Shown here: positions 1-64,000 of the stretch, one piece after another | How the letters are laid out: each line of letters starts with the position of its first letter | Position numbering within the stretch: position 1 is the first letter of the stretch | NCBI RefSeq assembly: GCF_000014745.1 | Contig: NC_008347.1 | Coordinates: 372,001 to 436,000, forward strand | Source: Maricaulis maris MCS10 | GTDB taxonomy: Bacteria > Pseudomonadota > Alphaproteobacteria > Caulobacterales > Maricaulaceae | DNA length: 64,000 nt | Direction: 5' to 3' | Notes under the pieces: generated by a model | Told to the model about the DNA's origin: nothing | Database searches by the model: none | Seen by the model: the letters and a program-made list of their open reading frames with translations, nothing else | Position numbers and translations under genes: made by a program

Positions 1-38
1 ACGTGCGCTCGTGCCGGTTTCACGCGAACTGCCCGGCG

Positions 39-1544
39 TCATTCGACAGTCTCCGGGAGCGGCAGGAGATGCTTCTGGACCTTTCCCGCTGCTGTGCGTG
101 GAAAGTCGTTGGTTCGGCGGAAGTGGCGCGGCACCTTGTAGCCGGCGAGGCGTTCCCGGCACCAGTCGCGAAGGGCCATGTCGGTCACGGCCTGTCCGTC
201 ACGCAGGATGAGATGGGCGCAGCCAACTTCGCCCCATTTGTCGTCAGCGATTCCGGTGACTGCGGATTCCTGCACGGCCGGATGTTCGTCGAGCACGTTT
301 TCGACTTCGGCCGGGTATACGTTTTCGCCGCCCGAGATGTACATCTCCTTGATCCGGCCCGCGATATAGCAATAGCCATCGGCGTCGAACCGACCCAGAT
401 CGCCGCTCTTGAGCCAGCCATCGGCGGTGAAGAGTTTCGCGGTCTCGTCATCGCGCTGCCAGTAGCCAGGCGTCAATCCGGGTCCAAAGAACTGGACTTC
501 GCCGGTCCCGCCGCTGGCCAGCGCCTCACCGTCCGGGGTGGCGATGCGGGCTTCGATCAGCAATTGGGGTTTGCCAACCGAACCAATCCTCTCGAGCGCG
601 TGTTCGCGATCCATGAGGAAGGCGGTCGGCCCCGTCTCTGTCATGCCGAAGCCGTTGCACACCACAGCGCCCCGCGCCGCGAAGGTTTCGATCAGCACGT
701 CCGGCATGGGGGCTCCACCGCAGGCCCAGTGGCGAAGGCGGGTTAGATCGGCGGTGGCGAAATCCGGGTGGAGCGCCAGCTCGCGATAGACGGCCGGAAC
801 GCACAACATCACATCGAGTTGACCATCATCGATCAGACGCAGCACCGTGCCGGCGTCGAAGCCCGGCAGGAGGTGGTTGAGCCCGCCCGCCATCAGGACG
901 GGCAGGGTGTGCAGATTGATCCCGGCGGTGTGGAAGAGAGGCAGAAAATTGACGGTTGCCTCGCCGTCCCGCAGGTCGATTGCCTGGGAGATATTGACAT
1001 AATTGACCAAGGCCATGCGGTAGGTCTGGATCACGCCTTTGGGTCGGCCCGTGGTGCCGGAGGTGTAGATCAGATACCAAGGCTGATCGCCCGGCCAGGC
1101 TGGCCGGCCCGGATGGGGCGGTGCCGCATCGCGGGCGGCCGGCCATTCATTCTCCAGATCAACGAAGATGAGCGCGAGTGATTGCGCCGCCGCTGCAGCC
1201 TTTTGCCGATCCTCAGAACCGACAAGCAGGCAGGTCGGCGCGCAATCGGCGAGGAGTTCGGCCAGTTCACGCGCCGGCATGCGCCAGTTTAGTGGCGCGA
1301 GGATGGCGCCCAGCTTGGCGCAGGCGAACAGCGCTTCGAAGAATTCAACCCGGTTGCGGCACAGGATGGCGACCCGGTCTCCTTCGCCCACGCCCCTTTC
1401 CGCGAGGACAGTGGCCGCGCGGGCGCTGCGGTCTTCCAGTCGGGCAAAGCTTATGATCTCGCCGGTCTCGACGATGTGAAAGGCCGGTCGTTCGGGCGTC
1501 AGGGCCGCGCGCCGGGCAGTGATGTCGGTGAGGATGTCCATCAT
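39..1544 (-). CDS. AMP-dependent acyl-CoA synthetase/ligase
   Basis: A 501-residue adenylate-forming enzyme expected to convert a carboxylic acid, ATP and CoA to acyl-CoA, AMP and PPi. The phosphate-binding signature YTSGTTGRPKG lies at residues 160-170, the hinge region (SGDLGRFD, then GRIKEMYISGGENVYP) near residues 380-410, and the C-terminal lysine motif PRTAAGKVQKH near residue 490, so all core motifs are present at normal family length. Its ATG overlaps the stop of the upstream enoyl-CoA hydratase by 4 bases (ATGA), so the two are probably translationally coupled. The operon with a TetR regulator suggests fatty or aromatic acid catabolism. The substrate cannot be read from the sequence. 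Confidence 0.9.
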   Translation of the reverse strand: MMDILTDITARRAALTPERPAFHIVETGEIISFARLEDRSARAATVLAERGVGEGDRVAILCRNRVEFFEALFACAKLGAILAPLNWRMPARELAELLADCAPTCLLVGSEDRQKAAAAAQSLALIFVDLENEWPAARDAAPPHPGRPAWPGDQPWYLIYTSGTTGRPKGVIQTYRMALVNYVNISQAIDLRDGEATVNFLPLFHTAGINLHTLPVLMAGGLNHLLPGFDAGTVLRLIDDGQLDVMLCVPAVYRELALHPDFATADLTRLRHWACGGAPMPDVLIETFAARGAVVCNGFGMTETGPTAFLMDREHALERIGSVGKPQLLIEARIATPDGEALASGGTGEVQFFGPGLTPGYWQRDDETAKLFTADGWLKSGDLGRFDADGYCYIAGRIKEMYISGGENVYPAEVENVLDEHPAVQESAVTGIADDKWGEVGCAHLILRDGQAVTDMALRDWCRERLAGYKVPRHFRRTNDFPRTAAGKVQKHLLPLPETVE

Positions 1545-2335
1545 CCTGCAGCCTCCCTTGGTGCCAGAAAGGCGGCCATCCGCTGACGGGTTTCCGGCCG
1601 CACCAGCATGCGCTTGAAACTGTCCAGCTCGCGCTCGAGCCGGTCGGCCAGCGTGTGGGAGCTGTCGCCGGCATCGAGCAATTGGCGGCTGGCCAGTGCC
1701 GTTTGCGGGTCATGGTCATCGAGCTCGTGGATCAGCGCAGCGAGTTGGTCCGTGAAGTCGTCGCTGGCACAGATGCGATCGACGACGCCCATGGCCAGAG
1801 CAGTGTCGGCATCGATGCGGCTGTCGAGCGCCAGCCAGCTGGCGGTGCGCCCGCTGCCGATCCTGGCCGGCAGCAGTGCGGTCCAGCCGCCATCCGGGGC
1901 AAAGCCCATCTTGGCGTAATAGGGCTGGATGAAGGCCTCTCGGCTCATGAGGGCAATGTCGCAACCGAGCACCAGGCCGATGGATCCACCGGTCACGGGT
2001 CCGTTGATCGCGGCGATGGTCGGGCAGGGCAGGTCCCGTAGCGCAAGAATTGCGCGGTTGAGTGAAGATACGACCGTGTCGCCGAAGGCTTGCAGTGATG
2101 CGACATTGTCGGCGCGGGCATGGAATTCGCGGATGTCGCCGCCGGAAGAAAAGGCGCGTCCGGCCCCGGTCAGGACGACGGCGCGGGCATCGTGACAGTC
2201 GCCAATCGCGGCGCACAAGGCGTGCAGAAGGCCTGGTTCCAGCGCATTGCCATGGCCGGGACGGTTCAGCGTGATCCGAGCGACATCTCCGTCGCGGCTG
2301 ACAAGGACCGGCGAAGGGGGCGCACCCGGATTCAT
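1541..2335 (-). CDS. Enoyl-CoA hydratase/isomerase (crotonase family)
   Basis: A 264-residue crotonase-fold protein, probably hydrating or isomerising an enoyl-CoA in beta-oxidation or aromatic-acid breakdown. The oxyanion-hole segments FSSGGDIREF (near residue 65) and INGPVTGGSIGLVLGCDIAL (near residue 110), and the later PDGGWTALLPARIG, are typical. I chose ATG 2335 because it overlaps the TetR stop by 4 bases (ATGA at 2332-2335); a longer reading to 2407 would run well into tetR. Its own stop overlaps the acyl-CoA ligase start in the same way. All three genes form one tightly coupled operon. Hydratase versus isomerase activity is not resolved. Confidence 0.88.
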   Translation of the reverse strand: MNPGAPPSPVLVSRDGDVARITLNRPGHGNALEPGLLHALCAAIGDCHDARAVVLTGAGRAFSSGGDIREFHARADNVASLQAFGDTVVSSLNRAILALRDLPCPTIAAINGPVTGGSIGLVLGCDIALMSREAFIQPYYAKMGFAPDGGWTALLPARIGSGRTASWLALDSRIDADTALAMGVVDRICASDDFTDQLAALIHELDDHDPQTALASRQLLDAGDSSHTLADRLERELDSFKRMLVRPETRQRMAAFLAPREAAG

Positions 2336-2940
2336 GGCTTCAGGCCATTGGCGATCAGGTCGGAGACCACGCGAGCGACGTCTTCCGGGTCGCGGTCGCG
2401 CTCCCAAATCCCGAAGCGAAGTCCCATGAAAACGCTCATTCCGATCAGCGCCCAGGCCCGTGTGCCCTGATCACCTGCAGCGACCTCGCCGCGCGCCGCT
2501 GCGTCTTCCAGATTGCGCTGATAGCGGTCCATGAAAACGTCGTAGTGGGCCTTGTAGGCGTCCGGCGCGACAAATTGGGACTCTTCGATGATCCGGTAGA
2601 GATTCGGATGGGCGCGGGCGAATTCGATATAGGCGACGAGGCCGCGGTGTTCGGTTTCAAGCCGGTCCGGTGCGCCTTTGACACGTTCGGCGATCCAGCC
2701 GCGCGTCATCTCGCCCATATGGGCGACGAGGGCTCTGAAAATCTCGTCCTTGGAGTCGAAATAGACGTAGAAGGTTCCCAGTGCCACCGAGGCTCGGCGC
2801 GTGATGTCGCCGATCGAGGTGGCATGGAAGCCATTCTCCCCGAACGCGCCTTCCGCCGCTTCCAGAAGCTTGCTTTGGGTCCGCAAACCGCGAGCGGTTT
2901 TGGGTCGTTTATCGATCGTATTGGATTCTGAAGTTGACAT
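2332..2940 (-). CDS. TetR family transcriptional regulator
   Basis: A 202-residue TetR-type repressor. The N-terminal helix-turn-helix spans about residues 17-63 (TQSKLLEAAEGAFGENGFHA, then ITRRASVALGTFYVYFDSKD), followed by an all-helical ligand-binding domain. It is the first gene of the acyl-CoA ligase operon and is divergent from the hydrolase/TonB receptor operon, so it probably controls both in response to an acyl-CoA or free acid. An imperfect inverted repeat in the 82-bp divergent gap is a candidate operator. The ligand is unknown. Confidence 0.9.
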   Translation of the reverse strand: MSTSESNTIDKRPKTARGLRTQSKLLEAAEGAFGENGFHATSIGDITRRASVALGTFYVYFDSKDEIFRALVAHMGEMTRGWIAERVKGAPDRLETEHRGLVAYIEFARAHPNLYRIIEESQFVAPDAYKAHYDVFMDRYQRNLEDAAARGEVAAGDQGTRAWALIGMSVFMGLRFGIWERDRDPEDVARVVSDLIANGLKP

Positions 2941-2941
2941 A

Positions 2942-2974
2942 TGATTCAGTTTTCACAAAATGGATCCTAAATCA
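2942..2974. promoter_or_regulatory. Candidate TetR operator (imperfect inverted repeat)
   Basis: TGATTCAG (2942-2949) and CTAAATCA (2967-2974) match as an inverted repeat in 7 of 8 positions across a 17-base spacer, between the divergent tetR and hydrolase genes. Position fits an autoregulatory TetR site. No binding data, and the spacing is longer than many TetR operators. Confidence 0.35.
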
Positions 2975-3022
2975 ATATGGCACGATCCAGAAGAAATTGG
3001 ACGGCCAAGGGGAGATCAAACC

Positions 3023-3934
3023 GTGGCCGACGCACAGCCGCACAGTCCGGACGAAGGTGAGCACGCGCTGCGACACCTGACGCTGCGCGATGGCACGGTG
3101 ATGTCCTATCGGGATATTGGTCGCGGCCCGGTTTTGCTGCTTGTGCATGGATGGGCCGCCTCCGGTGCATTCTTCGATACCGTCGCGCAGGCACTGGCAA
3201 CCGAGTTCCGGGTTCTGGTGCCCGACCTTCGTGGCCATGGAGCGACGCCGGCCGGATCGGCGCCGACGACCATCAGTGATCTCGCTGACGACCTGAACCA
3301 GCTGCTGACGCGGGAAGAGCTGACGCGGACCGTGGTGCTGGGCTGGTCAATGGGCGCGACTGTCCTGTGGTCGATGATCCAGCGGCACGGTCATGACCGC
3401 CTCGCCGGCATGGTGATTGAAGACATGAGCCCGCGCATCCTCAATGATGATTGCTGGGCGCTGGGCATGTCGAGCGGCATGGATGCCAAGGCGTCAAAGC
3501 GGGCAACCGACGCAATGCGGGCCAACTGGCCTGCCTATGCTGCCGCATTCGCGCCGCGCATGTTTGCCCGCGACCGGGCAGCGCGTGAGCCACAGATCGT
3601 GGCCGACGCTCTCAACCTTCTCCGCGCACGTGATGCCGATGCCATGGCCGACCTCTGGTCGTCGATGGCGCAGCAGGATCTGCGCGCCGAACTTCCGGGA
3701 ATGGCCATCCCGGCGCTGATCGCCTTTGGCGAACGCAGCGAAGCCTACGGCCCGGAGACGAGCCGCTATCTCGTCGAAACCCTGCCCGCTGCCACGGCGC
3801 ACGGGTTCGCCCACTCCGGGCATGCTCCACATCTCGAACAGCCGGAAGAGTTTGTCGATGTGGTCCGAAACTTCGCCCGCCAGGCCCTGGCGTTGGCGAC
3901 ATCCAATGAAACCTCTGAGGGGAGTATCTCATGA
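3023..3934 (+). CDS. Alpha/beta hydrolase
   Basis: A 303-residue soluble alpha/beta-hydrolase with the oxyanion HGWAASG near residue 40, nucleophile elbow GWSMGA near residue 112, and C-terminal histidine in HSGHAPH. I prefer the GTG at 3023 because AAGGGGAG (3006-3013) sits just upstream; an in-frame ATG at 2960 has no such site and lies inside the candidate operator. The stop overlaps the TonB receptor start by 4 bases (ATGA), tying it to uptake of the same compound. It probably hydrolyses an ester or lactone brought in by that receptor; the substrate is inference. Confidence 0.82.
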   Translation: MADAQPHSPDEGEHALRHLTLRDGTVMSYRDIGRGPVLLLVHGWAASGAFFDTVAQALATEFRVLVPDLRGHGATPAGSAPTTISDLADDLNQLLTREELTRTVVLGWSMGATVLWSMIQRHGHDRLAGMVIEDMSPRILNDDCWALGMSSGMDAKASKRATDAMRANWPAYAAAFAPRMFARDRAAREPQIVADALNLLRARDADAMADLWSSMAQQDLRAELPGMAIPALIAFGERSEAYGPETSRYLVETLPAATAHGFAHSGHAPHLEQPEEFVDVVRNFARQALALATSNETSEGSIS

Positions 3935-6243
3935 AAAAGTTCAAGACCCTGACGGGCACCGCGCTTCTGTTGAGCACGGTTGCCGCTTCAGCCCTGGTTG
4001 CGGCACCCGCCGTCGCCCAGGACAATGGTGCGTCGGAAGGCCGTGACGTCATCACCGTCACCGCCCGCCGCCGCGAGGAAACGCTGCAGGACGTGCCGCT
4101 TTCGGTAACGGCCATGACCGGTGAAGATCTCGAGCGCATGGGCGCGCTGGACATTGTCGCCATCGCCGACACCACGCCGAACATCACCCTGGAAGTGTCC
4201 CGTGGCACCAATTCGACGCTGTCCGCCTTCATTCGCGGCGTTGGCCAGCAGGACCCGGTTGCCGGTTTTGAAGCCGGTGTCGGCATCTATGTCGACGACG
4301 TCTATCTCAACCGTCCGCAGGGCGCCGTGCTCGACATTTATGATGTCGACCGGATCGAAGTCCTGCGCGGTCCGCAAGGCACGCTCTACGGCCGCAACAC
4401 CATTGGTGGCGCTGTCAAATACGTCACCCGTCGCATCGATGCCGACGAGCCGACCCTGTCAGCTCGTTTGGGCTTTGGCAGCTATGGCCAGCTTGATACG
4501 GTGTTGTCCGGGAGCGCACCGCTCTCCGACACCTTCCGTGTCGGCGGCACGCTCGGGCGTTTCACGCGCGACGGCTATGGCGAGAACCTGAACACCGGCG
4601 AAGAGAATTACGACAAGAATGTCTTCGGCTACCGCGTGTCCGCCGAATGGGAGCCGACCGACAGCTTCTTCGTGCGCCTCGCCTATGACAGCGTCGCGGA
4701 TACATCGAACGCCCGCGGCGGCCACCGCCTGACCCCGGGTGCCCTGTCGGGTGCTCCGGTTCTGGACAATGTCCATGACACCCGCGCCGGCCTGAATGTG
4801 GTCGAACAGGACGTTGAAGGCGATGGTCTTGCCCTGACGGCGGAATGGGAAATCAACGAGAACTGGACCGTTCGCAATATTCTCGCCGACCGTAATGACA
4901 CCTCGGTCACGCCGATCGACTTCGACAACCTGCCGTCCGGCGACCTCGACGTGCCGGCGATCTACGAGAACGAGCAGTTCTCCGAAGAGTTCCAGCTGCT
5001 CTACTCCGGTGAGCGTCTGAACGGCCTGGTTGGCTATTACTATCTCGACGCCAATGCGACGACGGTTTTCGATGTGCTGCTGGAAAACCTCGGCGCTGCG
5101 ATCTCCCTGCCGGGCCTGAACGCCCAGACGTTCGGTGATGTCGACACAAAGACCTGGTCGGTCTTTGCCAACTTCACCTATGACCTCACTGATGAGTTCT
5201 CGCTGACACTCGGCGGCCGTTATACCGAGGACGAGCGGACTTCGACCGTTCTGCGCCGGACCTATATCAACGGCTTCTCCGAATTCTTCGGTGGTGCTGG
5301 CATTCCGATCGCCACGACGTCGGACTTCACCGGCACCAATTCCTGGGATGATTTCTCGCCGACCGCCTCGCTTGCCTGGCAGCCGAACGCCGAGAATAAT
5401 TTCTATGTGACCTATTCCCAGGGCTTCAAGGGCGGTGGTTTCGATCCGCGCGCCCAGACGACGGGCACGCCGGACTTTGACCAGAACGGCACGATCGAGG
5501 CCGATGAAGTCTTCCAGTTCATGAGTTTTGATCCGGAGACGGTCGACAGCATCGAAATCGGCTGGAAATACCAGGGCAATGGCTATCGCCACAGCCTGGC
5601 CGTCTTCAACATGGACTATACCGACATCCAGGTGCCGGGTTCTGTGGGCATCGACACCGACAATGACGGCGTCAACGACACCTTCACCGGCGTCACAACC
5701 AATGCCGGCGCCGCCACCATTCGCGGTATCGAATATGAAGGTTCGCTGGATCTCGGTCAGGACGTGTTTGCCCAGGGCGACATCATGACCCTCGGTTGGG
5801 CCATCGGTCTGCTGGACGGCGAATACGACCAGTTCATCAACGCCTTCGGCGTCGATGTCTCCAACGATGTGGTGATCCAGAACACGCCGGACACCACGGC
5901 TTCAGCGACGCTGACCTACATCACGCCGCTGCACGGCGGTGACCTGTCGGTGATCAACACGATCAGCCACCGGGGTGACTCCAGCCAGTTCGAATTCCCC
6001 TTCCCGCTGCTTGACCAGGGTGCCTACACCCTGTGGAACGCATCGATGGTCTGGGAAGGCGAAGATGGCCACTGGCAGTTCGGCCTGCACGGCCGCAATC
6101 TGACCGACGAAGAGTATCGGGTCTCCGGCTATGACTTCGTCAACAACACCACCCTGGCTCCGGAGCTGGGTCTGGAAGGCACGTTGATCGGCTATTACGG
6201 CCCGCCGCGCACCGTCACGGCGACCATTGCCTGGCGTTACTAG
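3931..6243 (+). CDS. TonB-dependent outer-membrane receptor
   Basis: A 770-residue TonB-dependent transporter. It has a signal peptide ending near APAVAQ, a TonB-box-like DVITVTARR, and a plug domain (DVPLSVTAMTGEDLERMG, then DRIEVLRGPQGTLYGRNTIG near residue 150), followed by a beta-barrel ending in the aromatic TVTATIAWRY. Plug and barrel style are those of the large sphingomonad/caulobacter receptor group, members of which import many organic nutrients besides siderophores. Coupling to the hydrolase and the acyl-CoA operon opposite suggests an organic ester or lipid-like ligand rather than iron; this is inference. Confidence 0.92.
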   Translation: MKKFKTLTGTALLLSTVAASALVAAPAVAQDNGASEGRDVITVTARRREETLQDVPLSVTAMTGEDLERMGALDIVAIADTTPNITLEVSRGTNSTLSAFIRGVGQQDPVAGFEAGVGIYVDDVYLNRPQGAVLDIYDVDRIEVLRGPQGTLYGRNTIGGAVKYVTRRIDADEPTLSARLGFGSYGQLDTVLSGSAPLSDTFRVGGTLGRFTRDGYGENLNTGEENYDKNVFGYRVSAEWEPTDSFFVRLAYDSVADTSNARGGHRLTPGALSGAPVLDNVHDTRAGLNVVEQDVEGDGLALTAEWEINENWTVRNILADRNDTSVTPIDFDNLPSGDLDVPAIYENEQFSEEFQLLYSGERLNGLVGYYYLDANATTVFDVLLENLGAAISLPGLNAQTFGDVDTKTWSVFANFTYDLTDEFSLTLGGRYTEDERTSTVLRRTYINGFSEFFGGAGIPIATTSDFTGTNSWDDFSPTASLAWQPNAENNFYVTYSQGFKGGGFDPRAQTTGTPDFDQNGTIEADEVFQFMSFDPETVDSIEIGWKYQGNGYRHSLAVFNMDYTDIQVPGSVGIDTDNDGVNDTFTGVTTNAGAATIRGIEYEGSLDLGQDVFAQGDIMTLGWAIGLLDGEYDQFINAFGVDVSNDVVIQNTPDTTASATLTYITPLHGGDLSVINTISHRGDSSQFEFPFPLLDQGAYTLWNASMVWEGEDGHWQFGLHGRNLTDEEYRVSGYDFVNNTTLAPELGLEGTLIGYYGPPRTVTATIAWRY

Positions 6244-6252
6244 GCGCTGATC

Positions 6253-6283
6253 GTGACGGGCGGGCACCTCCCCCGCCCGTCAC
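6253..6283 (+). terminator. Strong hairpin after the TonB receptor gene
   Basis: A perfect 12-bp stem, GTGACGGGCGGG (6253-6264) with CCCGCCCGTCAC (6272-6283), starts 10 bases after the receptor stop. There is no T-run after it, so it may attenuate, stabilise the mRNA end or act with Rho rather than be a full intrinsic terminator. Confidence 0.55.
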
Positions 6284-6353
6284 ATCCGGACTATGCTTGC
6301 GGCGGCGCCCTGACGGGTGTCGCCGCGCTCATTTTGATGCTCAGGGGTTTGTC

Positions 6354-7304
6354 ATGCGCTTTCTGATTGCCGTCTTCCTCGGTCTCGCGCTTCTGGCCGG
6401 AATAGTTGTCTACGTCCTCAATCGGCCCGCGACCGGTACCGAGGCGCCCGCGGAAGGCGCGTTGGCTGACTCGGTGGACTCGCCCTGGTGGACCGATGCC
6501 GACCGGCTGGTCGATGTGGACGGTGTGCGCACCCGAGTCCGCATTGAGGGGCCAGACGACGCCCCCGCCCTGATCATGGTGCACGGGTTCTCCCATTCGC
6601 TGGAAAGCTGGGACGCCTGGGCGGACGCACTGTCAGCCGATTACCGCGTGGTACGCATGGACCTGCCAGGCCATGGCCTGACCGGACCTGACCCGCAGGC
6701 CCGCTATTCGGTGCCGCAAACCGTTGAATTCCTGGATGGGCTGATGGGGGCTCTCGAGATTGATCGGGCGACCCTGATCGGCAATTCCTTGGGTGGCCTG
6801 GTCGCCTGGCGTCAGGCGGCCGCGAACCCGGACAGGGTCGACCGGCTCGTCCTGCTCTCCCCGGGCGGTTTCTCGATCAATGGCGTGACAGAGGATCCGG
6901 TCCCGGTGCCGATGGGCGTTCAATTCTATCTGATCCAGGCACCGCAGCCGATCATCACGGCGGCCACAGGCGCGCTTTATGGCGACCCGTCTGCCATGCC
7001 ACCGGGCACGGCTGAACGGGTGCTTGAACTGATGCGCGGCGATGGCGTGGGACAGGCCATGGTCGAGCGGCTGCGCGTGTTTACCCTGCCCGAACCAGGC
7101 GCCGATCTTGCGCAGGTCCAGGCGCCGACCCTGATCATGTGGGGTGAGGCCGATGTCATCATCCCGCCGGCACACGGGCCGCAATTCGCCACGGCGATCC
7201 CTGACGCGCGACTGATCACCTATCCCGGCCTGGGACATGTGGTGCATGAAGAAGCACCGGCATCGACGCTGGCCGACCTTCGGGCTTTCCTGGTGGAAGA
7301 CTAG
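6354..7304 (+). CDS. Membrane-anchored alpha/beta hydrolase
   Basis: A 316-residue alpha/beta-hydrolase with an N-terminal hydrophobic segment (about residues 2-22) that looks like a signal anchor, so the catalytic domain probably faces the periplasm. The oxyanion HGFSHS, nucleophile elbow GNSLGG, acid in WGEADVIIP and histidine in LGHVVHEE are all present. ATG 6354 follows CAGGGG at a usual distance and begins the hydrophobic segment; a longer reading from 6297 lacks support and overlaps the preceding hairpin zone. It lies downstream of the receptor gene and may act in the same pathway. Confidence 0.82.
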   Translation: MRFLIAVFLGLALLAGIVVYVLNRPATGTEAPAEGALADSVDSPWWTDADRLVDVDGVRTRVRIEGPDDAPALIMVHGFSHSLESWDAWADALSADYRVVRMDLPGHGLTGPDPQARYSVPQTVEFLDGLMGALEIDRATLIGNSLGGLVAWRQAAANPDRVDRLVLLSPGGFSINGVTEDPVPVPMGVQFYLIQAPQPIITAATGALYGDPSAMPPGTAERVLELMRGDGVGQAMVERLRVFTLPEPGADLAQVQAPTLIMWGEADVIIPPAHGPQFATAIPDARLITYPGLGHVVHEEAPASTLADLRAFLVED

Positions 7305-7321
7305 ATTTCAGACTGCGAAGA

Positions 7322-7690
7322 TCAGGCCTTGCGGCGCTGGGCGATCTCTTTTTGGAGGTCGGCCCAGTCCTGCGGGTCGACATCGCTCTCGCGCAGCACC
7401 ACGACACCCAGGCCATTATCCTGGGGCGTTGCATCACCGCACAACAGTCGACCCAGTGAGTGGGTGCGGGCCGTTTCGCTGTTCAGGCGCGGACGATAGA
7501 CAATGGTGCGGCCATCCTGCTGGCGCTCGACCGCGCCCTTGCGGCGCAGGCCGTGGAGCACGGCGAGCGTGGTATCCGCCGGCTGACGTGTGGCCACGGC
7601 AAGCTCGCTGACAGACGCGCCGCCACGATCCCAAAGTATTCGCATGGTGGCATTCTCGTCGTCGGTGAGGCGGTCGTGCTGGCTCATCAT
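7322..7690 (-). CDS. BlaI/MecI/CopY family transcriptional repressor
   Basis: About 122 residues, the normal size of BlaI-type winged-helix repressors. The N-terminal domain reads LTDDENATMRILWDRGGASV, then TTLAVLHGLRRKGAVERQQD, matching the BlaI helix-turn-helix and wing. Four consecutive ATG codons (7687-7696) follow GGGAGG (minus strand of 7698-7703); the third, at 7690, has the best spacing. BlaI repressors are usually paired with a BlaR1/MecR1-type M56 sensor protease, but none is encoded nearby, so how it is induced is unclear. It is divergent from the DUF4212/SSS symporter genes, the likely target. Confidence 0.82.
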   Translation of the reverse strand: MMSQHDRLTDDENATMRILWDRGGASVSELAVATRQPADTTLAVLHGLRRKGAVERQQDGRTIVYRPRLNSETARTHSLGRLLCGDATPQDNGLGVVVLRESDVDPQDWADLQKEIAQRRKA

Positions 7691-7715
7691 CATCATCCTC
7701 CCACAAATTCGTCCT

Positions 7716-7735
7716 GACCTGAATTGCAACAGGTC
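7716..7735. promoter_or_regulatory. Candidate operator in blaI-symporter divergent region
   Basis: GACCTG (7716-7721) and CAGGTC (7730-7735) form perfect 6-base inverted arms over an 8-base spacer in the 122-bp gap between the BlaI-type gene and the symporter genes. Symmetry and location fit a repressor site for both directions. The arms are not the classic TACA/TGTA BlaI box. Confidence 0.4.
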
Positions 7736-7812
7736 TGGTGTGTTAAGGAATTGTTTGCAAAGCTCGCGCCGAAGGTCGCCAAACATGTCATGCGATCAGC
7801 TTGGGGGAGCAT

Positions 7813-8112
7813 ATGGCGCAAGACAAGTCTTCGGCGCGCAAGGCGTATTGGCGGGCCAATCTTGCTCTGATGGGCACACTCCTGATGATCTGGTTTGCCG
7901 TATCCTTCGGGTTCGGAATCCTGTTGCGCCCGTGGCTGGACCAGGTCTCGCTGGGCGGCGCGCCGCTGGGTTTCTGGTTCGCCCAGCAAGGGTCGATCCT
8001 CACCTTCATCGTGCTGATCTTCTATTATGCCTGGGCCATGAACCGGCTCGAGGCGCGCTTTGCCGAACGGCTCGGAAGCGATGACATTCTCGACCAGGAG
8101 GACGCGTCATGA
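7813..8112 (+). CDS. DUF4212 small subunit of sodium/solute symporter
   Basis: A 99-residue protein with two transmembrane segments (about residues 18-42 and 58-78), matching the DUF4212 small subunit found beside SSS-family symporters. ATG 7813 closely follows GGGGGAG; a TTG at 7801 is less likely. The C-terminal coding sequence (LDQEDAS) lies in the first copy of a 41-bp tandem duplication, and its TGA (8110-8112) overlaps an ATG that opens a 14-codon ORF rather than the symporter itself. It probably stabilises or modulates the large subunit in the inner membrane. Confidence 0.85.
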   Translation: MAQDKSSARKAYWRANLALMGTLLMIWFAVSFGFGILLRPWLDQVSLGGAPLGFWFAQQGSILTFIVLIFYYAWAMNRLEARFAERLGSDDILDQEDAS

Positions 8113-8170
8113 CCGCGACCCTGTTCTGGCTCGACCAGGAGGACGCGTCATGACCGCGACCCTGTTCTGG
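8089..8170 (+). repeat. Perfect 41-bp tandem duplication at subunit junction
   Basis: Bases 8089-8129 and 8130-8170 are identical 41-bp copies. Each contains the end of the DUF4212 gene, the Shine-Dalgarno-like CAGGAGG, the ATGA overlap and the first seven symporter codons. As 41 is not a multiple of 3, the copies are in different frames relative to the two genes, which gives two start sites and two stop sites. Confidence 0.95.
8109..8153 (+). other. 14-codon relay ORF created by the duplication
   Basis: ATG 8109, with CAGGAGG upstream, overlaps the DUF4212 stop and reads MTATLFWLDQEDAS before TGA at 8151-8153, which in turn overlaps the symporter ATG at 8150. The peptide joins the symporter N-terminus to the DUF4212 C-terminus. 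Ribosomes moving between the subunits should meet this short ORF first, so it may tune translational coupling. It may equally be a neutral by-product. Confidence 0.5.
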
Positions 8171-9850
8171 ACCGGCTTCTTCGTCATTACATCCTTTGCG
8201 CTCTATATCGGCATCGCCATTGCCTCGCGTGTCGGCTCGACCGACGAGTTCTACGTCGCCGGACACCATGTTCCGCCGGTCTTCAACGGCATGGCCACCG
8301 CGGCTGACTGGATGAGCGCCGCCTCCTTCCTGTCGATGGCCGGGTTGATCGCCTTTTCCGGCTATGACGGCTCGGTCTTCCTGATGGGCTGGACCGGTGG
8401 CTATGTCCTGCTGGCCTTGCTTCTCGCGCCCTATCTCAGACGTTTCGGCAAATTCACCGTGCCGGACTTCATCGGCGACCGCTACTACTCCGACACGGCC
8501 CGCGTGGTTGCGGTGGTCTGTGCCATCTTTGTCTCCTTCACCTATATCGCCGGACAGATGCAGGGTGTCGGGATCGCCTTCTCGCGCTTTTTGGAGATCC
8601 CGATCGAGGCCGGCGTCATCATCGGCGGGCTGGTCGTCCTCATGTATGCCACGCTCGGCGGCATGAAGGGCATCACCTACACCCAGGTCGCCCAGTATTG
8701 CGTGATGATCTTTGCCTTCATGACGCCGGCGATCTTCATCTCGCTGCAGCTGACCGGATCGCCCGTGCCCCAGCTCGGCTTTGTCGGCAATGTCGCCGAC
8801 GGCACGCCGCTCCTGATGAAGCTGGACGGCATGCTGACCGAGCTTGGCTTCGCACCCTATACGGACGGGTCAAAATCGACCTTTGACGTCTTTGCGATCA
8901 CCCTGGCCCTGATGGCGGGAACCGCCGGTCTGCCGCATGTCATCGTGCGCTTCTTTACCGTTCCCAAGGCGGCCGACGCGCGAAAATCGGCCGGCTGGGC
9001 GCTTCTGTTTATCGGCATCCTCTATCTCACCGCCCCGGCCGTCGCGGTATTCGCCCGGACCAACTTCATCGAGACGGTGAATGAGAGCGTCTATGACGCC
9101 GGGACCACCGCCCTGGTCGAGGGTGAGAGCGAGACGCCGGACTGGTTCCACCGCTGGGAAAATACCGGCCTCCTGGCATTCGAGGACCGCAATGGTGATG
9201 GCCGCATCCAGTATCGCGCCGACCCGGCGACCAATGAGGTAACCACGCTCAACCGCGACATCTTCGTGCTGGCCAATCCGGAGATTGCCAACCTGCCCGG
9301 CTGGGTGATCGGACTGGTGGTGGCCGGCGGTATCGCGGCGGCGCTGTCGACGGCGGCCGGCCTGTTGCTGGTCATCTCATCCTCGATCTCGCATGATCTG
9401 TGTCGCAAGGTCCTGTTCAAATCGATGAGCGACCGGCAGGAGCTCCTGATTGCGCGGCTCTCGGCCACCGGGGCGGTGCTGATCGCCATCCTCGCCGGCA
9501 TATATCCGCCGGGCTTTGTCGCCTCGGTTGTGGCATTGGCCTTCGGACTGGCGGCGGCCAGCTTCTTCCCCGCCATCCTGCTGGGCATTTTCTGGCAGCG
9601 CATGAGCAAGGAGGGCGCGATCGCCGGCATGGTCACGGGGCTCGGGGTCACCGGCGCCTATATCCTGACCTACAAGATCTTCGGCTGGATCCCGAATGAT
9701 GCCGAGCACTGGTTCCTCGGTGTCTCGCCGGAAGGTTTCGGCACGATCGGCATGATGATCAGCTTTGCCGTCTCGGTGACGGTCTCGCTTCTGACACCGG
9801 CTCCGCCTCCAGAGGTGCGCGAGCTGGTCGAACGCATCCGTGCGCCCTAG
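8150..9850 (+). CDS. Sodium:solute symporter (SSS family, acetate permease-like)
   Basis: A 566-residue multi-pass inner-membrane transporter of the SSS family. Segments such as DEFYVAGHHVPPVFNGMATA near residues 28-47 and FTYIAGQMQGVG near residue 130, and about 13 hydrophobic helices, match the subgroup that works with DUF4212 partners and resembles ActP. A loop near residues 300-390 is enriched in acidic residues. The start is the ATG in the second copy of the 41-bp duplication; upstream in-frame codons would overlap the DUF4212 gene. Likely substrates are acetate or other small carboxylates with sodium. The divergent BlaI-type repressor is the probable regulator. Confidence 0.88.
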   Translation: MTATLFWTGFFVITSFALYIGIAIASRVGSTDEFYVAGHHVPPVFNGMATAADWMSAASFLSMAGLIAFSGYDGSVFLMGWTGGYVLLALLLAPYLRRFGKFTVPDFIGDRYYSDTARVVAVVCAIFVSFTYIAGQMQGVGIAFSRFLEIPIEAGVIIGGLVVLMYATLGGMKGITYTQVAQYCVMIFAFMTPAIFISLQLTGSPVPQLGFVGNVADGTPLLMKLDGMLTELGFAPYTDGSKSTFDVFAITLALMAGTAGLPHVIVRFFTVPKAADARKSAGWALLFIGILYLTAPAVAVFARTNFIETVNESVYDAGTTALVEGESETPDWFHRWENTGLLAFEDRNGDGRIQYRADPATNEVTTLNRDIFVLANPEIANLPGWVIGLVVAGGIAAALSTAAGLLLVISSSISHDLCRKVLFKSMSDRQELLIARLSATGAVLIAILAGIYPPGFVASVVALAFGLAAASFFPAILLGIFWQRMSKEGAIAGMVTGLGVTGAYILTYKIFGWIPNDAEHWFLGVSPEGFGTIGMMISFAVSVTVSLLTPAPPPEVRELVERIRAP

Positions 9851-9859
9851 ATAATCGTC

Positions 9860-10630
9860 ATGATCCCTTACCTCCTCAATCTTGCCCTCATGCTGGGCGT
9901 CATGGTGCTGGCCTGGCCCTTCAGCGTGGCGCGCAAGGACCCGTCCTATATCGACGCCATCTGGCCCTTGGGATTTCTGGTGCTGGCGCTGTCTTCATTG
10001 CTGTTTGCCGGGGCCGACGGCGCGACCTGGTATGTCGCCCTGGTGGCAGTCTGGGCCCTGCGACTGGGTCATCACCTCTTCACCCGTTGGCAGCATGAGG
10101 GACCGGACAAGCGCTATCAGAAACTGCTGGAGCGCTCACCACCGGGCAAGGAAGCGATCTTCATGCTTGTCACGGTCTTCCTGCTGCAGGGTGTTTTGCT
10201 GTGGCTGACCGCCCTGCCAATCCAGCATGCCGTGAGGGAGGGGGCCAGCTACGCTGCGCCTGCCGCGATTGCCGGGATCGTTCTCTTCGCCATCGGCCTG
10301 GCCTTTGAGGTAATCGGCGACCGTCAGCTCGCCGCCTTCAAGGCCGACCCGGCCAATAAGGGCCAGGTCATGGACACCGGCCTGTGGCGCTATACACGCC
10401 ACCCGAATTATTTCGGCAATGCCGTCCTCTTTTGGGGCCTCTGGCTGATCGCGATCGCCGATGGCGATGGCTGGTGGACCATTATCGGCCCCATCTTCCT
10501 CACCTTCACCCTGACCCGCTGGACCGGCGCCAAAATTCTGGAAGACGGCCTGCACGAAAGCCGACCCGGCTATGCGGACTATGTGGCCAGGACGTCGGGC
10601 TTTGTGCCCTGGTGGCCGAAGCGGGGGTGA
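9860..10630 (+). CDS. DUF1295 (steroid 5-alpha-reductase-like) membrane protein
   Basis: A 256-residue integral membrane protein of the DUF1295 family, related to 3-oxo-5-alpha-steroid 4-dehydrogenases and isoprenylcysteine methyltransferase-like proteins. The conserved YTRHPNYFG motif is near residue 178, and about six hydrophobic helices surround it. It starts 10 bases after the symporter stop and so is probably co-transcribed. The family is often described as a putative NAD(P)H-dependent reductase of membrane lipids; the actual substrate here is unknown. Confidence 0.85.
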   Translation: MIPYLLNLALMLGVMVLAWPFSVARKDPSYIDAIWPLGFLVLALSSLLFAGADGATWYVALVAVWALRLGHHLFTRWQHEGPDKRYQKLLERSPPGKEAIFMLVTVFLLQGVLLWLTALPIQHAVREGASYAAPAAIAGIVLFAIGLAFEVIGDRQLAAFKADPANKGQVMDTGLWRYTRHPNYFGNAVLFWGLWLIAIADGDGWWTIIGPIFLTFTLTRWTGAKILEDGLHESRPGYADYVARTSGFVPWWPKRG

Positions 10631-10687
10631 GGGGGTGCGTGGTTATGGGGGCTTGTGCGCAAGCGCGGGTCTCTTAAGTGTGACTGT

Positions 10688-11152
10688 CTACCCAGCTTTT
10701 CCGGGACCGGCCGCGTAGGCGGCCAGCAAGTCACCGAATTCCTCCATTGGCGGGAAAGCCTCATAGCTGTGCGGGGCCGTTAACGTGACGCCTTCGAGAC
10801 GGTCTTTGGTGCAGGTTTCCAGGAAGGGCATGAAGCCGGACGGGTCATCCAGCATCGGTGTCCGGATATTGACCAAATCCATGCCGGTGGGGCGGGTGAA
10901 AACCCAGCTCAGGCAGTGCGGGCAGTGGAAATGCCGGATGTCATCGCCATGCAGGCCGCCGATGACGGGCTCGCCTACGGTCACTGCGAACCGGGCGCCG
11001 GGCACGGCGACCGTAAGCGAATAGGCGCCGCCACTCATGCGCTGGCAGCCCCGGCAATGGCAGGCGGCGGTGAACAGGGCCGGCTCGGTTAGCCGAAACC
11101 GCAGCTGGCCGCAGCGACAGCCGCCGTTTCGGGTCTTCTGTGTTTGTGTCAT
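10688..11152 (-). CDS. GFA/CENP-V domain protein (Zn-binding)
   Basis: A 154-residue protein of the glutathione-dependent formaldehyde-activating enzyme fold. Paired cysteines for two zinc sites are visible: GGCRCGQLRF near residue 10, CHCRGCQRMSGG near residue 30, and HFHCPHCLSWVF near residue 85. ATG 11152 follows GGGAG at good spacing; the longer reading to 11248 has no support. The family name is historical, and many members act on other small molecules or have no known activity. It is the last gene of a long minus-strand block and is separated from the preceding gene by about 64 bases. Confidence 0.85.
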   Translation of the reverse strand: MTQTQKTRNGGCRCGQLRFRLTEPALFTAACHCRGCQRMSGGAYSLTVAVPGARFAVTVGEPVIGGLHGDDIRHFHCPHCLSWVFTRPTGMDLVNIRTPMLDDPSGFMPFLETCTKDRLEGVTLTAPHSYEAFPPMEEFGDLLAAYAAGPGKAG

Positions 11153-11216
11153 GTCGGATGGCTCCCGCTTGATCATGGGCCTGGTTGTCGCTCGCGCCAC
11201 TCGACAAGGTCCCCGG

Positions 11217-11966
11217 TCAGCCGCCCTGTCCGTCCGTATCGGAGTCAAGGGGCGTGTCCCAGACTGACCAGGTGGGTTCTTCGACCGGTTGTTCCTCGCG
11301 CCAGCGCTTGAGATAGACAGTGAAAGCCCGTTCCCGGGCCTTGTCGATCCGGGCCGTCGCCTCGCATTCCAGCTCGCCGCGATACATCCCCATCCGGCGA
11401 GGGATCATGTTGGCCCGGAAGGTCCGGTCATACTCGGCCTGCAGGGCCTCGGCCTCCTCGAATAACGGGTCATCATAGTCAATTTCCACGCCGTACCATT
11501 CCTGGATGTCATGCAAGACGAACCATTCGACGCCGAAAAACCGATTCATCACCGGCCATTCCGCGACCTCATGCTGGAACCAGGCGTAGATGCGCGCTTC
11601 GTCGGATTGCGGCCGGTACAAGCCCCACTGGAAAACGCTGATCACCACCATCCAGAATATCATCTTGCCCTGGAAAAAGCGGATCCAGATGGGGATGCGT
11701 TCGCGTTTGGGGCGAACGATGAGGACGCAGAACCAGAGTGCCAGCGTAACCGCATAAAGACTGGTCCATTGAAGCGTCGCCATGCCGAACCCCTCGCGGT
11801 CGAACCACCAGTCATAGAGCTCGCGACAGCTGTAGGAGACGGTCGAAAACAGATGGAGCAGATACCAGAAGAAGGCCGCCAGCATGATGATCCAGGTCGT
11901 CATCCAGGCATGGCGCACGGGAAGTGGCGCGGACCGTTCAACCTTGCGGCGGACGCGTCGCCTCAT
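11217..11966 (-). CDS. Uncharacterised membrane protein, 249 aa
   Basis: I do not recognise a family. The N-terminus is strongly basic (MRRRVRRKVER), followed by three predicted membrane helices at about residues 22-48, 63-85 and 100-118, then a hydrophilic tail of about 130 residues rich in charged and aromatic residues, including many tryptophans. Its ATG (11966-11964) overlaps by 4 bases the stop of the 32-codon paralogue remnant upstream, which continues the chain of ATGA overlaps from the five-gene array. This physical coupling suggests it functions with the array in the envelope. Confidence 0.72.
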   Translation of the reverse strand: MRRRVRRKVERSAPLPVRHAWMTTWIIMLAAFFWYLLHLFSTVSYSCRELYDWWFDREGFGMATLQWTSLYAVTLALWFCVLIVRPKRERIPIWIRFFQGKMIFWMVVISVFQWGLYRPQSDEARIYAWFQHEVAEWPVMNRFFGVEWFVLHDIQEWYGVEIDYDDPLFEEAEALQAEYDRTFRANMIPRRMGMYRGELECEATARIDKARERAFTVYLKRWREEQPVEEPTWSVWDTPLDSDTDGQGG

Positions 11967-12061
11967 CCGGCCTCACCGGGCAGCGCCCGAGCGGCCAACG
12001 AATGTCCAACGGCCAGCCAGTTCTGATCTTTCAGGGCGCGGGCGATACGGGCGAGGATCAT
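11963..12061 (-). pseudogene. 32-codon remnant of a sixth array paralogue
   Basis: Directly after the last full array member is an in-frame ORF whose first 18 residues (MILARIARALKDQNWLAV) are the conserved N-terminus of the array family, after which it reads GHSLAARALPGEAG and stops where the other members enter the membrane helix. Both ends keep 4-base ATGA overlaps with their neighbours (12058-12061 and 11963-11966). It looks like an internal deletion that joined head to tail: LPGEAG resembles the MPGEAP near the C-terminus of the member at 12807-13532. It may still be translated and serve to couple the genes on either side. Confidence 0.7.
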
Positions 12062-12810
12062 TCGTCCAGCTCCGCATTGATGAGGGCGAGCAGGGCGCGC
12101 GCCTCGTCCTCCCGGGCCAGGATGCTGGCGGTCTGGAACTGCCCGGTTTCCCGACTGGTTCGCAGATAGGCGAGGAAGGCGGGATTGTTGCGGGCGGCGT
12201 CGAGCACGGTGTCGATGTCATGGTCGGAGAATAGCGAGAACCCGTGCGCGAACAATACCGGCAGGGCCGCGCTGCGAATGTCCCGGAAGGTGTTCAGATT
12301 CCTCTGGAAATCGTCATAACCGGCATAATAGCGCTGGATGGAAGAGCGCAGCTCGCCGGCCTCGATCAGGCGCAGGCTGCCGCCATTGACCAGGCTTTGA
12401 TATCCCGTACGTCGCCCGGTGACGCCGCGGATCAGGTTGACCCGCGCCAGAAGCATCGGCAGGTCGGCCTCGGTCACGATGGGCAGGAGGGTCGCGTCAA
12501 CCGTGCCGCCGGGCGCCGTCGACATCGATCGCAACCCGGCCCCGTCATTGGCCTCGGTCAGCAGGTACTCCGCCGCGGCGAGACGCCAGAGGCTGGCATC
12601 GCGGGTCAGCTCAATGGCCGTGATGTCGGCCCGGATATCATCGCGAACTTCGTGCAATTGCCGCGTGATCACGTCCTGTTCGGCGCGGTCGGCATTCCAG
12701 GCCGTGACCTGAAAGCCGATCACCACACCCAGGATCACGATCACGAATTCGATGCCGACGGCGAGCCAGCTCTGGTCCTTCAGGGCGCGGGCAATGCGGG
12801 AGAGGATCAT
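12058..12810 (-). CDS. Array paralogue 5: single-pass membrane protein, 250 aa
   Basis: Fifth full member of a run of paralogues. It starts MILSRIARALKDQSWLAVGI, followed by a single hydrophobic helix (about residues 18-38) ending GFQVTAWNADR, then a roughly 200-residue probably helical domain that would sit outside the cytoplasm. The family motif, here LVNGGSLRLIEAGELRSSI with a following YYAGY, lies near the middle. Start and stop each overlap neighbours by 4 bases. The layout (helix, WNxxR, G-x-L-x-LI, YY) resembles my recollection of DUF6090 proteins, but that link is unverified. Function unknown. Confidence 0.8.
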   Translation of the reverse strand: MILSRIARALKDQSWLAVGIEFVIVILGVVIGFQVTAWNADRAEQDVITRQLHEVRDDIRADITAIELTRDASLWRLAAAEYLLTEANDGAGLRSMSTAPGGTVDATLLPIVTEADLPMLLARVNLIRGVTGRRTGYQSLVNGGSLRLIEAGELRSSIQRYYAGYDDFQRNLNTFRDIRSAALPVLFAHGFSLFSDHDIDTVLDAARNNPAFLAYLRTSRETGQFQTASILAREDEARALLALINAELDE

Positions 12811-13532
12811 GGCGCGTTTGCCTCCGGGGCTTCGCCGGGCATTGCTGCGAGCACGTCACGTGCCCGTTCCAGCGTGCCCTCATGCCAGACCCGGTTGACC
12901 AGGTTGGCGCGGGTGGTGAGGCGGGCGGCCGTGTAGACCCCGGCCGACTGGCGTATCTCCGCTAGGGCGGCATAGAGGTGTGGTGGCAGGCTGTCGGGGT
13001 CATTCGAGGCGTAGGCCTGAACCTCCAGAAGCAGGCCGGCATTATCGGTGATCAATCGTGCCAGAGAGGCATAGGCCAGTTCCTGGCGCCGCACCTGCTC
13101 GTCAAACTCGACCAATGCCTCGCGCAGGGCTTCGGAACGGATCAGCCGCATCTCGCCGGAGGCCACCAGTTCGGCATAGGTCGCTGAGCGTCCATTGGGC
13201 ACCGGCGTGCCGATGGCGTTTTGCAGGCCGATGAAGAATTCCAGATCGCTGACCTCGCTTTGATCCTGACGCAAAAGGGCCTCGAACGCCTCGCCGGCCT
13301 CGATACGGGCATCCAGCTGTTCGATGACGGTTGCCGTGCGCGTTTCGATCTCGGTGAAGTCGGCTTGTAGCCGCTCCAGGATCAGGACTTCACGCTGATG
13401 CTCGATCCGGGTCTCGTTCCAGGCGGAAATCTGAAAGCCGATCACCACGCCGGCCAGCACGATGATGAATTCGACGATGACGGCGAACCAGTTCTGGGTC
13501 CGCAGCGCCTGGGTGATGGAGGAGAGGATCAT
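12807..13532 (-). CDS. Array paralogue 4: single-pass membrane protein, 241 aa
   Basis: Fourth member. It starts MILSSITQALRTQNWFAVIV, has one hydrophobic helix ending GFQISAWNETR, then an amphipathic helical region with an acidic run (RLQADFTEIETRTATVIEQL) and the family motif ELVASGEMRLIRSEALREAL near residue 120. The C-terminus ends AAMPGEAPEANAP, part of which recurs in the 32-codon remnant. ATGA overlaps link it on both sides. The soluble half differs strongly from the other members while the N-terminal 40 residues are nearly constant, suggesting a shared anchor with a specialised outer domain. Confidence 0.8.
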   Translation of the reverse strand: MILSSITQALRTQNWFAVIVEFIIVLAGVVIGFQISAWNETRIEHQREVLILERLQADFTEIETRTATVIEQLDARIEAGEAFEALLRQDQSEVSDLEFFIGLQNAIGTPVPNGRSATYAELVASGEMRLIRSEALREALVEFDEQVRRQELAYASLARLITDNAGLLLEVQAYASNDPDSLPPHLYAALAEIRQSAGVYTAARLTTRANLVNRVWHEGTLERARDVLAAMPGEAPEANAP

Positions 13533-14266
13533 GGCGAGGTCTCCGGAGCGGGCACGGGCGAGGGCTGGCCCAATTCTTCCGCCAGTGAGGTGCGAAGCTG
13601 GTCGACCTCGTTCTTCAGCACGCGCAGAAAAAGGGCGGCCGAGCGGTTCAGATAGATTGCAAAGGCCAGATTGTTGGCCAGCTCGATATCGTCCGGGGTG
13701 AAACTGTCAGCCAGGTTGACCGAGTCCACGCCCAGACCATCCATCGTGACGCGAAGATGGGGACGCAGTGTGGCGACGATACCGACCTGCTGGTCCTTGA
13801 TCTGGTCGATGACGCCGTGGGCATCGGCCTCGACCAGCGGCAGGTTGGCGAGTTCTGCGCGCAGAGCCTCATTGCGGATGAGGCCGAGCCGGCCGCTGGA
13901 GATCAGCTCGTGCAGCGCCGCCGACTGGATCTGGACTTCCGAAACACGCGTGATGGCCAGAAGCGCGAACGTATCGCGCGCCATCGTCTCGCGGTCGCCG
14001 GCATCGAAGGCGGCCAGAAAGCGTTCCGCCTGCTCGCGCGCATCATCAAGATCGCCGTTGGCATCGTCCAGCTCGTCGCTGATAACCTCGAACTCACTGA
14101 AGAGCCGTTCCAGATAAGCCTGCTCCAGCCCCCGTTCCTGACGCGCCTCATTCCAGGCCGAGACCTGGAAACCGACCACCACACCGGCGATGACGATGAT
14201 GAATTCAAGGCTGACGGCGAGCCAGTTCTGGTCGCGCAGGGCCTGGGTGATGCGGGAAAGGATCAT
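13529..14266 (-). CDS. Array paralogue 3: single-pass membrane protein, 245 aa
   Basis: Third member. N-terminus MILSRITQALRDQNWLAVSL, one helix ending GFQVSAWNEAR, then a probable coiled coil (about residues 45-85, rich in E, D, L and A, with YLERLFSEFEVISDELDDAN) and the family motif ELISSGRLGLIRNEALRAEL. The C-terminal region is proline-rich (PSPVPAPETSP). Linked by 4-base overlaps on both sides. No catalytic motif seen; the coiled coil suggests self-association or assembly with the sister proteins. Confidence 0.8.
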   Translation of the reverse strand: MILSRITQALRDQNWLAVSLEFIIVIAGVVVGFQVSAWNEARQERGLEQAYLERLFSEFEVISDELDDANGDLDDAREQAERFLAAFDAGDRETMARDTFALLAITRVSEVQIQSAALHELISSGRLGLIRNEALRAELANLPLVEADAHGVIDQIKDQQVGIVATLRPHLRVTMDGLGVDSVNLADSFTPDDIELANNLAFAIYLNRSAALFLRVLKNEVDQLRTSLAEELGQPSPVPAPETSP

Positions 14267-15012
14267 GGCGCGGCCTCATGTTCGATACCCAGCTCCGCAT
14301 CGACCGCCGCGTGAAGCGAGCGGAAACTCTCATTGGGGCCTTCCAGAACCGCGCGCATGAAGTAGACCGACTTGGAAATATTGTCCGCCAGCTCGTTGAG
14401 GAAACGCGGGTCTGATCTCATGCCTGCACCGTCGCATCGCGCCGAGCCGTCGAAAAGCGGGTTCCAGTCCTGCGGATCGTCCGGGTAGTTGAAACGGAAA
14501 TATTGCGGGTGTCTGGCCGACAGGTTGTAGATCACGTGATTGATCGCCGTGTCGATCTCTGCAGACCAGCCATTGCTCAGAAAATGTTGGGTGATCGCCT
14601 CCCGCACGGGCAAGGGCCGGATGAGGTCGAGCTCGCCGGTTGAAAGCAGCTCGGTCAGGATGGGAATGTCGAGCGACGGCGAGTTGAAGACATGCGATTG
14701 CGCCAGGGCATTGCATTGGGCCGCAGTCAGCTCGCCTTCGCGGTCCCCGAACAGTATGGCGCTGGCGGAAATCAGCAGGTCGCGGTTTCCCGCACGGTCG
14801 GCCGCCCAGTCCCAACGGTCCGAGCTGACGTTTTCGAGGTCCGAATGCAAGCGCTCGAGCAATGCAGCCTCTTCGGCCCTGGCCTCGATTGTGGCGCGCC
14901 AGTCCGTGACCTGGAAACCGATCACCACGCCCGCAATCACGATGACAAACTCGATGGCCACGGCGAACCAGTTCTGTTCGCGGATGGCCTTTGTGATGCG
15001 GGCTAGGATCAT
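14263..15012 (-). CDS. Array paralogue 2: single-pass membrane protein, 249 aa
   Basis: Second member. N-terminus MILARITKAIREQNWFAVAI, one helix ending GFQVTDWRATI (WR in place of the usual WN), then a helical domain with the motif ELLSTGELDLIRPLPVREAI. Unlike the others it has cysteines in the outer domain (AAQCNALAQ, then SARCDGAGM), which could form a disulphide if periplasmic. Stop and start overlap the neighbouring members by 4 bases. Function unknown. Confidence 0.8.
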   Translation of the reverse strand: MILARITKAIREQNWFAVAIEFVIVIAGVVIGFQVTDWRATIEARAEEAALLERLHSDLENVSSDRWDWAADRAGNRDLLISASAILFGDREGELTAAQCNALAQSHVFNSPSLDIPILTELLSTGELDLIRPLPVREAITQHFLSNGWSAEIDTAINHVIYNLSARHPQYFRFNYPDDPQDWNPLFDGSARCDGAGMRSDPRFLNELADNISKSVYFMRAVLEGPNESFRSLHAAVDAELGIEHEAAP

Positions 15013-15791
15013 GGCGCGTCTCCTTCATCCGGGACGGCACTGTCGAGCAGGTTTCGCCAGTAGGTCTGGCCGCGCACTTCGACGCTGGTCTCGATCGCCC
15101 GATGCCGGATCAGCGGCAGGATGGAGGGCGTGTTGCGCAGATGATCGGCGATTGCCTCGATCGCCGCGTCATGTCCGTCGATCTCGCAGGGACGGTCCAG
15201 CAGGTTGTCCAGAGATGCGTAGTCACCAAGGCTCAGCCCATCGGGTGTCTCCGCACAATTGTTCGCCAGAAAGTCGTAGAGGGGCCGGTCGGCCAGTTGG
15301 AAGAAGGCTTGTCGATAGGGACGATCCGGGGCCATCAGAGTCATTTGCTCAAGCGTCGTGTCGTAATACTCAACGGCAACGTCAATGAGGGCGCGATCAT
15401 TGATGAGATTGATGCCGCCGGTTGCGACAAGCTCGTCATAGGTGGCGCGGATGATGGTGAAATTGATCATCTGGGTTGCCCGAAAGGCCGCGATGACCAG
15501 GGCTTCATCATCGATCTCGTGGCGACCTTCCAGCGCGTCGACGACTGTCTGGGCGTGGTCCGAGACCTCGGCGTTGTAGGCCCGGATCGCCGCGATGCGC
15601 CATTGCTCATTGCGCATGTCCTGGATCAGGCGTTCGGTCAGGACTTCGGCGCGCGCTACAGCCTGGCGCTGGTCATTCCAGGCGGAAATCTGGAAACCGA
15701 TCACCACGCCGAGGATGACGATGACAAACTCGATGGCGACGGCGAGCCAGTTCTGGTCTCGCAGGGCCTTTGTGATGCGGGCGAGGATCAT
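15009..15791 (-). CDS. Array paralogue 1: single-pass membrane protein, 260 aa
   Basis: First and longest member. N-terminus MILARITKALRDQNWLAVAI, one helix ending GFQISAWNDQR, then a helical domain with the motif ELVATGGINLINDRALIDVA followed by VEYYDTT. Two cysteines (NNCAETPDG and RPCEIDGHD) are about 20 residues apart, again compatible with a periplasmic disulphide. Its ATG overlaps the stop of the three-helix membrane protein upstream, so the chain of 4-base overlaps starts there. Function unknown. Confidence 0.8.
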   Translation of the reverse strand: MILARITKALRDQNWLAVAIEFVIVILGVVIGFQISAWNDQRQAVARAEVLTERLIQDMRNEQWRIAAIRAYNAEVSDHAQTVVDALEGRHEIDDEALVIAAFRATQMINFTIIRATYDELVATGGINLINDRALIDVAVEYYDTTLEQMTLMAPDRPYRQAFFQLADRPLYDFLANNCAETPDGLSLGDYASLDNLLDRPCEIDGHDAAIEAIADHLRNTPSILPLIRHRAIETSVEVRGQTYWRNLLDSAVPDEGDAP

Positions 15792-16216
15792 GGCGCGGGC
15801 CCGGCGGTTTCCGGCCGGTCAATGCGCTTGGCGCGAACCACGAAGAAAAAGCCCAGCGAGCCGATATAGCTGACGGCCAGAAGGATGGAGATCATGACGG
15901 GCATGGCCCCCATGCCGGCGCCGCCCGGCCCGGCCGGTCCGAGCCAGGCGAGGTCGGCCGACTGGCTGGCGGTTTCATGGATGTGCACGCCCAGGGCGGC
16001 AAAGTCGGAAAAGGCGAAGAGCACGCCCGATCCGGTCAACACGGCGCCGATCGTGTAGAGCACGAGAAAGAGAGCCGCGACCCAGCGCTCCATGCGGTGG
16101 GCGAGGAAGAAGGACGCGGTCAGCATGGCGAAGACCAGCGCCATGAAATTGGAAAAGATGAAATTGGCGGTGTTGAGATATTCCGAGAACAGCAGCGCGA
16201 GTTCGAAATCAGACAT
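15788..16216 (-). CDS. Small membrane protein heading the paralogue array, 142 aa
   Basis: A 142-residue protein with three hydrophobic helices (about residues 20-38, 43-70 and 108-130) and a glycine-rich loop (GPAGPGGAGMGAMP) before the last helix. I do not recognise a family. ATG 16216 follows GGGGAGG, a strong ribosome site for the whole downstream chain. Its stop overlaps the first array paralogue by 4 bases. It could be the membrane platform for the single-pass proteins that follow; this is inference from coupling only. Confidence 0.75.
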   Translation of the reverse strand: MSDFELALLFSEYLNTANFIFSNFMALVFAMLTASFFLAHRMERWVAALFLVLYTIGAVLTGSGVLFAFSDFAALGVHIHETASQSADLAWLGPAGPGGAGMGAMPVMISILLAVSYIGSLGFFFVVRAKRIDRPETAGPAP

Positions 16217-16302
16217 TGTCACCGCCTCCCCAGCCGGTAGAGCGGTATCCAAGCCCATTTCACCGATTGGCAAAAGGGGAAACCGGACCGATCGCGTCCC
16301 GC

Positions 16303-17295
16303 TCAGGCCGGGCCGGAGGCATTGTCTTGCGCGTAGAGTGCTTCCAGCGTTGCGACGACCGGGTCGCGAACGATCTGGGCAGCGCTGAAATGGAAGACGC
16401 GGGCAATATCGGACCCTTCGACCAGGTCGATCAGGTGGGCGAGGCCGGACGGGCCTTCATCCTTCAGCTCGACATGGCTCGGATCACCGGTCAGCACGAT
16501 GCGGGAATTCTGACCGAGGCGGGTGACCGCCATCCGGGTCCTTTGAATATTCATGTTCTGCGCTTCGTCGACGATGACATAGGCATTCTGGAAAGTCCGG
16601 CCGCGCATCCGCCCGACCGGCATGATTTCGAGCCGGCGGGCCTCCTGCAACCGTTTCAGCTCTTCCGGGCCGACCAGGTCGGTGAGCTCGTCCTCGATGG
16701 CGGCGAACTGGCCGTCATAAGCGGTATCCGTCCGTGTCTGCGCCGTGACCACTTCACCGCGCTCGAAGACATGCGGGCGGGCGATGACGAGATGACGGAA
16801 TTTGCCGTCTTCCAGCAGGTTGAGGCCGGCAGCGAGCGCCAGATGGGTCTTGCCGGTCCCGGTCGGTCCGGCGCCAATGACGACTGGCGGTGACTTGGCC
16901 AGCAGCGCGCTCATGAAGGCGTGCTGCATGACGGTTTTGGGTCGCACGGCATTGCGCAGACCGGGCACACGGAAGGCCAGGCCGCGTTCCAGGGCCTGTC
17001 GCAGGCTGGCTGCAATGGCGTCGGCTGCCCAGATATGGTCCGGCGAGGCGCCGTCCTGACTGGCTTCGGCGGCGGTCTGCACGACTTCCTGCAGCATCTG
17101 GACCGCCGCCTCGTCGCCGGCCAGATCCAGACGGTTTCCGGTCAGGTGCAGGGTCGCATGATAGGGGGCCAGCTCGGGCACGAGCCGGGCCAGTACTTCA
17201 GCGCCCGCTGACCGGATCTGCCCGGCGAAGGCGTTGGACAGGTCCAGCGAGGCGCGGAACGTCTGGTCAGGGTCGGTGGTCGGTCTTGTGGTCAT
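16303..17295 (-). CDS. PhoH family ATPase
   Basis: A 330-residue PhoH-type P-loop protein. Walker A GPTGTGKT is at residues 143-150, and the Walker B region VIVDEAQNMN comes near residue 245, with the typical RMRGRTFQNAYVIVDEAQ context. An N-terminal nucleic-acid-binding-like region precedes the ATPase. ATG 17295 follows GGTGAG and begins just after the stop of the TolB-like gene (17300); an ATG at 17307 is an alternative. PhoH proteins are linked to RNA metabolism and phosphate stress, often beside ybeY, which is not here. Its place in an envelope-protein operon is unusual. Confidence 0.9.
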   Translation of the reverse strand: MTTRPTTDPDQTFRASLDLSNAFAGQIRSAGAEVLARLVPELAPYHATLHLTGNRLDLAGDEAAVQMLQEVVQTAAEASQDGASPDHIWAADAIAASLRQALERGLAFRVPGLRNAVRPKTVMQHAFMSALLAKSPPVVIGAGPTGTGKTHLALAAGLNLLEDGKFRHLVIARPHVFERGEVVTAQTRTDTAYDGQFAAIEDELTDLVGPEELKRLQEARRLEIMPVGRMRGRTFQNAYVIVDEAQNMNIQRTRMAVTRLGQNSRIVLTGDPSHVELKDEGPSGLAHLIDLVEGSDIARVFHFSAAQIVRDPVVATLEALYAQDNASGPA

Positions 17296-17299
17296 TGTC

Positions 17300-19126
17300 T
17301 CACCCATCTTTCAGCGCGAATTCGAGACCGAAGAGCGGTGGCCAGGGGAAGCCGGCCGCCTCCATCTGGGCCTGAAAATTCGGCGTGGCTTCGATATCGA
17401 ACGGGGCCCCGCACTTGCAGCCCACGACGGCCAGCATCAGCGGCAGACCGCGGGTGGGGCGGGCGTCGATCAGTGCAGCCGCGGCGTTGGCGCCCTCCCG
17501 GTTGCCGATCAGCGCATTGACTATGAGGCGGGTGCCAAGCGGCAGATCGGGATCGGCCAAGGCTTCCGCGGCGAGCCGGTTGGCGGTTTCGCCGTCATTG
17601 AAATAGGACGCCTGGGAAATCTCGAAGAGGCGTACGCTGACCGGATCCTCTTCACGCCAGGCAGCAAGATCAGCCTCGCTGGTGCGGCGACCGAGAGCTA
17701 GATTCAGGTTGGGTCGAAGGAAGGCGTTCACATAATTGTTGGCTTCCAGAAATTCGACATGCGCCACCGCTTCCTCCGCGCGTCCGGCGTGCATCATGAT
17801 GGTCGCCGTCAGCAACCGGGTCTGGTGAGCCAGCGGATCGCATCGCAGATGTCGGAGATCATTGTCGATAAAGTCGTCGAACCGGCTGGCCAGCAAGGCC
17901 AGATTGGTTGCCCAGTTACTGTCCAGGCAGCGCGTCTGGTCGAAGATCTGGTCGGTGACCTCGGCTGCGTCGGTCCAGTCGTCGGAGAAGAAGATCTGCT
18001 CGCCGCGAGCCAGCAACAATCGATCCGGATCGTCGGCATTGGCATTGGCCGCTGCGATCAGGCGTTCAGCCTCGGCAGCGAGCGCGGCGTACTCCGCTGC
18101 CTGGAAGGTGCCGGGTTCGACCAGCAGCTCCACCATCGCGTGGGCGTAATAGTCGCCTTGAAGCAGGTAGGCCTGGGACAGGGTGGGATCGAGCTCGGTG
18201 GCCCGCTCGAAATAGGGTTCCGCCTCGATCATGCGGGACGCGTCAATAAAGTGATGTCGGGCCATGATTTCATAGCCGCGCTGATAGGCGATGAAGGCCT
18301 CGACATTGCCACTGCCGGACTGCCGCAACCGCTCGCGCAAGCGGTCGTCCAGCGCCACGCCCATCAAGGCGGCGATATTCTCGGCGATGTCTTCCTGGAT
18401 GCCGAACACATCGTCCAGCACCCGGTCATAGGTGCCCGACCACAAATGCACATCATCCGAGGCGCGTATCAGCTGCACGGTCACGCGCACCTGGTTGCCC
18501 GAGCGCCGCACGGACCCTTCGACGACATGGGCGACACCGAGTTGGGCCGCGATCTCGCCGATCGAGGGCAGGTCGTCCCCACGAAACTGGAAAGCCGAGG
18601 TGCGTGACGTCACCAGCAGGTCGGGCAGAGCGGCCAGCGAGTTGAGGATTTCCTCGGTCAGCCCGTCGGCGAAGAAACGGTCTTCCTCCGCGGTCGAGAA
18701 GGCGGCAAAGGGAATAACCGCGACCGAGCGGGCGTCGAGCGGCACGGTCGCTGGTGCGGCGGCTGTCGGGGCCTGTCGGGACGGCATGAATTGCGACCCG
18801 ACGACCAGTGCGGCGACCAGTGCCAGCCCGCCCAGTATGGCGAAATCGATCCGGCGACCGGTCTGCGGCGCAATACTTTCGCCCTCCGGCACGGCGGCGG
18901 TCGGGCGCATGCCCTCCGGCGTCATCTCGAACGCCCAGGCCAGCAGCAGCGCGACGGGCAATCCCAGTGCCAACAGGACGATGACCAGCGTATCGGTCCA
19001 GCCGGGCAGGTTCAGCGGCGCCTCGATGAGTGTCGTCACCTGGATCAGCAGCCAGCCGACCACCAGATAGGCGGCGGCGACGCGGAACACATTGCGACGG
19101 CGGAGTTCTGTGAGGAATTGGTTCAT
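17300..19126 (-). CDS. TolB-like/TPR membrane protein 1, 608 aa
   Basis: N-terminus MNQFLTELRRRNVFRVAAAY leads into two membrane helices (about residues 13-32 and 40-64), then a third at about 95-112. A TolB-like/FlgO-type domain follows (RSVAVIPFAAFS, FFADGLTEEILNSLAALPDL, HVVEGSVRRSGNQVRVTVQL), then TPR-like helical repeats to the C-terminus. ATG 19126 overlaps the stop of the next TolB-like gene by 4 bases. Such proteins are common in caulobacterial and sphingomonad genomes and are poorly characterised; the TolB-like part probably faces the periplasm. It lacks the C-terminal RPxGxDDFxC motif of its two paralogues. Confidence 0.85.
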   Translation of the reverse strand: MNQFLTELRRRNVFRVAAAYLVVGWLLIQVTTLIEAPLNLPGWTDTLVIVLLALGLPVALLLAWAFEMTPEGMRPTAAVPEGESIAPQTGRRIDFAILGGLALVAALVVGSQFMPSRQAPTAAAPATVPLDARSVAVIPFAAFSTAEEDRFFADGLTEEILNSLAALPDLLVTSRTSAFQFRGDDLPSIGEIAAQLGVAHVVEGSVRRSGNQVRVTVQLIRASDDVHLWSGTYDRVLDDVFGIQEDIAENIAALMGVALDDRLRERLRQSGSGNVEAFIAYQRGYEIMARHHFIDASRMIEAEPYFERATELDPTLSQAYLLQGDYYAHAMVELLVEPGTFQAAEYAALAAEAERLIAAANANADDPDRLLLARGEQIFFSDDWTDAAEVTDQIFDQTRCLDSNWATNLALLASRFDDFIDNDLRHLRCDPLAHQTRLLTATIMMHAGRAEEAVAHVEFLEANNYVNAFLRPNLNLALGRRTSEADLAAWREEDPVSVRLFEISQASYFNDGETANRLAAEALADPDLPLGTRLIVNALIGNREGANAAAALIDARPTRGLPLMLAVVGCKCGAPFDIEATPNFQAQMEAAGFPWPPLFGLEFALKDG

Positions 19127-20970
19127 GGCAGGTCGGGATCCTCGATCCAGCCGCATTCGAAATCGTCTGCGCCAATCGGGCGGCATTGCGGGGGAAAGCC
19201 GTTGGCCCGCCAGTAAGCCGGGAGGCCCAAGTCGATGAGGACCTGTCGCCGCGTGATCTGAAATCTGTCACGGGTTGCGGTCCGGAAGCGCTCCGGTACG
19301 AGCGGACTCCACACTTCCGCGTGACTGTAAACCGTCTGGCCGGCGACCCAGAAGTCGAATACGACGCGCTGATAACCCTCCAGCGAGCCGTGCAGGGCGA
19401 CGTAGGACTGACGGCTCATCGCCTCCAGCTCGGCATCGGTCGCGTCGAGGTCGGTGTAGTAGCGATAGAGTGCTTCGGTCAGATGAGGCGTGTCTGCAAC
19501 CGCAGTCATATAGGCGATGAAATAGAGACCGGCCTGGTCGTTGCCCAGGGCGAAATAAGCCGGGGCTACGACGGACAAAAGGGACTCTTGCCCGGCCACC
19601 ATGCCCTCGGCAAACAGCTCTGTCGCGCGACGGGTGTTGCCGCGGTAGAGCTCGGCAAAGGCGAGATATCGCCGACAGATATGATAAGCCGGATCGATAT
19701 CCAGACAGGTCTGGTAGTCGGCCGCGGCGGCATCGAACTGTCCGACATTCAAAGATATGCCGCCGCGAAAATACCAGACGTTCGCGGTTTCCGGTTCGCG
19801 TTCGACCGCGGCATTGGCCTGCGCCATGGCGGCCTCCCAGTCAGCCGAGGCGGCGAGCAGGTTGGATCGGATCGAGTAGGGCAGTGCGAGGGCGGGGTTC
19901 AGTTCTGTAGCGCGGTCAGCCGCATCCTGGGCAAGGGCGATGAAGTCGCGGTCCATGTCCCGTGTGTCGATCCAGCTGGGTGTGACCGAATTGAAGGCGG
20001 CCAACAGCGCCCAGGCCCGGGCAAAGCGCGGGTCGACGGTGACCGCGCGTTCGAGCAGCGAGATGCCTTCCAGCACATTGTCCGAGGACCGGGCGAAGAA
20101 GATTGCCTGAGCCTGCAGGAACAGGTCATAGGCATCAAGATCGCCGGTGTCAGATTCGATGGCGACGCTTTCCAACCCGTCAAGATCCAGCGCTTGCGAG
20201 AGCGCCTGGACGATCTCGTTGGCAATATCATCCTGGATGGCGAAGACGTTCTCCGCGGTGAGCGGGCGGTCAAACGTGTCGGACCAGAGATGACGGTCGC
20301 CTTCGGAATCGATCAGCTGCGCGGTGATGCGAAGCTGGTCGCCGGACTTGCGTACCGAGCCCTCCACAACATGGCGGACATTCAAGGCGCGAGCGATATC
20401 CGGGATGCCCGTGGTGTCGCCGCGAAACTGGAAGGCAGAGGTGCGCGAGGCGACATGCAGCCCGTCGACCCGGGTCAGGACATTGAGGATTTCCTCGGCC
20501 ATGCCATCGCCGAAATAGGCCTGGTCACCCGCCGGCGAGAGGTCGGCGAAGGGCAGGACGGCGACCGAGGCATCGGCCGGCGCCTGAATTATGGCTTCAC
20601 CGGAGGAAGCTTCGATCGGGGCGGAATCCGGGCGGGTCACGAGCTGGAATCCGGTCATGGCGATCACAACAGCCAGCAGGCCGATGATGACGAAATCCGT
20701 TCCGCCGAGCGGGCGGAATCCGGTGGGGCTTTCGGCGGTTTGCGTCGGGCGCATGCCCTCCGGCGTCATCTCGAACGCCCACGCCAGCAGCAGCGCGACG
20801 GGTAGGCCAAGGGCCAGCAGGAAAAAGACGAGCGTGTCGGTCCAGTCGGGCAGGTGCAGAGCCGGTTTGGCGACCGAGGTCACCTGGATCAGCAACCAGC
20901 CGACCACCAGATAGGCGGCGGCGACGCGGAAGACATTGCGACGGCGAAGTTCTGTGAGGAAGGCGTTCAT
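19123..20970 (-). CDS. TolB-like/TPR membrane protein 2, 615 aa
   Basis: Paralogue of the neighbouring gene: MNAFLTELRRRNVFRVAAAY, three membrane helices, then a TolB-like domain (SVAVLPFADLSPAGDQAYFG, DGMAEEILNVLTRVDGLHVA, HVVEGSVRKSGDQLRITAQL) and TPR-type repeats from about residue 290. The C-terminus carries AYWRANGFPPQCRPIGADDF followed by a cysteine, shared with the paralogue at 22281-24098. ATG 20970 is the first residue of the conserved N-terminus; a longer reading to 21057 lacks similarity to the paralogues. It heads the long operon that runs down to the paralogue array. Confidence 0.85.
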   Translation of the reverse strand: MNAFLTELRRRNVFRVAAAYLVVGWLLIQVTSVAKPALHLPDWTDTLVFFLLALGLPVALLLAWAFEMTPEGMRPTQTAESPTGFRPLGGTDFVIIGLLAVVIAMTGFQLVTRPDSAPIEASSGEAIIQAPADASVAVLPFADLSPAGDQAYFGDGMAEEILNVLTRVDGLHVASRTSAFQFRGDTTGIPDIARALNVRHVVEGSVRKSGDQLRITAQLIDSEGDRHLWSDTFDRPLTAENVFAIQDDIANEIVQALSQALDLDGLESVAIESDTGDLDAYDLFLQAQAIFFARSSDNVLEGISLLERAVTVDPRFARAWALLAAFNSVTPSWIDTRDMDRDFIALAQDAADRATELNPALALPYSIRSNLLAASADWEAAMAQANAAVEREPETANVWYFRGGISLNVGQFDAAAADYQTCLDIDPAYHICRRYLAFAELYRGNTRRATELFAEGMVAGQESLLSVVAPAYFALGNDQAGLYFIAYMTAVADTPHLTEALYRYYTDLDATDAELEAMSRQSYVALHGSLEGYQRVVFDFWVAGQTVYSHAEVWSPLVPERFRTATRDRFQITRRQVLIDLGLPAYWRANGFPPQCRPIGADDFECGWIEDPDLP

Positions 20971-21119
20971 GCGCCGCCCATCGCTTTCGCGACATCCAAT
21001 GCACTGGGCAAGCTGTTGATCATGATGGCGCAATCCCCCCTGGATTGAGCCGCACACTGCACCAAAACCCCTGATTACAAAAGCGGGACCACGATACTAG
21101 CCGTCCCGGATCGCAGGGC

Positions 21120-21147
21120 GGGCGCCCGTCAGGGCTGACGGACGCCC
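21120..21147 (-). terminator. Hairpin after the DUF4199 gene
   Basis: GGGCG (21120-21124) plus CCGTCA (21126-21131) pair with TGACGG (21136-21141) and CGCCC (21143-21147), with one mismatch and a 4-base loop. It lies between the DUF4199 stop and the next minus-strand gene. No T-run follows, so termination strength is uncertain. Confidence 0.45.
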
Positions 21148-21171
21148 GGTTTGCGCTCCCGAGCGGCCGGG

Positions 21172-21702
21172 TCAGGCGCGGTGCGGCAGGAGTTTGCGGT
21201 TGCGCAGCAGGGCGGCGGAGATCAGGCTGACCAGCACGCCGATCGGGAAGATCTCGATGAAGGTCATCGGCAGGCGGAACCACCAATTGCCATACATCTC
21301 CATCATGGCGGTCATCTCGTCGCGGAAGGCCGCCAGTTCCGCAGCGGTCGCGCCGGCGGCTTCGCGGGCGGCGATCTGGCCGCTGAGATAAGCCTCCATG
21401 AAGGCGCGGTCGGTGGCGTTGAAATAGATCTCCCAGGCGACGACGTAGAAAACACCGGCCAGGGCGGCAACGCCAAGGCCCAGCGCCAGGGCCGGCCAGA
21501 AACGGATCACCCCGCCCAGATTGATGTCGCGATGGCGTTTGATGGCGACGAAGATGATGGACAGCGACAGCAACATGCCCAGATAGCCGATGGCTTCCGA
21601 GCCAACGCCGTCGGACCCGGCCAGCAGCGTCATGCCGAGGATCAGGAAGAGGGCGACAAGGCTGCCGGCGATGCTGCCGAAAACGAGAATGATGCGGGTC
21701 AT
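21172..21702 (-). CDS. DUF4199-like membrane protein
   Basis: A 176-residue protein with four hydrophobic segments (about residues 3-26, 32-48, 65-90 and 145-165), separated by a hydrophilic stretch with an alanine/glutamate helix (REAAGATAAELAAFRDEMTA). It fits my recollection of DUF4199 proteins, small inner-membrane proteins of unknown role. ATG 21702 begins the first helix; a longer reading to 21840 would overlap the LuxR gene and is not supported. It is 103 bases downstream of the membrane-anchored LuxR gene and probably in the same operon. Confidence 0.72.
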   Translation of the reverse strand: MTRIILVFGSIAGSLVALFLILGMTLLAGSDGVGSEAIGYLGMLLSLSIIFVAIKRHRDINLGGVIRFWPALALGLGVAALAGVFYVVAWEIYFNATDRAFMEAYLSGQIAAREAAGATAAELAAFRDEMTAMMEMYGNWWFRLPMTFIEIFPIGVLVSLISAALLRNRKLLPHRA

Positions 21703-21805
21703 GATGTCGATATCGCCCGGTCGGGCGCCTCCTTGTTTGATGGACCGGTCCAGACTGCCGGTCCCGCGCCGGGCGTCGTCACCCCGATGGGTGATTGTGA
21801 CGAAA

Positions 21806-22300
21806 TCACCCGTTTGACCGGGCCTGGGGGGCGGTGGCATCGCCCGCCGCGGGGATCAGGCGCAGATCGCGCGCGGTCTCGATTGCCTGGATGCGGCTGG
21901 TGACGTCGAGCTTGTCGAACAGGCGGGCGATATGGGTCTTCACCGTGTTGGGCGAGACGCCAAGCGTGCGGGCGAGTTCCTTGTTGCTCTCACCGCTGAC
22001 CAGCGCCTCCAGCACGTCCAGTTCGCGCGGGGTGATGGCGAGGCTTTTCAGCGCCGCCTCATTGCGCACAAAGGGCGCCGGGGGCGCCTGGCGGGTGAGC
22101 CGCATCCCGACCCAGACGCCCAGCCCGGCGAAGGCGGCGCCGATCAGGCCGATCATGATTTCGAGCGGGATCGTCCGGGCCCAAAACCGGTATTGCAGCC
22201 ATTCCAGCGCGAAGGCCCCGAGCGCCAGCACGACGGCATAGAGGAGGGCGGGTCGCCAGACACCGCGTATGCCTGCAGGGTCAGTCACAGGTAAAGTCAT
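21806..22300 (-). CDS. Membrane-anchored LuxR-type regulator
   Basis: A 164-residue protein with two N-terminal hydrophobic helices (about residues 14-34 and 45-67) and a C-terminal LuxR helix-turn-helix (about residues 90-150: LAITPRELDVLEALVSGESN, then LGVSPNTVKTHIARLFDKLD). No receiver or ligand-binding domain lies between, so signalling must come through the membrane part or partners. ATG 22300 overlaps the end of the upstream TolB-like gene by 20 bases; GTG 22288 is an alternative. A DNA-binding protein fixed to the membrane beside TolB-like proteins suggests envelope-sensing control. Confidence 0.82.
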   Translation of the reverse strand: MTLPVTDPAGIRGVWRPALLYAVVLALGAFALEWLQYRFWARTIPLEIMIGLIGAAFAGLGVWVGMRLTRQAPPAPFVRNEAALKSLAITPRELDVLEALVSGESNKELARTLGVSPNTVKTHIARLFDKLDVTSRIQAIETARDLRLIPAAGDATAPQARSNG

Positions 22301-24098
22301 CAGCGCCGACCGGCCGGCAGATATCCGGGAAACCATGCTCGCGCCAATAGTCGAGCGTGCCGCTGGACCGGATCAATTGGTGGAAGGTCGGCGTCTGCCG
22401 GTAGCGTGACGCGATCGGCTGCCAGATCGACCCCGGCCAGACCGGAAGGTCTTCCGCGCCGAGCGGCATGAGCAAGAGCGATAACATCAAGGCGGGGTGG
22501 TCACGGTCGCCTGGCGGCATGTGGTCGAGCGCTTCGCGCAGCAGTTCTGAATGGTCGGCATCGGGGGTCTGATAGGCATCGTAAATATCCCCGACGCGCT
22601 GAAAGCCCGGCAATACCCAGGGATGATTGGCCGAAATCAGGAAGGCGAGCCGTTCGTCTTTCTCCGCCAGAACCGCGAAGTTGATCCAATTAGGGTTGCT
22701 CAGCCCGTTGGCCAGATTGGCCTCCATAGCCGCCAATGCTTCGTCCGTCCGGCCCATGACCGCCAAGGTGTCGTAGTAATTTTCGGCGCATGCTCCGTAC
22801 CGCGCCTCGATCTGCACGCAGGTCTGGAAGCTTGACAGCGCACCGTCCAGATCGCCGATAAAGAGCCGGCCCATGCCCAGCCAATTCTGGATTGTGGCGT
22901 CGTGGGGATTGAGCGCTGCCGCTCGATTCAGGTCCGTGAGAACCGAGCCAATGTCGCCCGGCTCGCGCTGGAATATCATCCGCTGCGATTGATGGCTGGC
23001 CCGAACCGCGATGGCAAGCGCATTGTCTGGATCCAGCGCCAGGGTTTGCCGGGCATAGCTTTCGGTCAGGGCCGCCTGGTCCACCCCGGCTTCGGGGCTA
23101 TAGCCATGGGACTCCCGCACATTTGAAATTGCTGCCCGCAAGGCCCAGGCTGCTGTGAAATCCGGCGACTGCCCGACGGCCTGCGCCAGCAGGTCGGCGG
23201 CGACGTCGAGATCGGTGCGGCGATGGAAAAGGTCGCGCGCCTGAAGATAGAGGTCATAGGCATCGACATTGTCCGTCAGCGGTGCGACCGCAATTTCGGG
23301 CGCTTGAATGTCCAGAACCTCGCTGAGGGCGCGGACGATGGCATTGGCGATCTCGTCCTGGATGGCGAACAGGTTTTCCGCCGTCAGCGACTGGTCATAG
23401 GTCTGGGACCACAAGTGCACATCGGTCCGGGCATCGATCAGCTGGGCGGTGATGCGGATCGTGTTTCCCGAACGACGGACAGACCCTTCCAGCACGTGGC
23501 GAACCCGCAGCCGTTCTGCGATCTCGGGCACGCCCATCGTATCACTGCGATACTGGAAGGCCGAGGTCCGCGAGGTGACGTCCAGCCCTTCGATCCGGAC
23601 CAGGACATTGAGGATCTCCTCGGAAATCCCGTCCGAGAAATATTGCTGGTCACCGGCCGGCGAGAGATCGAGAAAGGGCAGGACCGCGATCGAATTGTCA
23701 CTGGGGATGTCGTCGGCAATCGCGCCTGCGTCCGCTGTCGGCATTTCCGATTGGCCGGGCCGGGTCAGCATCTGGCTGCCTGCGATTACGGCGACGATGA
23801 CCAATGCGCCGATCAGCGCATAGTCGGGCATGCCCGCGGCCGGGACCTGGCTGGCCTCGTCCGCCGACCCGGTTCGCTTCAGCCCGTCCGGTGAGAGCTC
23901 GAACGCCCAGGCGATGAAGAGGATGACGGGAAAGCCGGCGAGCAACAGGACCAGGGCGAGGCTGTCGGCCCAACCGGGCAGGCCCGCAGCACCGCCGATG
24001 GTCGCGACGATCTGCATGATGAGCCAGGCGACGACCAGATAGGCCGCGGCCACGCGGAACACGCTGCGACGACGCAGTTCGGCAAGCAAATCCAACAT
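22281..24098 (-). CDS. TolB-like/TPR membrane protein 3, 605 aa
   Basis: Third paralogue: MLDLLAELRRRSVFRVAAAY, membrane helices at about residues 15-33, 43-66 and 92-108, a TolB-like domain (SIAVLPFLDLSPAGDQQYFS, DGISEEILNVLVRIEGLDVT, HVLEGSVRRSGNTIRITAQL), then TPR repeats. It ends with DYWREHGFPDICRPVGADDF and a cysteine, as in the protein at 19123-20970. It leads a separate operon with the LuxR and DUF4199 genes. Likely role: periplasm-facing assembly or sensing platform; not established. Confidence 0.85.
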   Translation of the reverse strand: MLDLLAELRRRSVFRVAAAYLVVAWLIMQIVATIGGAAGLPGWADSLALVLLLAGFPVILFIAWAFELSPDGLKRTGSADEASQVPAAGMPDYALIGALVIVAVIAGSQMLTRPGQSEMPTADAGAIADDIPSDNSIAVLPFLDLSPAGDQQYFSDGISEEILNVLVRIEGLDVTSRTSAFQYRSDTMGVPEIAERLRVRHVLEGSVRRSGNTIRITAQLIDARTDVHLWSQTYDQSLTAENLFAIQDEIANAIVRALSEVLDIQAPEIAVAPLTDNVDAYDLYLQARDLFHRRTDLDVAADLLAQAVGQSPDFTAAWALRAAISNVRESHGYSPEAGVDQAALTESYARQTLALDPDNALAIAVRASHQSQRMIFQREPGDIGSVLTDLNRAAALNPHDATIQNWLGMGRLFIGDLDGALSSFQTCVQIEARYGACAENYYDTLAVMGRTDEALAAMEANLANGLSNPNWINFAVLAEKDERLAFLISANHPWVLPGFQRVGDIYDAYQTPDADHSELLREALDHMPPGDRDHPALMLSLLLMPLGAEDLPVWPGSIWQPIASRYRQTPTFHQLIRSSGTLDYWREHGFPDICRPVGADDFTCD

Positions 24099-24194
24099 TT
24101 ATCCCGATTTCCCCCGGCGCTTGCGTCGCATCCTGACCATATTGCCCGATTAGGCAAGCAGATGCGGGATCCGGCCAAGCCGGAGCCTCGGGTC

Positions 24195-24224
24195 AAGAAA
24201 AAGCCCCGCCTGGGGAGGCGGGGC
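24195..24224 (-). terminator. Intrinsic terminator of the hpd operon
   Basis: On the minus strand, GCCCCGCC and GGCGGGGC (24217-24224 and 24203-24210) form a perfect 8-bp stem with a 6-base loop, followed by a T-rich run (complement of 24195-24202). It lies 34 bases after the VOC gene stop: a classic Rho-independent terminator. Confidence 0.85.
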
Positions 24225-24257
24225 GATAGTTCAAGGCAAGACTGCCGGGTTGGCGCG

Positions 24258-24791
24258 TCAGTCCTGCTCGTGGAGCCAGGCTGCGTGCTTGGGCGCGCGC
24301 TTGGTCTGGCTCCATTCCTCGATCATCGCCGGGGCGACGCGCTTGAGTTCGGCCATCTGCTCGTCAGTGCCGGTATTGGCGGCGAGTTCCAGACGGTGGC
24401 CATTCGGGTCGAAGAAATAGATCGACTTGAAGATGCCGTGATTGACCGGGCCGAGCACATCCAGGCCTTGTGCCTCGATATGGGCCTTGGAGGCCAGGAG
24501 CGCGTCCATGTCCTCGACTTCAAAGGCGATGTGCTGGACCCATTCCGGCGTATTCCCGTCGCGGCCCATTTCCGGCGAATTGGGCAGTTCGAAGAAGGCC
24601 AGGACATTGCCCATGCCGGCGTCCAGGAAGACGTGCATGTAGGGGTCCGGCGCCTTGGTCGAGGGGACTTCATTCTCGGCAATGGCGAGTTTGAAATCCA
24701 TGCCCATGACACGCTGGTAGAACTCGACCGTCTCTTTCGCGTCCTTGCAGCGATAGGCGACGTGGTGGATGCGCTTGATGTTGACGGACAT
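24258..24791 (-). CDS. VOC family (glyoxalase-like) protein next to HPPD
   Basis: A 177-residue vicinal-oxygen-chelate protein with two beta-alpha-beta-beta-beta modules. Metal ligands expected for a glyoxalase-like site are visible: H in RIHHVAYRC (near residue 10), E in FFELPN (near 68), H in QHIAFEVED (near 87) and E in HRLELAAN (near 135). It starts 9 bases after the hpd stop with AGGAGG upstream, so it is co-transcribed with HPPD and ends at a strong terminator. It may act on a tyrosine-pathway intermediate or detoxify a by-product; the reaction is unknown. Confidence 0.85.
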   Translation of the reverse strand: MSVNIKRIHHVAYRCKDAKETVEFYQRVMGMDFKLAIAENEVPSTKAPDPYMHVFLDAGMGNVLAFFELPNSPEMGRDGNTPEWVQHIAFEVEDMDALLASKAHIEAQGLDVLGPVNHGIFKSIYFFDPNGHRLELAANTGTDEQMAELKRVAPAMIEEWSQTKRAPKHAAWLHEQD

Positions 24792-24800
24792 GGCGTCCTC

Positions 24801-25880
24801 CTACTCGGCTGCGTTGATGACGCCGCGTTCGATCTGGTCGCGTTCGATGGATTCGAACAGGGCCTTGAAATTGCCCTCGCCGAAACCTTCGTCTTCCTTG
24901 CGCTGGATGAACTCGAAGAAGATCGGACCGATCGCCTTGCCGGAGAAGATCTGCAGCAGCAGGCGAGGCTGGCCGCCTTCGGTGGTGCCGTCGAGCAGGA
25001 TGCCGCGCTTCTTGAACTCTTCGGTCGGTTCGCCATGGCCCGGCAGACGATCTTCCAGCATTGCATAATAGGTTTCCGGCGGCGCGGTCATGAACTCGGT
25101 GCCGGCCTTTTTCAGGCGGTCCCAGCATTCAATGAGATTGTCGCAGGAGAAGGCGATGTGCTGGATGCCTTCGCCCTTGTACTCGCGCAGATATTCCTCG
25201 ATCTGGCCGACCGCGTCGGATTTCTCTTCATTCAGCGGGATGCGGATCAGGCCGTCCGGTGCCGTCATGGCGCGGGAGACCAGGCCGGTATATTCGCCCT
25301 TGATGTCGAAATAGCGGATTTCGCGGAAGTTGAAGAGGTCCTCGTAATACTTGGCCCAATAGTCCATCCGGCCCTTGTAGACATTGTGCGTCAGGTGATC
25401 GATCACGTTGAAGCCGCAGCCTTCGGGGTGGATGTCGACGCCGTCTAGATAGTTGAAGTCGATATCATAGATCGACTTGCCGTCCTCGAAACGGTCGATC
25501 AGGTAGACCGAGGCACCACCAATGCCCTTGACCGCCGGGATGACCAGCTCGGAGATGCCCGGCTCGGTCATGACCGGCTCGGCGCCGCGCTCGAGGCATT
25601 CGTCATAGGCCTGGGCCGCGTCCTTGACCCGGAAGCCCATGCCGCAGGCCGAGGGCCCATGTTCCTTGGCGAAGAAGGCGGCTTGAGTGTCTGGCTCGTA
25701 ATTGATCAGGAAATTGATCCCGCCCTGGCGCCACAGCTCGACATCCTTGGAGCGGTGATTGGCGATATGGGTGAAGCCCATGGCCTGGAAGACCGGCTCG
25801 ATCACGCCACGTTCCGGCGCAGTGAACTCAACAAACTCGAAACCGCAAAGTCCCATCGGGTTTTCAAACAGGTCGGCCAT
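24801..25880 (-). CDS. hpd: 4-hydroxyphenylpyruvate dioxygenase
   Basis: A 359-residue HPPD, which converts 4-hydroxyphenylpyruvate to homogentisate in tyrosine catabolism. The iron-binding triad is visible: H in [15 protein letters not shown] (near residue 160), H in [11 protein letters not shown] (near 240) and E in [11 protein letters not shown] (near 320). The length is normal for bacterial HPPD. ATG 25880 follows GGAGAC. It is divergent from a MarR regulator with a palindrome in the gap. The following homogentisate enzymes (HmgA, fumarylacetoacetase) are not in this window. Confidence 0.94.
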
Positions 25881-25993
25881 GTCTTGTCTCCAGCGAAGGT
25901 GAGGGGACGCCAGCGTGACGCGACCGGCGTCAAAGCGGCGGCGTGCCGTTGTCGATTGACCCCTTGATTACCTTGGTTGTTGCTATTGCGTCA

Positions 25994-26009
25994 AGTTGTG
26001 ATTGCAACT
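25994..26009. promoter_or_regulatory. Candidate MarR operator, hpd-marR divergent region
   Basis: AGTTG (25994-25998) and CAACT (26005-26009) are perfect inverted arms over 6 bases, 11 bases upstream of the marR start. Size and position fit a MarR dimer site. A second half-site-like GTTGCTAT lies just upstream. Confidence 0.45.
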
Positions 26010-26020
26010 ATTATGGCTTC

Positions 26021-26596
26021 ATGAGCTCGACCAAATCGCAATCCCGCCGCCAGCCAGCCGGCGATCTCCCGCTGCCGGACGCAAGGTCGACGGCAGACCC
26101 GCTGGGTGTTGAAGAAAGCGTTGCAAGCCTGCCTCTTGACGGTGGGCTTGAGGCGATCCGGCTGAACGACTACTGGCCCTATCAGGTCACGGTCCTGGCC
26201 GACCGGATTGCCCGTCTGACATCGGCCATCGTCAAGCGCGAGGCAGGCCTCAACCTGTCGCAATGGCGTGTCCTGGCAGCGATCGCCGAGGCGCCGGGTC
26301 GGACAGCCGTCGAGGTCGTCAACGTCACGCCGATGGACAAGGGCATTGTTTCGCGGGCCACCAAGGCCCTGCTGGAGGCAGGCCTGGTCGTGCGGCGGGC
26401 CTCCCAGGCTGATGGTCGGGTCAGCCATCTTTACCTCACCACCAAGGGTAAGGGCGTGTATGCGCATTTGCGCCAGGCGGTGGAAGCAGTTCCCCTCGCC
26501 GGCAACCGGATGATGGACGCGGGCGAGCAGGGAGCGTTCTGCTCTCTGGTCAAGCGACTGGCCAATTCCATCCCCGAAGCTGATCGATTGGGCTGA
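26021..26596 (+). CDS. MarR family transcriptional regulator
   Basis: A 191-residue MarR-type winged-helix regulator. After a proline-rich N-terminal extension of about 45 residues, the DNA-binding region reads LNLSQWRVLAAIAEAPGRTA, then VTPMDKGIVSRATKALLEAG and the wing VVRRASQADGRVSHLYLT. ATG 26021 is chosen because the reading upstream passes through the hpd promoter region. It is divergent from hpd, so it is probably the repressor of tyrosine catabolism responding to a pathway intermediate, as MarR-type HmgR does in other bacteria; this is inference. Confidence 0.87.
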   Translation: MSSTKSQSRRQPAGDLPLPDARSTADPLGVEESVASLPLDGGLEAIRLNDYWPYQVTVLADRIARLTSAIVKREAGLNLSQWRVLAAIAEAPGRTAVEVVNVTPMDKGIVSRATKALLEAGLVVRRASQADGRVSHLYLTTKGKGVYAHLRQAVEAVPLAGNRMMDAGEQGAFCSLVKRLANSIPEADRLG

Positions 26597-26669
26597 GACC
26601 CTCTCATCAAATATCACCCGACAATTGGCCTTCCCGGTGTATAGGGAGCGCTCGACAAAGGACCCCGAC

Positions 26670-27902
26670 GTGCGTCAGGCAATCATCATACTCGTCCATG
26701 TCCTGCTTTCGGCGATGTTCGCGGGGATATCGGGGCTGGCCGCGCATAATATCCTGATGTCGTCGCTGTCGACGGCGCGGGCCGAGATGCTGCAATCCTA
26801 TATCCGCGTCCGGGCTGATCGCGAGCAGACACTGTTTGATGAGGCCAGGGTGCTGACCGAGGCCGCCGAGCAGGCCTTCCTGCGTCGCCATGCCCTGATC
26901 GACGCAGAGGAAATCACCGACGATTTCGACGCCCTTTTCCCGCCCTTTGGTGATGGCACACGTCGCAGCCATCCCGACCTGTTCAACGGCCGCGTTCTGC
27001 CCGGTGCCGACTATGTTTTCGGGATCGGGGCTTTCATGGGCGACGGCGTCCTGATGACCCCCGAGGAGCAGCGCCGCTACATGGCCGGCTTCAATGTGGT
27101 GCGTACTTTCGGCGAGTCTCATCTGGGCGAGTTTTCCAGTCTTTACTATTTCACGCCCGACCGGCGCGTCGTTATCTTCGCCCCGGATCGCGAGGACGGG
27201 CTCGCCTTCTATCGCTATGAAGCGCCCGCCGACTTCAATCTTCAGGCCGACGAAGACCCGCAGCTGTTCAGCCAGGATACCAATCCCGACAGCGCCATGC
27301 AGTGCACCCGCCTGTCGCGTTTTGTCTATTCCGATGGTGGTGAGCGTTCGGCCACGGCCTGTCGCAAGCCGATCCGGGTCGATGGCGAATTGATGGGCGC
27401 CTTCGGCACCTCGATCGACATGACCGAACACCTGGCCTCCTCGCTCGAGGCGCCACCGGCAGGCGGGGTCAACCTGGTGTTCGATCGCGATGGCAATGTG
27501 ATAGCCCGTGGCCAGACCTTGCAACAGGCCCGGGCCTTCGGGATCAGCCCGGTCGAGATCATGGACCTGCTGCGGGACGACCCACGTCCGCGGGGCGTGG
27601 TCGGAACGCCTCGCAGTGAGTTCCTGGTCGCCTTCAGCCGGATTGCCGGGCCGGAATGGTATTTCGTCTCTGTCAGCCATTTGGCCGAGATCAAGGTCAC
27701 GGCGACCCGCTGGGGTTGGCGTCTGTTCTACTTCATCTTTGTGCTGTCGCTGGTGACCTCCGGCATTCGCGGATTGTTGCGGCGCTCCGAGCTGATCCGG
27801 GTTTTCCTCGACCCGCCGGCCAGGGCTTCGCAAGCCCGCCGCTATGTCCCGACATCGACACCGCCGCCTGGCGACCCGTCCGGGCCGCCGGCCGATAACT
27901 GA
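26670..27902 (+). CDS. Membrane protein with periplasmic Cache-like domain
   Basis: A 410-residue protein with an N-terminal membrane helix (about residues 4-26), a periplasmic region of about 310 residues resembling a double Cache sensor domain (long N-terminal helix, then FGIGAFMGDGV, FNVVRTFGESHLGEFSSLYY, and a second module ending FSRIAGPEWYFVSVSHLAEI), a second helix (about 355-375) and a short proline-rich cytoplasmic tail. GTG 26670 follows AAAGGA. No kinase, cyclase or chemotaxis output domain is present, so it must signal through a partner or serve another role. It ends about 110 bases before typA. Confidence 0.7.
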   Translation: MRQAIIILVHVLLSAMFAGISGLAAHNILMSSLSTARAEMLQSYIRVRADREQTLFDEARVLTEAAEQAFLRRHALIDAEEITDDFDALFPPFGDGTRRSHPDLFNGRVLPGADYVFGIGAFMGDGVLMTPEEQRRYMAGFNVVRTFGESHLGEFSSLYYFTPDRRVVIFAPDREDGLAFYRYEAPADFNLQADEDPQLFSQDTNPDSAMQCTRLSRFVYSDGGERSATACRKPIRVDGELMGAFGTSIDMTEHLASSLEAPPAGGVNLVFDRDGNVIARGQTLQQARAFGISPVEIMDLLRDDPRPRGVVGTPRSEFLVAFSRIAGPEWYFVSVSHLAEIKVTATRWGWRLFYFIFVLSLVTSGIRGLLRRSELIRVFLDPPARASQARRYVPTSTPPPGDPSGPPADN

Positions 27903-27966
27903 CAGGGCCGGACGGACATCTTCGACTTTCACGGCCACCGCACGGAATAAGCACTGGCCAGCCCCG

Positions 27967-27987
27967 CCCTCACAGCGTATGAGGGCG
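27967..27987 (+). terminator. Hairpin between Cache gene and typA
   Basis: GCCCTCA (27967-27973) and TGAGGGC (27981-27987) form a perfect 7-bp stem with a 7-base loop, followed by GCGCCTTTTC. It could end the Cache gene transcript or lie in the typA leader. Confidence 0.4.
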
Positions 27988-28013
27988 CGCCTTTTCACGA
28001 CAGGAATGACATC

Positions 28014-29840
28014 ATGAGCGCGTCCCTCGACAAGCTGCGCAATATCGCCATCGTGGCGCACGTTGACCACGGCAAGACCACGCTGGTCGACCAGCTGCTG
28101 CAACAGTCCGGTACGCTGGGCGAGCGGGCCAATGTGTCCGAGCGGATGATGGATTCCAACGATCTGGAAAAAGAGCGCGGGATCACGATCCTGGCCAAGA
28201 ATACCGCCGTCACCTGGAATGACTGGAACATCAACATCGTCGACACCCCCGGCCACGCCGATTTCGGCGGTGAGGTCGAGCGCGTCCTGTCGATGGTGGA
28301 TGGTGTCCTCCTTCTGGTTGATGCGGTTGACGGCCCGATGCCGCAGACCTCGTTCGTGACCAAGAAAGCGCTGGCCCGCGGTCTCAAGCCGATCGTCGTG
28401 ATCAACAAGGCCGACCGTCCTTCCGCCCGTCCTGACTGGGTTGTCGACCAGACGTTTGACCTGTTCGACCGTCTCGGCGCCAATGAGGAACAGCTCGACT
28501 TCCCGGTCGTCTATGCCTCCGCCCTGCAGGGCTGGGCCGCCAATGAGGCGGGCGTGATCGGCACCGACATGAAGCCGTTGTTCGAGATGATCACCGCCCA
28601 CACGCCGCGCCCCGACGTGGATCTGGACGGCCCGCTGCAACTGCAGGTCTCGGCGCTGGATTACTCCTCCTTCACCGGCGTGATCGGCATTGGCCGCGTC
28701 GCCCGTGGCCGGGTCGCCCGCAACCAGCCTGTCACCGTGGCCAAGGCCGATGGCCGCCAGGTCCGGGGCAAGGTCCAGCAGATCTTCGGTTTCCACGGTC
28801 TCGAGCGGATCGAGCTGGAAAGCGCCCAGGCTGGCGACATCATCACCTTTACCGGCATCGACAATCTGAAAATCTCCGACACGCTGTGCGACCCCGACAA
28901 TGTCGAGGCCCTGCCGCTCCTGTCCGTTGACGAGCCGACCCTGTCGATGACCTTCCAGGTCAATGACAGCCCGTTCGCCGGTCGCGAAGGCAAGTTCGTG
29001 ACCTCGCGCAATCTCAAGGAACGTCTTGAGCGCGAGCTGATCCACAATGTGGCGCTGAAGGTCGAGCAGCAGGACAATCCGGACAAGTTCACCGTCTCCG
29101 GACGCGGCGAGCTGCACCTGTCCATCCTGATCGAGACCATGCGCCGCGAAGGCTTCGAACTGGCCGTCGGTCGTCCGCGCGTGGTCATCAAGGAGATCGA
29201 TGGCGAGCAGTGCGAACCCTATGAGAGCCTGACTGTCGACCTCGAGGAAGATCACCAGGGCGGCGTCATGGAGAAGCTCGGCCAGCGCAAGGCCGAGATG
29301 AAGAACATGGTGCCGGACGGGCATGGCCGGGTCCGCATCGACTATGTCATCCCGACCCGTGGCCTGATCGGTTTCCGCTCGGAATTCCTGACCCTGACCT
29401 CGGGCACCGGCCTGATGTTCCACACTTTCGATCACTACGCCCCCAAGACCGGCGGCGAGATCGGCCAGCGTCACCACGGCGCCATGGTCTCGATGATCGA
29501 CGGCAAGGTGCTGGGCTTTGCCCTGTTCAACCTGCAGGAGCGCGGCAAGCTCTTCGTCGGCCATGCCGTCGAGGTCTATGAAGGCATGATCATCGGCGTG
29601 AATTCGCGCGATGACGACATGATCGTCAATCCGACCAAGGGCAAGAAGCTGACAAACATGCGGGCCTCGGGCACCGACGAGAACATCGTCCTGACCACCC
29701 CGATCAAGCTGACCCTGGAATACGCTCTGGAATTCATCAATGACGACGAACTCGTCGAGGTGACCCCCCAGACCATCCGTATCCGCAAGACCTTCCTGAA
29801 AGAGCACGAACGCAAGAAGGCCTCGCGCTCCGCGGGTTAG
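28014..29840 (+). CDS. typA: Ribosome-associated GTPase TypA/BipA
   Basis: A 608-residue translational GTPase of the TypA/BipA family, which binds the ribosome and assists 50S assembly and stress adaptation. G1 AHVDHGKTT is at residues 15-23, G2/switch in [15 protein letters not shown]3 [12 protein letters not shown] and G4 [14 protein letters not shown]. The C-terminal TypA-specific region contains the [16 protein letters not shown] motif. Length and order of domains are standard. The gene is followed by a cloverleaf repeat. Confidence 0.96.
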
Positions 29841-29842
29841 AG

Positions 29843-29984
29843 TTCAAACACCTTGTCATCCCCGTTGGATGTCCGGCGAAGGCCGGACGCAAGACGGGGA
29901 CCTAACTCTTTGCAACATATAGGTCCCTGACTTTCGCCCCGCCTTCGCGGGGCGTCCATCAGGGATGACAATTTGGGGCAGGCC
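29843..29984. repeat. Cloverleaf repeat copy A (direct partner of copy B)
   Basis: Core 29853-29971: terminal inverted repeats TTGTCATCCC and GGGATGACAA enclose three internal hairpins: GTCCGGC/GCCGGAC, GGGACCTA/TAGGTCCC, and CGCCCCGC/GCGGGGCG. Homology to copy B (33329-33472) extends beyond the core on both sides, from TTCAAACACC to TTGGGGCAGGCC. It sits between the convergent ends of typA and the restriction-modification gene. Confidence 0.9.
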
Positions 29985-30017
29985 TGTCACCATAAAGGGG
30001 GCAGGTGTTGTGCGCCG

Positions 30018-33000
30018 CTATGAAGGCTCAGGCAGATCGAGCGGGAGCTTGATCTCCTTCATGATGCGGTCGGTTTCGGCGAGGATCTTGATGATCTTCT
30101 GGTAGTGACGGATATCGTCAAAGCCGAGCGTGCGGCCCTTGCGGTCCTTCAGCCATTTCTGCGCCGGCTGGTAGCCGCCGATGGGGAAGCCCCAGGCGAT
30201 TTCGGGTACATTCGTGAAGCGCTGGGACTTGTTGATCCAGACGTCGCCCAGACCGTCTTTGGTAGCCTTGAAATCGGGATGCCTGGCCTCGAGCACCGGA
30301 TCGCCATCGCCCAGGAAGGGATAGGGCGTCTCGCCCACTGCCGTATCCTCCATCAGATGCAGGCGACGCAGCGCCTCGCCCTTTTCGCGCACCGACCAGA
30401 ACACGTCCGGCGTGGCGGGCCAGGGAATGCGCGGAAAATCGATCTTCAGGAATTCGGCAAAGGTCTCGCGATAGTCGGGGCTGTGCAGCACGCCGTAGAT
30501 ATAGTCGAAGACGGCGACCTCACCCGGTTCGCCAAACTCTGGATGGGTCGCGAGTTTGCGGAGTTTCGCATGGAGTTTGGGGTCGAAATTGATGCGGCGA
30601 GCCTGGTCGAGTTCGTCTTCGGCGGGGTAGAGGTAGAGGGGGGCGATGTATGTACCGTCGTATCGGCTGGCTGATTTATGTGTGGCCATAAATTTGGTAA
30701 CAAAGACCGAAAACGCGTCCTTTGTAATTCTTGTGAACATCAATCCAATATTGTCATTATAAAAATGACGCATTGTTGGGTATACTGGTCGTGCAAGAAA
30801 TCCAAGAGACCGATCTGAGTGGTAAGTGTATTTTACATCAAACGGGAAATTTAGAACTGGCTTTATTTTTTCTTTTGTTCCGCAGGCTATAATGTTCTCT
30901 TTTGCCCTAGAAAGGCTCCATCCAGCCGTATCATGAATCTCTGGGCGCTTAGCTCTCACTTCGTCAACTGACAAGAGAGCAAGGTCTTGAACCAAGGATT
31001 CCACTTTTTCACGGTTCGACGAAAGAACAACACCATCTCGCTTCGTGATGATGCCAATGGCGTGTTGGGGAGCGAATTCTTTCAGATTGAAGCCGGCTTC
31101 GAACGTCGTTCGAAGCTCTTGGTTTACTGGCTGAAGGGGGTAATTGGGGCCTTCAGGTCGTATGCTAGCGAAGTTGGGCGAAGCAAGTCCACAACCTGTC
31201 AGCGCCTCATATTTGTCTGCCCGCGCGCCCCACAGATCGCCTTGCATCACCTCGGCCAGCCCGCCGCCGCCCTTGCCTGTCTTGACCGCGATGATGATGG
31301 CGACACCTTGCTGGATATCGAAGACATTCTTGTCCGGTCTGCCGTCGGGGCTGACCTCTTTCTTTTTGGCATTGCCGTGCAGGTCGAGAATCCAGATCCT
31401 GTCGAAATCCTTCATCAGGCGCCAGCGCATGCCCCGGAAGGTGGGATTGTCGAGATAGCCGTGATTGGTGATGAAGCCGAGCACGCCTTCGCCATTCTTC
31501 TCGATCAGGTGCGAGGACATGCGGATGAATTTCACATAGAGGTCATTGATCCATTTGGGATTGCGCTCCTTGAGCTTTTCAATCCCGCCCGGCTCCTTCT
31601 TGTAATCATCCATCAGCTGACCGAGCCAGCCTTCGGACACACCGCCTTCGCCCAAGTAAGGCGGATTGCCGATCACGCACATGATGGGCATGTCGCGCTT
31701 GATCGTGTTGGCGCCCTTGGCCTCCCTGGACAGCCATTGGGCGAAGGGCAGGGTCTGGTCGGCGGGTTCGCCTTCTTCCAGCGAATTGGTCAGATAGACC
31801 GAGAGGCGCGGGGGCGTCCCGGTCGGTTTGTAGCCCAGCTTGGTGAGGATCATGTCGAGCTTCATGTGGCACATGGCATAGCTCGCCATCAGGAGCTCGA
31901 ATCCGTGCAGGCGCGGGATCAGGTCGTCCTCGATATATTTTGACCACATGCCCGGGGCGATGTCCTGGATGCGCGGGGCAATCTGCTTGATCACCTCGGC
32001 CAGGAAGGTGCCGGTCCCGGTTGCCGGGTCGAGGATCTGGACGCGGTGGACCTCGCGCGTCTCTTTCGCGGTCTCGCCGGATTTGCGGATTCGTTTGCCG
32101 TCCTTGGTCATCGCTTTCTGGCCGGTATCCCAGTCAATTTTGATCTTGGAGGTGTCCGCCAGCCCGTCCGCGAGGCCGAATTCGGTTTTCAGCACCTCGT
32201 CCACGGCGCGGACGATGAAATTCACCACCGGCTCCGGCGTGTACCAGACCCCCTTCGCCTTGCGCTTGGCGGGATTATAGGCGGCGAGGAAGGTTTCATA
32301 GAAGTGCAGGAACGGGTCTTGCTGGCCGGTCAGCTTGCCGAAGTCCGCCATGATCGACTTGAGGTCGCAGGCGAGGAAGATTTTCGCCAGTTCGTCGATG
32401 ACCCAGGCGATGCGGTCATCCAGGTCCGGTCCGGCGATATAGCTGAACAGGCTGCGCAGGAAGGGGTTGGACTTCGGCAGCAATTCCAGCGCCTCGGTTC
32501 GGGAGAATGTGTCCAGCGTGTCATCGTGGAGGCGGGCCGCAAACAGGCCGTAGGCAATGGTCTCCGCATAAAGATCGGCGAAGTCGGCGGGCTGGATGTC
32601 GTGGATCAGGTGCTCCCTGAAGGCCTCATACTGCTCGACCAGCGGCGTGTCGGCCTTGTCCTTGCGGTCAGCCAGGAGGGCCCGGCCCATGACGTCCTTG
32701 ATGAGGGCCGCCTTGCCGGCCATCATTTCCGCCAGCTTTTTCGACGAATGGATGGTGCGCGGGCGCTCGGTGAAGAAGTCCCGCAACAGGTGTTCGAGTT
32801 CGGCAAAGACCTCTTCACGCGGCTGCAGGTCGCCCAACAGGGCGTCGCCGATATTGACCAGCGCCCGACGCTCGCCTTCGAAGATGAACTCGAACTCCAG
32901 CCCGTTGGTGTAGAGCAGGTTGGGGAAGGCCTTGGTGTAGCGCTTCTTCTGTTCGATGGAATATCCCTTGAGCGTGGTCAGGCCGAGGCCGATATCCTTG

Positions 33001-33212
33001 GCCTCGCAATGCCCGACCGGGACGCCATCGCGCAGGAAGCTGAAGTCAGGGGCACCGACTTCCGTCCGGCGCGGCTCGTTGACGGCAGCGAGATCGTCTG
33101 GTGAGAGGGCGTCGAACAGCGTCTTCAAGGCCGGGCGGTAGCTGTGCTCGCTGGCTTCTCCGGTCTTGAAGACCGCCCGAATGTCATCAAAGAAGTCCTG
33201 CACCACTGACAT
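30018..33212 (-). CDS. Type IIG/ISP-like restriction-modification enzyme
   Basis: A 1064-residue single-chain enzyme. Near the N-terminus, GAPDFSFLRDG followed by HCEAKDIG gives a PD...ExK nuclease pattern. An N6-adenine methyltransferase core follows at about residues 370-680, with motif I (LDPATGTGTFLAEVI) and motif IV (IGNPPYLGEG). The C-terminal third resembles the target-recognition part of Type ISP enzymes. No helicase motifs are seen, unlike the longer LlaGI/LlaBIII type. ATG 33212 follows GAGGGG. The gene lies between two direct repeats, and its segment at about 30650-31150 is clearly more AT-rich than the rest, a sign of transfer or domain exchange. Confidence 0.85.
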   Translation of the reverse strand: MSVVQDFFDDIRAVFKTGEASEHSYRPALKTLFDALSPDDLAAVNEPRRTEVGAPDFSFLRDGVPVGHCEAKDIGLGLTTLKGYSIEQKKRYTKAFPNLLYTNGLEFEFIFEGERRALVNIGDALLGDLQPREEVFAELEHLLRDFFTERPRTIHSSKKLAEMMAGKAALIKDVMGRALLADRKDKADTPLVEQYEAFREHLIHDIQPADFADLYAETIAYGLFAARLHDDTLDTFSRTEALELLPKSNPFLRSLFSYIAGPDLDDRIAWVIDELAKIFLACDLKSIMADFGKLTGQQDPFLHFYETFLAAYNPAKRKAKGVWYTPEPVVNFIVRAVDEVLKTEFGLADGLADTSKIKIDWDTGQKAMTKDGKRIRKSGETAKETREVHRVQILDPATGTGTFLAEVIKQIAPRIQDIAPGMWSKYIEDDLIPRLHGFELLMASYAMCHMKLDMILTKLGYKPTGTPPRLSVYLTNSLEEGEPADQTLPFAQWLSREAKGANTIKRDMPIMCVIGNPPYLGEGGVSEGWLGQLMDDYKKEPGGIEKLKERNPKWINDLYVKFIRMSSHLIEKNGEGVLGFITNHGYLDNPTFRGMRWRLMKDFDRIWILDLHGNAKKKEVSPDGRPDKNVFDIQQGVAIIIAVKTGKGGGGLAEVMQGDLWGARADKYEALTGCGLASPNFASIRPEGPNYPLQPVNQELRTTFEAGFNLKEFAPQHAIGIITKRDGVVLSSNREKVESLVQDLALLSVDEVRAKRPEIHDTAGWSLSRAKENIIACGTKEKIKPVLNFPFDVKYTYHSDRSLGFLARPVYPTMRHFYNDNIGLMFTRITKDAFSVFVTKFMATHKSASRYDGTYIAPLYLYPAEDELDQARRINFDPKLHAKLRKLATHPEFGEPGEVAVFDYIYGVLHSPDYRETFAEFLKIDFPRIPWPATPDVFWSVREKGEALRRLHLMEDTAVGETPYPFLGDGDPVLEARHPDFKATKDGLGDVWINKSQRFTNVPEIAWGFPIGGYQPAQKWLKDRKGRTLGFDDIRHYQKIIKILAETDRIMKEIKLPLDLPEPS

Positions 33213-33328
33213 CGGTTTCCCCTCAAGATTGTGTTTCACAAGGCCTAAGCTGACGCGATCTGTCTGCCAAGTCCTGCCTTTGACGAAGCGGCGCCTCTTT
33301 CGATGACAGACGCATGGCCGGGCGGGGT

Positions 33329-33472
33329 TTCAAACACCTTGTCATCCCCGTTGGATGTCCGGCGAAGGCCGGACGCAGGACGGGGACCCATGTGGTTGCG
33401 ACCAGCTAGGTCCCTGACTTTCGCCCCGCCTTTGCGGGGCGTCCATCAGGGATGACAAATTGGGGCAGGCCC
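33329..33472. repeat. Cloverleaf repeat copy B
   Basis: Core 33339-33458: the same terminal inverted repeats and hairpins as copy A, in the same orientation, with few differences (for example the central stem is shortened to GGGACC/GGTCCC). Together with copy A it brackets the restriction-modification gene as a direct repeat of about 140 bp. Confidence 0.9.
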
Positions 33473-33490
33473 GGCTCTCGCGCTCCTCCC

Positions 33491-33940
33491 TCACATCGTC
33501 ACATAAAGACTCCGCTTGCCGGCCTTTGCCTGTTTCTTCGCCTGCTTGAGCAGGTCGTGATATTCGTCGGGATCGCGCGTATAGGAACCCGGTTCGAGAC
33601 CTTCCCCGAATTCACCGTCCAGCATGCGGGCAATGTCGCGCAGGGTCTGCACCATGTCGTGGCGGACATTGGACTCGTCATCGCGGAAATATTCGTTCAG
33701 CTCGCCCAATGCATCGGCCAGCCAGCTGGACTTGAGGCGGTCCAGCAGGATTTCGGCTGAGGCGATGGCGGCCTTGCTGTCGCCCTTGGCGAGTTGCTGC
33801 TGCATGGCGTCGTGAATGCCTTTCAGGGCAAGGCATTCATAATGCACGCAATCGCCGATCAGCGCGCCTTGCGTGGTGGTCAGGTCGGGGTTTTTCGGGG
33901 TGATCGGCGCTTGCGGGTCGATCGGGCGGGTACGGGACAT
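33491..33940 (-). CDS. Hypothetical protein, 149 aa
   Basis: A soluble 149-residue protein I do not recognise. An N-terminal proline-rich stretch (RPIDPQAPITPKNPD) is followed by a helical body (GDCVHYECLALKGIHDAMQQ, then KAAIASAEILLDRLKSSWLA) and a lysine-rich C-terminus (LLKQAKKQAKAGKRSLYV). No membrane segment or catalytic motif is visible. ATG 33940 follows GGAG at good spacing; a longer reading to 33970 is less likely. It lies just outside copy B of the repeat, upstream of the restriction gene and on the same strand, and may or may not be linked to it. Confidence 0.7.
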   Translation of the reverse strand: MSRTRPIDPQAPITPKNPDLTTTQGALIGDCVHYECLALKGIHDAMQQQLAKGDSKAAIASAEILLDRLKSSWLADALGELNEYFRDDESNVRHDMVQTLRDIARMLDGEFGEGLEPGSYTRDPDEYHDLLKQAKKQAKAGKRSLYVTM

Positions 33941-34341
33941 GGCGGTCTCCAATCTCTGGCAGGGTTTCAAACAGGGTGAGGGGTCCGCACGCTTTCGCGC
34001 CGGAGAGTTGGGAGGGAGCGGGATGTCGGCCGGAGCCGATAAAGCGCTGTTTTAATAACGGTAGGCTTCGACAAGCATCCCGCTCGCGGAGGTTTCCCGG
34101 ACGCTCTCGCCCCCGATTCCAATGCGCCAGGTACTGAGGGTCGGTCGTTTAGTGCCCCTGGACCTGATCGCACGCCCTGCCGGAGCTTTGGAGTGTCACA
34201 TCCAAGGCGCGGACAGGCTCCGCTCGTTTCCGGGCACAAGTGACTGAGCTCGTGCCTCCCGTCCCGAAAACCGAGCGCAGTGTCCCATGGTGGATAAGGG
34301 GGGAGGATAAGTTTCCTGGATTTTATGCTGGGTGGTGCGTT
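33941..34341. other. Gap with no gene recognised
   Basis: About 400 bases with short GC-rich inverted stretches but no convincing ORF, tRNA or other RNA that I can recognise. A small minus-strand reading frame here lacks a ribosome site and family similarity. Beyond it, to 34725, the gap is filled by dispersed repeats. Confidence 0.5.
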
Positions 34342-34444
34342 CCCTCTCCCTCGGGAGAGGGTCAGGGTGAGGGGTAAATCACGGTGAAAGCGGGCGTTTC
34401 CCCCTCATCCGCCGCTTCGCGGCACCTTCTCCCAAGGGAGAAGG
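34342..34444. repeat. Multi-hairpin intergenic repeat F
   Basis: CCCTCTCCC/GGGAGAGGG at the left and CCTTCTCCC/GGGAGAAGG at the right flank a central GCCGC/GCGGC hairpin and a GAGGGG/CCCCTC pairing. It belongs to a type of dispersed repeat seen between genes in many proteobacteria and is unrelated in sequence to copies A-C. Confidence 0.75.
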
Positions 34445-34479
34445 AAAGGGGTGCGCAGCGGGGATAAAGTCACAAAATC

Positions 34480-34613
34480 TTGTCATCCCAGACATATGCC
34501 CGGCCTCGAGCCGGGCGGCGATCCGGGACCCATTATCGCGAAAGCTGGCCGCACCGGGCGTATGGGTCCCGGGTCTTCGCCCTGATCAGGTCAGGGCTGC
34601 GCCCGGGATGACA
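34480..34613. repeat. Cloverleaf repeat copy D (diverged)
   Basis: Ends TTGTCATCCC and GGGATGACA match copies A-C, but the interior differs: GCCCGGC/GCCGGGC, a long central stem CCGGGACCCAT/ATGGGTCCCGG, and GCCCTGA/TCAGGGC. The three-hairpin plan is kept while the sequence is not. Confidence 0.85.
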
Positions 34614-34653
34614 CGCGTGTATCGGCGTCGGATATCCCTTGCAAACCAAACCC

Positions 34654-34691
34654 GTCGGTCCCGGATGGCGCTGCGCGCCTCCGGGAAAAAT
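34654..34691. repeat. Partial repeat, right half of type E
   Basis: GTCGGTCCCGG, a short GC-rich hairpin and CCGGGAAAAA match the right end of repeat E (42220-42339). Only half is present, so it is probably a decayed copy. Confidence 0.55.
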
Positions 34692-34725
34692 CAAGAGAGA
34701 TGGGTGTGAGGAATGACCTCGCCGC

Positions 34726-35553
34726 CTAGGTCGCCACAAACGCCTTCTCGACGACAAAGTCCGCCGGTGCTGCATTCGAGCCTTCGACGAAATTGCGGTC
34801 GAGGCAGATCTGTTTGACGTCCCGCAAGAGGCCCTCAGATCCGCAGATCATCACCCGGTCTGATTCCGGGTCGAGGGGCGGAACGCCCAGGCGTTCGAAC
34901 AGTTCGCCGCTTTCGATCATGTCGGTGACGCGCCCCTTGATCGGGCCCTCTTCGCGGGTGACCGAGGCGAAATGGACCAGTTTCTCCCGGGCGAATTCGC
35001 CGATCAGCTCGTCATCCTTCACGGCGGCAACGAGCTCATTGCCATAGGTCAGCTCGGCGGCTTCGCGGCAGGTATGAGTGAGGATGACCTGGTCGAATTT
35101 CTCATAGGTCTCCGGATCGCGGATCAGGCTGGCAAAGGGCGCAATGCCGGTGCCGGTCGAGATCATGTAGAGACGCTTGCCGGGCTTGAGCGCATCGAGC
35201 ACCAGCGTGCCGGTCGGCTTGCGGCCGAGGAGGACTTCATCGCCTTGCTTGATGTGCTGGAGGCGCGAAGTCAAAGGCCCGTCGGGTACCTTGATCGAGT
35301 AAAAATCGAGGGCCTCATCCCAGAACGGGCTGGCCAGCGAATAGGCGCGCAGCAGCGGTTTGCCGTCTTCCTTGGGCAGGCCGATCATGATGAATTCGCC
35401 GGAACGGAAGCGGAAGGCATCCGGACGGGTGATCCGGAAATGGAAGAGCCGGTCGGTGTAATGGGTCACCGACAATACCGTCTCGACCGTGAACGGGCCG
35501 GGCTTGGCGGAAACGGCATTTTTCTTGGCAGGCGCTGTCGCGGTCATCGTCAT
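34726..35553 (-). CDS. fpr: Ferredoxin--NADP(+) reductase
   Basis: A 275-residue FAD-dependent ferredoxin/flavodoxin-NADP reductase. The FAD motif RAYSLASP is near residue 89, the NADP-binding STGTGIAPFASLIRD near 151, and the family-typical tail VEKAFVAT closes the protein. It follows cysK by 43 bases on the same strand and probably ends the sulfur operon, where it could supply reduced ferredoxin to sulfite reductase. Housekeeping roles in oxidative stress are also known for this family. Confidence 0.9.
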   Translation of the reverse strand: MTMTATAPAKKNAVSAKPGPFTVETVLSVTHYTDRLFHFRITRPDAFRFRSGEFIMIGLPKEDGKPLLRAYSLASPFWDEALDFYSIKVPDGPLTSRLQHIKQGDEVLLGRKPTGTLVLDALKPGKRLYMISTGTGIAPFASLIRDPETYEKFDQVILTHTCREAAELTYGNELVAAVKDDELIGEFAREKLVHFASVTREEGPIKGRVTDMIESGELFERLGVPPLDPESDRVMICGSEGLLRDVKQICLDRNFVEGSNAAPADFVVEKAFVAT

Positions 35554-35596
35554 GGTCTCGTACTCGGTTTCGGGTGGGGTCTGTCGGTTTGAAGCG

Positions 35597-36619
35597 TCAG
35601 GCCGTCACGCGCGGCGTTTCGGTATCGGCCCAGGGCGGAACAGGCAAGCCCCGCGAGGACAGGAAGTCCGGGTTGAACAGCTTGCCGGCATAGCGCGCAC
35701 CGCTGTCACACAACATGGTGACGATGGTCTTGCCGGGACCCAGATCGCGAGCCAGGCGCATGGCGCCGGCGATATTGATGCCGGCTGAGCCACCCAGGGA
35801 CAGGCCCTCGGTTTTCACGAGATCAAACAGGATGGGCAGCATTTCGGCGTCTTCGATGCGGTAGACATGGGAGACCTCGAGGCCTTCCAGATTACCGGTG
35901 ATGCGGTTGACGCCAATGCCTTCGGTGATCGATGAGCCTTCGCCCTTCAGCTCGCCCTTGGTGTAGTAGTTATAGAGGGCGGCGCCCGCCGGGTCGGCGG
36001 CTCCGATGGCGATGTCCGGCTTGTGGGCGCGCAGGGCGTCGGCGACACCGGCCAGCGTGCCACCCGAACCGACCGCACAGATGAAACCGTCGATATCACC
36101 GCCGGTCTGCTGCCAGATTTCCGGGCCGGTGGTCAGCGCATGGGCGCGCTTGTTGGCGAGATTGTCGAACTGGTTGGCCCAGATCGCGCCCTTGGGCTGG
36201 CTCTCATTGAGCTCTTCGGCGAGGCGGCGCGAATAATGGACGAAGTGGTTGGGGCTGGAGAAGGGCGCCGCGTCGACCTCGATCAGGCGGGCACCAAAGG
36301 AGCGGATCGCCGCCTTCTTCTCTTCCGACTGGGTGCGCGGCATGACGATGATGACGTCATAGCCCAGCGCGCCGCCGACCAGGGCGAGGCCGATACCGGT
36401 ATTGCCGGCTGTACCCTCGACGATGGTGCCACCGGGTTTCAGGGATCCGTCAGCTTCCGCTTCGCGCACGATATTGAGCGCGGCGCGGTCTTTCACCGAA
36501 CCGCCCGGATTGAGGAATTCGGCCTTGCCGAGGATTTCGCATCCCGTCGCGTCGGACGGACCGTCCAGCCGGATCAGCGGCGTATGGCCAATCAGGTCGA
36601 GCACATGTTGGGCAGACAC
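35597..36619 (-). CDS. cysK: Cysteine synthase A
   Basis: A 340-residue PLP-dependent O-acetylserine sulfhydrylase, making cysteine from O-acetylserine and sulfide. The PLP lysine lies in NPGGSVKDRAAL near residue 39, the phosphate-binding GTAGNTGIGLA near 70, and the later SGGTLAGVADAL and LGGSAGINIAGA loops are intact. The start is GTG 36619, which follows AAAGGA; the ORF runs much further upstream into cysH and has no similarity there. It is the last biosynthetic step of the operon. Confidence 0.92.
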   Translation of the reverse strand: MSAQHVLDLIGHTPLIRLDGPSDATGCEILGKAEFLNPGGSVKDRAALNIVREAEADGSLKPGGTIVEGTAGNTGIGLALVGGALGYDVIIVMPRTQSEEKKAAIRSFGARLIEVDAAPFSSPNHFVHYSRRLAEELNESQPKGAIWANQFDNLANKRAHALTTGPEIWQQTGGDIDGFICAVGSGGTLAGVADALRAHKPDIAIGAADPAGAALYNYYTKGELKGEGSSITEGIGVNRITGNLEGLEVSHVYRIEDAEMLPILFDLVKTEGLSLGGSAGINIAGAMRLARDLGPGKTIVTMLCDSGARYAGKLFNPDFLSSRGLPVPPWADTETPRVTA

Positions 36620-36645
36620 TGGCAGTGTCCTTTCGTGAGTTCTTG

Positions 36646-37770
36646 TTATTCCGCAGCGACGTGTTCGGCCGCATTCTGGGCCGGAGAATGAATGCCGCAC
36701 TCGGTCTTGGACTGGCCAATCCAGCGGCCCGAGCGGATGTCGCCATTGCCCTGGACCGGCGCGGTACAGGTCCAGCAACCGATCGAGGCATACCCCATAT
36801 CGGTCAGCGGGTGTCGCGGCAAATCGAAGCGCTGGAAATAACCCTCGATCGCGGCGGCATCCCAATTGGCGAGCGGATTGACCCGGATGCGGCCATTGAT
36901 GCGCTCGACGACGGGCAGCGCCATGCGACCGCCGCCATGGAAGCGTTTGCGCCCGGTGATCAGGGCGTCATAGTCGCCGATGATCCCGTCCAGCGGCCGT
37001 ACCTTGCGCAAGGTACAGCAGGCGTCGGGATCCCGGCGCCACAGACGCTCGTCGTTGTCTTCCTCGGCCACCGCGTCGGCATCCGGCGTCAGGAGGCGGA
37101 GATTGGTCAGTCCGAGCTGATCAGTGAGCTGACGCTGGTATTGTTCGGTCTGGGCAAACAGGCGGCCGGTATCGAGAAAAATGACGGGGGTCGCCGGATC
37201 GATCTGCGCGATCATGTGCAGGCCGACGGCCGCCTCCGCCCCGAAGGACGACATGATGGCGATCTTGCCGACCCATTTGTTCTCGATGGCGTCGCGCAGA
37301 ATCTCCTGCGGGGTCATGTCGCGATAGCGGGCATTCAGCGCGGCGAGATCGTCCTCGGGTCGTTTGTGGCGATGGCGGAAGAGCGGTGTGACATTGCCCC
37401 GGCCCGGCTGGTAGGCATGGGCGAAGCGGGTGCGGGCACGGGCCCAGTCGGCTTCCAGCCCCTTGCGATCGGGATCGACATCGTCGAAGCCGACGCGGAT
37501 CAGGTGCTGGGCCTGGTCGGGGATGAGGTCGCCGACCGCGCGCAGCTTGCCGGCATAGCCGGCCCGTTCGCGCAGCTGGGTCGCCAGGGAAAAGCCCCGG
37601 CCGTCATTGAATTTGGGAAAGCGGATGTCGACGCGGACAGCGCCGACGATCTCGGTACTGGCTTCGCGCCAGTCGGCATCGCCGTCCAGCTCCACGATCC
37701 GTCCGCCACCGGCGGCCAGTTGGGCGTCGATAATGGGGCGGGTGTCGTCTTTGCGATCAAGCGTCAGCAT
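36646..37770 (-). CDS. cysH: DUF934-APS reductase fusion
   Basis: A 374-residue protein that fuses two usually separate neighbours. Residues 1 to about 125 match DUF934, a small protein always near sulfite reduction genes (ADWREASTEIVGAVRVDIRF, RGFSLATQLRERAGYAGKLR). Residues about 145-374 are an adenylyl-sulfate reductase: the PP-motif-like IMSSFGAEAAVGLH, paired cysteines CCTLRKVRPL, CWTC and the catalytic ECGIH. The CC...CxxC pattern indicates a 4Fe-4S APS reductase rather than a PAPS reductase. ATG 37770 overlaps the sulfite reductase end by 14 bases. It reduces APS to sulfite. Confidence 0.9.
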   Translation of the reverse strand: MLTLDRKDDTRPIIDAQLAAGGGRIVELDGDADWREASTEIVGAVRVDIRFPKFNDGRGFSLATQLRERAGYAGKLRAVGDLIPDQAQHLIRVGFDDVDPDRKGLEADWARARTRFAHAYQPGRGNVTPLFRHRHKRPEDDLAALNARYRDMTPQEILRDAIENKWVGKIAIMSSFGAEAAVGLHMIAQIDPATPVIFLDTGRLFAQTEQYQRQLTDQLGLTNLRLLTPDADAVAEEDNDERLWRRDPDACCTLRKVRPLDGIIGDYDALITGRKRFHGGGRMALPVVERINGRIRVNPLANWDAAAIEGYFQRFDLPRHPLTDMGYASIGCWTCTAPVQGNGDIRSGRWIGQSKTECGIHSPAQNAAEHVAAE

Positions 37771-39394
37771 AAATGGCCTCCTTGAAGGCGTCGGATCCGA
37801 CACGGCGCAGCGTGTCGATGAAGCGCTCGTCTGAGGCGCGGATGTCGAGATAGGTTTCCAGCAGGCGGGCAATGGCGGCGGGCACGTCCTCGCCAGCGAG
37901 GCCCTTGCCGATGATCGAGCCGATGGCAGCATCGGCCCCGAAGGCCCCGCCCAGCGTGATCTGGTAGAATTCCTCGCCGCGCTTGTCGACGCCGAGCACG
38001 CCGATATGGGCGACATGGTGGTGTCCGCAGGCATTGATGCAGCCATCGATCTTGATGGTCACATCACCGGCTTTCTCCGACAGGCCCTTTTCTTCCAGCA
38101 GGCTGGAAATCGCCTGGGCGATCGGGATCGAGCGGGCATTGGCCAGGTTGCAATAATCCAGACCCGGGCAGGCGACGATATCGGTGGCAAGGCCGGCATT
38201 GGCGACGGCGAGACCGGCCTCGACCAGCCCGTTCCACACCGCTTCCAGATCATCATTGCGGACATGCGGCAGGATCAGGTTCTGGTCCGGCGTGGCGCGG
38301 ATCTCGTCGAAGCCATAGCGCTCGGCGAGGTCGGCGACGGCGTCCATCTGGGCGTCGGTGATATCGCCCGGCGTGCCGCCGATGGGTTTCAGGGAGATCA
38401 CCAGCGAAGACAGGCCGTTCACCGCATGGTCACGGCGATTGCGATCGAGCCAGCGGGCGAAGGCGCGGTTTTCCGTCACCGGTACCGGCGCGGGATCGGC
38501 CTGTTTCGGCTTGCCGAAAAAGGCGCGGATGCGGGCGATTTCCTCGGCCGGGAGTTTCAGCTCACCATCCCGGATCACGGCCCATTCATCCTCGACCTGA
38601 CGGCCGTATTCCTCGGCGCCCAGCGCCTCGACCAGGATCTTGATCCGGGCCTTGTAGAGATTGTCGCGGCGGCCGTGCTGATTATACACGCGCAGGCAGG
38701 CGGTCAGGTAGGACAACAGGTCCTCCGGCGCCAGGAAGGGATTGATCAGCTGGCCCAGGCGCGGCGTGCGGCCCTGGCCGCCTCCGACCCAGACCTCAAA
38801 CCCGGTCTTGCCGGCCTCGTTCCGGACGATCTGCAGGCCGATATCATGCACGCGGATCCCGGCACGGTCGGCTTTCGCCCCGTTGACGGCGATCTTGAAC
38901 TTGCGCGGCAGGAAGGTGAATTCCGGGTGGAAGCTCGACCATTGCCGGACGATCTCGGCCCAGGGGCGACCATCTTCCAGCTCGTCCGCCGCTGCGCCCG
39001 CAAACGGGTCGGCGGTGACATTGCGGATGCAATTGCCCGAGGTCTGGATGGCGTGCATTTCGACGGCGGCGAGGCGGTCGAGAATGTCGGGAATGTCGAC
39101 CAGGGCCGGCCAGTTGTATTGCAGGTTCTGGCGCGTCGTGAAGTGGCCATAGCCGCGGTCATAGTCGCGCGCGATACCGGCCAGGGTCCGCATCTGGGTG
39201 CTGTTGAAAGTCCCGTAGGGGATGGCAACCCGCAGCATGTAGGCGTGCAGCTGCAGATAGACGCCATTCATCAGGCGCAGCGGCTTGAACTGGTCCTCGG
39301 TCAGACGACCATCGAGGCGGCGCGTCACCTGGTCGCGAAACTCCGCGATCCGGTCGGCCACCATGGCGTGGTCATAGCTGTCATACTTGTACAT
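37757..39394 (-). CDS. cysI: Sulfite reductase hemoprotein (nitrite/sulfite reductase family)
   Basis: A 545-residue siroheme/4Fe-4S reductase, reducing sulfite to sulfide with six electrons. The cluster- and siroheme-binding cysteines are visible as CPGLDYCNLANARSIP near residue 417 and GCINACGHHHVAHIGVLG near residue 456; substrate-binding arginines lie in FTTRQNLQYNWP and GNCIRNVTADPFAG. No CysJ flavoprotein is nearby, so electrons probably come from ferredoxin via the downstream fpr product. Nitrite use cannot be excluded, but the operon is for sulfur. Confidence 0.92.
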   Translation of the reverse strand: MYKYDSYDHAMVADRIAEFRDQVTRRLDGRLTEDQFKPLRLMNGVYLQLHAYMLRVAIPYGTFNSTQMRTLAGIARDYDRGYGHFTTRQNLQYNWPALVDIPDILDRLAAVEMHAIQTSGNCIRNVTADPFAGAAADELEDGRPWAEIVRQWSSFHPEFTFLPRKFKIAVNGAKADRAGIRVHDIGLQIVRNEAGKTGFEVWVGGGQGRTPRLGQLINPFLAPEDLLSYLTACLRVYNQHGRRDNLYKARIKILVEALGAEEYGRQVEDEWAVIRDGELKLPAEEIARIRAFFGKPKQADPAPVPVTENRAFARWLDRNRRDHAVNGLSSLVISLKPIGGTPGDITDAQMDAVADLAERYGFDEIRATPDQNLILPHVRNDDLEAVWNGLVEAGLAVANAGLATDIVACPGLDYCNLANARSIPIAQAISSLLEEKGLSEKAGDVTIKIDGCINACGHHHVAHIGVLGVDKRGEEFYQITLGGAFGADAAIGSIIGKGLAGEDVPAAIARLLETYLDIRASDERFIDTLRRVGSDAFKEAIYADA

Positions 39395-39397
39395 GGC

Positions 39398-39673
39398 TCA
39401 GGCCGTCGCTTGTGTGTGGGTGGAACCGGTGGTCGGACCGGTCAGGCGGATGCCCTCGCGGCGCCACTTCTGGCCGCCGGGCCGGTCTTCTTCGAGTTCG
39501 ATCAGATAGGCGCCAACGGCGATGTGGCTTTCATCCGAGGCGATTTCGAGCGTCGCATCGGCCTGGTCCTCGTCGAGACGGGCGGCTTCGGCGAGTTCGG
39601 TCGTCCACTGGCCGGTCGCGGTGCGATAGATCACCCGGCCATCGGTGAGGCGGTTGGCGGTGACGGTCTTCAT
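39398..39673 (-). CDS. DUF2849 protein
   Basis: A 91-residue soluble protein with N-terminal KTVTANRLTDGRVIYRTATG and an acidic middle, matching DUF2849, which in alphaproteobacteria sits between siroheme synthase and sulfite reductase genes. It overlaps the cysG stop by 4 bases (ATGA) and is 3 bases from cysI. Its role is unknown; a helper of siroheme insertion or electron transfer to sulfite reductase is plausible from the context. Confidence 0.88.
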   Translation of the reverse strand: MKTVTANRLTDGRVIYRTATGQWTTELAEAARLDEDQADATLEIASDESHIAVGAYLIELEEDRPGGQKWRREGIRLTGPTTGSTHTQATA

Positions 39674-41064
39674 GCGAATTGCTCCTGCCCGGCAGAGGCC
39701 CGGGCGCTCGTGAGGGCGGCCCCGGCCACTTCGCCGACAATCATGATGGTGGGCCCGGAAATGGCTTCGCGTTCAACCAGGGCGGCGAGATCACCGAGCG
39801 TGCCGAAGACGCGGCGCTCCGTGTCCAGCGTACCGTTCTCGACAAGAGCGACCGGGGTGGCGGGATCGCGTCCGGCCTCAATCATCTTCGCCTGGATATC
39901 CGGCGCAGCCCCGACTCCCATGTAGAAGACCGTCGTGGAATTGGGGGCTGACAGGGCCCGGTAGTCCGCGTCCGGCCCGTCCTGCTTGACGACACCAGAG
40001 GCAAACGTCACCGACTGGGCATGGTCGCGATGGGTCAGCGGGATGCCGGCCGAGGCGGCGCAGGCGACCGCAGCCGTGATGCCCGGCGTGACCTCGGCCT
40101 TGATGCCGGCAGCGCGGACTACGTCCAGCTCTTCGCCGCCGCGGCCGAAGACGAAGGGATCGCCGCCCTTGATGCGGACCACGCGCTGACCCTTGCGGGC
40201 CTCGCGGACCAGGATTTCGCCGATCTGCTCCTGCGGTACAGGGTGATGGCCCTTGGTCTTGCCGACATCGATGCGCAGGGCATCACGGCGGGCCAGATCC
40301 ATCACGCCTTGCGAGACGAGGCGGTCATGCACGATCACATCGGCTTCGCGCAGCAGGCGGGCGGCCTTGAGGGTGAGGAGGTCGGGATCACCGGGACCGG
40401 CGCCGACCAGGTGGACAATGCCGGCCCTGGCGGACGTCTCGCCATTCAGTTCGCGCAGCATTTCGCGGCGGGCGCCGGCCTTGTCGCCGCTGAGGGCGAG
40501 GTCGCGGGCCTTGCCGCGCAGGGCGCGTTCCCAGAAGGCGCGGCGGTCGTCGAACTTGCCCAGCACGGATTTCACCGTGCCGCGCAGCCCGCGGGCGAGA
40601 TCGGCGATATCACCGATCCGGGCCGGCAGGATCTGTTCGATTGCGGCGCGGATATCAACCGAGAGGACCGGGGCAGCGCCGCCGGACGCGATCGAGACGA
40701 CAATGCCGTCGCGGTCGACAATGGCCGGGGTCTGGAAATCCGAGGCGGCCGGGCTGTCGACGATATTGACCAGCGCGCCCTGGCTGCGACCCCAACGGGC
40801 CAACTTGGCCAGCGCGCGGTCTTCGCCGCCGGCCAGGAAAATCAATGTCGCGCCACGAAAGTCCCGCCGCGTCGGCACACGGCGGATGATCTTCGCATAC
40901 TGGGCAATATCCGAAGCAACAGGATCATGGGTCTCGCCGGTGAACCAAAGCAACCGGGCTGGGGAAGACGCGAACAGGCGTGCCTTTGGCTCGGCCATCG
41001 GGCCTTGCCCGACAACGATCACCGTCTGTCCATCTAGGGGAATGGAGGCAGGAAATACACGCAT
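39670..41064 (-). CDS. cysG: Siroheme synthase (CysG-type)
   Basis: A 464-residue multifunctional enzyme. Residues 1 to about 200 form the precorrin-2 dehydrogenase/ferrochelatase part, with the nucleotide-binding loop IVVGQGPMAEPKA (a variant of the usual GGGxVAxxK). Residues about 215-460 form uroporphyrinogen-III C-methyltransferase, with VHLVGAGPGDPDLLTLKAA and VVRIKGGDPFVFGRGGEEL. It makes siroheme for the sulfite reductase downstream. ATG 41064 is preferred; GTG 41070, two codons upstream, is possible. First gene of the sulfur operon. Confidence 0.92.
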   Translation of the reverse strand: MRVFPASIPLDGQTVIVVGQGPMAEPKARLFASSPARLLWFTGETHDPVASDIAQYAKIIRRVPTRRDFRGATLIFLAGGEDRALAKLARWGRSQGALVNIVDSPAASDFQTPAIVDRDGIVVSIASGGAAPVLSVDIRAAIEQILPARIGDIADLARGLRGTVKSVLGKFDDRRAFWERALRGKARDLALSGDKAGARREMLRELNGETSARAGIVHLVGAGPGDPDLLTLKAARLLREADVIVHDRLVSQGVMDLARRDALRIDVGKTKGHHPVPQEQIGEILVREARKGQRVVRIKGGDPFVFGRGGEELDVVRAAGIKAEVTPGITAAVACAASAGIPLTHRDHAQSVTFASGVVKQDGPDADYRALSAPNSTTVFYMGVGAAPDIQAKMIEAGRDPATPVALVENGTLDTERRVFGTLGDLAALVEREAISGPTIMIVGEVAGAALTSARASAGQEQFA

Positions 41065-41158
41065 GCTCACTCGTCCGATCCTGCGCCTTCGTGGCGCGAC
41101 GAGTTCAATATTTCTATTCGGTACAGTGATTTCAAACGACGATTATTGGCTTTTGACG

Positions 41159-41171
41159 TTAGAAAAACTAA
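41159..41171. promoter_or_regulatory. Candidate LysR-type site between cysG and lysR
   Basis: TTAG (41159-41162) and CTAA (41168-41171) are inverted over 5 bases, within an AT-rich island in the 116-bp divergent gap. CTAAT is the half-site I recall for GcvA-type LysR proteins, which the adjacent gene resembles. It lies just 9 bases before the lysR start. Confidence 0.4.
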
Positions 41172-41180
41172 TGTGGCGCC

Positions 41181-42116
41181 ATGGTTCAGACATCCCGCCT
41201 CCCGCCACTCAATGCCCTGCGCGCCTTCGAGGCCGCCGCGAGGCTTGAGAGTTTCGCCCGTGCCGCCGACGAGCTGGCGGTCACACCGGGCGCGATCAGC
41301 CAGCAGATCCGGCAATTGGAAGAGCATGTCGGCACGCCGCTGTTTGTCCGCCAGGGCCGCGGATTGATCCTGACCGAGGCTGGCCGCGCTGCAGCCGGCA
41401 TCACGTCGGAAGCTTTCGAGACCCTGGAACGCGCCGTCTCCCTGATGCGCCAGCCCGTCCATCGGCGCGCGCTGACCGTCTCGGTCGCGCCCTCCTTTGC
41501 CGGCAAGTGGCTGGCGCCGCGCCTGTTCCGCTTCCAGGAGGAAGTGCCCGGCGTCGAGGTCTGGATCGCCGCGACCTCGGAGCGGGTTGATCTGGCTGCC
41601 GGCGCGGCTGATCTGGGCATCCGCTATGGCCCGGGCGGCGACATGACCTTGAACGAAGAAACCCTGCTGCCCGAAGAAGTCCTGCCGGTCTGCTCGCCCG
41701 ACCTCTTGCGTGATGGCCCGGCGCTTAACCGCGCCCAGGATCTGCACGGCCAGACCCTGCTGCACGACGCCTCACCGGAGACCGAGGTCGACGGCGCCGA
41801 CTGGGCCTCCTGGCTCAAGGCGCGCGGGGCGCGAGGTGTTGATGTGTCGGGCGGCGTGCGCTTCAACCAGTCAGCCCTGGTCATTGACGCCGCCGTCGCC
41901 GGTCGCGGCGTCGCCCTGGCCAAGCGCGCCCTCGTGCAGAACGACCTCGCCAGTGGCCGCCTCGTCGCCCTCTTCCCCGACGGAACGACCCCGGTCCGCT
42001 CCGCCTATCACATCGTCACAGCGCGCAATCGCCCTCTGAGCCCGGATGCGCGGGCCTTCATCGCCTGGCTGAAAGCGGAAGCGCGGGTGCATGAGCATTC
42101 GGTGGATGAATTGTAG
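41181..42116 (+). CDS. LysR family regulator (GcvA-like)
   Basis: A 311-residue LysR-type regulator. The helix-turn-helix is at about residues 7-65 (PPLNALRAFEAAARLESFAR, LAVTPGAISQQIRQLEEHVG), and the rest is a periplasmic-binding-like effector domain (TVSVAPSFAGKWLAPRL, ADLGIRYGPGG). The subgroup looks GcvA-like. It is divergent from the cysG-fpr operon and so is probably its regulator, taking the part CysB plays in enterics; the effector is unknown. Confidence 0.88.
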   Translation: MVQTSRLPPLNALRAFEAAARLESFARAADELAVTPGAISQQIRQLEEHVGTPLFVRQGRGLILTEAGRAAAGITSEAFETLERAVSLMRQPVHRRALTVSVAPSFAGKWLAPRLFRFQEEVPGVEVWIAATSERVDLAAGAADLGIRYGPGGDMTLNEETLLPEEVLPVCSPDLLRDGPALNRAQDLHGQTLLHDASPETEVDGADWASWLKARGARGVDVSGGVRFNQSALVIDAAVAGRGVALAKRALVQNDLASGRLVALFPDGTTPVRSAYHIVTARNRPLSPDARAFIAWLKAEARVHEHSVDEL

Positions 42117-42219
42117 CGATTATTGAGGGGCGCTTTCGGGCACTCTGATCCATTCATCGCCTGCTGGCTGACAAGCGACCTACGGGTAGTTCCGCGCGCG
42201 GCGCCAGCCGTCCAAAACT

Positions 42220-42339
42220 CATTTTTCCCGGCCGGAGCCCCGCGAAAGCGGGGCGCAGAGCCGGGACCGACGGGCCTGTCCGGTGATGATGAGTTTCCCG
42301 TGGGTCCCGGATCGCGCGAATGCGCGTCCGGGAAAAATG
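42220..42339. repeat. Cloverleaf repeat type E
   Basis: Perfect 12-bp terminal inverted repeats CATTTTTCCCGG (42220-42231) and CCGGGAAAAATG (42328-42339) enclose GCCCCGC/GCGGGGC, a central CCGGGACC/GGTCCCGG stem and a CGCGC/GCGCG hairpin. It has the same plan as copies A-D but an unrelated terminal stem. It sits between two convergent genes. Confidence 0.85.
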
Positions 42340-42346
42340 GGCGGGT

Positions 42347-42976
42347 TTATCCGGTGGCAATGCACACCGGCACATAACCCGCGGCAATCGCCTTCACCGT
42401 CGGCTCAGGCGTCAGCACCTCCACCCGCTCCGGCAAAGCGTCCGGTCCCGCTGAATAGCCCTCGAACGACCAGGCCAAGACCTTGCCCTGCCAACGCACC
42501 AGCGGCCCCCCGGCGGGCGCGACCCGAAAGAACACGCCCTCCGGCAGATCTGACAGCATCGCCTCATACGTCACCTGCGCCCGCGACCGCGAGACCACCC
42601 GTGCCTTGTGCATCAACCGATCCATGTCCGGCGCGCGGTGCGGCAGGTCGGGATGGGCTTTGGCGAAGGCATCCCGAAACCGGTTGAAATCCTCGCGGCG
42701 GCATTCGCCGCAGGGGCGGTGTCCCGCGGCGAGGGCGACGGCTTCGTCGGTGAAGAAGAGCTCGGTGTAATTGCCCGGTTTCATCAGGTCGCGGCGGCGC
42801 GCCTTGAAGGCGAGCGTGCAGGTGACCCAGGCCTGGTGTTTCCAGCGTGCGGTGCCGAGTTGCTGGCGCTCATCATGCAGGATGCCGCGATTGCCCATCA
42901 GCGTGCCGCGGGCGGCGTGGGCGCAGATCTCGCCGGTTGGCGTGACGCGATTTTGCAGGGGTGAGGGGCGTGTCAT
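42347..42976 (-). CDS. Conserved hypothetical protein, 209 aa
   Basis: A soluble 209-residue protein. It starts MTRPSPLQNRVTPTGEICAH, continues with ARGTLMGNRGILHDERQQLG, and has a likely metal-binding HRPCGECRREDF near residue 105, somewhat like the zinc motif of Ada-type proteins. I recall similar uncharacterised proteins in other alphaproteobacteria but no function. ATG 42976 begins the conserved part; the upstream reading to 43039 enters the repeat region. It stands alone between two intergenic repeats. Confidence 0.75.
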   Translation of the reverse strand: MTRPSPLQNRVTPTGEICAHAARGTLMGNRGILHDERQQLGTARWKHQAWVTCTLAFKARRRDLMKPGNYTELFFTDEAVALAAGHRPCGECRREDFNRFRDAFAKAHPDLPHRAPDMDRLMHKARVVSRSRAQVTYEAMLSDLPEGVFFRVAPAGGPLVRWQGKVLAWSFEGYSAGPDALPERVEVLTPEPTVKAIAAGYVPVCIATG

Positions 42977-43032
42977 GGGTCGAGGGTGGCGTGGGCGGCG
43001 GCGCGGGGCAATCCGCTTCTTGTGCCCCACAT

Positions 43033-43152
43033 TTGTCATCCCCGCCGGATGTCCCGCGCAGGCGGGACGAAGAGCGGGGACCTAACGGGTTGCTACCAGT
43101 TAGGTCCCTGACTTGCGCCCGGCTTTCGCCGGGCTTCCATCAGGGATGACAA
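43033..43152. repeat. Cloverleaf repeat copy C
   Basis: Ends TTGTCATCCC and GGGATGACAA are as in copies A and B. Each internal hairpin has changed in a paired way: GTCCCGC/GCGGGAC, GGGACCTAAC/GTTAGGTCCC, GCCCGGC/GCCGGGC. It lacks the outer flanks shared by A and B. It lies between two divergent genes. Confidence 0.9.
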
Positions 43153-43365
43153 CGAAGGGAGCCGGTTGGCCGCCACGCGTCCCCGTTACCGCGATCATTC
43201 TGCAATTCACTCGCACTAACAAACAAAGGCGTGCGCAATCGGTCGCTTAAGGGGGAAAAGGCTTGACCCTTGCCGCGTTCACCATGTGAGTATGGGGTCA
43301 ATTCTGCGGCCCTCGACGGTCGCCGGCCCATTACACAGAGCGGGCGCAAGCCCGGGGTGAGGAGC

Positions 43366-45162
43366 ATGAAGCCGACCGATACGCGCGATCCCGACTATTT
43401 TCACAAGGTCGTGGATTGCCAGTGGGCCTGCCCGGCGCATACGCCGGTGCCCGAGTATATCCGTTTGATTGCGCAAGGTGAGTTCACCGAAGCCTATCTC
43501 GTCAATCGCCGTTCCAATGTCTTTCCGGGCATTCTCGGCCGGGTCTGTGACCGACCCTGCGAACCGGCCTGCCGGCGCGGCCGGGTCGAGGTGGAGCCGG
43601 TTGCGATCTGTCGTCTCAAGCGGGTCGCCGCCGACCATCGCGACGAGGTCAAGCATCTCGTGCCGCAAAAGCCGGCGAGTACGAATGGCAAGAAGATCGC
43701 CCTGATCGGCGCCGGTCCGGCGTCCTTGACGGTGGCCAATGATCTCGCCCCGCTGGGCTATGAGTGCACGATCTTCGAGGCCCATCACCGTCCCGGCGGA
43801 CTGATGATCGCCAATATTCCGTCCTTCCGCCTGCCCGAAGAAGTGCTGGACGAGGAGATCGGCTATATCCTCGACCAGGGCGTCGAGCTGAAGACCGGCC
43901 ACCGTATCGAGAGCCTCAAGGCCCTCTCCGAGAGCGGCTATGATGCCGTTTTCATCGGGTCCGGTGCGCCCAAGGGCAAGGACCTCAAGATTGAGGGCCG
44001 CGAAGAGGCCGACGCCAATATCCATATCGGTATCGACTGGCTGGAAAGCGTTGCCTTCGAGCATGTCGACAAGATCGGCAAGCAGGTCCTGATCATCGGC
44101 GTCGGCAATACGGCCATGGATTGTTGCCGTACCTCGCTGCGTCTTGGCGCCGACGATGTGAAGGTAATGGCCCGCAAGCCGCGGCAATTCTTCAAGGCTT
44201 CGCCGTGGGAGCTGGAAGATGCCGAGGACGAGAATGTCGACATCCTGGTCAATCACTCGCCCAAGCGTTTCGTGGTCGAGAACGGCAAGCTGACCGGCAT
44301 GGAGTTCGAGCTGATGGAGTATCAGCTCGATGAGGACGGCAATATTACCGACACCAGGATTGCCGGGACAAAGATCATCCCCTGTACCGACGTGATCCTG
44401 GCCATCGGTCAGGAAAACGCCTTCCCCTGGATCGAGCGCGATATCGGGATCGAGTTCGACAAATGGGGTGTGCCGGTCGTCGACGAGACGACTTTCGAGT
44501 CGACCAGGAAGGGTGTTTTCTTCGGCGGCGACAGTGCTTTTGGACCCAAGAACATCATCTGGGCAGTCGAGCATGGCCACCAGGCGGCGATCTCGATCCA
44601 CAAGCATTGCGAGGCGACCGACATGACCGCGCGGCTGCCGCGCGGGGTCAATCTGCAATCCGCCAAGATGGGCGTGAATGAGTGGATGTATTCCAACAGC
44701 TATACCGGCGAACACCGTCGGCAAATGCCGTTGGCCGAGCTCAAGGCGCGCCTGTCAAACCGCAAGATGGAAGTCGAGACAGGCTATACCGCCGAGCAGA
44801 TCGCGACGGAGGTTCAGCGTTGCCTCAACTGTGATGTGCAGACCGTGTTCGAGGCACCCCTGTGCAAGGAATGTGATGCCTGCATGGATATCTGCCCGGT
44901 CGACTGCCTGTCGATCGTGCCGCTTGCCGAGGAAGCCGAGCTGCGCCAGTCGCTGCGGGTTCCGGCCAATAACAAGGACCAGGCCCTGTTCGTCTCCGAG
45001 CCGCTGAAGGATACCGGCCGGGTGATGATCAAGGACGAAAATCTCTGCCTGCATTGCGGCCTGTGCGCCGAGCGCTGCCCGACCGCAGCATGGGACATGC
45101 AGGACGCCGACATCTTCATTCCGCATGTCGACGATGAAACGAAGAAAGTGGCGGCCGAATGA
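43366..45162 (+). CDS. GltD-like FAD/4Fe-4S oxidoreductase subunit of KOR operon
   Basis: A 598-residue flavoprotein. The N-terminal 4Fe-4S domain has CQWACPAHTPVPEYI and RVCDRPCEPACRRGRV (about residues 18-85). An FAD fold begins ALIGAGPASLTVANDLAPLG (about 110), an NAD(P) fold VLIIGVGNTAMDCCRTSLRL (about 243), and the C-terminus has two ferredoxin-like clusters (CKECDACMDICPVDCL and CLHCGLCAERCPTAAW). It resembles the glutamate synthase small subunit family. GAGGAG precedes ATG 43366, and the stop overlaps korA by 4 bases. It probably carries electrons between ferredoxin or NAD(P)H and the 2-oxoacid oxidoreductase. Confidence 0.87.
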   Translation: MKPTDTRDPDYFHKVVDCQWACPAHTPVPEYIRLIAQGEFTEAYLVNRRSNVFPGILGRVCDRPCEPACRRGRVEVEPVAICRLKRVAADHRDEVKHLVPQKPASTNGKKIALIGAGPASLTVANDLAPLGYECTIFEAHHRPGGLMIANIPSFRLPEEVLDEEIGYILDQGVELKTGHRIESLKALSESGYDAVFIGSGAPKGKDLKIEGREEADANIHIGIDWLESVAFEHVDKIGKQVLIIGVGNTAMDCCRTSLRLGADDVKVMARKPRQFFKASPWELEDAEDENVDILVNHSPKRFVVENGKLTGMEFELMEYQLDEDGNITDTRIAGTKIIPCTDVILAIGQENAFPWIERDIGIEFDKWGVPVVDETTFESTRKGVFFGGDSAFGPKNIIWAVEHGHQAAISIHKHCEATDMTARLPRGVNLQSAKMGVNEWMYSNSYTGEHRRQMPLAELKARLSNRKMEVETGYTAEQIATEVQRCLNCDVQTVFEAPLCKECDACMDICPVDCLSIVPLAEEAELRQSLRVPANNKDQALFVSEPLKDTGRVMIKDENLCLHCGLCAERCPTAAWDMQDADIFIPHVDDETKKVAAE

Positions 45163-46994
45163 AGGATCTCGTGGACGTTTCCAGCGAAGTGCGGGTCAAC
45201 GACTTCGTCATCAAGATCGGCAATGTGAACGGCACCGGGTCGGCCTCGGCCAATGGTCTTCTGATGAAGGCGATCTTCCGCATGGGCGTGCCGGTGGTGG
45301 GAAAGAATCTCTTCCCCTCCAACATCCAGGGCCTGCCGACCTGGTATGAGATCCGCCTGACCAAGGACAATTATATGGCGCGGTCGGGAACGGCCGAGTT
45401 CATCGTCGCCATGAATGCCGAGACCTACAAGCAAGACCTCGCCGAGGTCTCGCCGGGCGGTTTCCTGCTCTACGACTCGACCTGGCCAAGGCCTGACCTG
45501 CATGCCCGGCCCGATATCACCGCGATCGGCGTGCCGCTGGCCCGCCTGGTCAATGCGGCCTTCGACAATGCGCGCACCCGCGTGCTGATGAAGAACATGG
45601 CCTATGTCGGTGCCGTCGCCGGTCTGACCGGGCTTGATGTCGAAGTGATCCGCGGTCTCGTCACCGAGATGTTCGGCACCAAGGCTCATCTGATCGATGC
45701 CAACATGAAGGCGATCGAGCTTGGCCTGTCCTATGTGCGCGAGCATTTTCCCGATCCGCTGCCGCTGCGCATCGAACCGATGGACAAGACCGCCGGTCAC
45801 ATCATGATTGATGGCAATACGGCTGCTGCCCTGGGCTGTGTCTATGCCGGCGCGACCTTCGGTGCCTGGTATCCGATCACACCCTCGACCTCGTTGATGG
45901 ATGGCTTCAAGGCGTTTTGCGAGAAGTTCCGCGTCGATCCCGATACCGGCGAGAAGAATTTCTGCATCATCCAGGGCGAGGATGAGCTGGCCTCGGTCGG
46001 CATGGCCATTGGCGCCGGCTGGAATGGTGCCCGTTCCTTCACCCCGACCTCGGGTCCGGGCATTTCGCTGATGAGTGAATTCATCGGCTTTGCCTATTAT
46101 GGCGAAGTGCCGGTGGTGTTGTTCGACGTCCAGCGGGCGGGGCCGTCGACCGGTCTGCCGACGCGGACCCAGCAATGCGACATCACCCTGGCGGCCTATG
46201 CCAGCCATGGTGATACCAAGCACATCCTGCTCTTCCCGGCCAATCCGAAGGAATGCTTCGAGATGGCGGTGCAGAGCTTTGACATTGCCGAACGCTTCCA
46301 GGCGCCGGTCTTCTTCATGACCGATCTCGATATCGGCATGAATGACTGGATGATCCCGGAACTGGAATGGGATGACAGCTACCAGCCCGATCGCGGCAAG
46401 GTGCTGACTGCCGACGAGATTGAAAACCTCGAAAAATTCTACCGCTATGAAGACCGTGACGGCGACGCCATCCCCTACCGCACCCTGCCGGGTACACATC
46501 CCAAGGGGGCCTATTTCACGCGTGGCTCCGGCCATAACTGGAAAGGCGGCTATACCGAGGACAGTGACGAGTACAAGGAAGTGCTCGACCGTCTGACCAC
46601 CAAGTGGAAGAACGCCGCCAATGCCGTTCCGGCGCCGGTCATCACGCGCTGCGGCCAGCCGGCCCGCCGGGCCATCATCTCGGTCGGTGGCTGTGACGGC
46701 GCGGTGCTGGAAGCGCTGGATCGCTTTGCCGAGAATGGCGTGAACCTGGATTATCTGCGCGTCCGCGGCTTCCCCTTCAATGCCGAGGTCGACCGGTTCA
46801 TCGAGCAGTATGACGAGGTCTTCGTGGTCGAACAGAACCGGGACGGGCAATTGCGCTCGCTGCTGGTCAACGAGACGGAAGCACCCAAGCACAAGCTGGT
46901 CTCCATCCTCGATTATGCCGGCATGGCCGCCAATCCGAAATTCATCATCGAGGGCATTTCCGCCCATCTGGAAGCCCTGGGAGACGTCGCATGA
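45159..46994 (+). CDS. korA: 2-oxoacid:ferredoxin oxidoreductase, gamma-alpha fusion
   Basis: A 611-residue subunit. Residues about 10-190 form the gamma domain (KIGNVNGTGSASANGLLMKA), and from about 210 the alpha (pyrimidine-binding) domain (IMIDGNTAAALGCVYAGATF, FGAWYPITPSTSLMDG), followed by the C-terminal segment with ISVGGCDGAVLEALDRF. This gamma-alpha fusion is typical of 2-oxoglutarate:ferredoxin oxidoreductases in aerobes. It converts a 2-oxoacid and CoA to acyl-CoA and CO2 with reduction of ferredoxin. The preference for 2-oxoglutarate is likely but not proven. It overlaps both neighbours by 4 bases. Confidence 0.88.
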   Translation: MKDLVDVSSEVRVNDFVIKIGNVNGTGSASANGLLMKAIFRMGVPVVGKNLFPSNIQGLPTWYEIRLTKDNYMARSGTAEFIVAMNAETYKQDLAEVSPGGFLLYDSTWPRPDLHARPDITAIGVPLARLVNAAFDNARTRVLMKNMAYVGAVAGLTGLDVEVIRGLVTEMFGTKAHLIDANMKAIELGLSYVREHFPDPLPLRIEPMDKTAGHIMIDGNTAAALGCVYAGATFGAWYPITPSTSLMDGFKAFCEKFRVDPDTGEKNFCIIQGEDELASVGMAIGAGWNGARSFTPTSGPGISLMSEFIGFAYYGEVPVVLFDVQRAGPSTGLPTRTQQCDITLAAYASHGDTKHILLFPANPKECFEMAVQSFDIAERFQAPVFFMTDLDIGMNDWMIPELEWDDSYQPDRGKVLTADEIENLEKFYRYEDRDGDAIPYRTLPGTHPKGAYFTRGSGHNWKGGYTEDSDEYKEVLDRLTTKWKNAANAVPAPVITRCGQPARRAIISVGGCDGAVLEALDRFAENGVNLDYLRVRGFPFNAEVDRFIEQYDEVFVVEQNRDGQLRSLLVNETEAPKHKLVSILDYAGMAANPKFIIEGISAHLEALGDVA

Positions 46995-48043
46995 CCTCCA
47001 TGAGCAAACCCTTCATCGACAAGCACCTGCCCAAGAACAAGCTGGGCCTGTCGGTCCGCAATTATGAAGGCGTGATGTCGACCCTGTGCGCCGGTTGCGG
47101 CCACGACTCGGTCACCGCCGCCCTGGTCCAGGCCTTCTGGGAGCTGGACCTGGCGCCCGAGAGCGCGGCCAAGGTCTCCGGCATTGGCTGTTCTTCCAAG
47201 ACGACCGCCTATTTCATGGGCCAGTCGCACGGTATCAATTGCGTGCACGGGCGCATGCCTTCCGTCGCAACGGGCGCCAATGCGGCCAATGGCGATCTCA
47301 ACTATATCGGCATTTCCGGCGATGGTGACTCGCTGTCGATCGGCTTTGGCCAGTTCGCCCACGCCATCCGACGCAATCTCAACATGCTGTATATCCTCGA
47401 GAATAACGGGGTATACGGGCTGACCAAGGGCCAGTTCTCGGCCGCGGCTGACTATGGCTCGAAGTCGAAAAAGGGTCTGGCCAATGACCAGATGCCGATC
47501 GACCCCTGCGTTCAGGCGCTGACCTTGGGTGCGGGTTTCGTGGCCCGGGCCTTCTCCGGTGACAAGTCTCAGCTGATCCCGCTGATCAAGGCCGGGCTGA
47601 AGCACAAGGGCTTTGCCCTGATCGACGTCATCTCGCCGTGCGTGACCTTCAATGATCATGCCGGCTCCACCAAGTCCTACGCCCATACCTACAAGTATTA
47701 TCATCCGCTGGTGCACACGGATTTCGTCGCCCATGCCGACGAGGTCACCGGCTCCTATGACGCGGATGGCGCCATGCGGGTGACCATGCAGGATGGCGGC
47801 GAGCTTTTCCTGCGCAAGACCGAGAGCGATTACGATCCACGCGACAAGGCCCAGGCGATCGAGACGCTGATGATGAACAAGACCGAGGGCGAAATCCGCA
47901 CCGGCCTGTTGTATCTCAACAGCGATCTGCCGGACATGCAGGCGGCCAACAAGCTGCCCAAGACCCCGCTCAACCAGGTGCCCTATGAGCGCCTGACCCC
48001 GGGTCGGGCCGCCCTCGCCAAGCTTCAGTCGCGCTACCGCTGA
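46991..48043 (+). CDS. korB: 2-oxoacid:ferredoxin oxidoreductase, beta subunit
   Basis: A 350-residue thiamine-pyrophosphate subunit. The cluster and TPP region starts LCAGCGHDSVTAALVQAF near residue 31, and the TPP-Mg motif is GDGDSLSIGFGQFAHAIRRN, then ENNGVYGLTKGQ near residue 140. Like other beta subunits it carries cysteines for a 4Fe-4S cluster (GCGH, GCSSK, and C in ISPCVTF). It overlaps korA by 4 bases, and the operon ends here, facing the XRE gene at 48048 tail to tail. Confidence 0.9.
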   Translation: MTSMSKPFIDKHLPKNKLGLSVRNYEGVMSTLCAGCGHDSVTAALVQAFWELDLAPESAAKVSGIGCSSKTTAYFMGQSHGINCVHGRMPSVATGANAANGDLNYIGISGDGDSLSIGFGQFAHAIRRNLNMLYILENNGVYGLTKGQFSAAADYGSKSKKGLANDQMPIDPCVQALTLGAGFVARAFSGDKSQLIPLIKAGLKHKGFALIDVISPCVTFNDHAGSTKSYAHTYKYYHPLVHTDFVAHADEVTGSYDADGAMRVTMQDGGELFLRKTESDYDPRDKAQAIETLMMNKTEGEIRTGLLYLNSDLPDMQAANKLPKTPLNQVPYERLTPGRAALAKLQSRYR

Positions 48044-48047
48044 CCCG

Positions 48048-48644
48048 TCAGCTTTCGTTGAAACGGTCGATCCGTGGCGTCGCGTCATTGGCGGCGGCGC
48101 GTGCCGCCGGACTGTCTTCCAGGCCGGCCAGGGTGACATGGACGAAACTGGCACCCGTCTCGTCGCGGATTGGCGTGTAGCGCACCTGCCAGAACCGGTC
48201 CGAACGCTCACGGTCGACCCAGACGGCAGATGCGCCAAGAATGCTCCCATCATTGAGGCCTTCCCGCGCGAGTGCGTCGAGGTCACTGATCAGGCGGTCC
48301 AGGCCGGGCGTGGCGCGGACCTGTTTCGTGCCGGCCATGAAATCGCGTGTCATGCCAGTGCTGGCGGCCTCCACGATGGGGCCATCGGGACCGGTCTGCA
48401 GGAGGAGACAGGGGAAGGGGCTGTGATCGACCGTGGCGCGCAGATCATCGAACAGGGAGCGGGTGCGTGGATCTTCAGCCAGTTTCATGATGGCGGCCGC
48501 AACGGGTTCCGGCGGGAGGGCCAGGCCTGACTCGATCCGCGAAACATAGGTCTGGCTGATGCCGATGAGCTCGGCCAGGGAGCCCTGTTTCAACCGCAAC
48601 CTAAGCCGAAGCGAGCGGACCGTTTTTGCCCAGTTGATATCCAA
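48048..48644 (-). CDS. XRE-type regulator with C-terminal sensor-like domain (A)
   Basis: A 198-residue protein with an N-terminal Cro/C1 helix-turn-helix (about residues 5-60: VRSLRLRLRLKQGSLAELIG, ISQTYVSRIESGLALPPEPV) and a C-terminal PAS-like region (PFPCLLLQTGPDGPIVEAAS, then WQVRYTPIRDETGASFVHVT). It shares this layout with three XRE proteins at 50115-52101 beyond the PiT-like transporter. It ends only 4 bases from the korB stop. The signal is unknown. Confidence 0.82.
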   Translation of the reverse strand: MDINWAKTVRSLRLRLRLKQGSLAELIGISQTYVSRIESGLALPPEPVAAAIMKLAEDPRTRSLFDDLRATVDHSPFPCLLLQTGPDGPIVEAASTGMTRDFMAGTKQVRATPGLDRLISDLDALAREGLNDGSILGASAVWVDRERSDRFWQVRYTPIRDETGASFVHVTLAGLEDSPAARAAANDATPRIDRFNES

Positions 48645-48752
48645 GACGGAATTCTAACCCCTTTAAATCTTGGACTATATTGCCGCTCCGCAAGGATGAA
48701 TGAGCACTCATAAAATATGAATTATCCACGTCCAAACGGGTGATGGACAGGC

Positions 48753-49880
48753 CTAGAGGCCCAGGGCGCGAGCGACGTAGCCGGGCAGGTCAGACATCAG
48801 CTCGCCCAGTTCGCCTCTCGCCCAGGCGGGCAGGAAGATGGCGAGGATGACGCTGATCAGCAGGCCCAGGAAGGCGCGCAGCACGTCCGAGACCACATCC
48901 CACAGGGCGGCGAGTTTGGAGCGAAGGCCGGCAATATAGGCGATCGCGATTTCGCGGCCGGCCAGCATGCCCAGGAAGACCCAGGTCGTGCTCATCGGCA
49001 CGTCATTGACCTCCTTGAAGATGTACAGGATGACCCCGTAGATCAGGTCGATCGCCGTCGCCGCGCGGATGTCGGTGGAGTTGGTCTTGGACAGGACGAT
49101 CTTCTGGATTTCGCCGCCACGATTGCGGAATATGATGGCGTGCAGGGCCAGCATCACGGCGGTCGCAAACACCAGTAGCATTGGCGAGAAGGCCACCTGG
49201 GTCTGCATGACCGCGACCCCCTCCTGCATCAAGGGGAGGCCGGTGCTGTCGAGGACCGGGACCAGCTCGGTCGTGCGCGGCAGGAAGATGAAGATATTGG
49301 CCAGGTCCTGCATCAGCCACTGCGACCACAGGAAGGCTGTGGCGGCCCACTGGGCGACAAACCAGACAGGATGGTGAGGCTCGTCCTTGGTCCGGTCGAT
49401 CCAGCGTTCGAATATCCGCGAGATGATCATGTAGACGAAGAAGGCAGCGCTGATTGCCACGATGTAGCCCAAGGCCGACTTGGTCAGCATTTTCGGCAGC
49501 ACGCCCTCGGTATTGGCACCGCCGGTCAGCGCGAAAATGGTCAGGACCAGGAATGTCGTCGAGACCGGGATTCCGTAGCGGGTCAGGATCAGCAGGAAGA
49601 GCGGCGGAATGGCGTGCCACCACTGCACACCGCCTTCAGGGTAGGGCAGGGAATTCAGGCGCCCGAAGGCGATATCGCCATCGCTTCCGAAAAAGCCCCA
49701 CAGCATCACCACTACGATGATCGAGCAGGCATAGGCCCACAACACCCACCAGGGACGTTTGGCGTTGGAGCTCAGGAATGTGCCCAAAGTCTGGATGGCG
49801 TCATTGGCGACGATGGAATAGGCGCCGATGAGAAATCCGAGAATCGAGAAGATCCATATCGTCGTGCTCAGATCGGCCAT
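48753..49880 (-). CDS. PiT-like membrane transporter, 375 aa
   Basis: A multi-pass protein with about nine hydrophobic helices. Two repeated motifs resemble the inverted signatures of PiT phosphate transporters: SIVANDAIQTLGTFLSS near residue 22 and KEVNDVPMSTTWVFLGMLAG near residue 290, each with the central ND. Long loops between helices and no other family motif make this a distant member at best, so the ion is uncertain. ATG 49880 is preceded by no strong ribosome site. It lies among four XRE regulators, one of which may control it. Confidence 0.65.
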   Translation of the reverse strand: MADLSTTIWIFSILGFLIGAYSIVANDAIQTLGTFLSSNAKRPWWVLWAYACSIIVVVMLWGFFGSDGDIAFGRLNSLPYPEGGVQWWHAIPPLFLLILTRYGIPVSTTFLVLTIFALTGGANTEGVLPKMLTKSALGYIVAISAAFFVYMIISRIFERWIDRTKDEPHHPVWFVAQWAATAFLWSQWLMQDLANIFIFLPRTTELVPVLDSTGLPLMQEGVAVMQTQVAFSPMLLVFATAVMLALHAIIFRNRGGEIQKIVLSKTNSTDIRAATAIDLIYGVILYIFKEVNDVPMSTTWVFLGMLAGREIAIAYIAGLRSKLAALWDVVSDVLRAFLGLLISVILAIFLPAWARGELGELMSDLPGYVARALGL

Positions 49881-50052
49881 GTCCCGGACACCTTTTCAGT
49901 CGAAGCCCCGCGTCAGGTAGCAAGGAGACGAACAATCAATCAATCAACCAGGCACAGTCGCGAGGCTTTTTCATACAAGTGTCGCAAAGCATTGCGTGAT
50001 TACGTCCGTTTGGTTGCTTTAAGCTTCAGTCTTCACAAACGGGTCAAAGGGC

Positions 50053-50067
50053 GTTATAAATTATAAC
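50053..50067. promoter_or_regulatory. Perfect AT-rich palindrome upstream of XRE cluster
   Basis: GTTATAA (50053-50059) and TTATAAC (50061-50067) are perfect inverted arms around one base, about 48 bases before the first XRE start. It could be an autoregulatory operator overlapping a -10 element (TATAAA/TATAAT-like). Confidence 0.45.
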
Positions 50068-50114
50068 CGCCGATGTACGGCACCGGCGCGCCCTCTCGAT
50101 CAGGAGAAGCGCAT

Positions 50115-50759
50115 ATGCCCGCTCCTTTGCCGACCCTTGATGTCCAGACAATTCACTGGCCCTCGGTCATTCGCCACTACCGACTGTCCAAAGGCCTCAA
50201 ACAGGCGGCCCTGGCCCATGATCTGGGCGTGACCCAGACCATGGTGTCGCGCTGGGAAGCCGCAGCGGCCGTGCCTTCCGTGCGCATCCAGGAACGCCTG
50301 TTCGACCTGTATTGGGCTTCCCAGACCTCGGTGTCCCGCGATGTATGGCTGGACCGTATCGGCCGGCACCCGGCTATTGTCGGCGTGATCAATGCCGCCG
50401 GCCGGATCATCCGGGCCAGTCGCGGATTCTGCCGCAGTCTTGACTGCGACCGCCACGGATTGGAAGGCCGCTATATTCATGAAGCCTTTGAAGGCGAGTG
50501 GCCGGAGCTTTATGACAGGCTCACATCATCGGGCCTGTTCGAAGGCCGGGTCTCGTCGGCGGAAAGCATCAACACGATGACCTATCTCGCTCTCGACGGC
50601 CGGTCCCGTTCGCGGCATGTCCATGGGCTGCATCGACCCAGCTTTCTGCCCGGGCCGGAGATCGTCTGGCTCCTGTCCGGCGCCGAAGTGTCCGAGCGTG
50701 TTCGGGACGATGTCCGCGCCCGCCTCGGTGGGAAGCTGATCATCCGCAAGGCCATCTAG
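50115..50759 (+). CDS. XRE-type regulator with C-terminal sensor-like domain (B)
   Basis: A 214-residue protein. The helix-turn-helix is at about residues 15-70 (WPSVIRHYRLSKGLKQAALA, LGVTQTMVSRWEAAAAVPSV), followed by a roughly 125-residue domain with the cluster motifs GLEGRYIHEAF and VHGLHRPSF and ending GGKLIIRKAI. ATG 50115 follows CAGGAGAAG. The next paralogue starts 3 bases after its stop. The C-terminal half looks like a PAS-type ligand domain, but the ligand is unknown. Confidence 0.82.
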   Translation: MPAPLPTLDVQTIHWPSVIRHYRLSKGLKQAALAHDLGVTQTMVSRWEAAAAVPSVRIQERLFDLYWASQTSVSRDVWLDRIGRHPAIVGVINAAGRIIRASRGFCRSLDCDRHGLEGRYIHEAFEGEWPELYDRLTSSGLFEGRVSSAESINTMTYLALDGRSRSRHVHGLHRPSFLPGPEIVWLLSGAEVSERVRDDVRARLGGKLIIRKAI

Positions 50760-50762
50760 ATC

Positions 50763-51410
50763 ATGGCGGACGCCGACCCAAAGTCGCAAGGCGATCGGAA
50801 TGTCTGGCGCAACTTTCTGCGTCGCTATCGATTTACCCATAACGTCAAACAGGCCGCCCTGGCCGAGGACCTCGGTGTCACACAGGCGATGGTGTCACGC
50901 TGGGAGTCAGGCGCCGTCAGACCGGCGCCGGCAATGCAGGACCGCATCCTGGCCCTGGCGGGTTCGACCCAGGACATGGCATCCCCGCTGGTCGGCTGGC
51001 GCCATCACGTGACGGTCCAGCCTGGTCTCGCCGCGGTCATCAACCGGGAGAGCGTGATTGAAACGGCCAGTGTGGGTCTGGTGCGGGAGCTGGATCTGCC
51101 GCGCGCCAGGATCGAGGGTCAAAGCATTGACGCACTCTTCTCGGGAGATCTGATTGAGCTGCGCAACATTCTCATTGCCAAAGGTTTCTTTGACGGCGCG
51201 CTCGAAAGCGTTGAAAGTGCTGATGTGTATTGTTTTGCCAATACACATGGAAAACGCGATATTGGCCCAGTGCACGGACTGCACTGGCCGCACAGGGCCG
51301 AAGATGACCGGGTCTGCTGGATGCTGACCGGGGCACGTGTCAGCACGGCCGAGTTTGAAAGCCTGCGCCGGGAGTTGGGCGGGCAGGTCGAACTGAATGG
51401 GTCGAACTGA
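50763..51410 (+). CDS. XRE-type regulator with C-terminal sensor-like domain (C)
   Basis: A 215-residue paralogue of its neighbours: helix-turn-helix at about residues 15-70 (NFLRRYRFTHNVKQAALAED, LGVTQAMVSRWESGAVRPAP), then the sensor-like part with ARIEGQSIDALFSGD, GPVHGLHWPHR and a variant C-terminus GGQVELNGSN. The last codons lie in a 14-bp tandem repeat (51386-51427), which may explain why the end differs from the RK/RR-hydrophobic tail of the paralogues. Confidence 0.82.
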   Translation: MADADPKSQGDRNVWRNFLRRYRFTHNVKQAALAEDLGVTQAMVSRWESGAVRPAPAMQDRILALAGSTQDMASPLVGWRHHVTVQPGLAAVINRESVIETASVGLVRELDLPRARIEGQSIDALFSGDLIELRNILIAKGFFDGALESVESADVYCFANTHGKRDIGPVHGLHWPHRAEDDRVCWMLTGARVSTAEFESLRRELGGQVELNGSN

Positions 51411-51427
51411 ACGGGTCGAACTGACAG
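51386..51427 (+). repeat. Three 14-bp tandem repeats over a stop codon
   Basis: Three near-identical units GGTCGAACTGAATG, GGTCGAACTGAACG and GGTCGAACTGACAG. The stop of the second XRE gene (51408-51410) falls inside the second unit. As 14 is not a multiple of 3, unit gain or loss would alter the reading at the C-terminus. Confidence 0.85.
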
Positions 51428-51456
51428 GGCGGGATTGAGCCCGCAAGGGGGACGGA

Positions 51457-52101
51457 TTGGTTCACGATATCAAATTGTCGATGACGTCGAGCAAGGTGAA
51501 CTGGCCGTCGGTGATCCGAAACTTCCGCATGTCGAAACGGCTCAAACAGGCAGCCCTCGCCGGCGATCTCGGCGTCACACAGGCCATGATCTCGCGCTGG
51601 GAGAATGGCGACAGCGAACCACCCGAGCGGATCAAGCGCCGCATGGCCGAACTGGTTCAGGACGCCTTCGTGATCGCGCCGGCGCCGACCTGGGTCGATC
51701 TGGTCTCGCTCAATCCGACCATCGAATTCGTCACCGACTCCATGGGCATGATCAAGGCCATCTCGCTGGGCGCGCTGGATCTGTTCGGCATCAAGCGCAA
51801 CGAGATCGAGGGCCGCAATGTCCGCGATTTCCTGGGCGGTGACTTTTCGGCAGCGCTCGAGCAATTGCGGGCCGAGGGCATGTTCCAGAACAATCTCGCC
51901 TTTGCCCAGAGCATCGGCACGATGGAGGTGAATGTTTCGGCCGGCATGCAGTCCTTGCTGTGCGACTTCATCCACTGGCCCCGCATCTCCGAGGCCCGCA
52001 CCGTCTATTGCATCCATTCCGGCGCAACGCTGGACGAAAAGCGCTATTCGGCGCGACTTGAAGAGCGCGGTGACAAGGTCGTGGTGCGCCGGACTTTCTG
52101 A
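51457..52101 (+). CDS. XRE-type regulator with C-terminal sensor-like domain (D)
   Basis: A 214-residue paralogue: helix-turn-helix (WPSVIRNFRMSKRLKQAALA, LGVTQAMISRWENGDSEPPE), sensor-like domain with NEIEGRNVRDFLGGD, CDFIHWPRISEARTVYCIHS and the C-terminal tail VVVRRTF. I chose the TTG at 51457 because AGGGGGAC precedes it; ATG 51481 is an alternative without a ribosome site. It is the last gene of the three-regulator run. Confidence 0.82.
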   Translation: MVHDIKLSMTSSKVNWPSVIRNFRMSKRLKQAALAGDLGVTQAMISRWENGDSEPPERIKRRMAELVQDAFVIAPAPTWVDLVSLNPTIEFVTDSMGMIKAISLGALDLFGIKRNEIEGRNVRDFLGGDFSAALEQLRAEGMFQNNLAFAQSIGTMEVNVSAGMQSLLCDFIHWPRISEARTVYCIHSGATLDEKRYSARLEERGDKVVVRRTF

Positions 52102-52158
52102 TCCGGCCCGGCATTCCTGTTCAAGGCGGGCCGGGAGCCGTGGCCTGGGCTCCGGCGG

Positions 52159-52599
52159 CTACTCCTCCGGTGGATTCAGGCCTACATAGGTCATTTCGAC
52201 ACCCAGATAGGCCTGGTTCGGGATCCAGCATGTCTTGTCGGACCGCTCGGTCATGTCGATGGTCTCCCCAACCACATAGTCCGGCCAGGCATCACAGTGG
52301 GCGTCTGACATAAAAGTCACGGAAACCGTCATCGCCCCGGTCGCGTGGTCAATGCTCCAGGTTCCGGGGAACTCTTCGCCTGCCAGTGAAAAATTCGCCA
52401 TGCCGCCGCTGCTTCCCGACGTGCCCAAGCCGGGATCAGCGGGCATCAGCCGGGCCCAATCGTAGTCGCCTGCGGGCGTTCCGTCGTGGCTGATGGTGAA
52501 ATACTCGCCCTGTGGCATGCGGACGTCCTGGGCATGGGCGGTCCCGGAAAGGCTGAGCCCGACCGCGGTCACAGCCAATGTGGCGCTGAAAATTTTCAT
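52159..52599 (-). CDS. Secreted hypothetical protein, 146 aa
   Basis: A 146-residue protein with a clear signal peptide (MKIFSATLAVTAVGLSLSGT, cleavage after AHA). The mature part is small, acidic and glycine-rich (PGLGTSGSSGGMANFSLAGE) with two cysteines (DAHCDAWPDY and DKTCWIPNQ) that could form a disulphide. ATG 52599 follows AGGGGAC. I do not recognise a family; the composition and a C-terminal run of beta-like strands suggest a small periplasmic beta protein. Confidence 0.75.
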   Translation of the reverse strand: MKIFSATLAVTAVGLSLSGTAHAQDVRMPQGEYFTISHDGTPAGDYDWARLMPADPGLGTSGSSGGMANFSLAGEEFPGTWSIDHATGAMTVSVTFMSDAHCDAWPDYVVGETIDMTERSDKTCWIPNQAYLGVEMTYVGLNPPEE

Positions 52600-52703
52600 T
52601 ATTTGTCCCCTGAACAGCTTTTCCACTCGGGCAGGACGATAATGCGATTGGATTAATGTCCGGTTCCAGACAGGGCGCTGATGTCCGGGATATCTGCGCG
52701 ATC

Positions 52704-52731
52704 AAAAAAAAAGGCGACCCGTCGGGCCGCC
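52704..52731 (-). terminator. Intrinsic terminator of the M28 peptidase gene
   Basis: On the minus strand a stem of GGCGGCCC and GGGTCGCC (52724-52731 with 52713-52720, one G-T pair) is followed by nine T (complement of 52704-52712), 26 bases after the peptidase stop. Confidence 0.85.
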
Positions 52732-52757
52732 CTTCTCTCAGCCGGAGGTCCGGGGGA

Positions 52758-54461
52758 CTACTCGCCCATCTGCGCGTCGCGCAGGGCGCGGAACTCATTG
52801 CCTTCATACCAGTTCGGCCAGTCATCCGAATTGGCCAGACGCGAGCCGACATTGAAGAACAGCGTCGTGTCCTCGACCATGCCTGACATGTCCCAGTCGG
52901 CTGAGTATTCATCAGCCGGGCCGTGATAGCGATTGTCACGGTAGTCCTCGCCGGCTGCCATACCGGCTTCGCTGCCACCCTCACGCAGGTCGAACCCGCC
53001 ATCGGCATAGAGCATCGGCACGCCCTGCTTGGCGAGCGAGATATGGTCCGAACGATAGAAATAGCCCGCTTCCGGCGTCGGATCGGCGACGATGTAGCGA
53101 TCCTGTTCGGCGGCGGCCGCGGTCAGCACGTCCTCCAGCTCGGACGCGCCGTGACCGACCACGACGACATCGCGCGACCGACCGGACGGCAGGATGGCGT
53201 CGATATTGATGCCGCCTACGGTCTGGCTATAGGGCACGATCGGGTTTTCACCATAATAGGCCGAACCCAGAAGGCCGGACTCCTCGGCGGTGACAGCCAG
53301 GATCATGACCGAGCGCTCGGGCGGATTGGCCGCGAAAGCTTCACCGATTTCGAGAATGGCCGCGGTGCCGGTCGCATTGTCGACGGCGCCGTTATAGATC
53401 CCGTCCTCGCCTTCGGGCACGTCGCGGATGCCGATATGGTCCCAATGCGCGGTGTAGAGCACGTACTCGTCCGGGCGCGTGGTGCCCGGCACGATGCCGA
53501 CGACATTGCGGGAGTCCATTGTGCTGGCCGAATTGACCAGTGCGCCGGTGGCGGTGAGGCCGGTCATCGGCACGGCTTCAAAGCCCGGCTGGGCGGCCGC
53601 TGCGGTCAGCGTGTCGAAGTCGAGCCCGGCGAGGTCGAACATCTGGCGGGCCCGGTCTTCGGTGATCCAGCTTTCGATGTCCGCGAACGTGCCCTGACCC
53701 GGCTCGCGCGCCAGATCGAGCTGGGTGCCGGACCAGGACCCGGAGACCACGTTCCAGCCATAGGATGCGGGCGCCGTCTGGTGGATGAGGATGACACCGG
53801 CTGCGCCCTGACGGGCCGCTTCTTCATACTTGTAGGTCCAGCGGCCATAATAGGTCATGGCATTGCCGTTGAAGAGGCCGCTATCGGGATTGGCATAGCC
53901 GGGATCATTGACCAGCATGACGACGGTGCGGCCCTCGACATCGAGGCCGGCATAGTCGTCCCAGCCATATTCCGGTGCCACAACGCCATAGCCGACGAAG
54001 ACCAGCTCACTGTCATTGATGGCGATATCGGCCGAGTTCAGCTTGGACCAGTAAACCACGTCCTCGCCCATGCTCAGGCCGAGCGGCTCGCCCTCGAAGG
54101 CGACGTCAAAGCTGGATTGTTCGGCGTCCAGGGTCACGGCGAGCAGGGAGACCGGCTGGAAATAGCTGCCCTCAAAACCCGGCTCCAGGCCGATCCTGGC
54201 CATTTCGTCGGCAATCCACTGGCTGGCGGCTATGCCGCCGGGTGTCGCCGGGGCGCGTCCTTCAAAACTGTCATCGGCCAGTATCGAGATACGATGGCGC
54301 AGATCGGCCTCGTTGATATCGACGCTGGTCGTGCTTTCGGTATGGCTGGCAGTGCTGTCCTCGGTCGGCGCGCTGGTCGCGTCGGTGCCGTTTTCACTGG
54401 CCGGCGTACAAGCGGCAATCGTCAGTCCGATCAGCGCTGCAGGAAATCCGGTATGTTTCAT
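52758..54461 (-). CDS. M28 family metallopeptidase, predicted lipoprotein
   Basis: A 567-residue zinc aminopeptidase-type protein. The N-terminus has a lipobox (LTIAAC), so it is probably anchored to a membrane. A protease-associated-like region (GAAGVILIHQTAPASYGWNV) precedes the M28 catalytic domain, which has zinc ligands in YTAHWDHIG, AVDNATGTAAILE, AVTAEESGLLG and later DHISLAKQGVP. ATG 54461 follows GGGGTTGAG. Such enzymes remove N-terminal residues from peptides outside the cytoplasm. The gene is ended by a strong terminator. Confidence 0.9.
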   Translation of the reverse strand: MKHTGFPAALIGLTIAACTPASENGTDATSAPTEDSTASHTESTTSVDINEADLRHRISILADDSFEGRAPATPGGIAASQWIADEMARIGLEPGFEGSYFQPVSLLAVTLDAEQSSFDVAFEGEPLGLSMGEDVVYWSKLNSADIAINDSELVFVGYGVVAPEYGWDDYAGLDVEGRTVVMLVNDPGYANPDSGLFNGNAMTYYGRWTYKYEEAARQGAAGVILIHQTAPASYGWNVVSGSWSGTQLDLAREPGQGTFADIESWITEDRARQMFDLAGLDFDTLTAAAAQPGFEAVPMTGLTATGALVNSASTMDSRNVVGIVPGTTRPDEYVLYTAHWDHIGIRDVPEGEDGIYNGAVDNATGTAAILEIGEAFAANPPERSVMILAVTAEESGLLGSAYYGENPIVPYSQTVGGINIDAILPSGRSRDVVVVGHGASELEDVLTAAAAEQDRYIVADPTPEAGYFYRSDHISLAKQGVPMLYADGGFDLREGGSEAGMAAGEDYRDNRYHGPADEYSADWDMSGMVEDTTLFFNVGSRLANSDDWPNWYEGNEFRALRDAQMGE

Positions 54462-54663
54462 CTCAACCCCTATCAATTATTGGGCATTGCCCATTTTCTG
54501 TGCAACATCGTGCCTGCGTCGCAGCGCGCTGCAAACTAGCGCAGGCAGGCGCGGGATGGAAATCGGGTTTGACCAAACCTGAATGACCATTCATGTTCGC
54601 GTCGATGGAGAGCGACGCATCGCACGGTCGGACAACGACCGGCAGGCCTTGAGGGGAGAGATC

Positions 54664-56400
54664 ATGGCGAGTGAAAACGGGGACGGCGCATCCAGCGCTG
54701 CAACGAAGACGGGCAAGGGCTATCGCAGTCTGGTGATGCTGCTCCTGTTTCTGGTCTACGCCTTCAACTTCCTGGATCGCCAGATCATTTCCATCCTCGC
54801 TATTCCGATCAAGGAAGATCTCGGCCTGAGCGATGAGCAGCTCGGCCTGCTCGGCGGTATCGCCTTTGCGGTTCTCTACTCGACGCTGGGCGTTCCGATC
54901 GCCTGGTTCGCTGACCGTATGAGCCGGACCTGGATCATGACCGCCGCGCTGACGGTGTGGAGTGGATTCACCGCGCTGTCAGGCTTCGCCCAGAACTTCA
55001 CCCATCTCTTCCTGGCCCGGGTCGGTGTCGGCATTGGTGAAGCAGGTGGTGTCGCCCCGGCTTACACCATCATTGCGGACTATCATCCGCCCGCTGAACG
55101 CTCGCGTGCCTTGGCCATATACTCGCTGGGTATTCCGGTCGGCAGCGCCTTTGGCGTGATCGCCGGTTCGCAGATTGCCGGCGGCGGGATTTCCGACGCG
55201 CTGGACTGGCGCTCGGCCTTCTTCATTGTCGGTATCGCCGGCATCGTTCTGGCGCCGATCTTCAAGCTGGTGGTTCGCGAACCCAAGCGTGGCCAGTTTG
55301 ACAGCGTGCCGACCAAGAAGGCAGAGGCGAAGCAGGAAGTCGGCGTCTACACCGACCAGAAGGCTCGCATCCTCTCAATGGCCGGTGCGGTGATATTCGC
55401 TCTGCCGAGCCTGCTTTCCATCTTCAACATCACTGTGTTCGGCGCGACGTCGCAGCAGTCGATTCTGCTTCTTTTGGCGGCAGCCGGTGTCGGCGCCGTG
55501 TCTGGCTGGATGGCCGGTCAGTGGGTCGCCCGGACGACCAGCCCGTTCATGCTGATGGTCGGTCTGGCAGTGTTGATGCCGCTCTCCGCTCTCGTTGCCT
55601 GGTTCGTTCCCGCCTTCGGAGGCGCCGGTCTGTCGACCGCTGCGGTTGGCTGGATGATCGGTCACGTTATCGTCGGAGCACTTATGGGTGCTTTCTTCGC
55701 CGCCTTCCGGGACTTCATGTCGCTGGCGCTGGAGAAACCCAGCTTCTGGCTGATGATCATGGGGGCCTCGGCCTCCTCGATGATGGGTTATGGCGTCTTC
55801 TTCTGGCTGCCATCCTTCTTCTCGCGCAGTTTCCAGCTCGGCCTGGTCGAGACCGGCTGGCTGTTTGGCGGCGTGCTGTTTGTGGCCGGTAGCCTGGGTA
55901 TCTTCCTCGGCGGCGTGATGGGCGATGTGATGGGCAAGGCCAAACGGTCCGCCTTTGCGACCGTGCCCGCGATCGCCTTCCTGCTCAGCGCGCCGCTCTA
56001 CTGGGCCGGGATCATGGCACCGTCGCCGATGATGGCGGTGATCATCCTGTTCATCCCGACCGCGCTCGGCCTGGCCTGGCTGGGACCGGTCCTGTCCGCC
56101 TTCCAGCACCTGATGCCGCCACACATGCGCACCAGTGCCTCCTCGGTCTTCCTGCTGATCAACAACCTGCTTGGCATTGGTGGCGGGGTCTATGTGCTCG
56201 GTCGTGTGTCGACCGTGCTGCAGCCCACCTTTGGTGATGGCTCGCTGCGGATCTCGATCGTGATCGGCGCCAGCCTCTATCTCGTCGCGGCCTTCTTCAT
56301 GTTCTGGGCGTCGCGCTATCTGGCACGCGATTGGGAAGGCGATGGCGAGGCCGTGCCTGTCCCGCAAGCCGAACCGCCGACGGAGGCTGAACCGTCCTGA
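54664..56400 (+). CDS. MFS transporter (Spinster-like)
   Basis: A 578-residue major-facilitator protein with at least 12 hydrophobic helices. The first helix ends AFNFLDRQIISILAIPIK, typical of the Spinster-type subgroup, and the loop motif FADRMSRTWIM follows the second. It is longer than the usual 430-450 residues, with extra hydrophobic stretches in the middle (LPSLLSIFNITVFG, then LLLLAAAGVGAVSGWMAGQ) and a proline/glutamate-rich tail. ATG 54664 follows AGGGGAGAG. The stop overlaps the next gene by one base, so the two are coupled. Substrate unknown. Confidence 0.86.
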   Translation: MASENGDGASSAATKTGKGYRSLVMLLLFLVYAFNFLDRQIISILAIPIKEDLGLSDEQLGLLGGIAFAVLYSTLGVPIAWFADRMSRTWIMTAALTVWSGFTALSGFAQNFTHLFLARVGVGIGEAGGVAPAYTIIADYHPPAERSRALAIYSLGIPVGSAFGVIAGSQIAGGGISDALDWRSAFFIVGIAGIVLAPIFKLVVREPKRGQFDSVPTKKAEAKQEVGVYTDQKARILSMAGAVIFALPSLLSIFNITVFGATSQQSILLLLAAAGVGAVSGWMAGQWVARTTSPFMLMVGLAVLMPLSALVAWFVPAFGGAGLSTAAVGWMIGHVIVGALMGAFFAAFRDFMSLALEKPSFWLMIMGASASSMMGYGVFFWLPSFFSRSFQLGLVETGWLFGGVLFVAGSLGIFLGGVMGDVMGKAKRSAFATVPAIAFLLSAPLYWAGIMAPSPMMAVIILFIPTALGLAWLGPVLSAFQHLMPPHMRTSASSVFLLINNLLGIGGGVYVLGRVSTVLQPTFGDGSLRISIVIGASLYLVAAFFMFWASRYLARDWEGDGEAVPVPQAEPPTEAEPS

Positions 56401-57272
56401 TGACTGACGCGCACTTCACCGATCATTTCTTCGAGACTGCGGATGGTCCGCGCATTCACTGGCGCGACTATCCGGCCATGGGCAAGGAGGCCGGCCTGCC
56501 GGTCATCTGCCTGCACGGCCTGACCCGCAATGTCAGGGATTTCGAGGATTTCGCACCGATGGTCGCGGCAACCGGCCGGCGGGTGATTTCGATCTCCTCG
56601 CGCGGTCGCGGCCAGTCCGATCATGATCCGGTGGTCACGCGGTACCAGCCACCGACCTATGCCGGGGACGTGATGGCACTGCTGGCTTCGATCGGCCTGT
56701 CGCGGGCGGTCTTCGTCGGCACGTCGATGGGCGGGTTGATGACCTTCATCATCGCCAGCCTGCAGCCAAGCCTGGTCGCTGCCGCCGTGATCAATGATAT
56801 CGGTCCGGAAATCGCCACCGAGGGGCTCGACCGGATCAAGTCGAATGTCTCCAGCCGTGATCCGGTGACCAGCTGGGCGGATGCCGCGGCGCGGACCCGA
56901 CAGTCCAACCTCGCAGCCTTTCCCAAGCGTGATGGCGATGCCGCCTTCTGGGATGATTTCGCTCGCAAGACCTGGGTCGAGCGCGAGGATGGCAGTATCG
57001 CGTTGGCCTATGACGGGGCGCTGGTCGACCAGATGGAGGACGGCGGCGTATTGCCCGATCTCTGGTCCTTCTGGGCGCCCTTTGCCGACATCCCGACCCT
57101 GGTCGTGCGCGGTGGCATATCCGATCTGCTGACGCCGGCAACCGTGGCTGAGATGAAGCGCCGCAAGCCTGACCTGGCGACGGTCGAGGTGCCCGATGTC
57201 GGGCATGCGCCCTTCATCACCGAACCGGAAGCCTGGCAGGCCGTTGAAGCCTTCCTCGGACGGGTCGACTGA
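56400..57272 (+). CDS. Alpha/beta hydrolase
   Basis: A 290-residue alpha/beta-hydrolase. Oxyanion-region LHGLTRN near residue 40, nucleophile elbow FVGTSMGGLM near residue 104, acid in GGISDLLTPA near 240 and histidine in DVGHAPFITEPE near 268. It follows the MFS gene with a one-base stop/start overlap (TGATG) and ends back to back with the histidine phosphatase-like gene on the other strand. It may act on the compound moved by the transporter. Confidence 0.87.
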   Translation: MTDAHFTDHFFETADGPRIHWRDYPAMGKEAGLPVICLHGLTRNVRDFEDFAPMVAATGRRVISISSRGRGQSDHDPVVTRYQPPTYAGDVMALLASIGLSRAVFVGTSMGGLMTFIIASLQPSLVAAAVINDIGPEIATEGLDRIKSNVSSRDPVTSWADAAARTRQSNLAAFPKRDGDAAFWDDFARKTWVEREDGSIALAYDGALVDQMEDGGVLPDLWSFWAPFADIPTLVVRGGISDLLTPATVAEMKRRKPDLATVEVPDVGHAPFITEPEAWQAVEAFLGRVD

Positions 57273-57905
57273 TCAGCTGAAATGTCGGGCGATGAGGTCG
57301 GCGTCCGGCTTCTCGTTCCAGAACAGGCGCGATCCGGTCGTGCCGCCGAGTTCGGCGGCGCACAGATGGCCGGTCTTCACCTTGGCATTGCCGTCATCGC
57401 CGCTCAGTGCTGCGTGCATGTAGCGCAGGATACCGTTCGAGGTGATCACCAGCGCCAGGCCCCGGCTTGATGCCGCATCGGCCATGGCGGCGAGGGCGTT
57501 GGCCTTGAGTTCGGCATCAGACGGTGACCAGTCGACCCCGTCCGGGCGGGTGTGGCGCTTGTCCCAGCAATCCAGCGCCTCCTGGCCGAATTCGGCGACG
57601 ATCTCGTCATTCGACTTGCCGCCCCAGGATCCGTAATCGATCTCGGTCAAGCGGGGGTCGATCTCGGACTGGCCGGCAAAGCCGGTCAGTCCGGCAACGA
57701 TCTCGGCCGCGCGGCGGGTCCGCTTGAGCGGGCCGCAAATGAGCCGGGCAGGGGTGATGCCCGCCGCCTTGAGGGCCTCGCCCAGTGCGCGGGCTTGCGC
57801 CTCACCGCTTTCGACCAGAGGCAGGTCTTCCTTCGCCCCGACCCAGACCGGCGTGTCGCCGGGGCCGAATGTATTGCCATGGCGGGCGAGCAGGATCCGG
57901 CCCAT
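57273..57905 (-). CDS. Histidine phosphatase family protein with altered second motif
   Basis: A 210-residue protein of the phosphoglycerate-mutase-like superfamily: catalytic RHGNT at residues 8-12, GPLKRTRRAAEIVAGL near 58 and EIDYGSWGG near 88. The second catalytic histidine, normally in a SHGGxIR motif, reads TSNGILR here, so the histidine is replaced by asparagine. This could mean a modified activity or a regulatory protein; similar variants may exist in relatives. Its ATG overlaps the kdsB stop by one base, so they form an operon. Confidence 0.8.
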   Translation of the reverse strand: MGRILLARHGNTFGPGDTPVWVGAKEDLPLVESGEAQARALGEALKAAGITPARLICGPLKRTRRAAEIVAGLTGFAGQSEIDPRLTEIDYGSWGGKSNDEIVAEFGQEALDCWDKRHTRPDGVDWSPSDAELKANALAAMADAASSRGLALVITSNGILRYMHAALSGDDGNAKVKTGHLCAAELGGTTGSRLFWNEKPDADLIARHFS

Positions 57906-58684
57906 CAGACCAGCTCGCCTTCAGCCGCGATGATGCCCTCGACCCGGACCGCGTCCTCGGGCGCATCCACCGACCAGGCCGAGCGGCCGCGATAATCGGT
58001 CAGCACGACACGGATCGGGATGCCGTTCTCCAGCGCCCGCAGCTGCTCCAGGCTCTCGGTCAGCTCAAACGGGGTCGGCTCCAGCGCCACCAGCCCTTCC
58101 AGCGTGTCACGGCGATAGCCGTACAGGCCAATATGCTGATAGGTCGGCGCGCCCTCATCCGGCTTGCGGCGGAAGGGGATGACATTCTTGGAGAAATACA
58201 TCGCATCCATCGCCTTGTTGAAGACGACGGTGGTGCCCGAGGCTGACCCGTTCGCCTTGTCGGCGCGCATGCGGGCCTCGGTCTCGGGCGGCAGGGCGAT
58301 GGCGGGTGTGGCCATTTGCAGCGACGGGTCGGCGCGCAGGGTTTCAGCGACACCGCCGATTACCCAGGGCGGGATCAATGGCGCGTCGCCCTGGACGTTG
58401 ATGACGATATCGGCGTCGCTGTTCAGACGCTTCACCGCGTCCAGCGCCCGTTCGGTGCCGTTGCGACAGTCCGGATCGGTCATGACCGCTTCGCCGCCGG
58501 CGGCTGCGACCGCGTCCATGATCCGCTGATCGTCAGTGGCAACCACAACCCGGTCGACACCGGGCACTGCCGCGGCGATGCGCCAGACCCGTTCGATCAT
58601 CATCTGTCCGGCAATCATCGCCAGCGGCTTGCCGGGAAAACGGGTCGATCCGTAACGGGCGGGAATGACGGCAAGAACGGACAT
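57905..58684 (-). CDS. kdsB: 3-deoxy-manno-octulosonate cytidylyltransferase
   Basis: A 259-residue nucleotidyltransferase that makes CMP-Kdo for lipopolysaccharide. The N-terminus VIPARYGSTRFPGKPLA is the CTP-binding loop, with TDPDCRNGTERALDA near residue 80 and INVQGDAPLIPP near 100 (A in place of the usual E). QHIGLYGYRR near 190 is also typical. ATG 58684. It is cytoplasmic and points to a Gram-negative outer membrane with Kdo. Confidence 0.9.
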   Translation of the reverse strand: MSVLAVIPARYGSTRFPGKPLAMIAGQMMIERVWRIAAAVPGVDRVVVATDDQRIMDAVAAAGGEAVMTDPDCRNGTERALDAVKRLNSDADIVINVQGDAPLIPPWVIGGVAETLRADPSLQMATPAIALPPETEARMRADKANGSASGTTVVFNKAMDAMYFSKNVIPFRRKPDEGAPTYQHIGLYGYRRDTLEGLVALEPTPFELTESLEQLRALENGIPIRVVLTDYRGRSAWSVDAPEDAVRVEGIIAAEGELV

Positions 58685-58757
58685 CGGCGATCCTCACTTC
58701 GGGTGTTGTTCGGCTTGTTCCACACACGCGCTGCAATTTCCACTCCCGGCTTCAAGC

Positions 58758-58802
58758 TTGACGCGCCCGAATGCTGGAATTTTCCGTGCGTGAGCTGCAC
58801 GG
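58758..58802 (+). promoter_or_regulatory. Possible promoter and inverted repeat before arg operon
   Basis: A -35-like TTGACG at 58758-58763 is followed by CCGTGC (58784-58789) and GCACGG (58797-58802), perfect 6-base inverted arms over 7 bases, about 75 bases before the argF' start. The -10 element is not clear. It may be a promoter with an overlapping regulator site. Confidence 0.3.
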
Positions 58803-58877
58803 ATGTCCTAGAGAGTGCGGGCGCGCCGTATGGCTTGCGCACAGATTTACCCCTCAAACCGCCAGCAAGGACCGGAC

Positions 58878-59891
58878 ATGCGCCATTTCCTTTCGACCGC
58901 AGATTGGACCCGCAACGAACTTCAGGGCCTGCTCGACCGAGCCAGCGCCTTCAAGTCCGGCACGGTCAGCCGATCACTCGAAGGCAAATCGGTGGCGCTG
59001 GTCTTTTTCAACCCGTCGCTGCGGACGCGGACCTCTTTTGATATCGGCACGCAACGCCTGGGCGGCCACGCCATCGTGCTCGACGCCAAGGGCGCGACCT
59101 GGCCGATGGAGTTCGGTGAGGGCGCCGTGATGGATGGCGACAAGGAAGAGCATGTCCGCGAGGCCGCGCGGGTGCTGTCCTCCTATGTCGACCTGATCGC
59201 CATCCGCTGCTTTCCCGAGTTCAAGGACTGGCAGTCCGAGCGCGAGGACCCGCTGATCGAGGCGTTCGCAAAGCACGCCACCGTGCCGGTCATCAACATG
59301 GAAACCATCGTCCATCCCTGTCAGGAGCTGGCGCACATGCTCGCCCTGCAGGAACGGATGGGACCGATTGCCGACAAGACCTATCTTTTGACCTGGGTGC
59401 CGCATCCCAAGCCGCTCAACACGGCTGTCGCCAACTCCTCCCTGCTGATCGCCTCGAAATTCGGTGCCAATGTCCGCATCCTGGTGCCCGACGAGGCCTA
59501 TCGCCTGGATGAGCGCTACATGTCGGCGGCCGAGCGTTTCACGGCTGAGGGCGGTGGTTCGGTGTCGCTGATGACCGATGTCGAAGCGGCCTATGACGGC
59601 GCCGATGTGGTCTATGCCAAGAGCTGGGGCGCATTGCCGTTTTACGGCAATTGGGGCGATGAGGCCCCGCTTCGGGCCAAGGGCGCCGACTTCATGATCA
59701 CGCCGGAAAAAATGGCCCTGACCAATAACGCCACCGTCAGTCACTGCCTGCCGATGCGCCGCAATGTGAAGATCGCTGACGCGGTGGTCGACAGTCCCGC
59801 CTTCATGGGCATTGAGGAGGCGGCCAATCGCCTGCCGGTGCAGATGGCGGTGATGGAAGCGCTCGCCGGGCAAGCGGGAGGCGCGGAATGA
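58878..59891 (+). CDS. argF': N-acetylornithine carbamoyltransferase
   Basis: A 337-residue carbamoyltransferase of the acetylornithine type, as in Xanthomonas, rather than ornithine carbamoyltransferase. The carbamoyl-phosphate loop FFNPSLRTRTSF is near residue 44, HPCQELAHMLALQ near 150, and the type-defining WPMEFGEGAVMDGDKEEH near 76 and LTWVPHPKPLNTAVANS near 174. Carbamoylation thus occurs before deacetylation. ATG 58878 follows AAGGA; longer readings lack support. The stop overlaps the argB fusion by 4 bases. Succinylornithine use cannot be excluded. Confidence 0.9.
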   Translation: MRHFLSTADWTRNELQGLLDRASAFKSGTVSRSLEGKSVALVFFNPSLRTRTSFDIGTQRLGGHAIVLDAKGATWPMEFGEGAVMDGDKEEHVREAARVLSSYVDLIAIRCFPEFKDWQSEREDPLIEAFAKHATVPVINMETIVHPCQELAHMLALQERMGPIADKTYLLTWVPHPKPLNTAVANSSLLIASKFGANVRILVPDEAYRLDERYMSAAERFTAEGGGSVSLMTDVEAAYDGADVVYAKSWGALPFYGNWGDEAPLRAKGADFMITPEKMALTNNATVSHCLPMRRNVKIADAVVDSPAFMGIEEAANRLPVQMAVMEALAGQAGGAE

Positions 59892-61213
59892 ATCCGAATG
59901 CACCGGGCGTCCGCCAGACCATCGTCCAATTGCTGTCGCACATGCGCGACGGCAAGGAGATCCGTGAATACCTGCACCGCTTTTCCGGCATCGACCAGGA
60001 GCGCTTCGCCGTCATCAAGGTCGGCGGTGCGGTCATCCAGGACGACCTTCCGGGCCTCGCTTCGGCACTGGCCTTCCTGCAAACGGTCGGCCTGACACCG
60101 GTCGTCGTTCATGGCGGTGGTCCGCAACTCGACGCAGCGCTGGAAGCGGCGGATATCCCGACGGAGCGCGTTGATGGATTGCGCGTCACCCGCGACGAGG
60201 CGATCCCGATCATCCGGGATACGCTGACCCAGGCCAATCTGGCGCTGGTTGACGCGATCCGCGATGCCGGCGGCCGGGCTGCTGCCGTGCCGCGCGGCGT
60301 GTTCGAGGCCGATATCGTTGACGCGGACAAGCTGGGCCGGGTCGGTGAGCCGCGCCATATCCATCTCGATCTGGTCGGATCGGCGGCGCGCGCCGGGCAG
60401 GCGGCGATCCTGGCCTGCCTCGGCGAGACACCGGATGGCACGCTGGTCAATATCAATGCCGATGTTGCCGTGCGGGCGCTGGTCCACGCGCTGCAGCCCT
60501 ACAAGGTCGTTTTCCTGACCGGCACCGGCGGCTTGCTGGACGAGGATGGCGACATCCTGTCCTCGATCAACCTGGCCACCGATTTCGGCGACCTGATGCA
60601 GGCCGACTGGGTCAATGGCGGGATGCGTCTGAAGCTGGAGGAGATCAAGCGCCTCCTCGACGATCTGCCACTGTCCTCATCGGTCTCGATCACCCGCCCG
60701 TCCGAACTGGCGCGCGAACTGTTCACCCATGCCGGGTCGGGCACGCTGATCCGCAGGGGCGAGCGGATTGTCGCCACCGATGACAAGTCGAGCCTCGATC
60801 TCGGGCGGCTGGATAATCTGGTCAAGGCCGCCTTCGGGCGTCCTGCCGTGGAAGGGTATTGGGACAGGTTGCGTGTCGACCGGGCCTTCGTCACCGAGAG
60901 CTATCGCGCCGCAGCGATCACGACGCGGCTGGATGGCTGGGTCTATCTCGACAAATTCGCCGTCCTCGACGATGCGCGCGGTGAGGGCTTGGGGCGGACG
61001 GTGTGGAACCGGCTGGTCGATTATGCACCGCAACTGATCTGGCGCTCGCGTACCAACAACCCGGTCAATGGCTTCTATTTTGAGGAATGTGACGGCGCGG
61101 TGCGGCGTGACGAGTGGACCGTGTTCTGGCGCGGCGAGATGGGTCCGGTCGAAGTGGCCGACGTGGTGGAAAAGGCCTTCGCCCTGCCGCCGACCCTTGA
61201 GGCGCCGCAATGA
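59888..61213 (+). CDS. Bifunctional acetylglutamate kinase/N-acetylglutamate synthase
   Basis: A 441-residue fusion. The amino-acid kinase domain (about residues 30-285) has FAVIKVGGAVI near 37, VVVHGGGPQLDAAL near 73, and FLTGTGGLLDEDG near 212. The C-terminal part (about 295-435) is the GNAT-type acetyltransferase of the vertebrate/Xanthomonas-type NAGS, with DKFAVLDDARGEGLG and SRTNNPVNGFYFEE. It therefore makes acetylglutamate and phosphorylates it. It overlaps both argF' and argC by 4 bases, forming a compact operon. Arginine feedback is likely but not shown. Confidence 0.92.
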   Translation: MNPNAPGVRQTIVQLLSHMRDGKEIREYLHRFSGIDQERFAVIKVGGAVIQDDLPGLASALAFLQTVGLTPVVVHGGGPQLDAALEAADIPTERVDGLRVTRDEAIPIIRDTLTQANLALVDAIRDAGGRAAAVPRGVFEADIVDADKLGRVGEPRHIHLDLVGSAARAGQAAILACLGETPDGTLVNINADVAVRALVHALQPYKVVFLTGTGGLLDEDGDILSSINLATDFGDLMQADWVNGGMRLKLEEIKRLLDDLPLSSSVSITRPSELARELFTHAGSGTLIRRGERIVATDDKSSLDLGRLDNLVKAAFGRPAVEGYWDRLRVDRAFVTESYRAAAITTRLDGWVYLDKFAVLDDARGEGLGRTVWNRLVDYAPQLIWRSRTNNPVNGFYFEECDGAVRRDEWTVFWRGEMGPVEVADVVEKAFALPPTLEAPQ

Positions 61214-62157
61214 GCGCCCGGCGGGTCGGCTTGGTCGGCGCGCGCGGCCATACCGGACGGGAACTCCTGCGCCTGATCGGTGAGCGTGACGATCTGGACC
61301 TGGTCTTCGCCAGTTCGCGCGAGTGGGCCGGGCGGCCGGTCGCGGAGATGGCGCCGGAAATCACCAATGGTCTCGACTTTGAAGCCCTGTCACCGGACGA
61401 TGTGGCAGCCCGCAAGGTCGACGCGGTCATCCTTGCCCTGCCCAATGGTGCGGCGGCTCCGTTCGTGGCGGCCATTGCCGACGATTGCGTGATCGTCGAC
61501 CTGTCGGCCGATTATCGCTTCGACGAGGCCTGGACCTATGGCCTGCCGGAAATCTACGGGCGGGACAGCCTTATCGGTGCGCGGCGGATCGCCAATCCGG
61601 GCTGCTATGCGACCGCGGGCCAGCTGGCGATCGCGCCGCTGCGTGGTCAGCTCGACGGCGATGTCCATGTGTTCGGCGTGTCCGGTTATTCCGGTGCCGG
61701 CACCACGCCCTCGCGCAAGAATGACCCCGAAGCCCTGGCCGACAATCTCATGCCCTATGCGTTGAGCGGCCATCTGCACGAACAGGAAATGGCGCGTCAT
61801 GCGGGCGAAACGGTCCGCTTCACCCCGCATGTGGCCGCCTTCTTCCGCGGCATTGTCGCGACCACGCACCTGACCCTGAAGACGGCCATGTCCGCAGACG
61901 CGGTCCGCGCGCTCTACGAGCAGGCCTATGCCGGTGAAGCGTTGATCCGGGTGATCGCCGACATCCCGGAAGTGCGCGATGGCGCGCGTCAGCCCGGTGC
62001 AGTGGTCGGCGGTTTCGCTGTGGGCGCGGACGGGCACCGCCTGGTCGTGGTCAGCGCGCTCGACAACCTGCTCAAGGGCGCAGCCGTGCAGGCGATGCAG
62101 AACCTGACACTGGCCCTGGGTCTGCCCGAAGGAAGCTACCGCCCCTCTCCGCTATAG
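61210..62157 (+). CDS. argC: N-acetyl-gamma-glutamyl-phosphate reductase
   Basis: A 315-residue NADPH-dependent reductase, the third step of arginine synthesis. The Rossmann start GLVGARGHTGRELLRLIG is at residues 6-23, the catalytic cysteine is in NPGCYATAGQLAI near 133, and GHLHEQEM near 190 is typical. The start overlaps the NAGK-NAGS stop by 4 bases. Its last 22 bases overlap the end of the glycosyltransferase gene on the opposite strand. Confidence 0.93.
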   Translation: MSARRVGLVGARGHTGRELLRLIGERDDLDLVFASSREWAGRPVAEMAPEITNGLDFEALSPDDVAARKVDAVILALPNGAAAPFVAAIADDCVIVDLSADYRFDEAWTYGLPEIYGRDSLIGARRIANPGCYATAGQLAIAPLRGQLDGDVHVFGVSGYSGAGTTPSRKNDPEALADNLMPYALSGHLHEQEMARHAGETVRFTPHVAAFFRGIVATTHLTLKTAMSADAVRALYEQAYAGEALIRVIADIPEVRDGARQPGAVVGGFAVGADGHRLVVVSALDNLLKGAAVQAMQNLTLALGLPEGSYRPSPL

Positions 62158-63716
62158 CCGCGTGCGGGGGGCGCCTCATCCGACGCATCAAATGCCTGCC
62201 ACCGGATTTCATAGGCCTCGTCGCGTTCGACCCGCTGATAGCCCTCGGCTTCCCACAGGGTGAAGTCACGCGTATAGGCGCCGTCCAGCGGTATGGCTAA
62301 GCGGCCGACCGCTTCAAACCTGTCGAAATCCTCACGCAGCCGCGGCACTTCGCGGGGCCGGTTCGAGATCACCAGCAGGCGACCGGCCTGATCCTCTGAC
62401 AGGGGCCAGACATCCTCGGCGTGGTTGGTCGGTCCGGAATAGCGCAGCCACATGGCCATGCGGCCCTCCAGCTGCGGGGCATAGCGTTGCATCTGGTGGA
62501 AGGCATTGCGGTCGTCAAAGACGATCATCGCATAGTCATCAGACTCTGCCGCGGCGAGGATCTGTTCGGCGGTGACGTCCCAGGCGCGAATGCGCTTGGT
62601 CGCATCGGCTGCCCCGAGGGCAACCACGAGAGCCGGGCTGGCGGCCAGTGCAATGGCGATGATACCGATGACGGTGTGCAGTCCGATCGACCCGTACAAC
62701 GCCCAGCGTCGCCATGTTGCACCGCGCAACAAAAACCCGACAACCAGCAAGGTCCCGGCAACATAGGTCGCGGCGGCCCAGTTGGCGTGAGCGCGTGAAA
62801 TGAAGGCCTGAACAGCGACGACCGCCAGCGGCGGCACGGAATAGAGAACCAGCAGGCGCTGATCCGGATCGGCCCGCAGGAAGCTCGCGATGGTGAGACC
62901 GAAAATGGTCGCCAGAACACCGAATGTGACCGGGCCGAACACCCCGAGCTGGGCGGCCAGAAACTCGAATAATTCGCCGGGATGGAACAGGTCGCCGCCC
63001 CAATTGGCATTGGCGGCCGTATGGGTGACGGTCGCAAAGTCATTGGCCGCATTCCAGGCCAGGTTGGGGGCGAGAAGGGCCAGGAAAATGGCGAGGGCAG
63101 CCGCGCCGCGAAGGCCCAGCAAGGCCCGGCGCGTGGGTGCGTCAAAGAGGATGGCCAGACCGGTCGAGACCAGAAAATAGATCATCGCGTATTTTGACAG
63201 GAAGCCGAAGCCCAGGGCGACGCCCAACCCGATTGCGGCGCCCCATCCATGATCCGCCCGTAAACGGAGCAGGGCGTACAATCCGCCCGACCAGGCCACG
63301 AAAAGCACGGCATCAGTGGAGATCACGAAGCCTGACAGCCAGATGCCCGGCATGGTGAGATACAGGGCCGCCGTCCAGAAACCGGCCCGCTCATCCCACA
63401 ACTGGCGCGCGCTCAGCATGAGGAAAGTCGCGGTTGCGGTATGCAGCAGGGTTGCCGGCAGGCGGATCGCGAAATCACTGTCGCCGAACAGGCCGGTCGA
63501 CAGGCTGATCAGCCAGGCGATCATCGGTGGTTTGGAATAATAGCCCCAGTCGAACTGGCGCGACCAGACCCAGTATTGGGACTCGTCCTGATAGAGCGAT
63601 ACCGGGCTGATCGCGAGGGCGAGGATGCGGAGGACCGCGAAGCCGGCGATGAGCACGATTGCGGCGCGTGTCCAGTTGTCCCGACTCAGTGGAGACGCAT
63701 TGAATGACTCGGGCAT
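62136..63716 (-). CDS. GT39-like membrane glycosyltransferase, 526 aa
   Basis: A 526-residue multi-pass protein of the PMT/ArnT-type glycosyltransferase family (GT39/GT83). The N-terminal loop LYQDESQYWVWSRQFDWGYY followed by SKPPMIAWL holds the acidic residues used by this family with a polyprenyl-phosphate sugar donor. About 11 membrane helices follow, then a soluble C-terminal domain of about 130 residues in the periplasm. It probably transfers a sugar to lipid A, glycan or protein; the acceptor is unknown. Its last 22 bases overlap the end of argC tail to tail. Confidence 0.87.
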   Translation of the reverse strand: MPESFNASPLSRDNWTRAAIVLIAGFAVLRILALAISPVSLYQDESQYWVWSRQFDWGYYSKPPMIAWLISLSTGLFGDSDFAIRLPATLLHTATATFLMLSARQLWDERAGFWTAALYLTMPGIWLSGFVISTDAVLFVAWSGGLYALLRLRADHGWGAAIGLGVALGFGFLSKYAMIYFLVSTGLAILFDAPTRRALLGLRGAAALAIFLALLAPNLAWNAANDFATVTHTAANANWGGDLFHPGELFEFLAAQLGVFGPVTFGVLATIFGLTIASFLRADPDQRLLVLYSVPPLAVVAVQAFISRAHANWAAATYVAGTLLVVGFLLRGATWRRWALYGSIGLHTVIGIIAIALAASPALVVALGAADATKRIRAWDVTAEQILAAAESDDYAMIVFDDRNAFHQMQRYAPQLEGRMAMWLRYSGPTNHAEDVWPLSEDQAGRLLVISNRPREVPRLREDFDRFEAVGRLAIPLDGAYTRDFTLWEAEGYQRVERDEAYEIRWQAFDASDEAPPARGYSGEGR

Positions 63717-64000
63717 GATGGGTCCGGAAGGCTGCCAAAAAGTGTTACATTTTCGCCGCAGCCTATGCGCTTTTCGACTCCGACCGTAAAGGGCTGTGGG
63801 GATAAAAAAATGGAGCGAGATCTTCTGAAGGGGGCGGATTTTGAGGTTTTGTGCGGCTGCACACGCATATCTTGGGATTTGCTGCGGCTGCGAGCCTTCA
63901 ACTTTATCGACTCCGGAACGTGCGCTGTCACAAAAGCTTCGCGCTGGTGTCTTGGAAAGTTCGACCGCCCGGCGTAGACGGCGCTTGCTTCGTACGGGGA
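63717..64000. other. Gap at window end with no gene recognised
   Basis: About 280 bases, somewhat more AT-rich than the neighbouring genes, upstream of the glycosyltransferase. A short reading frame (about 55 codons from 63810) has no ribosome site or recognisable similarity. It may hold the glycosyltransferase promoter. Confidence 0.4.

Follow-up and report, generated by a model that had tools for sequence, protein, structure and literature searches.

A tandem array of membrane-anchored paralogues in Maricaulis that looks like a recombining repertoire

The array and its neighbours

The window, which is the whole 64,000-nucleotide stretch of Maricaulis maris MCS10 DNA that was analysed, contains an array of five ORFs on the minus strand, whose products are 260, 249, 245, 241 and 250 aa long. 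The array and the genes around it are as follows.

15009..15791, minus strand: array member 1, outer-domain type C, 260 aa
14263..15012, minus strand: array member 2, outer-domain type B, 249 aa
13529..14266, minus strand: array member 3, outer-domain type A, 245 aa
12807..13532, minus strand: array member 4, outer-domain type E, 241 aa
12058..12810, minus strand: array member 5, outer-domain type J, 250 aa
11963..12061, minus strand: decayed sixth member that keeps the anchor start but has lost the outer domain; overlaps both neighbours by ATGA
11217..11966, minus strand: membrane protein, 249 aa, downstream of the array
15788..16216, minus strand: membrane protein, 142 aa (161 from a TTG at 16273), about three TM segments, ATGA-coupled upstream of the array
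16303..17307, minus strand: extra PhoH-like ATPase, near the array
17300..19126, minus strand: TPR protein with three TM segments, from the "TolB-like" group that accompanies arrays
19123..20970, minus strand: second TPR paralogue, 4-base overlap with the first
21172..21702, minus strand: DUF4199 membrane protein, at the array site
21806..22288, minus strand: two-TM LuxR-type regulator, at the array site
22281..24098, minus strand: third TPR paralogue of the same three-TM "TolB-like" group

The initial annotation had described five ATGA-coupled genes for proteins of 241-260 residues, and the ORFs and the overlaps at all four junctions (4/4) were confirmed, as was the ATGA overlap that couples the upstream protein, then called a three-helix protein, to the array. 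The coupling proposed for the downstream membrane protein is not direct: 91 bases separate gene five from that gene, and they lie within the decayed sixth copy. This copy overlaps at both ends and provides the only route by which the downstream gene is coupled to the array. The copy, which had been missed before, comprises 32 codons plus a stop; it starts MILARIARALKDQNWLAVG and then runs into a different tail. Its scar is also present in M. maris, and the downstream protein has a relative at the matching place there.

Short-overlap coupling in the family exceeds chance. At 73 related loci, family members formed 295 same-strand neighbour junctions, of which 206 were 4-base overlaps and 38 were 1-base overlaps; the spacing was at least 60 bases in 40, and other short distances made up the remaining 11.

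The 142-aa membrane protein was found in the same place in genomes G066, G076 and G099. For the PhoH-like protein, 19 Maricaulis genomes contain just one further match that exceeds 42% identity; at 49%, it adjoins the array of G026. The link suggested earlier between the array and "TolB-like" proteins held as far as location is concerned: 9 of the 12 places of TPR genes in these 19 genomes were at the array site, and TPR genes also adjoin relatives in Gammaproteobacteria. The TolB profile itself did not match the "TolB-like" TPR neighbours. The region window:17300-19186 matched TPR models and, weakly, FlgO (12.0 of 22.6 bits), and one relative (L136) exceeded the FlgO cut-off.

Anchor, predicted fold and family membership

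In the alignment of the five proteins, 20 of the first 38 positions were invariant, and members 2-5 shared 27-32% identity with the first protein, in agreement with the near-constant N-terminus and strongly different outer domains reported initially. The C-terminal motif given as ExxxxGxLxLI was retained in part. Its invariant positions were one L, the G and the terminal L-I; the 12058 protein lacks the E, and two proteins have I or M in place of the L that follows G-x.

Each protein has one hydrophobic segment (residues 15-33), as expected from the membrane anchoring claimed before; topology was read from hydropathy only, and the orientation is presumed. AlphaFold models of member 2 (type B; pLDDT 92.3, pTM 0.81) and member 4 (type E; pLDDT 90.9, pTM 0.82) had a common layout of one long helix, formed by the anchor and the stalk, together with a helical bundle. 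No match reached E 0.001 when the folds of the two models were compared with the PDB and that of one model with viral models. Chemoreceptor ligand domains showed a weak, non-significant fold resemblance (E 0.37 and worse), and the best solved-structure relative by sequence was a RecN chain at E 0.039.

The anchor contains an acidic residue at position 21 and a G-x3-[G/A] pair. The acid was present in all 352 full-length members of loci found by a peptide pattern. As the acid belongs to the pattern that defined the 73 loci, the count was repeated on members of these loci that lack the pattern (117/117) and on members from pattern-free searches (139/139). G28 was conserved in 351/352, 117/117 and 139/139 members, respectively; the three sets overlap. 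The acid and the glycine pair suggest assembly in the membrane.

The earlier lead to DUF6090 was supported. None of the five window proteins reached the gathering cut-off of Pfam PF19578 (best 18.0 vs 23.5 bits). In the reverse profile search, six ORFs that pass the DUF6090 cut-off scored 63-175 bits with the array-family model, including two without the MILxR..QNW cap, L162 (63 bits) and L164 (87 bits). Judged from these profiles, the array proteins are distant relatives of DUF6090, with which they share the TM signature and a matching stretch; they differ in bearing the N-terminal cap and in scoring under the Pfam cut-off. NCBIfam matches were found only far under curated cut-offs. The term DUF6090 occurred in no paper of the literature searched, nor was there a description of the array family and its form.

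Variable repertoire, recombination and selection

The array site was compared in 18 Maricaulis genomes. The number of members at the site ranged from zero to about ten, their order differed, and 6 of the 18 genomes had no member in the compared stretch. A Hyphobacterium genome had 23 members, and the five-row model found no match in 55 of 119 family genomes. Clustering of 143 members from 20 loci gave 53 outer-domain groups at the chosen threshold, ten of which were common to Maricaulis and Hyphobacterium. In the six Maricaulis arrays that have at least 4 members and include type E, this type occupied the final or penultimate position; it stood alone at the site in G120 and was broken in G046. 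Relatives were mostly in arrays and not the scattered single genes that the initial annotation had named as evidence against a dedicated complex. Its idea of an assembly of fixed composition did not survive the differences in number, content and order at one site. A fixed subunit set across array-bearing genomes was not seen, the sets differing between genomes, and the array looks like a recombining repertoire rather than a fixed complex.

For identity comparisons, 8 of the 143 members were dropped (short, or without W15 and Q34) and 135 were kept, singletons being counted as differing in type. Trees were built from the 68 members that belong to the ten types common to both genera. The anchor tree required 10 genus changes (mean of 300 shuffles 22.9, minimum 13) and 36 type changes (shuffled mean 49.4, minimum 44), indicating that a type signal is still present. 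In the outer-domain tree, type changed 10 times, against a shuffled mean of 49.5, and genus 19 times. The outer domains belong to old types common across genera, and anchors sort more by genus. The contrast per member is modest: by mean anchor identity, 43 of the 68 were nearer other types of their own genus than their own type in the other genus, vs 1 of 68 on the outer domain.

Within one genome, the synonymous similarity of anchors of different types was 0.63-0.72 vs 0.44-0.50 expected from codon usage. It dropped to expectation at codon 40, a drop that is expected in part because no gaps were allowed in comparing residues past 40. Across genera, anchors of unlike type still reached 0.59-0.66, so sequence constraint may account for some of the similarity. 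Different-type anchors had 0.731 amino acid identity within a genome and 0.738 between genomes of a genus. Recombination confined to single genomes was rejected, as different-type anchors were no more alike within a genome; homogenisation, if any, would act at the level of the lineage.

Cassettes appear to have moved between species, judging from the identity to M. maris, which jumps at the first codons of types A and J. Type A (member 3) has another upstream neighbour in M. maris, the identity beginning at its first codons; the array of M. maris DSM 4734 consists of types A, P, E and J. Type J (member 5) opens a stretch nearly identical to M. maris, with a dS of 0.07 that lies under those of all 14 compared neighbouring genes (0.13-1.06). 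The stretch extends past J into the downstream gene, so J is not a lone cassette. Member 1 had 94% amino acid identity to a type C member of G076.

Outer-domain types are kept by purifying selection, dN/dS being 0.06-0.24 in 11 near-orthologue pairs; four distant pairs gave 0.26-0.74 with dS near saturation. No positive selection was seen in the outer domains.

Candidate roles and comparison with known systems

Several searches addressed links with defence, phages and secretion. PADLOC matched none of the five proteins at E up to 0.1, and known anti-phage defence was rejected for them on this result; among the neighbours, PhoH gave weak ATPase-type matches and a DUF3500 protein one weak AbiEi match (E 0.0078). 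No match was found in phage and plasmid collections by tblastn with member 2 (14263-15012) as the only one of the five used. The T6SS sheath family was found in 0 of 19 Maricaulis genomes, and of 14 control genomes only E. coli matched.

Tentatively, we favour the explanation that the array represents a repertoire, reshaped by recombination, of recognition proteins from the DUF6090 superfamily that are anchored in the inner membrane and face the periplasm; they are perhaps immunity-like. Each protein is predicted to have a 14-residue cytoplasmic tail and one TM helix that leads to a long stalk and a periplasmic helical bundle, with the first ~39 codons as a common module. The anchor acid and the G-x3-[G/A] pair may let members pair mutually or with a common partner, for which the co-located three-TM TPR proteins are candidates where present. 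The anchor DNA and ATGA junction would be the segment common to cassettes for gain, loss and swap, as the observed pattern suggests, and every conserved outer-domain type presumably binds its own envelope target. The most likely job might be to protect against different envelope-acting agents or to detect them, because repertoires differ at one site, can be absent and resemble known immunity arrays. Several results count against this explanation. Inside a type there was no sign of an arms race, selection being strongly purifying, and the searches linked neither a toxin nor a phage nor a ligand to the array. The type signal left in the anchor tree, the partly expected drop at codon 40, the J stretch that continues into the downstream gene and the lack of TPR genes in most of the 19 Maricaulis genomes also weigh against it.

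It is possible, though not probable, that the array is a set of receptors whose outer domains bind envelope ligands and whose state passes through the TM helix to TPR or LuxR-type proteins and then to transcription. The array proteins have no output domain of their own and therefore need a partner; TPR proteins co-locate with arrays, the LuxR-type gene overlaps the last array gene in G026 (4-base) and G009 (1-base), and the fold resemblance to chemoreceptor ligand domains, non-significant as it is, points the same way. However, LuxR-type and DUF4199 genes remain at the site without an array in G084 and G123, TPR genes are absent in 14 of the 19 Maricaulis genomes (array members occur in 11 of these 14), and there was no significant fold match.

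We consider it unlikely that the array is an orphan immunity array proper, in which each outer domain neutralises one competitor toxin acting in the periplasm or membrane. CcdB and ParD families act in the cytoplasm. One CcdB and one ParD were the only toxin-antitoxin genes among the scanned neighbours, which were a part of all neighbours of all arrays and held no cognate toxin gene; nor was there a consistent toxin partner among those of small loci. Purifying selection and the single layout of both modelled types also argue against such an array, whose evolutionary form, with a variable repertoire and an exchange mosaic, nevertheless equals that of the esaG and tipC arrays and DUF576 lipoproteins described in PMC9484751 and PMC10730906.

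More speculative still is a constant/variable system, in which the anchor would be both oligomerisation module and recombination handle, and ordered operons of periplasmic recognition proteins would share a TPR readout against foreign envelope-acting agents.

A fixed inner-membrane machine of several subunits, held in set ratio by translational coupling, is very doubtful. ATGA coupling throughout the array, the anchor motif that fits TM assembly and the almost constant 3' place of type E are in its favour, as is the enrichment of short overlaps for subunits of heteromeric complexes described in PMC10666635. Against it, members number from zero to 23, types come and go freely, order is shuffled, and type E can be solitary (G120) or broken (G046). 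As repertoires vary and cassettes seem to have moved between species, a fixed complex is unsupported.

MotB, ExbD and TolR have an N-in single TM segment with a conserved acid near its cytoplasmic end and a periplasmic C-terminal part. That the array proteins are likewise ion-coupled or force-transmitting, the intramembrane acid being a proton site and the periplasmic part working on the envelope, is highly improbable: all full-length members checked have the single N-terminal TM segment (15-33) and an acid near its presumed cytoplasmic end (352/352, 139/139), but the five window proteins matched none of the three Pfam families at E up to 1, the array consists of many variable paralogues, and no channel-type partner was seen among the scanned window neighbours.

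If the preferred reading of a recombining recognition repertoire is true, inner-membrane operons of this class would form an exchangeable envelope recognition layer in many bacteria that resemble Hyphomonas and Maricaulis, and in some Gammaproteobacteria. For an uncharacterised superfamily, the anatomy, TM signature and mode of evolution are now described, which makes its role testable.

Recombining tandem repertoires are known already, for example the T7SS immunity arrays of Firmicutes (esaG, tipC; DUF576/lpl lipoproteins). Their proteins are unrelated to those of the Maricaulis array, which differs in having one 5' anchor block, ATGA-coupled genes, outer-domain types common across genera and no toxin partner found. 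Both consist of tandem, non-identical paralogues of variable number, and recombination via conserved DNA blocks, described for T7SS immunity arrays in PMC9484751 and PMC10730906, is suggested here by pattern evidence, to which constraint may contribute.

Layout of the array and its repertoire at the HPPD site

As described in the initial annotation, five consecutive coupled genes were confirmed, all of them ORFs joined by ATGA overlaps in a genome of 3.37 Mb assembled as a single contig. The features of the window concerned are as follows.

12058-15791, minus strand: array of five anchor-sharing genes encoding 260, 249, 245, 241 and 250 aa
12061-11963: remnant of a sixth member (32 codons and a stop), between the fifth gene and the gene for a 249-aa membrane protein
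16303-17307: PhoH-like ATPase gene
17300-20970 and 22281-24098: "TolB-like" genes (TPR proteins)

The remnant retained both ATGA junctions and the start of the anchor, the near-constant N-terminal stretch of about 39 codons that precedes the divergent outer domain. The same remnant was found in identical position in M. maris (G066, L037), which indicates that the loss was shared and that the coupling survived it. Anchor scanning gave 149 hits in 21 sequences, and 6 of the 149 lay away from the start of a called member: the window and M. maris remnants, one more stub (L054) and three that were at a locus or contig edge or otherwise incomplete. The array is a genuine feature, strong and unusual; the initial observation was right and its interpretation right in part.

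Clustering of the outer domains into types covered 143 members at 20 loci. The number of groups ranged from 27 to 74 across the thresholds tried, and the chosen threshold gave 26 groups of at least two members and 27 singletons.

Outer-domain types in arrays at the HPPD site
Window: C B A E J + remnant
M. maris (G066): A P E J + remnant
G076: H L G F A, then DUF3500 gene + TPR gene, then D C B A E
G026: D I F G L D H G E
G009: I G D H E

Seen from the HPPD and glyoxalase genes, which are the same in each case, all five arrays lie on one side. HPPD was located in 18 of 19 Maricaulis genomes, eight of which carry arrays at this site. The ten further sites hold E alone (G120), a broken E (G046), other members (G119 and G122) or no member in the fetched stretch (G038, G056, G084, G111, G121 and G123); G056, G111 and G121 have members at other places in the genome. 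Content and order vary at one site across Maricaulis, so that the multi-subunit assembly first proposed is not supported as one of fixed composition. Type E was last in four and last but one in two of the six arrays of at least four members that hold it, so the 3' end is stabler than the interior.

Other genes accompany some arrays. DUF3500 genes with signal-peptide-like starts, as judged by eye, overlap the next array member by 4 bases in L039 (14980-16101) and L041 (13480-14601); those in L038 and L045 lie 133 bases from an array member. Some arrays have, within them or beside them, members of a second family with no Pfam match above cut-off, in which Q-x-R or a similar motif comes after a single TM-like segment (L050:6420-6968, L054:14720-15235, L111:5722-6267, L109:8263-8778 and L155:8872-9360). 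In G092, what looks by eye like an insertion-sequence transposase gene (L046:8397-9194) is placed opposite the final gene of the array and overlaps it by 4 bases.

Family membership, distribution and predicted structure

Kinship with DUF6090, for which a test was suggested initially, was supported by reverse profile search and not by the Pfam cut-off (23.5), below which three of the five array proteins scored 16.3, 11.5 and 18.0 bits. The DUF6090 model matched in 7 of 398 Pseudomonadota genomes, 5 above cut-off, and in none of 14 controls. An array-member model scored 63-175 bits on the six ORFs passing the DUF6090 cut-off, including two (L162 and L164) lacking the MILxR..QNW cap; on these scores, the array proteins and DUF6090 are placed in one superfamily. 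NCBIfam gave nothing but hits far under cut-off for the array proteins, and PADLOC gave no hit for any of the five. The literature searched yielded no mention of DUF6090 and nothing relevant on the array layout. We class the array as a recombining tandem paralogue repertoire, a kind already known, here in a superfamily without known function.

A five-row model matched in 64 of 119 family genomes, and a 70-row model in 18 of 19 Maricaulis genomes, G084 and G123 via a distant relative only. A distant relative similar in TM and stalk was seen in the window's own genome at about 490.3 kb (L169:6278-6910), and weak matches like it, two of which were inspected, were present in 16 of 19 Maricaulis genomes. 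In a scan across bacterial and archaeal genomes, 287 related stretches were recovered. The best 80 of the 287 (73 loci) came mainly from Maricaulis, Hyphobacterium, Robiginitomaculum, Hyphomonas, Hellea, Henriciella and Marinicaulis, and also from Gammaproteobacteria such as Marinicella, Wenzhouxiangella, Kangiella and Paraglaciecola. These loci held 368 family ORFs, with 206 4-base overlaps, 38 1-base overlaps, 40 distant and 11 other arrangements among 295 same-strand neighbour junctions. The largest locus, with 23 members, was in Hyphobacterium indicum (23 of 26 candidates scored in the genome search).

AlphaFold models of types B (mean pLDDT 92.3, pTM 0.81; 67 aligned rows) and E (90.9, 0.82; 70 rows) both showed a short N-terminal helix followed by one helix at 15-88, by shorter ones and by a long return helix. 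These two of the five types, strongly different in sequence, are thus predicted to share one layout. Fold searches against PDB and viral models gave no significant match. Hydropathy indicated a single TM at residues 15-33, and we infer a cytoplasmic tail and a periplasmic bundle. Position 21, inside the TM, was D or E in all 352 full-length members among the 368 ORFs of the 73 loci, which were retrieved by a peptide pattern that itself covers this position; the acid was also present in 117 of 117 members without the pattern and in 139 of 139 members above 200 aa from loci found without it, sets that overlap in genomes. G28 was kept in 351 of the 352, and each of the 337 members also carrying W15 and Q34 had G or A at position 32. 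In L039:9012-9716 and L054:13237-13950 the anchor start is kept, the second half of the TM differs and the outer part is unmatched by the family model, as though a different domain had been fused to the anchor.

Exchange of cassettes

Ten types are shared by Maricaulis and Hyphobacterium-group genomes, and trees were constructed from 68 members of these types. The anchor DNA tree required 10 genus changes (300 shuffles: mean 22.9, minimum 13) and 36 type changes (mean 49.4, minimum 44), the latter indicating that some type signal is left in the anchors. The outer-domain tree required 10 type changes against 49.5 in shuffles, and 19 genus changes, which 21 of 300 shuffles equalled or bettered. 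Between different types of one genome, third-position agreement at identical anchor residues was 0.63-0.72 versus 0.44-0.50 expected from codon usage, and equalled expectation from codon 40 on. Two caveats apply: past codon 40 no gaps were allowed in the comparison, and agreement above expectation (0.59-0.66) was seen between genera too for anchors of differing type, which indicates that sequence constraint contributes to the similarity.

Cassette A has different neighbours on both sides in the window and in M. maris; identity between the two climbed from 0.41-0.57 to 0.92-1.00 where this cassette starts and dropped again where it ends. Where J begins, identity rose from 0.82-0.93 to 0.97-1.00, and it remained high (0.92-1.00) across the remnant and as far as the first part of the downstream gene. 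Values of dS were 0.07 for J, 0.14 for A, 0.44 for E and 0.13-1.06 for 14 neighbouring genes. The identity jumps and dS values show that cassettes behave as units bounded at the anchor start and that at least one stretch starting at J's anchor was exchanged recently. The dN/dS values (0.06-0.24, 11 near-orthologue pairs) indicate that purifying selection keeps the compared types. Type M outer domains are 95-96% identical in three Hyphobacterium-group genomes (L039:7481-8266, L041:12698-13483 and L049:7008-7793), while average divergence is much greater in several of the other shared types, which is a further hint of cassette exchange.

Neighbouring genes and possible function

The products of the "TolB-like" genes have three predicted TM helices and, in part, TPRs, which would be periplasmic if the N-terminus is inside. 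Once adjacent pieces are merged, TPR genes occupy 12 places in 5 of 19 Maricaulis genomes, one of the 12 holding a fragment at the end of its contig. Their proposed link to the array stands insofar as 9 of the 12 places are at the array site; two of the remaining three are on other contigs of G111, and one is, in the window's own genome, 27 kb from a single member at 1.57 Mb. However, 14 of the 19 genomes lack TPR genes and 11 of these have array-family members, which counts against strict partnership. The TPR group is present at 14 of the 73 loci, among them those of Marinicella and Kangiella and small ones from Thioalkalivibrio and a member of the Cellvibrionales; twelve genomes chosen for having such a gene at the locus gave 1-32 matches each. 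The PhoH-like ATPase at 16303-17307, a third one, is 49% identical to one adjoining the G026 array and has no other match above 42% in the 19 Maricaulis genomes.

Of the direct readings of the array, a repertoire of binding proteins is favoured. Short gene overlaps are described as enriched for heteromeric-complex subunits (PMC10666635), so the members present in a genome may co-assemble despite the lack of a fixed composition, and the anchor motif fits this. The other direct readings would make the members receptors, ion-coupled subunits or orphan immunity proteins. As to the last of these, 20 of 30 listed neighbours at 14 small loci were scanned (the 20 from 13 loci) and no cognate toxin was seen, the only toxin-antitoxin genes being one CcdB and one ParD; the absence of a T6SS sheath match in all 19 Maricaulis genomes also speaks against it. 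In favour of immunity is the evolutionary form of the array, which resembles that of the T7SS immunity arrays of esaG and tipC. These genes are reported to vary in number and recombine via conserved blocks, with little evidence of recombination in the membrane immunity genes tsaI (PMC9484751). One tandem DUF576 lipoprotein is reported to inhibit a secreted lipase toxin (PMC10730906).
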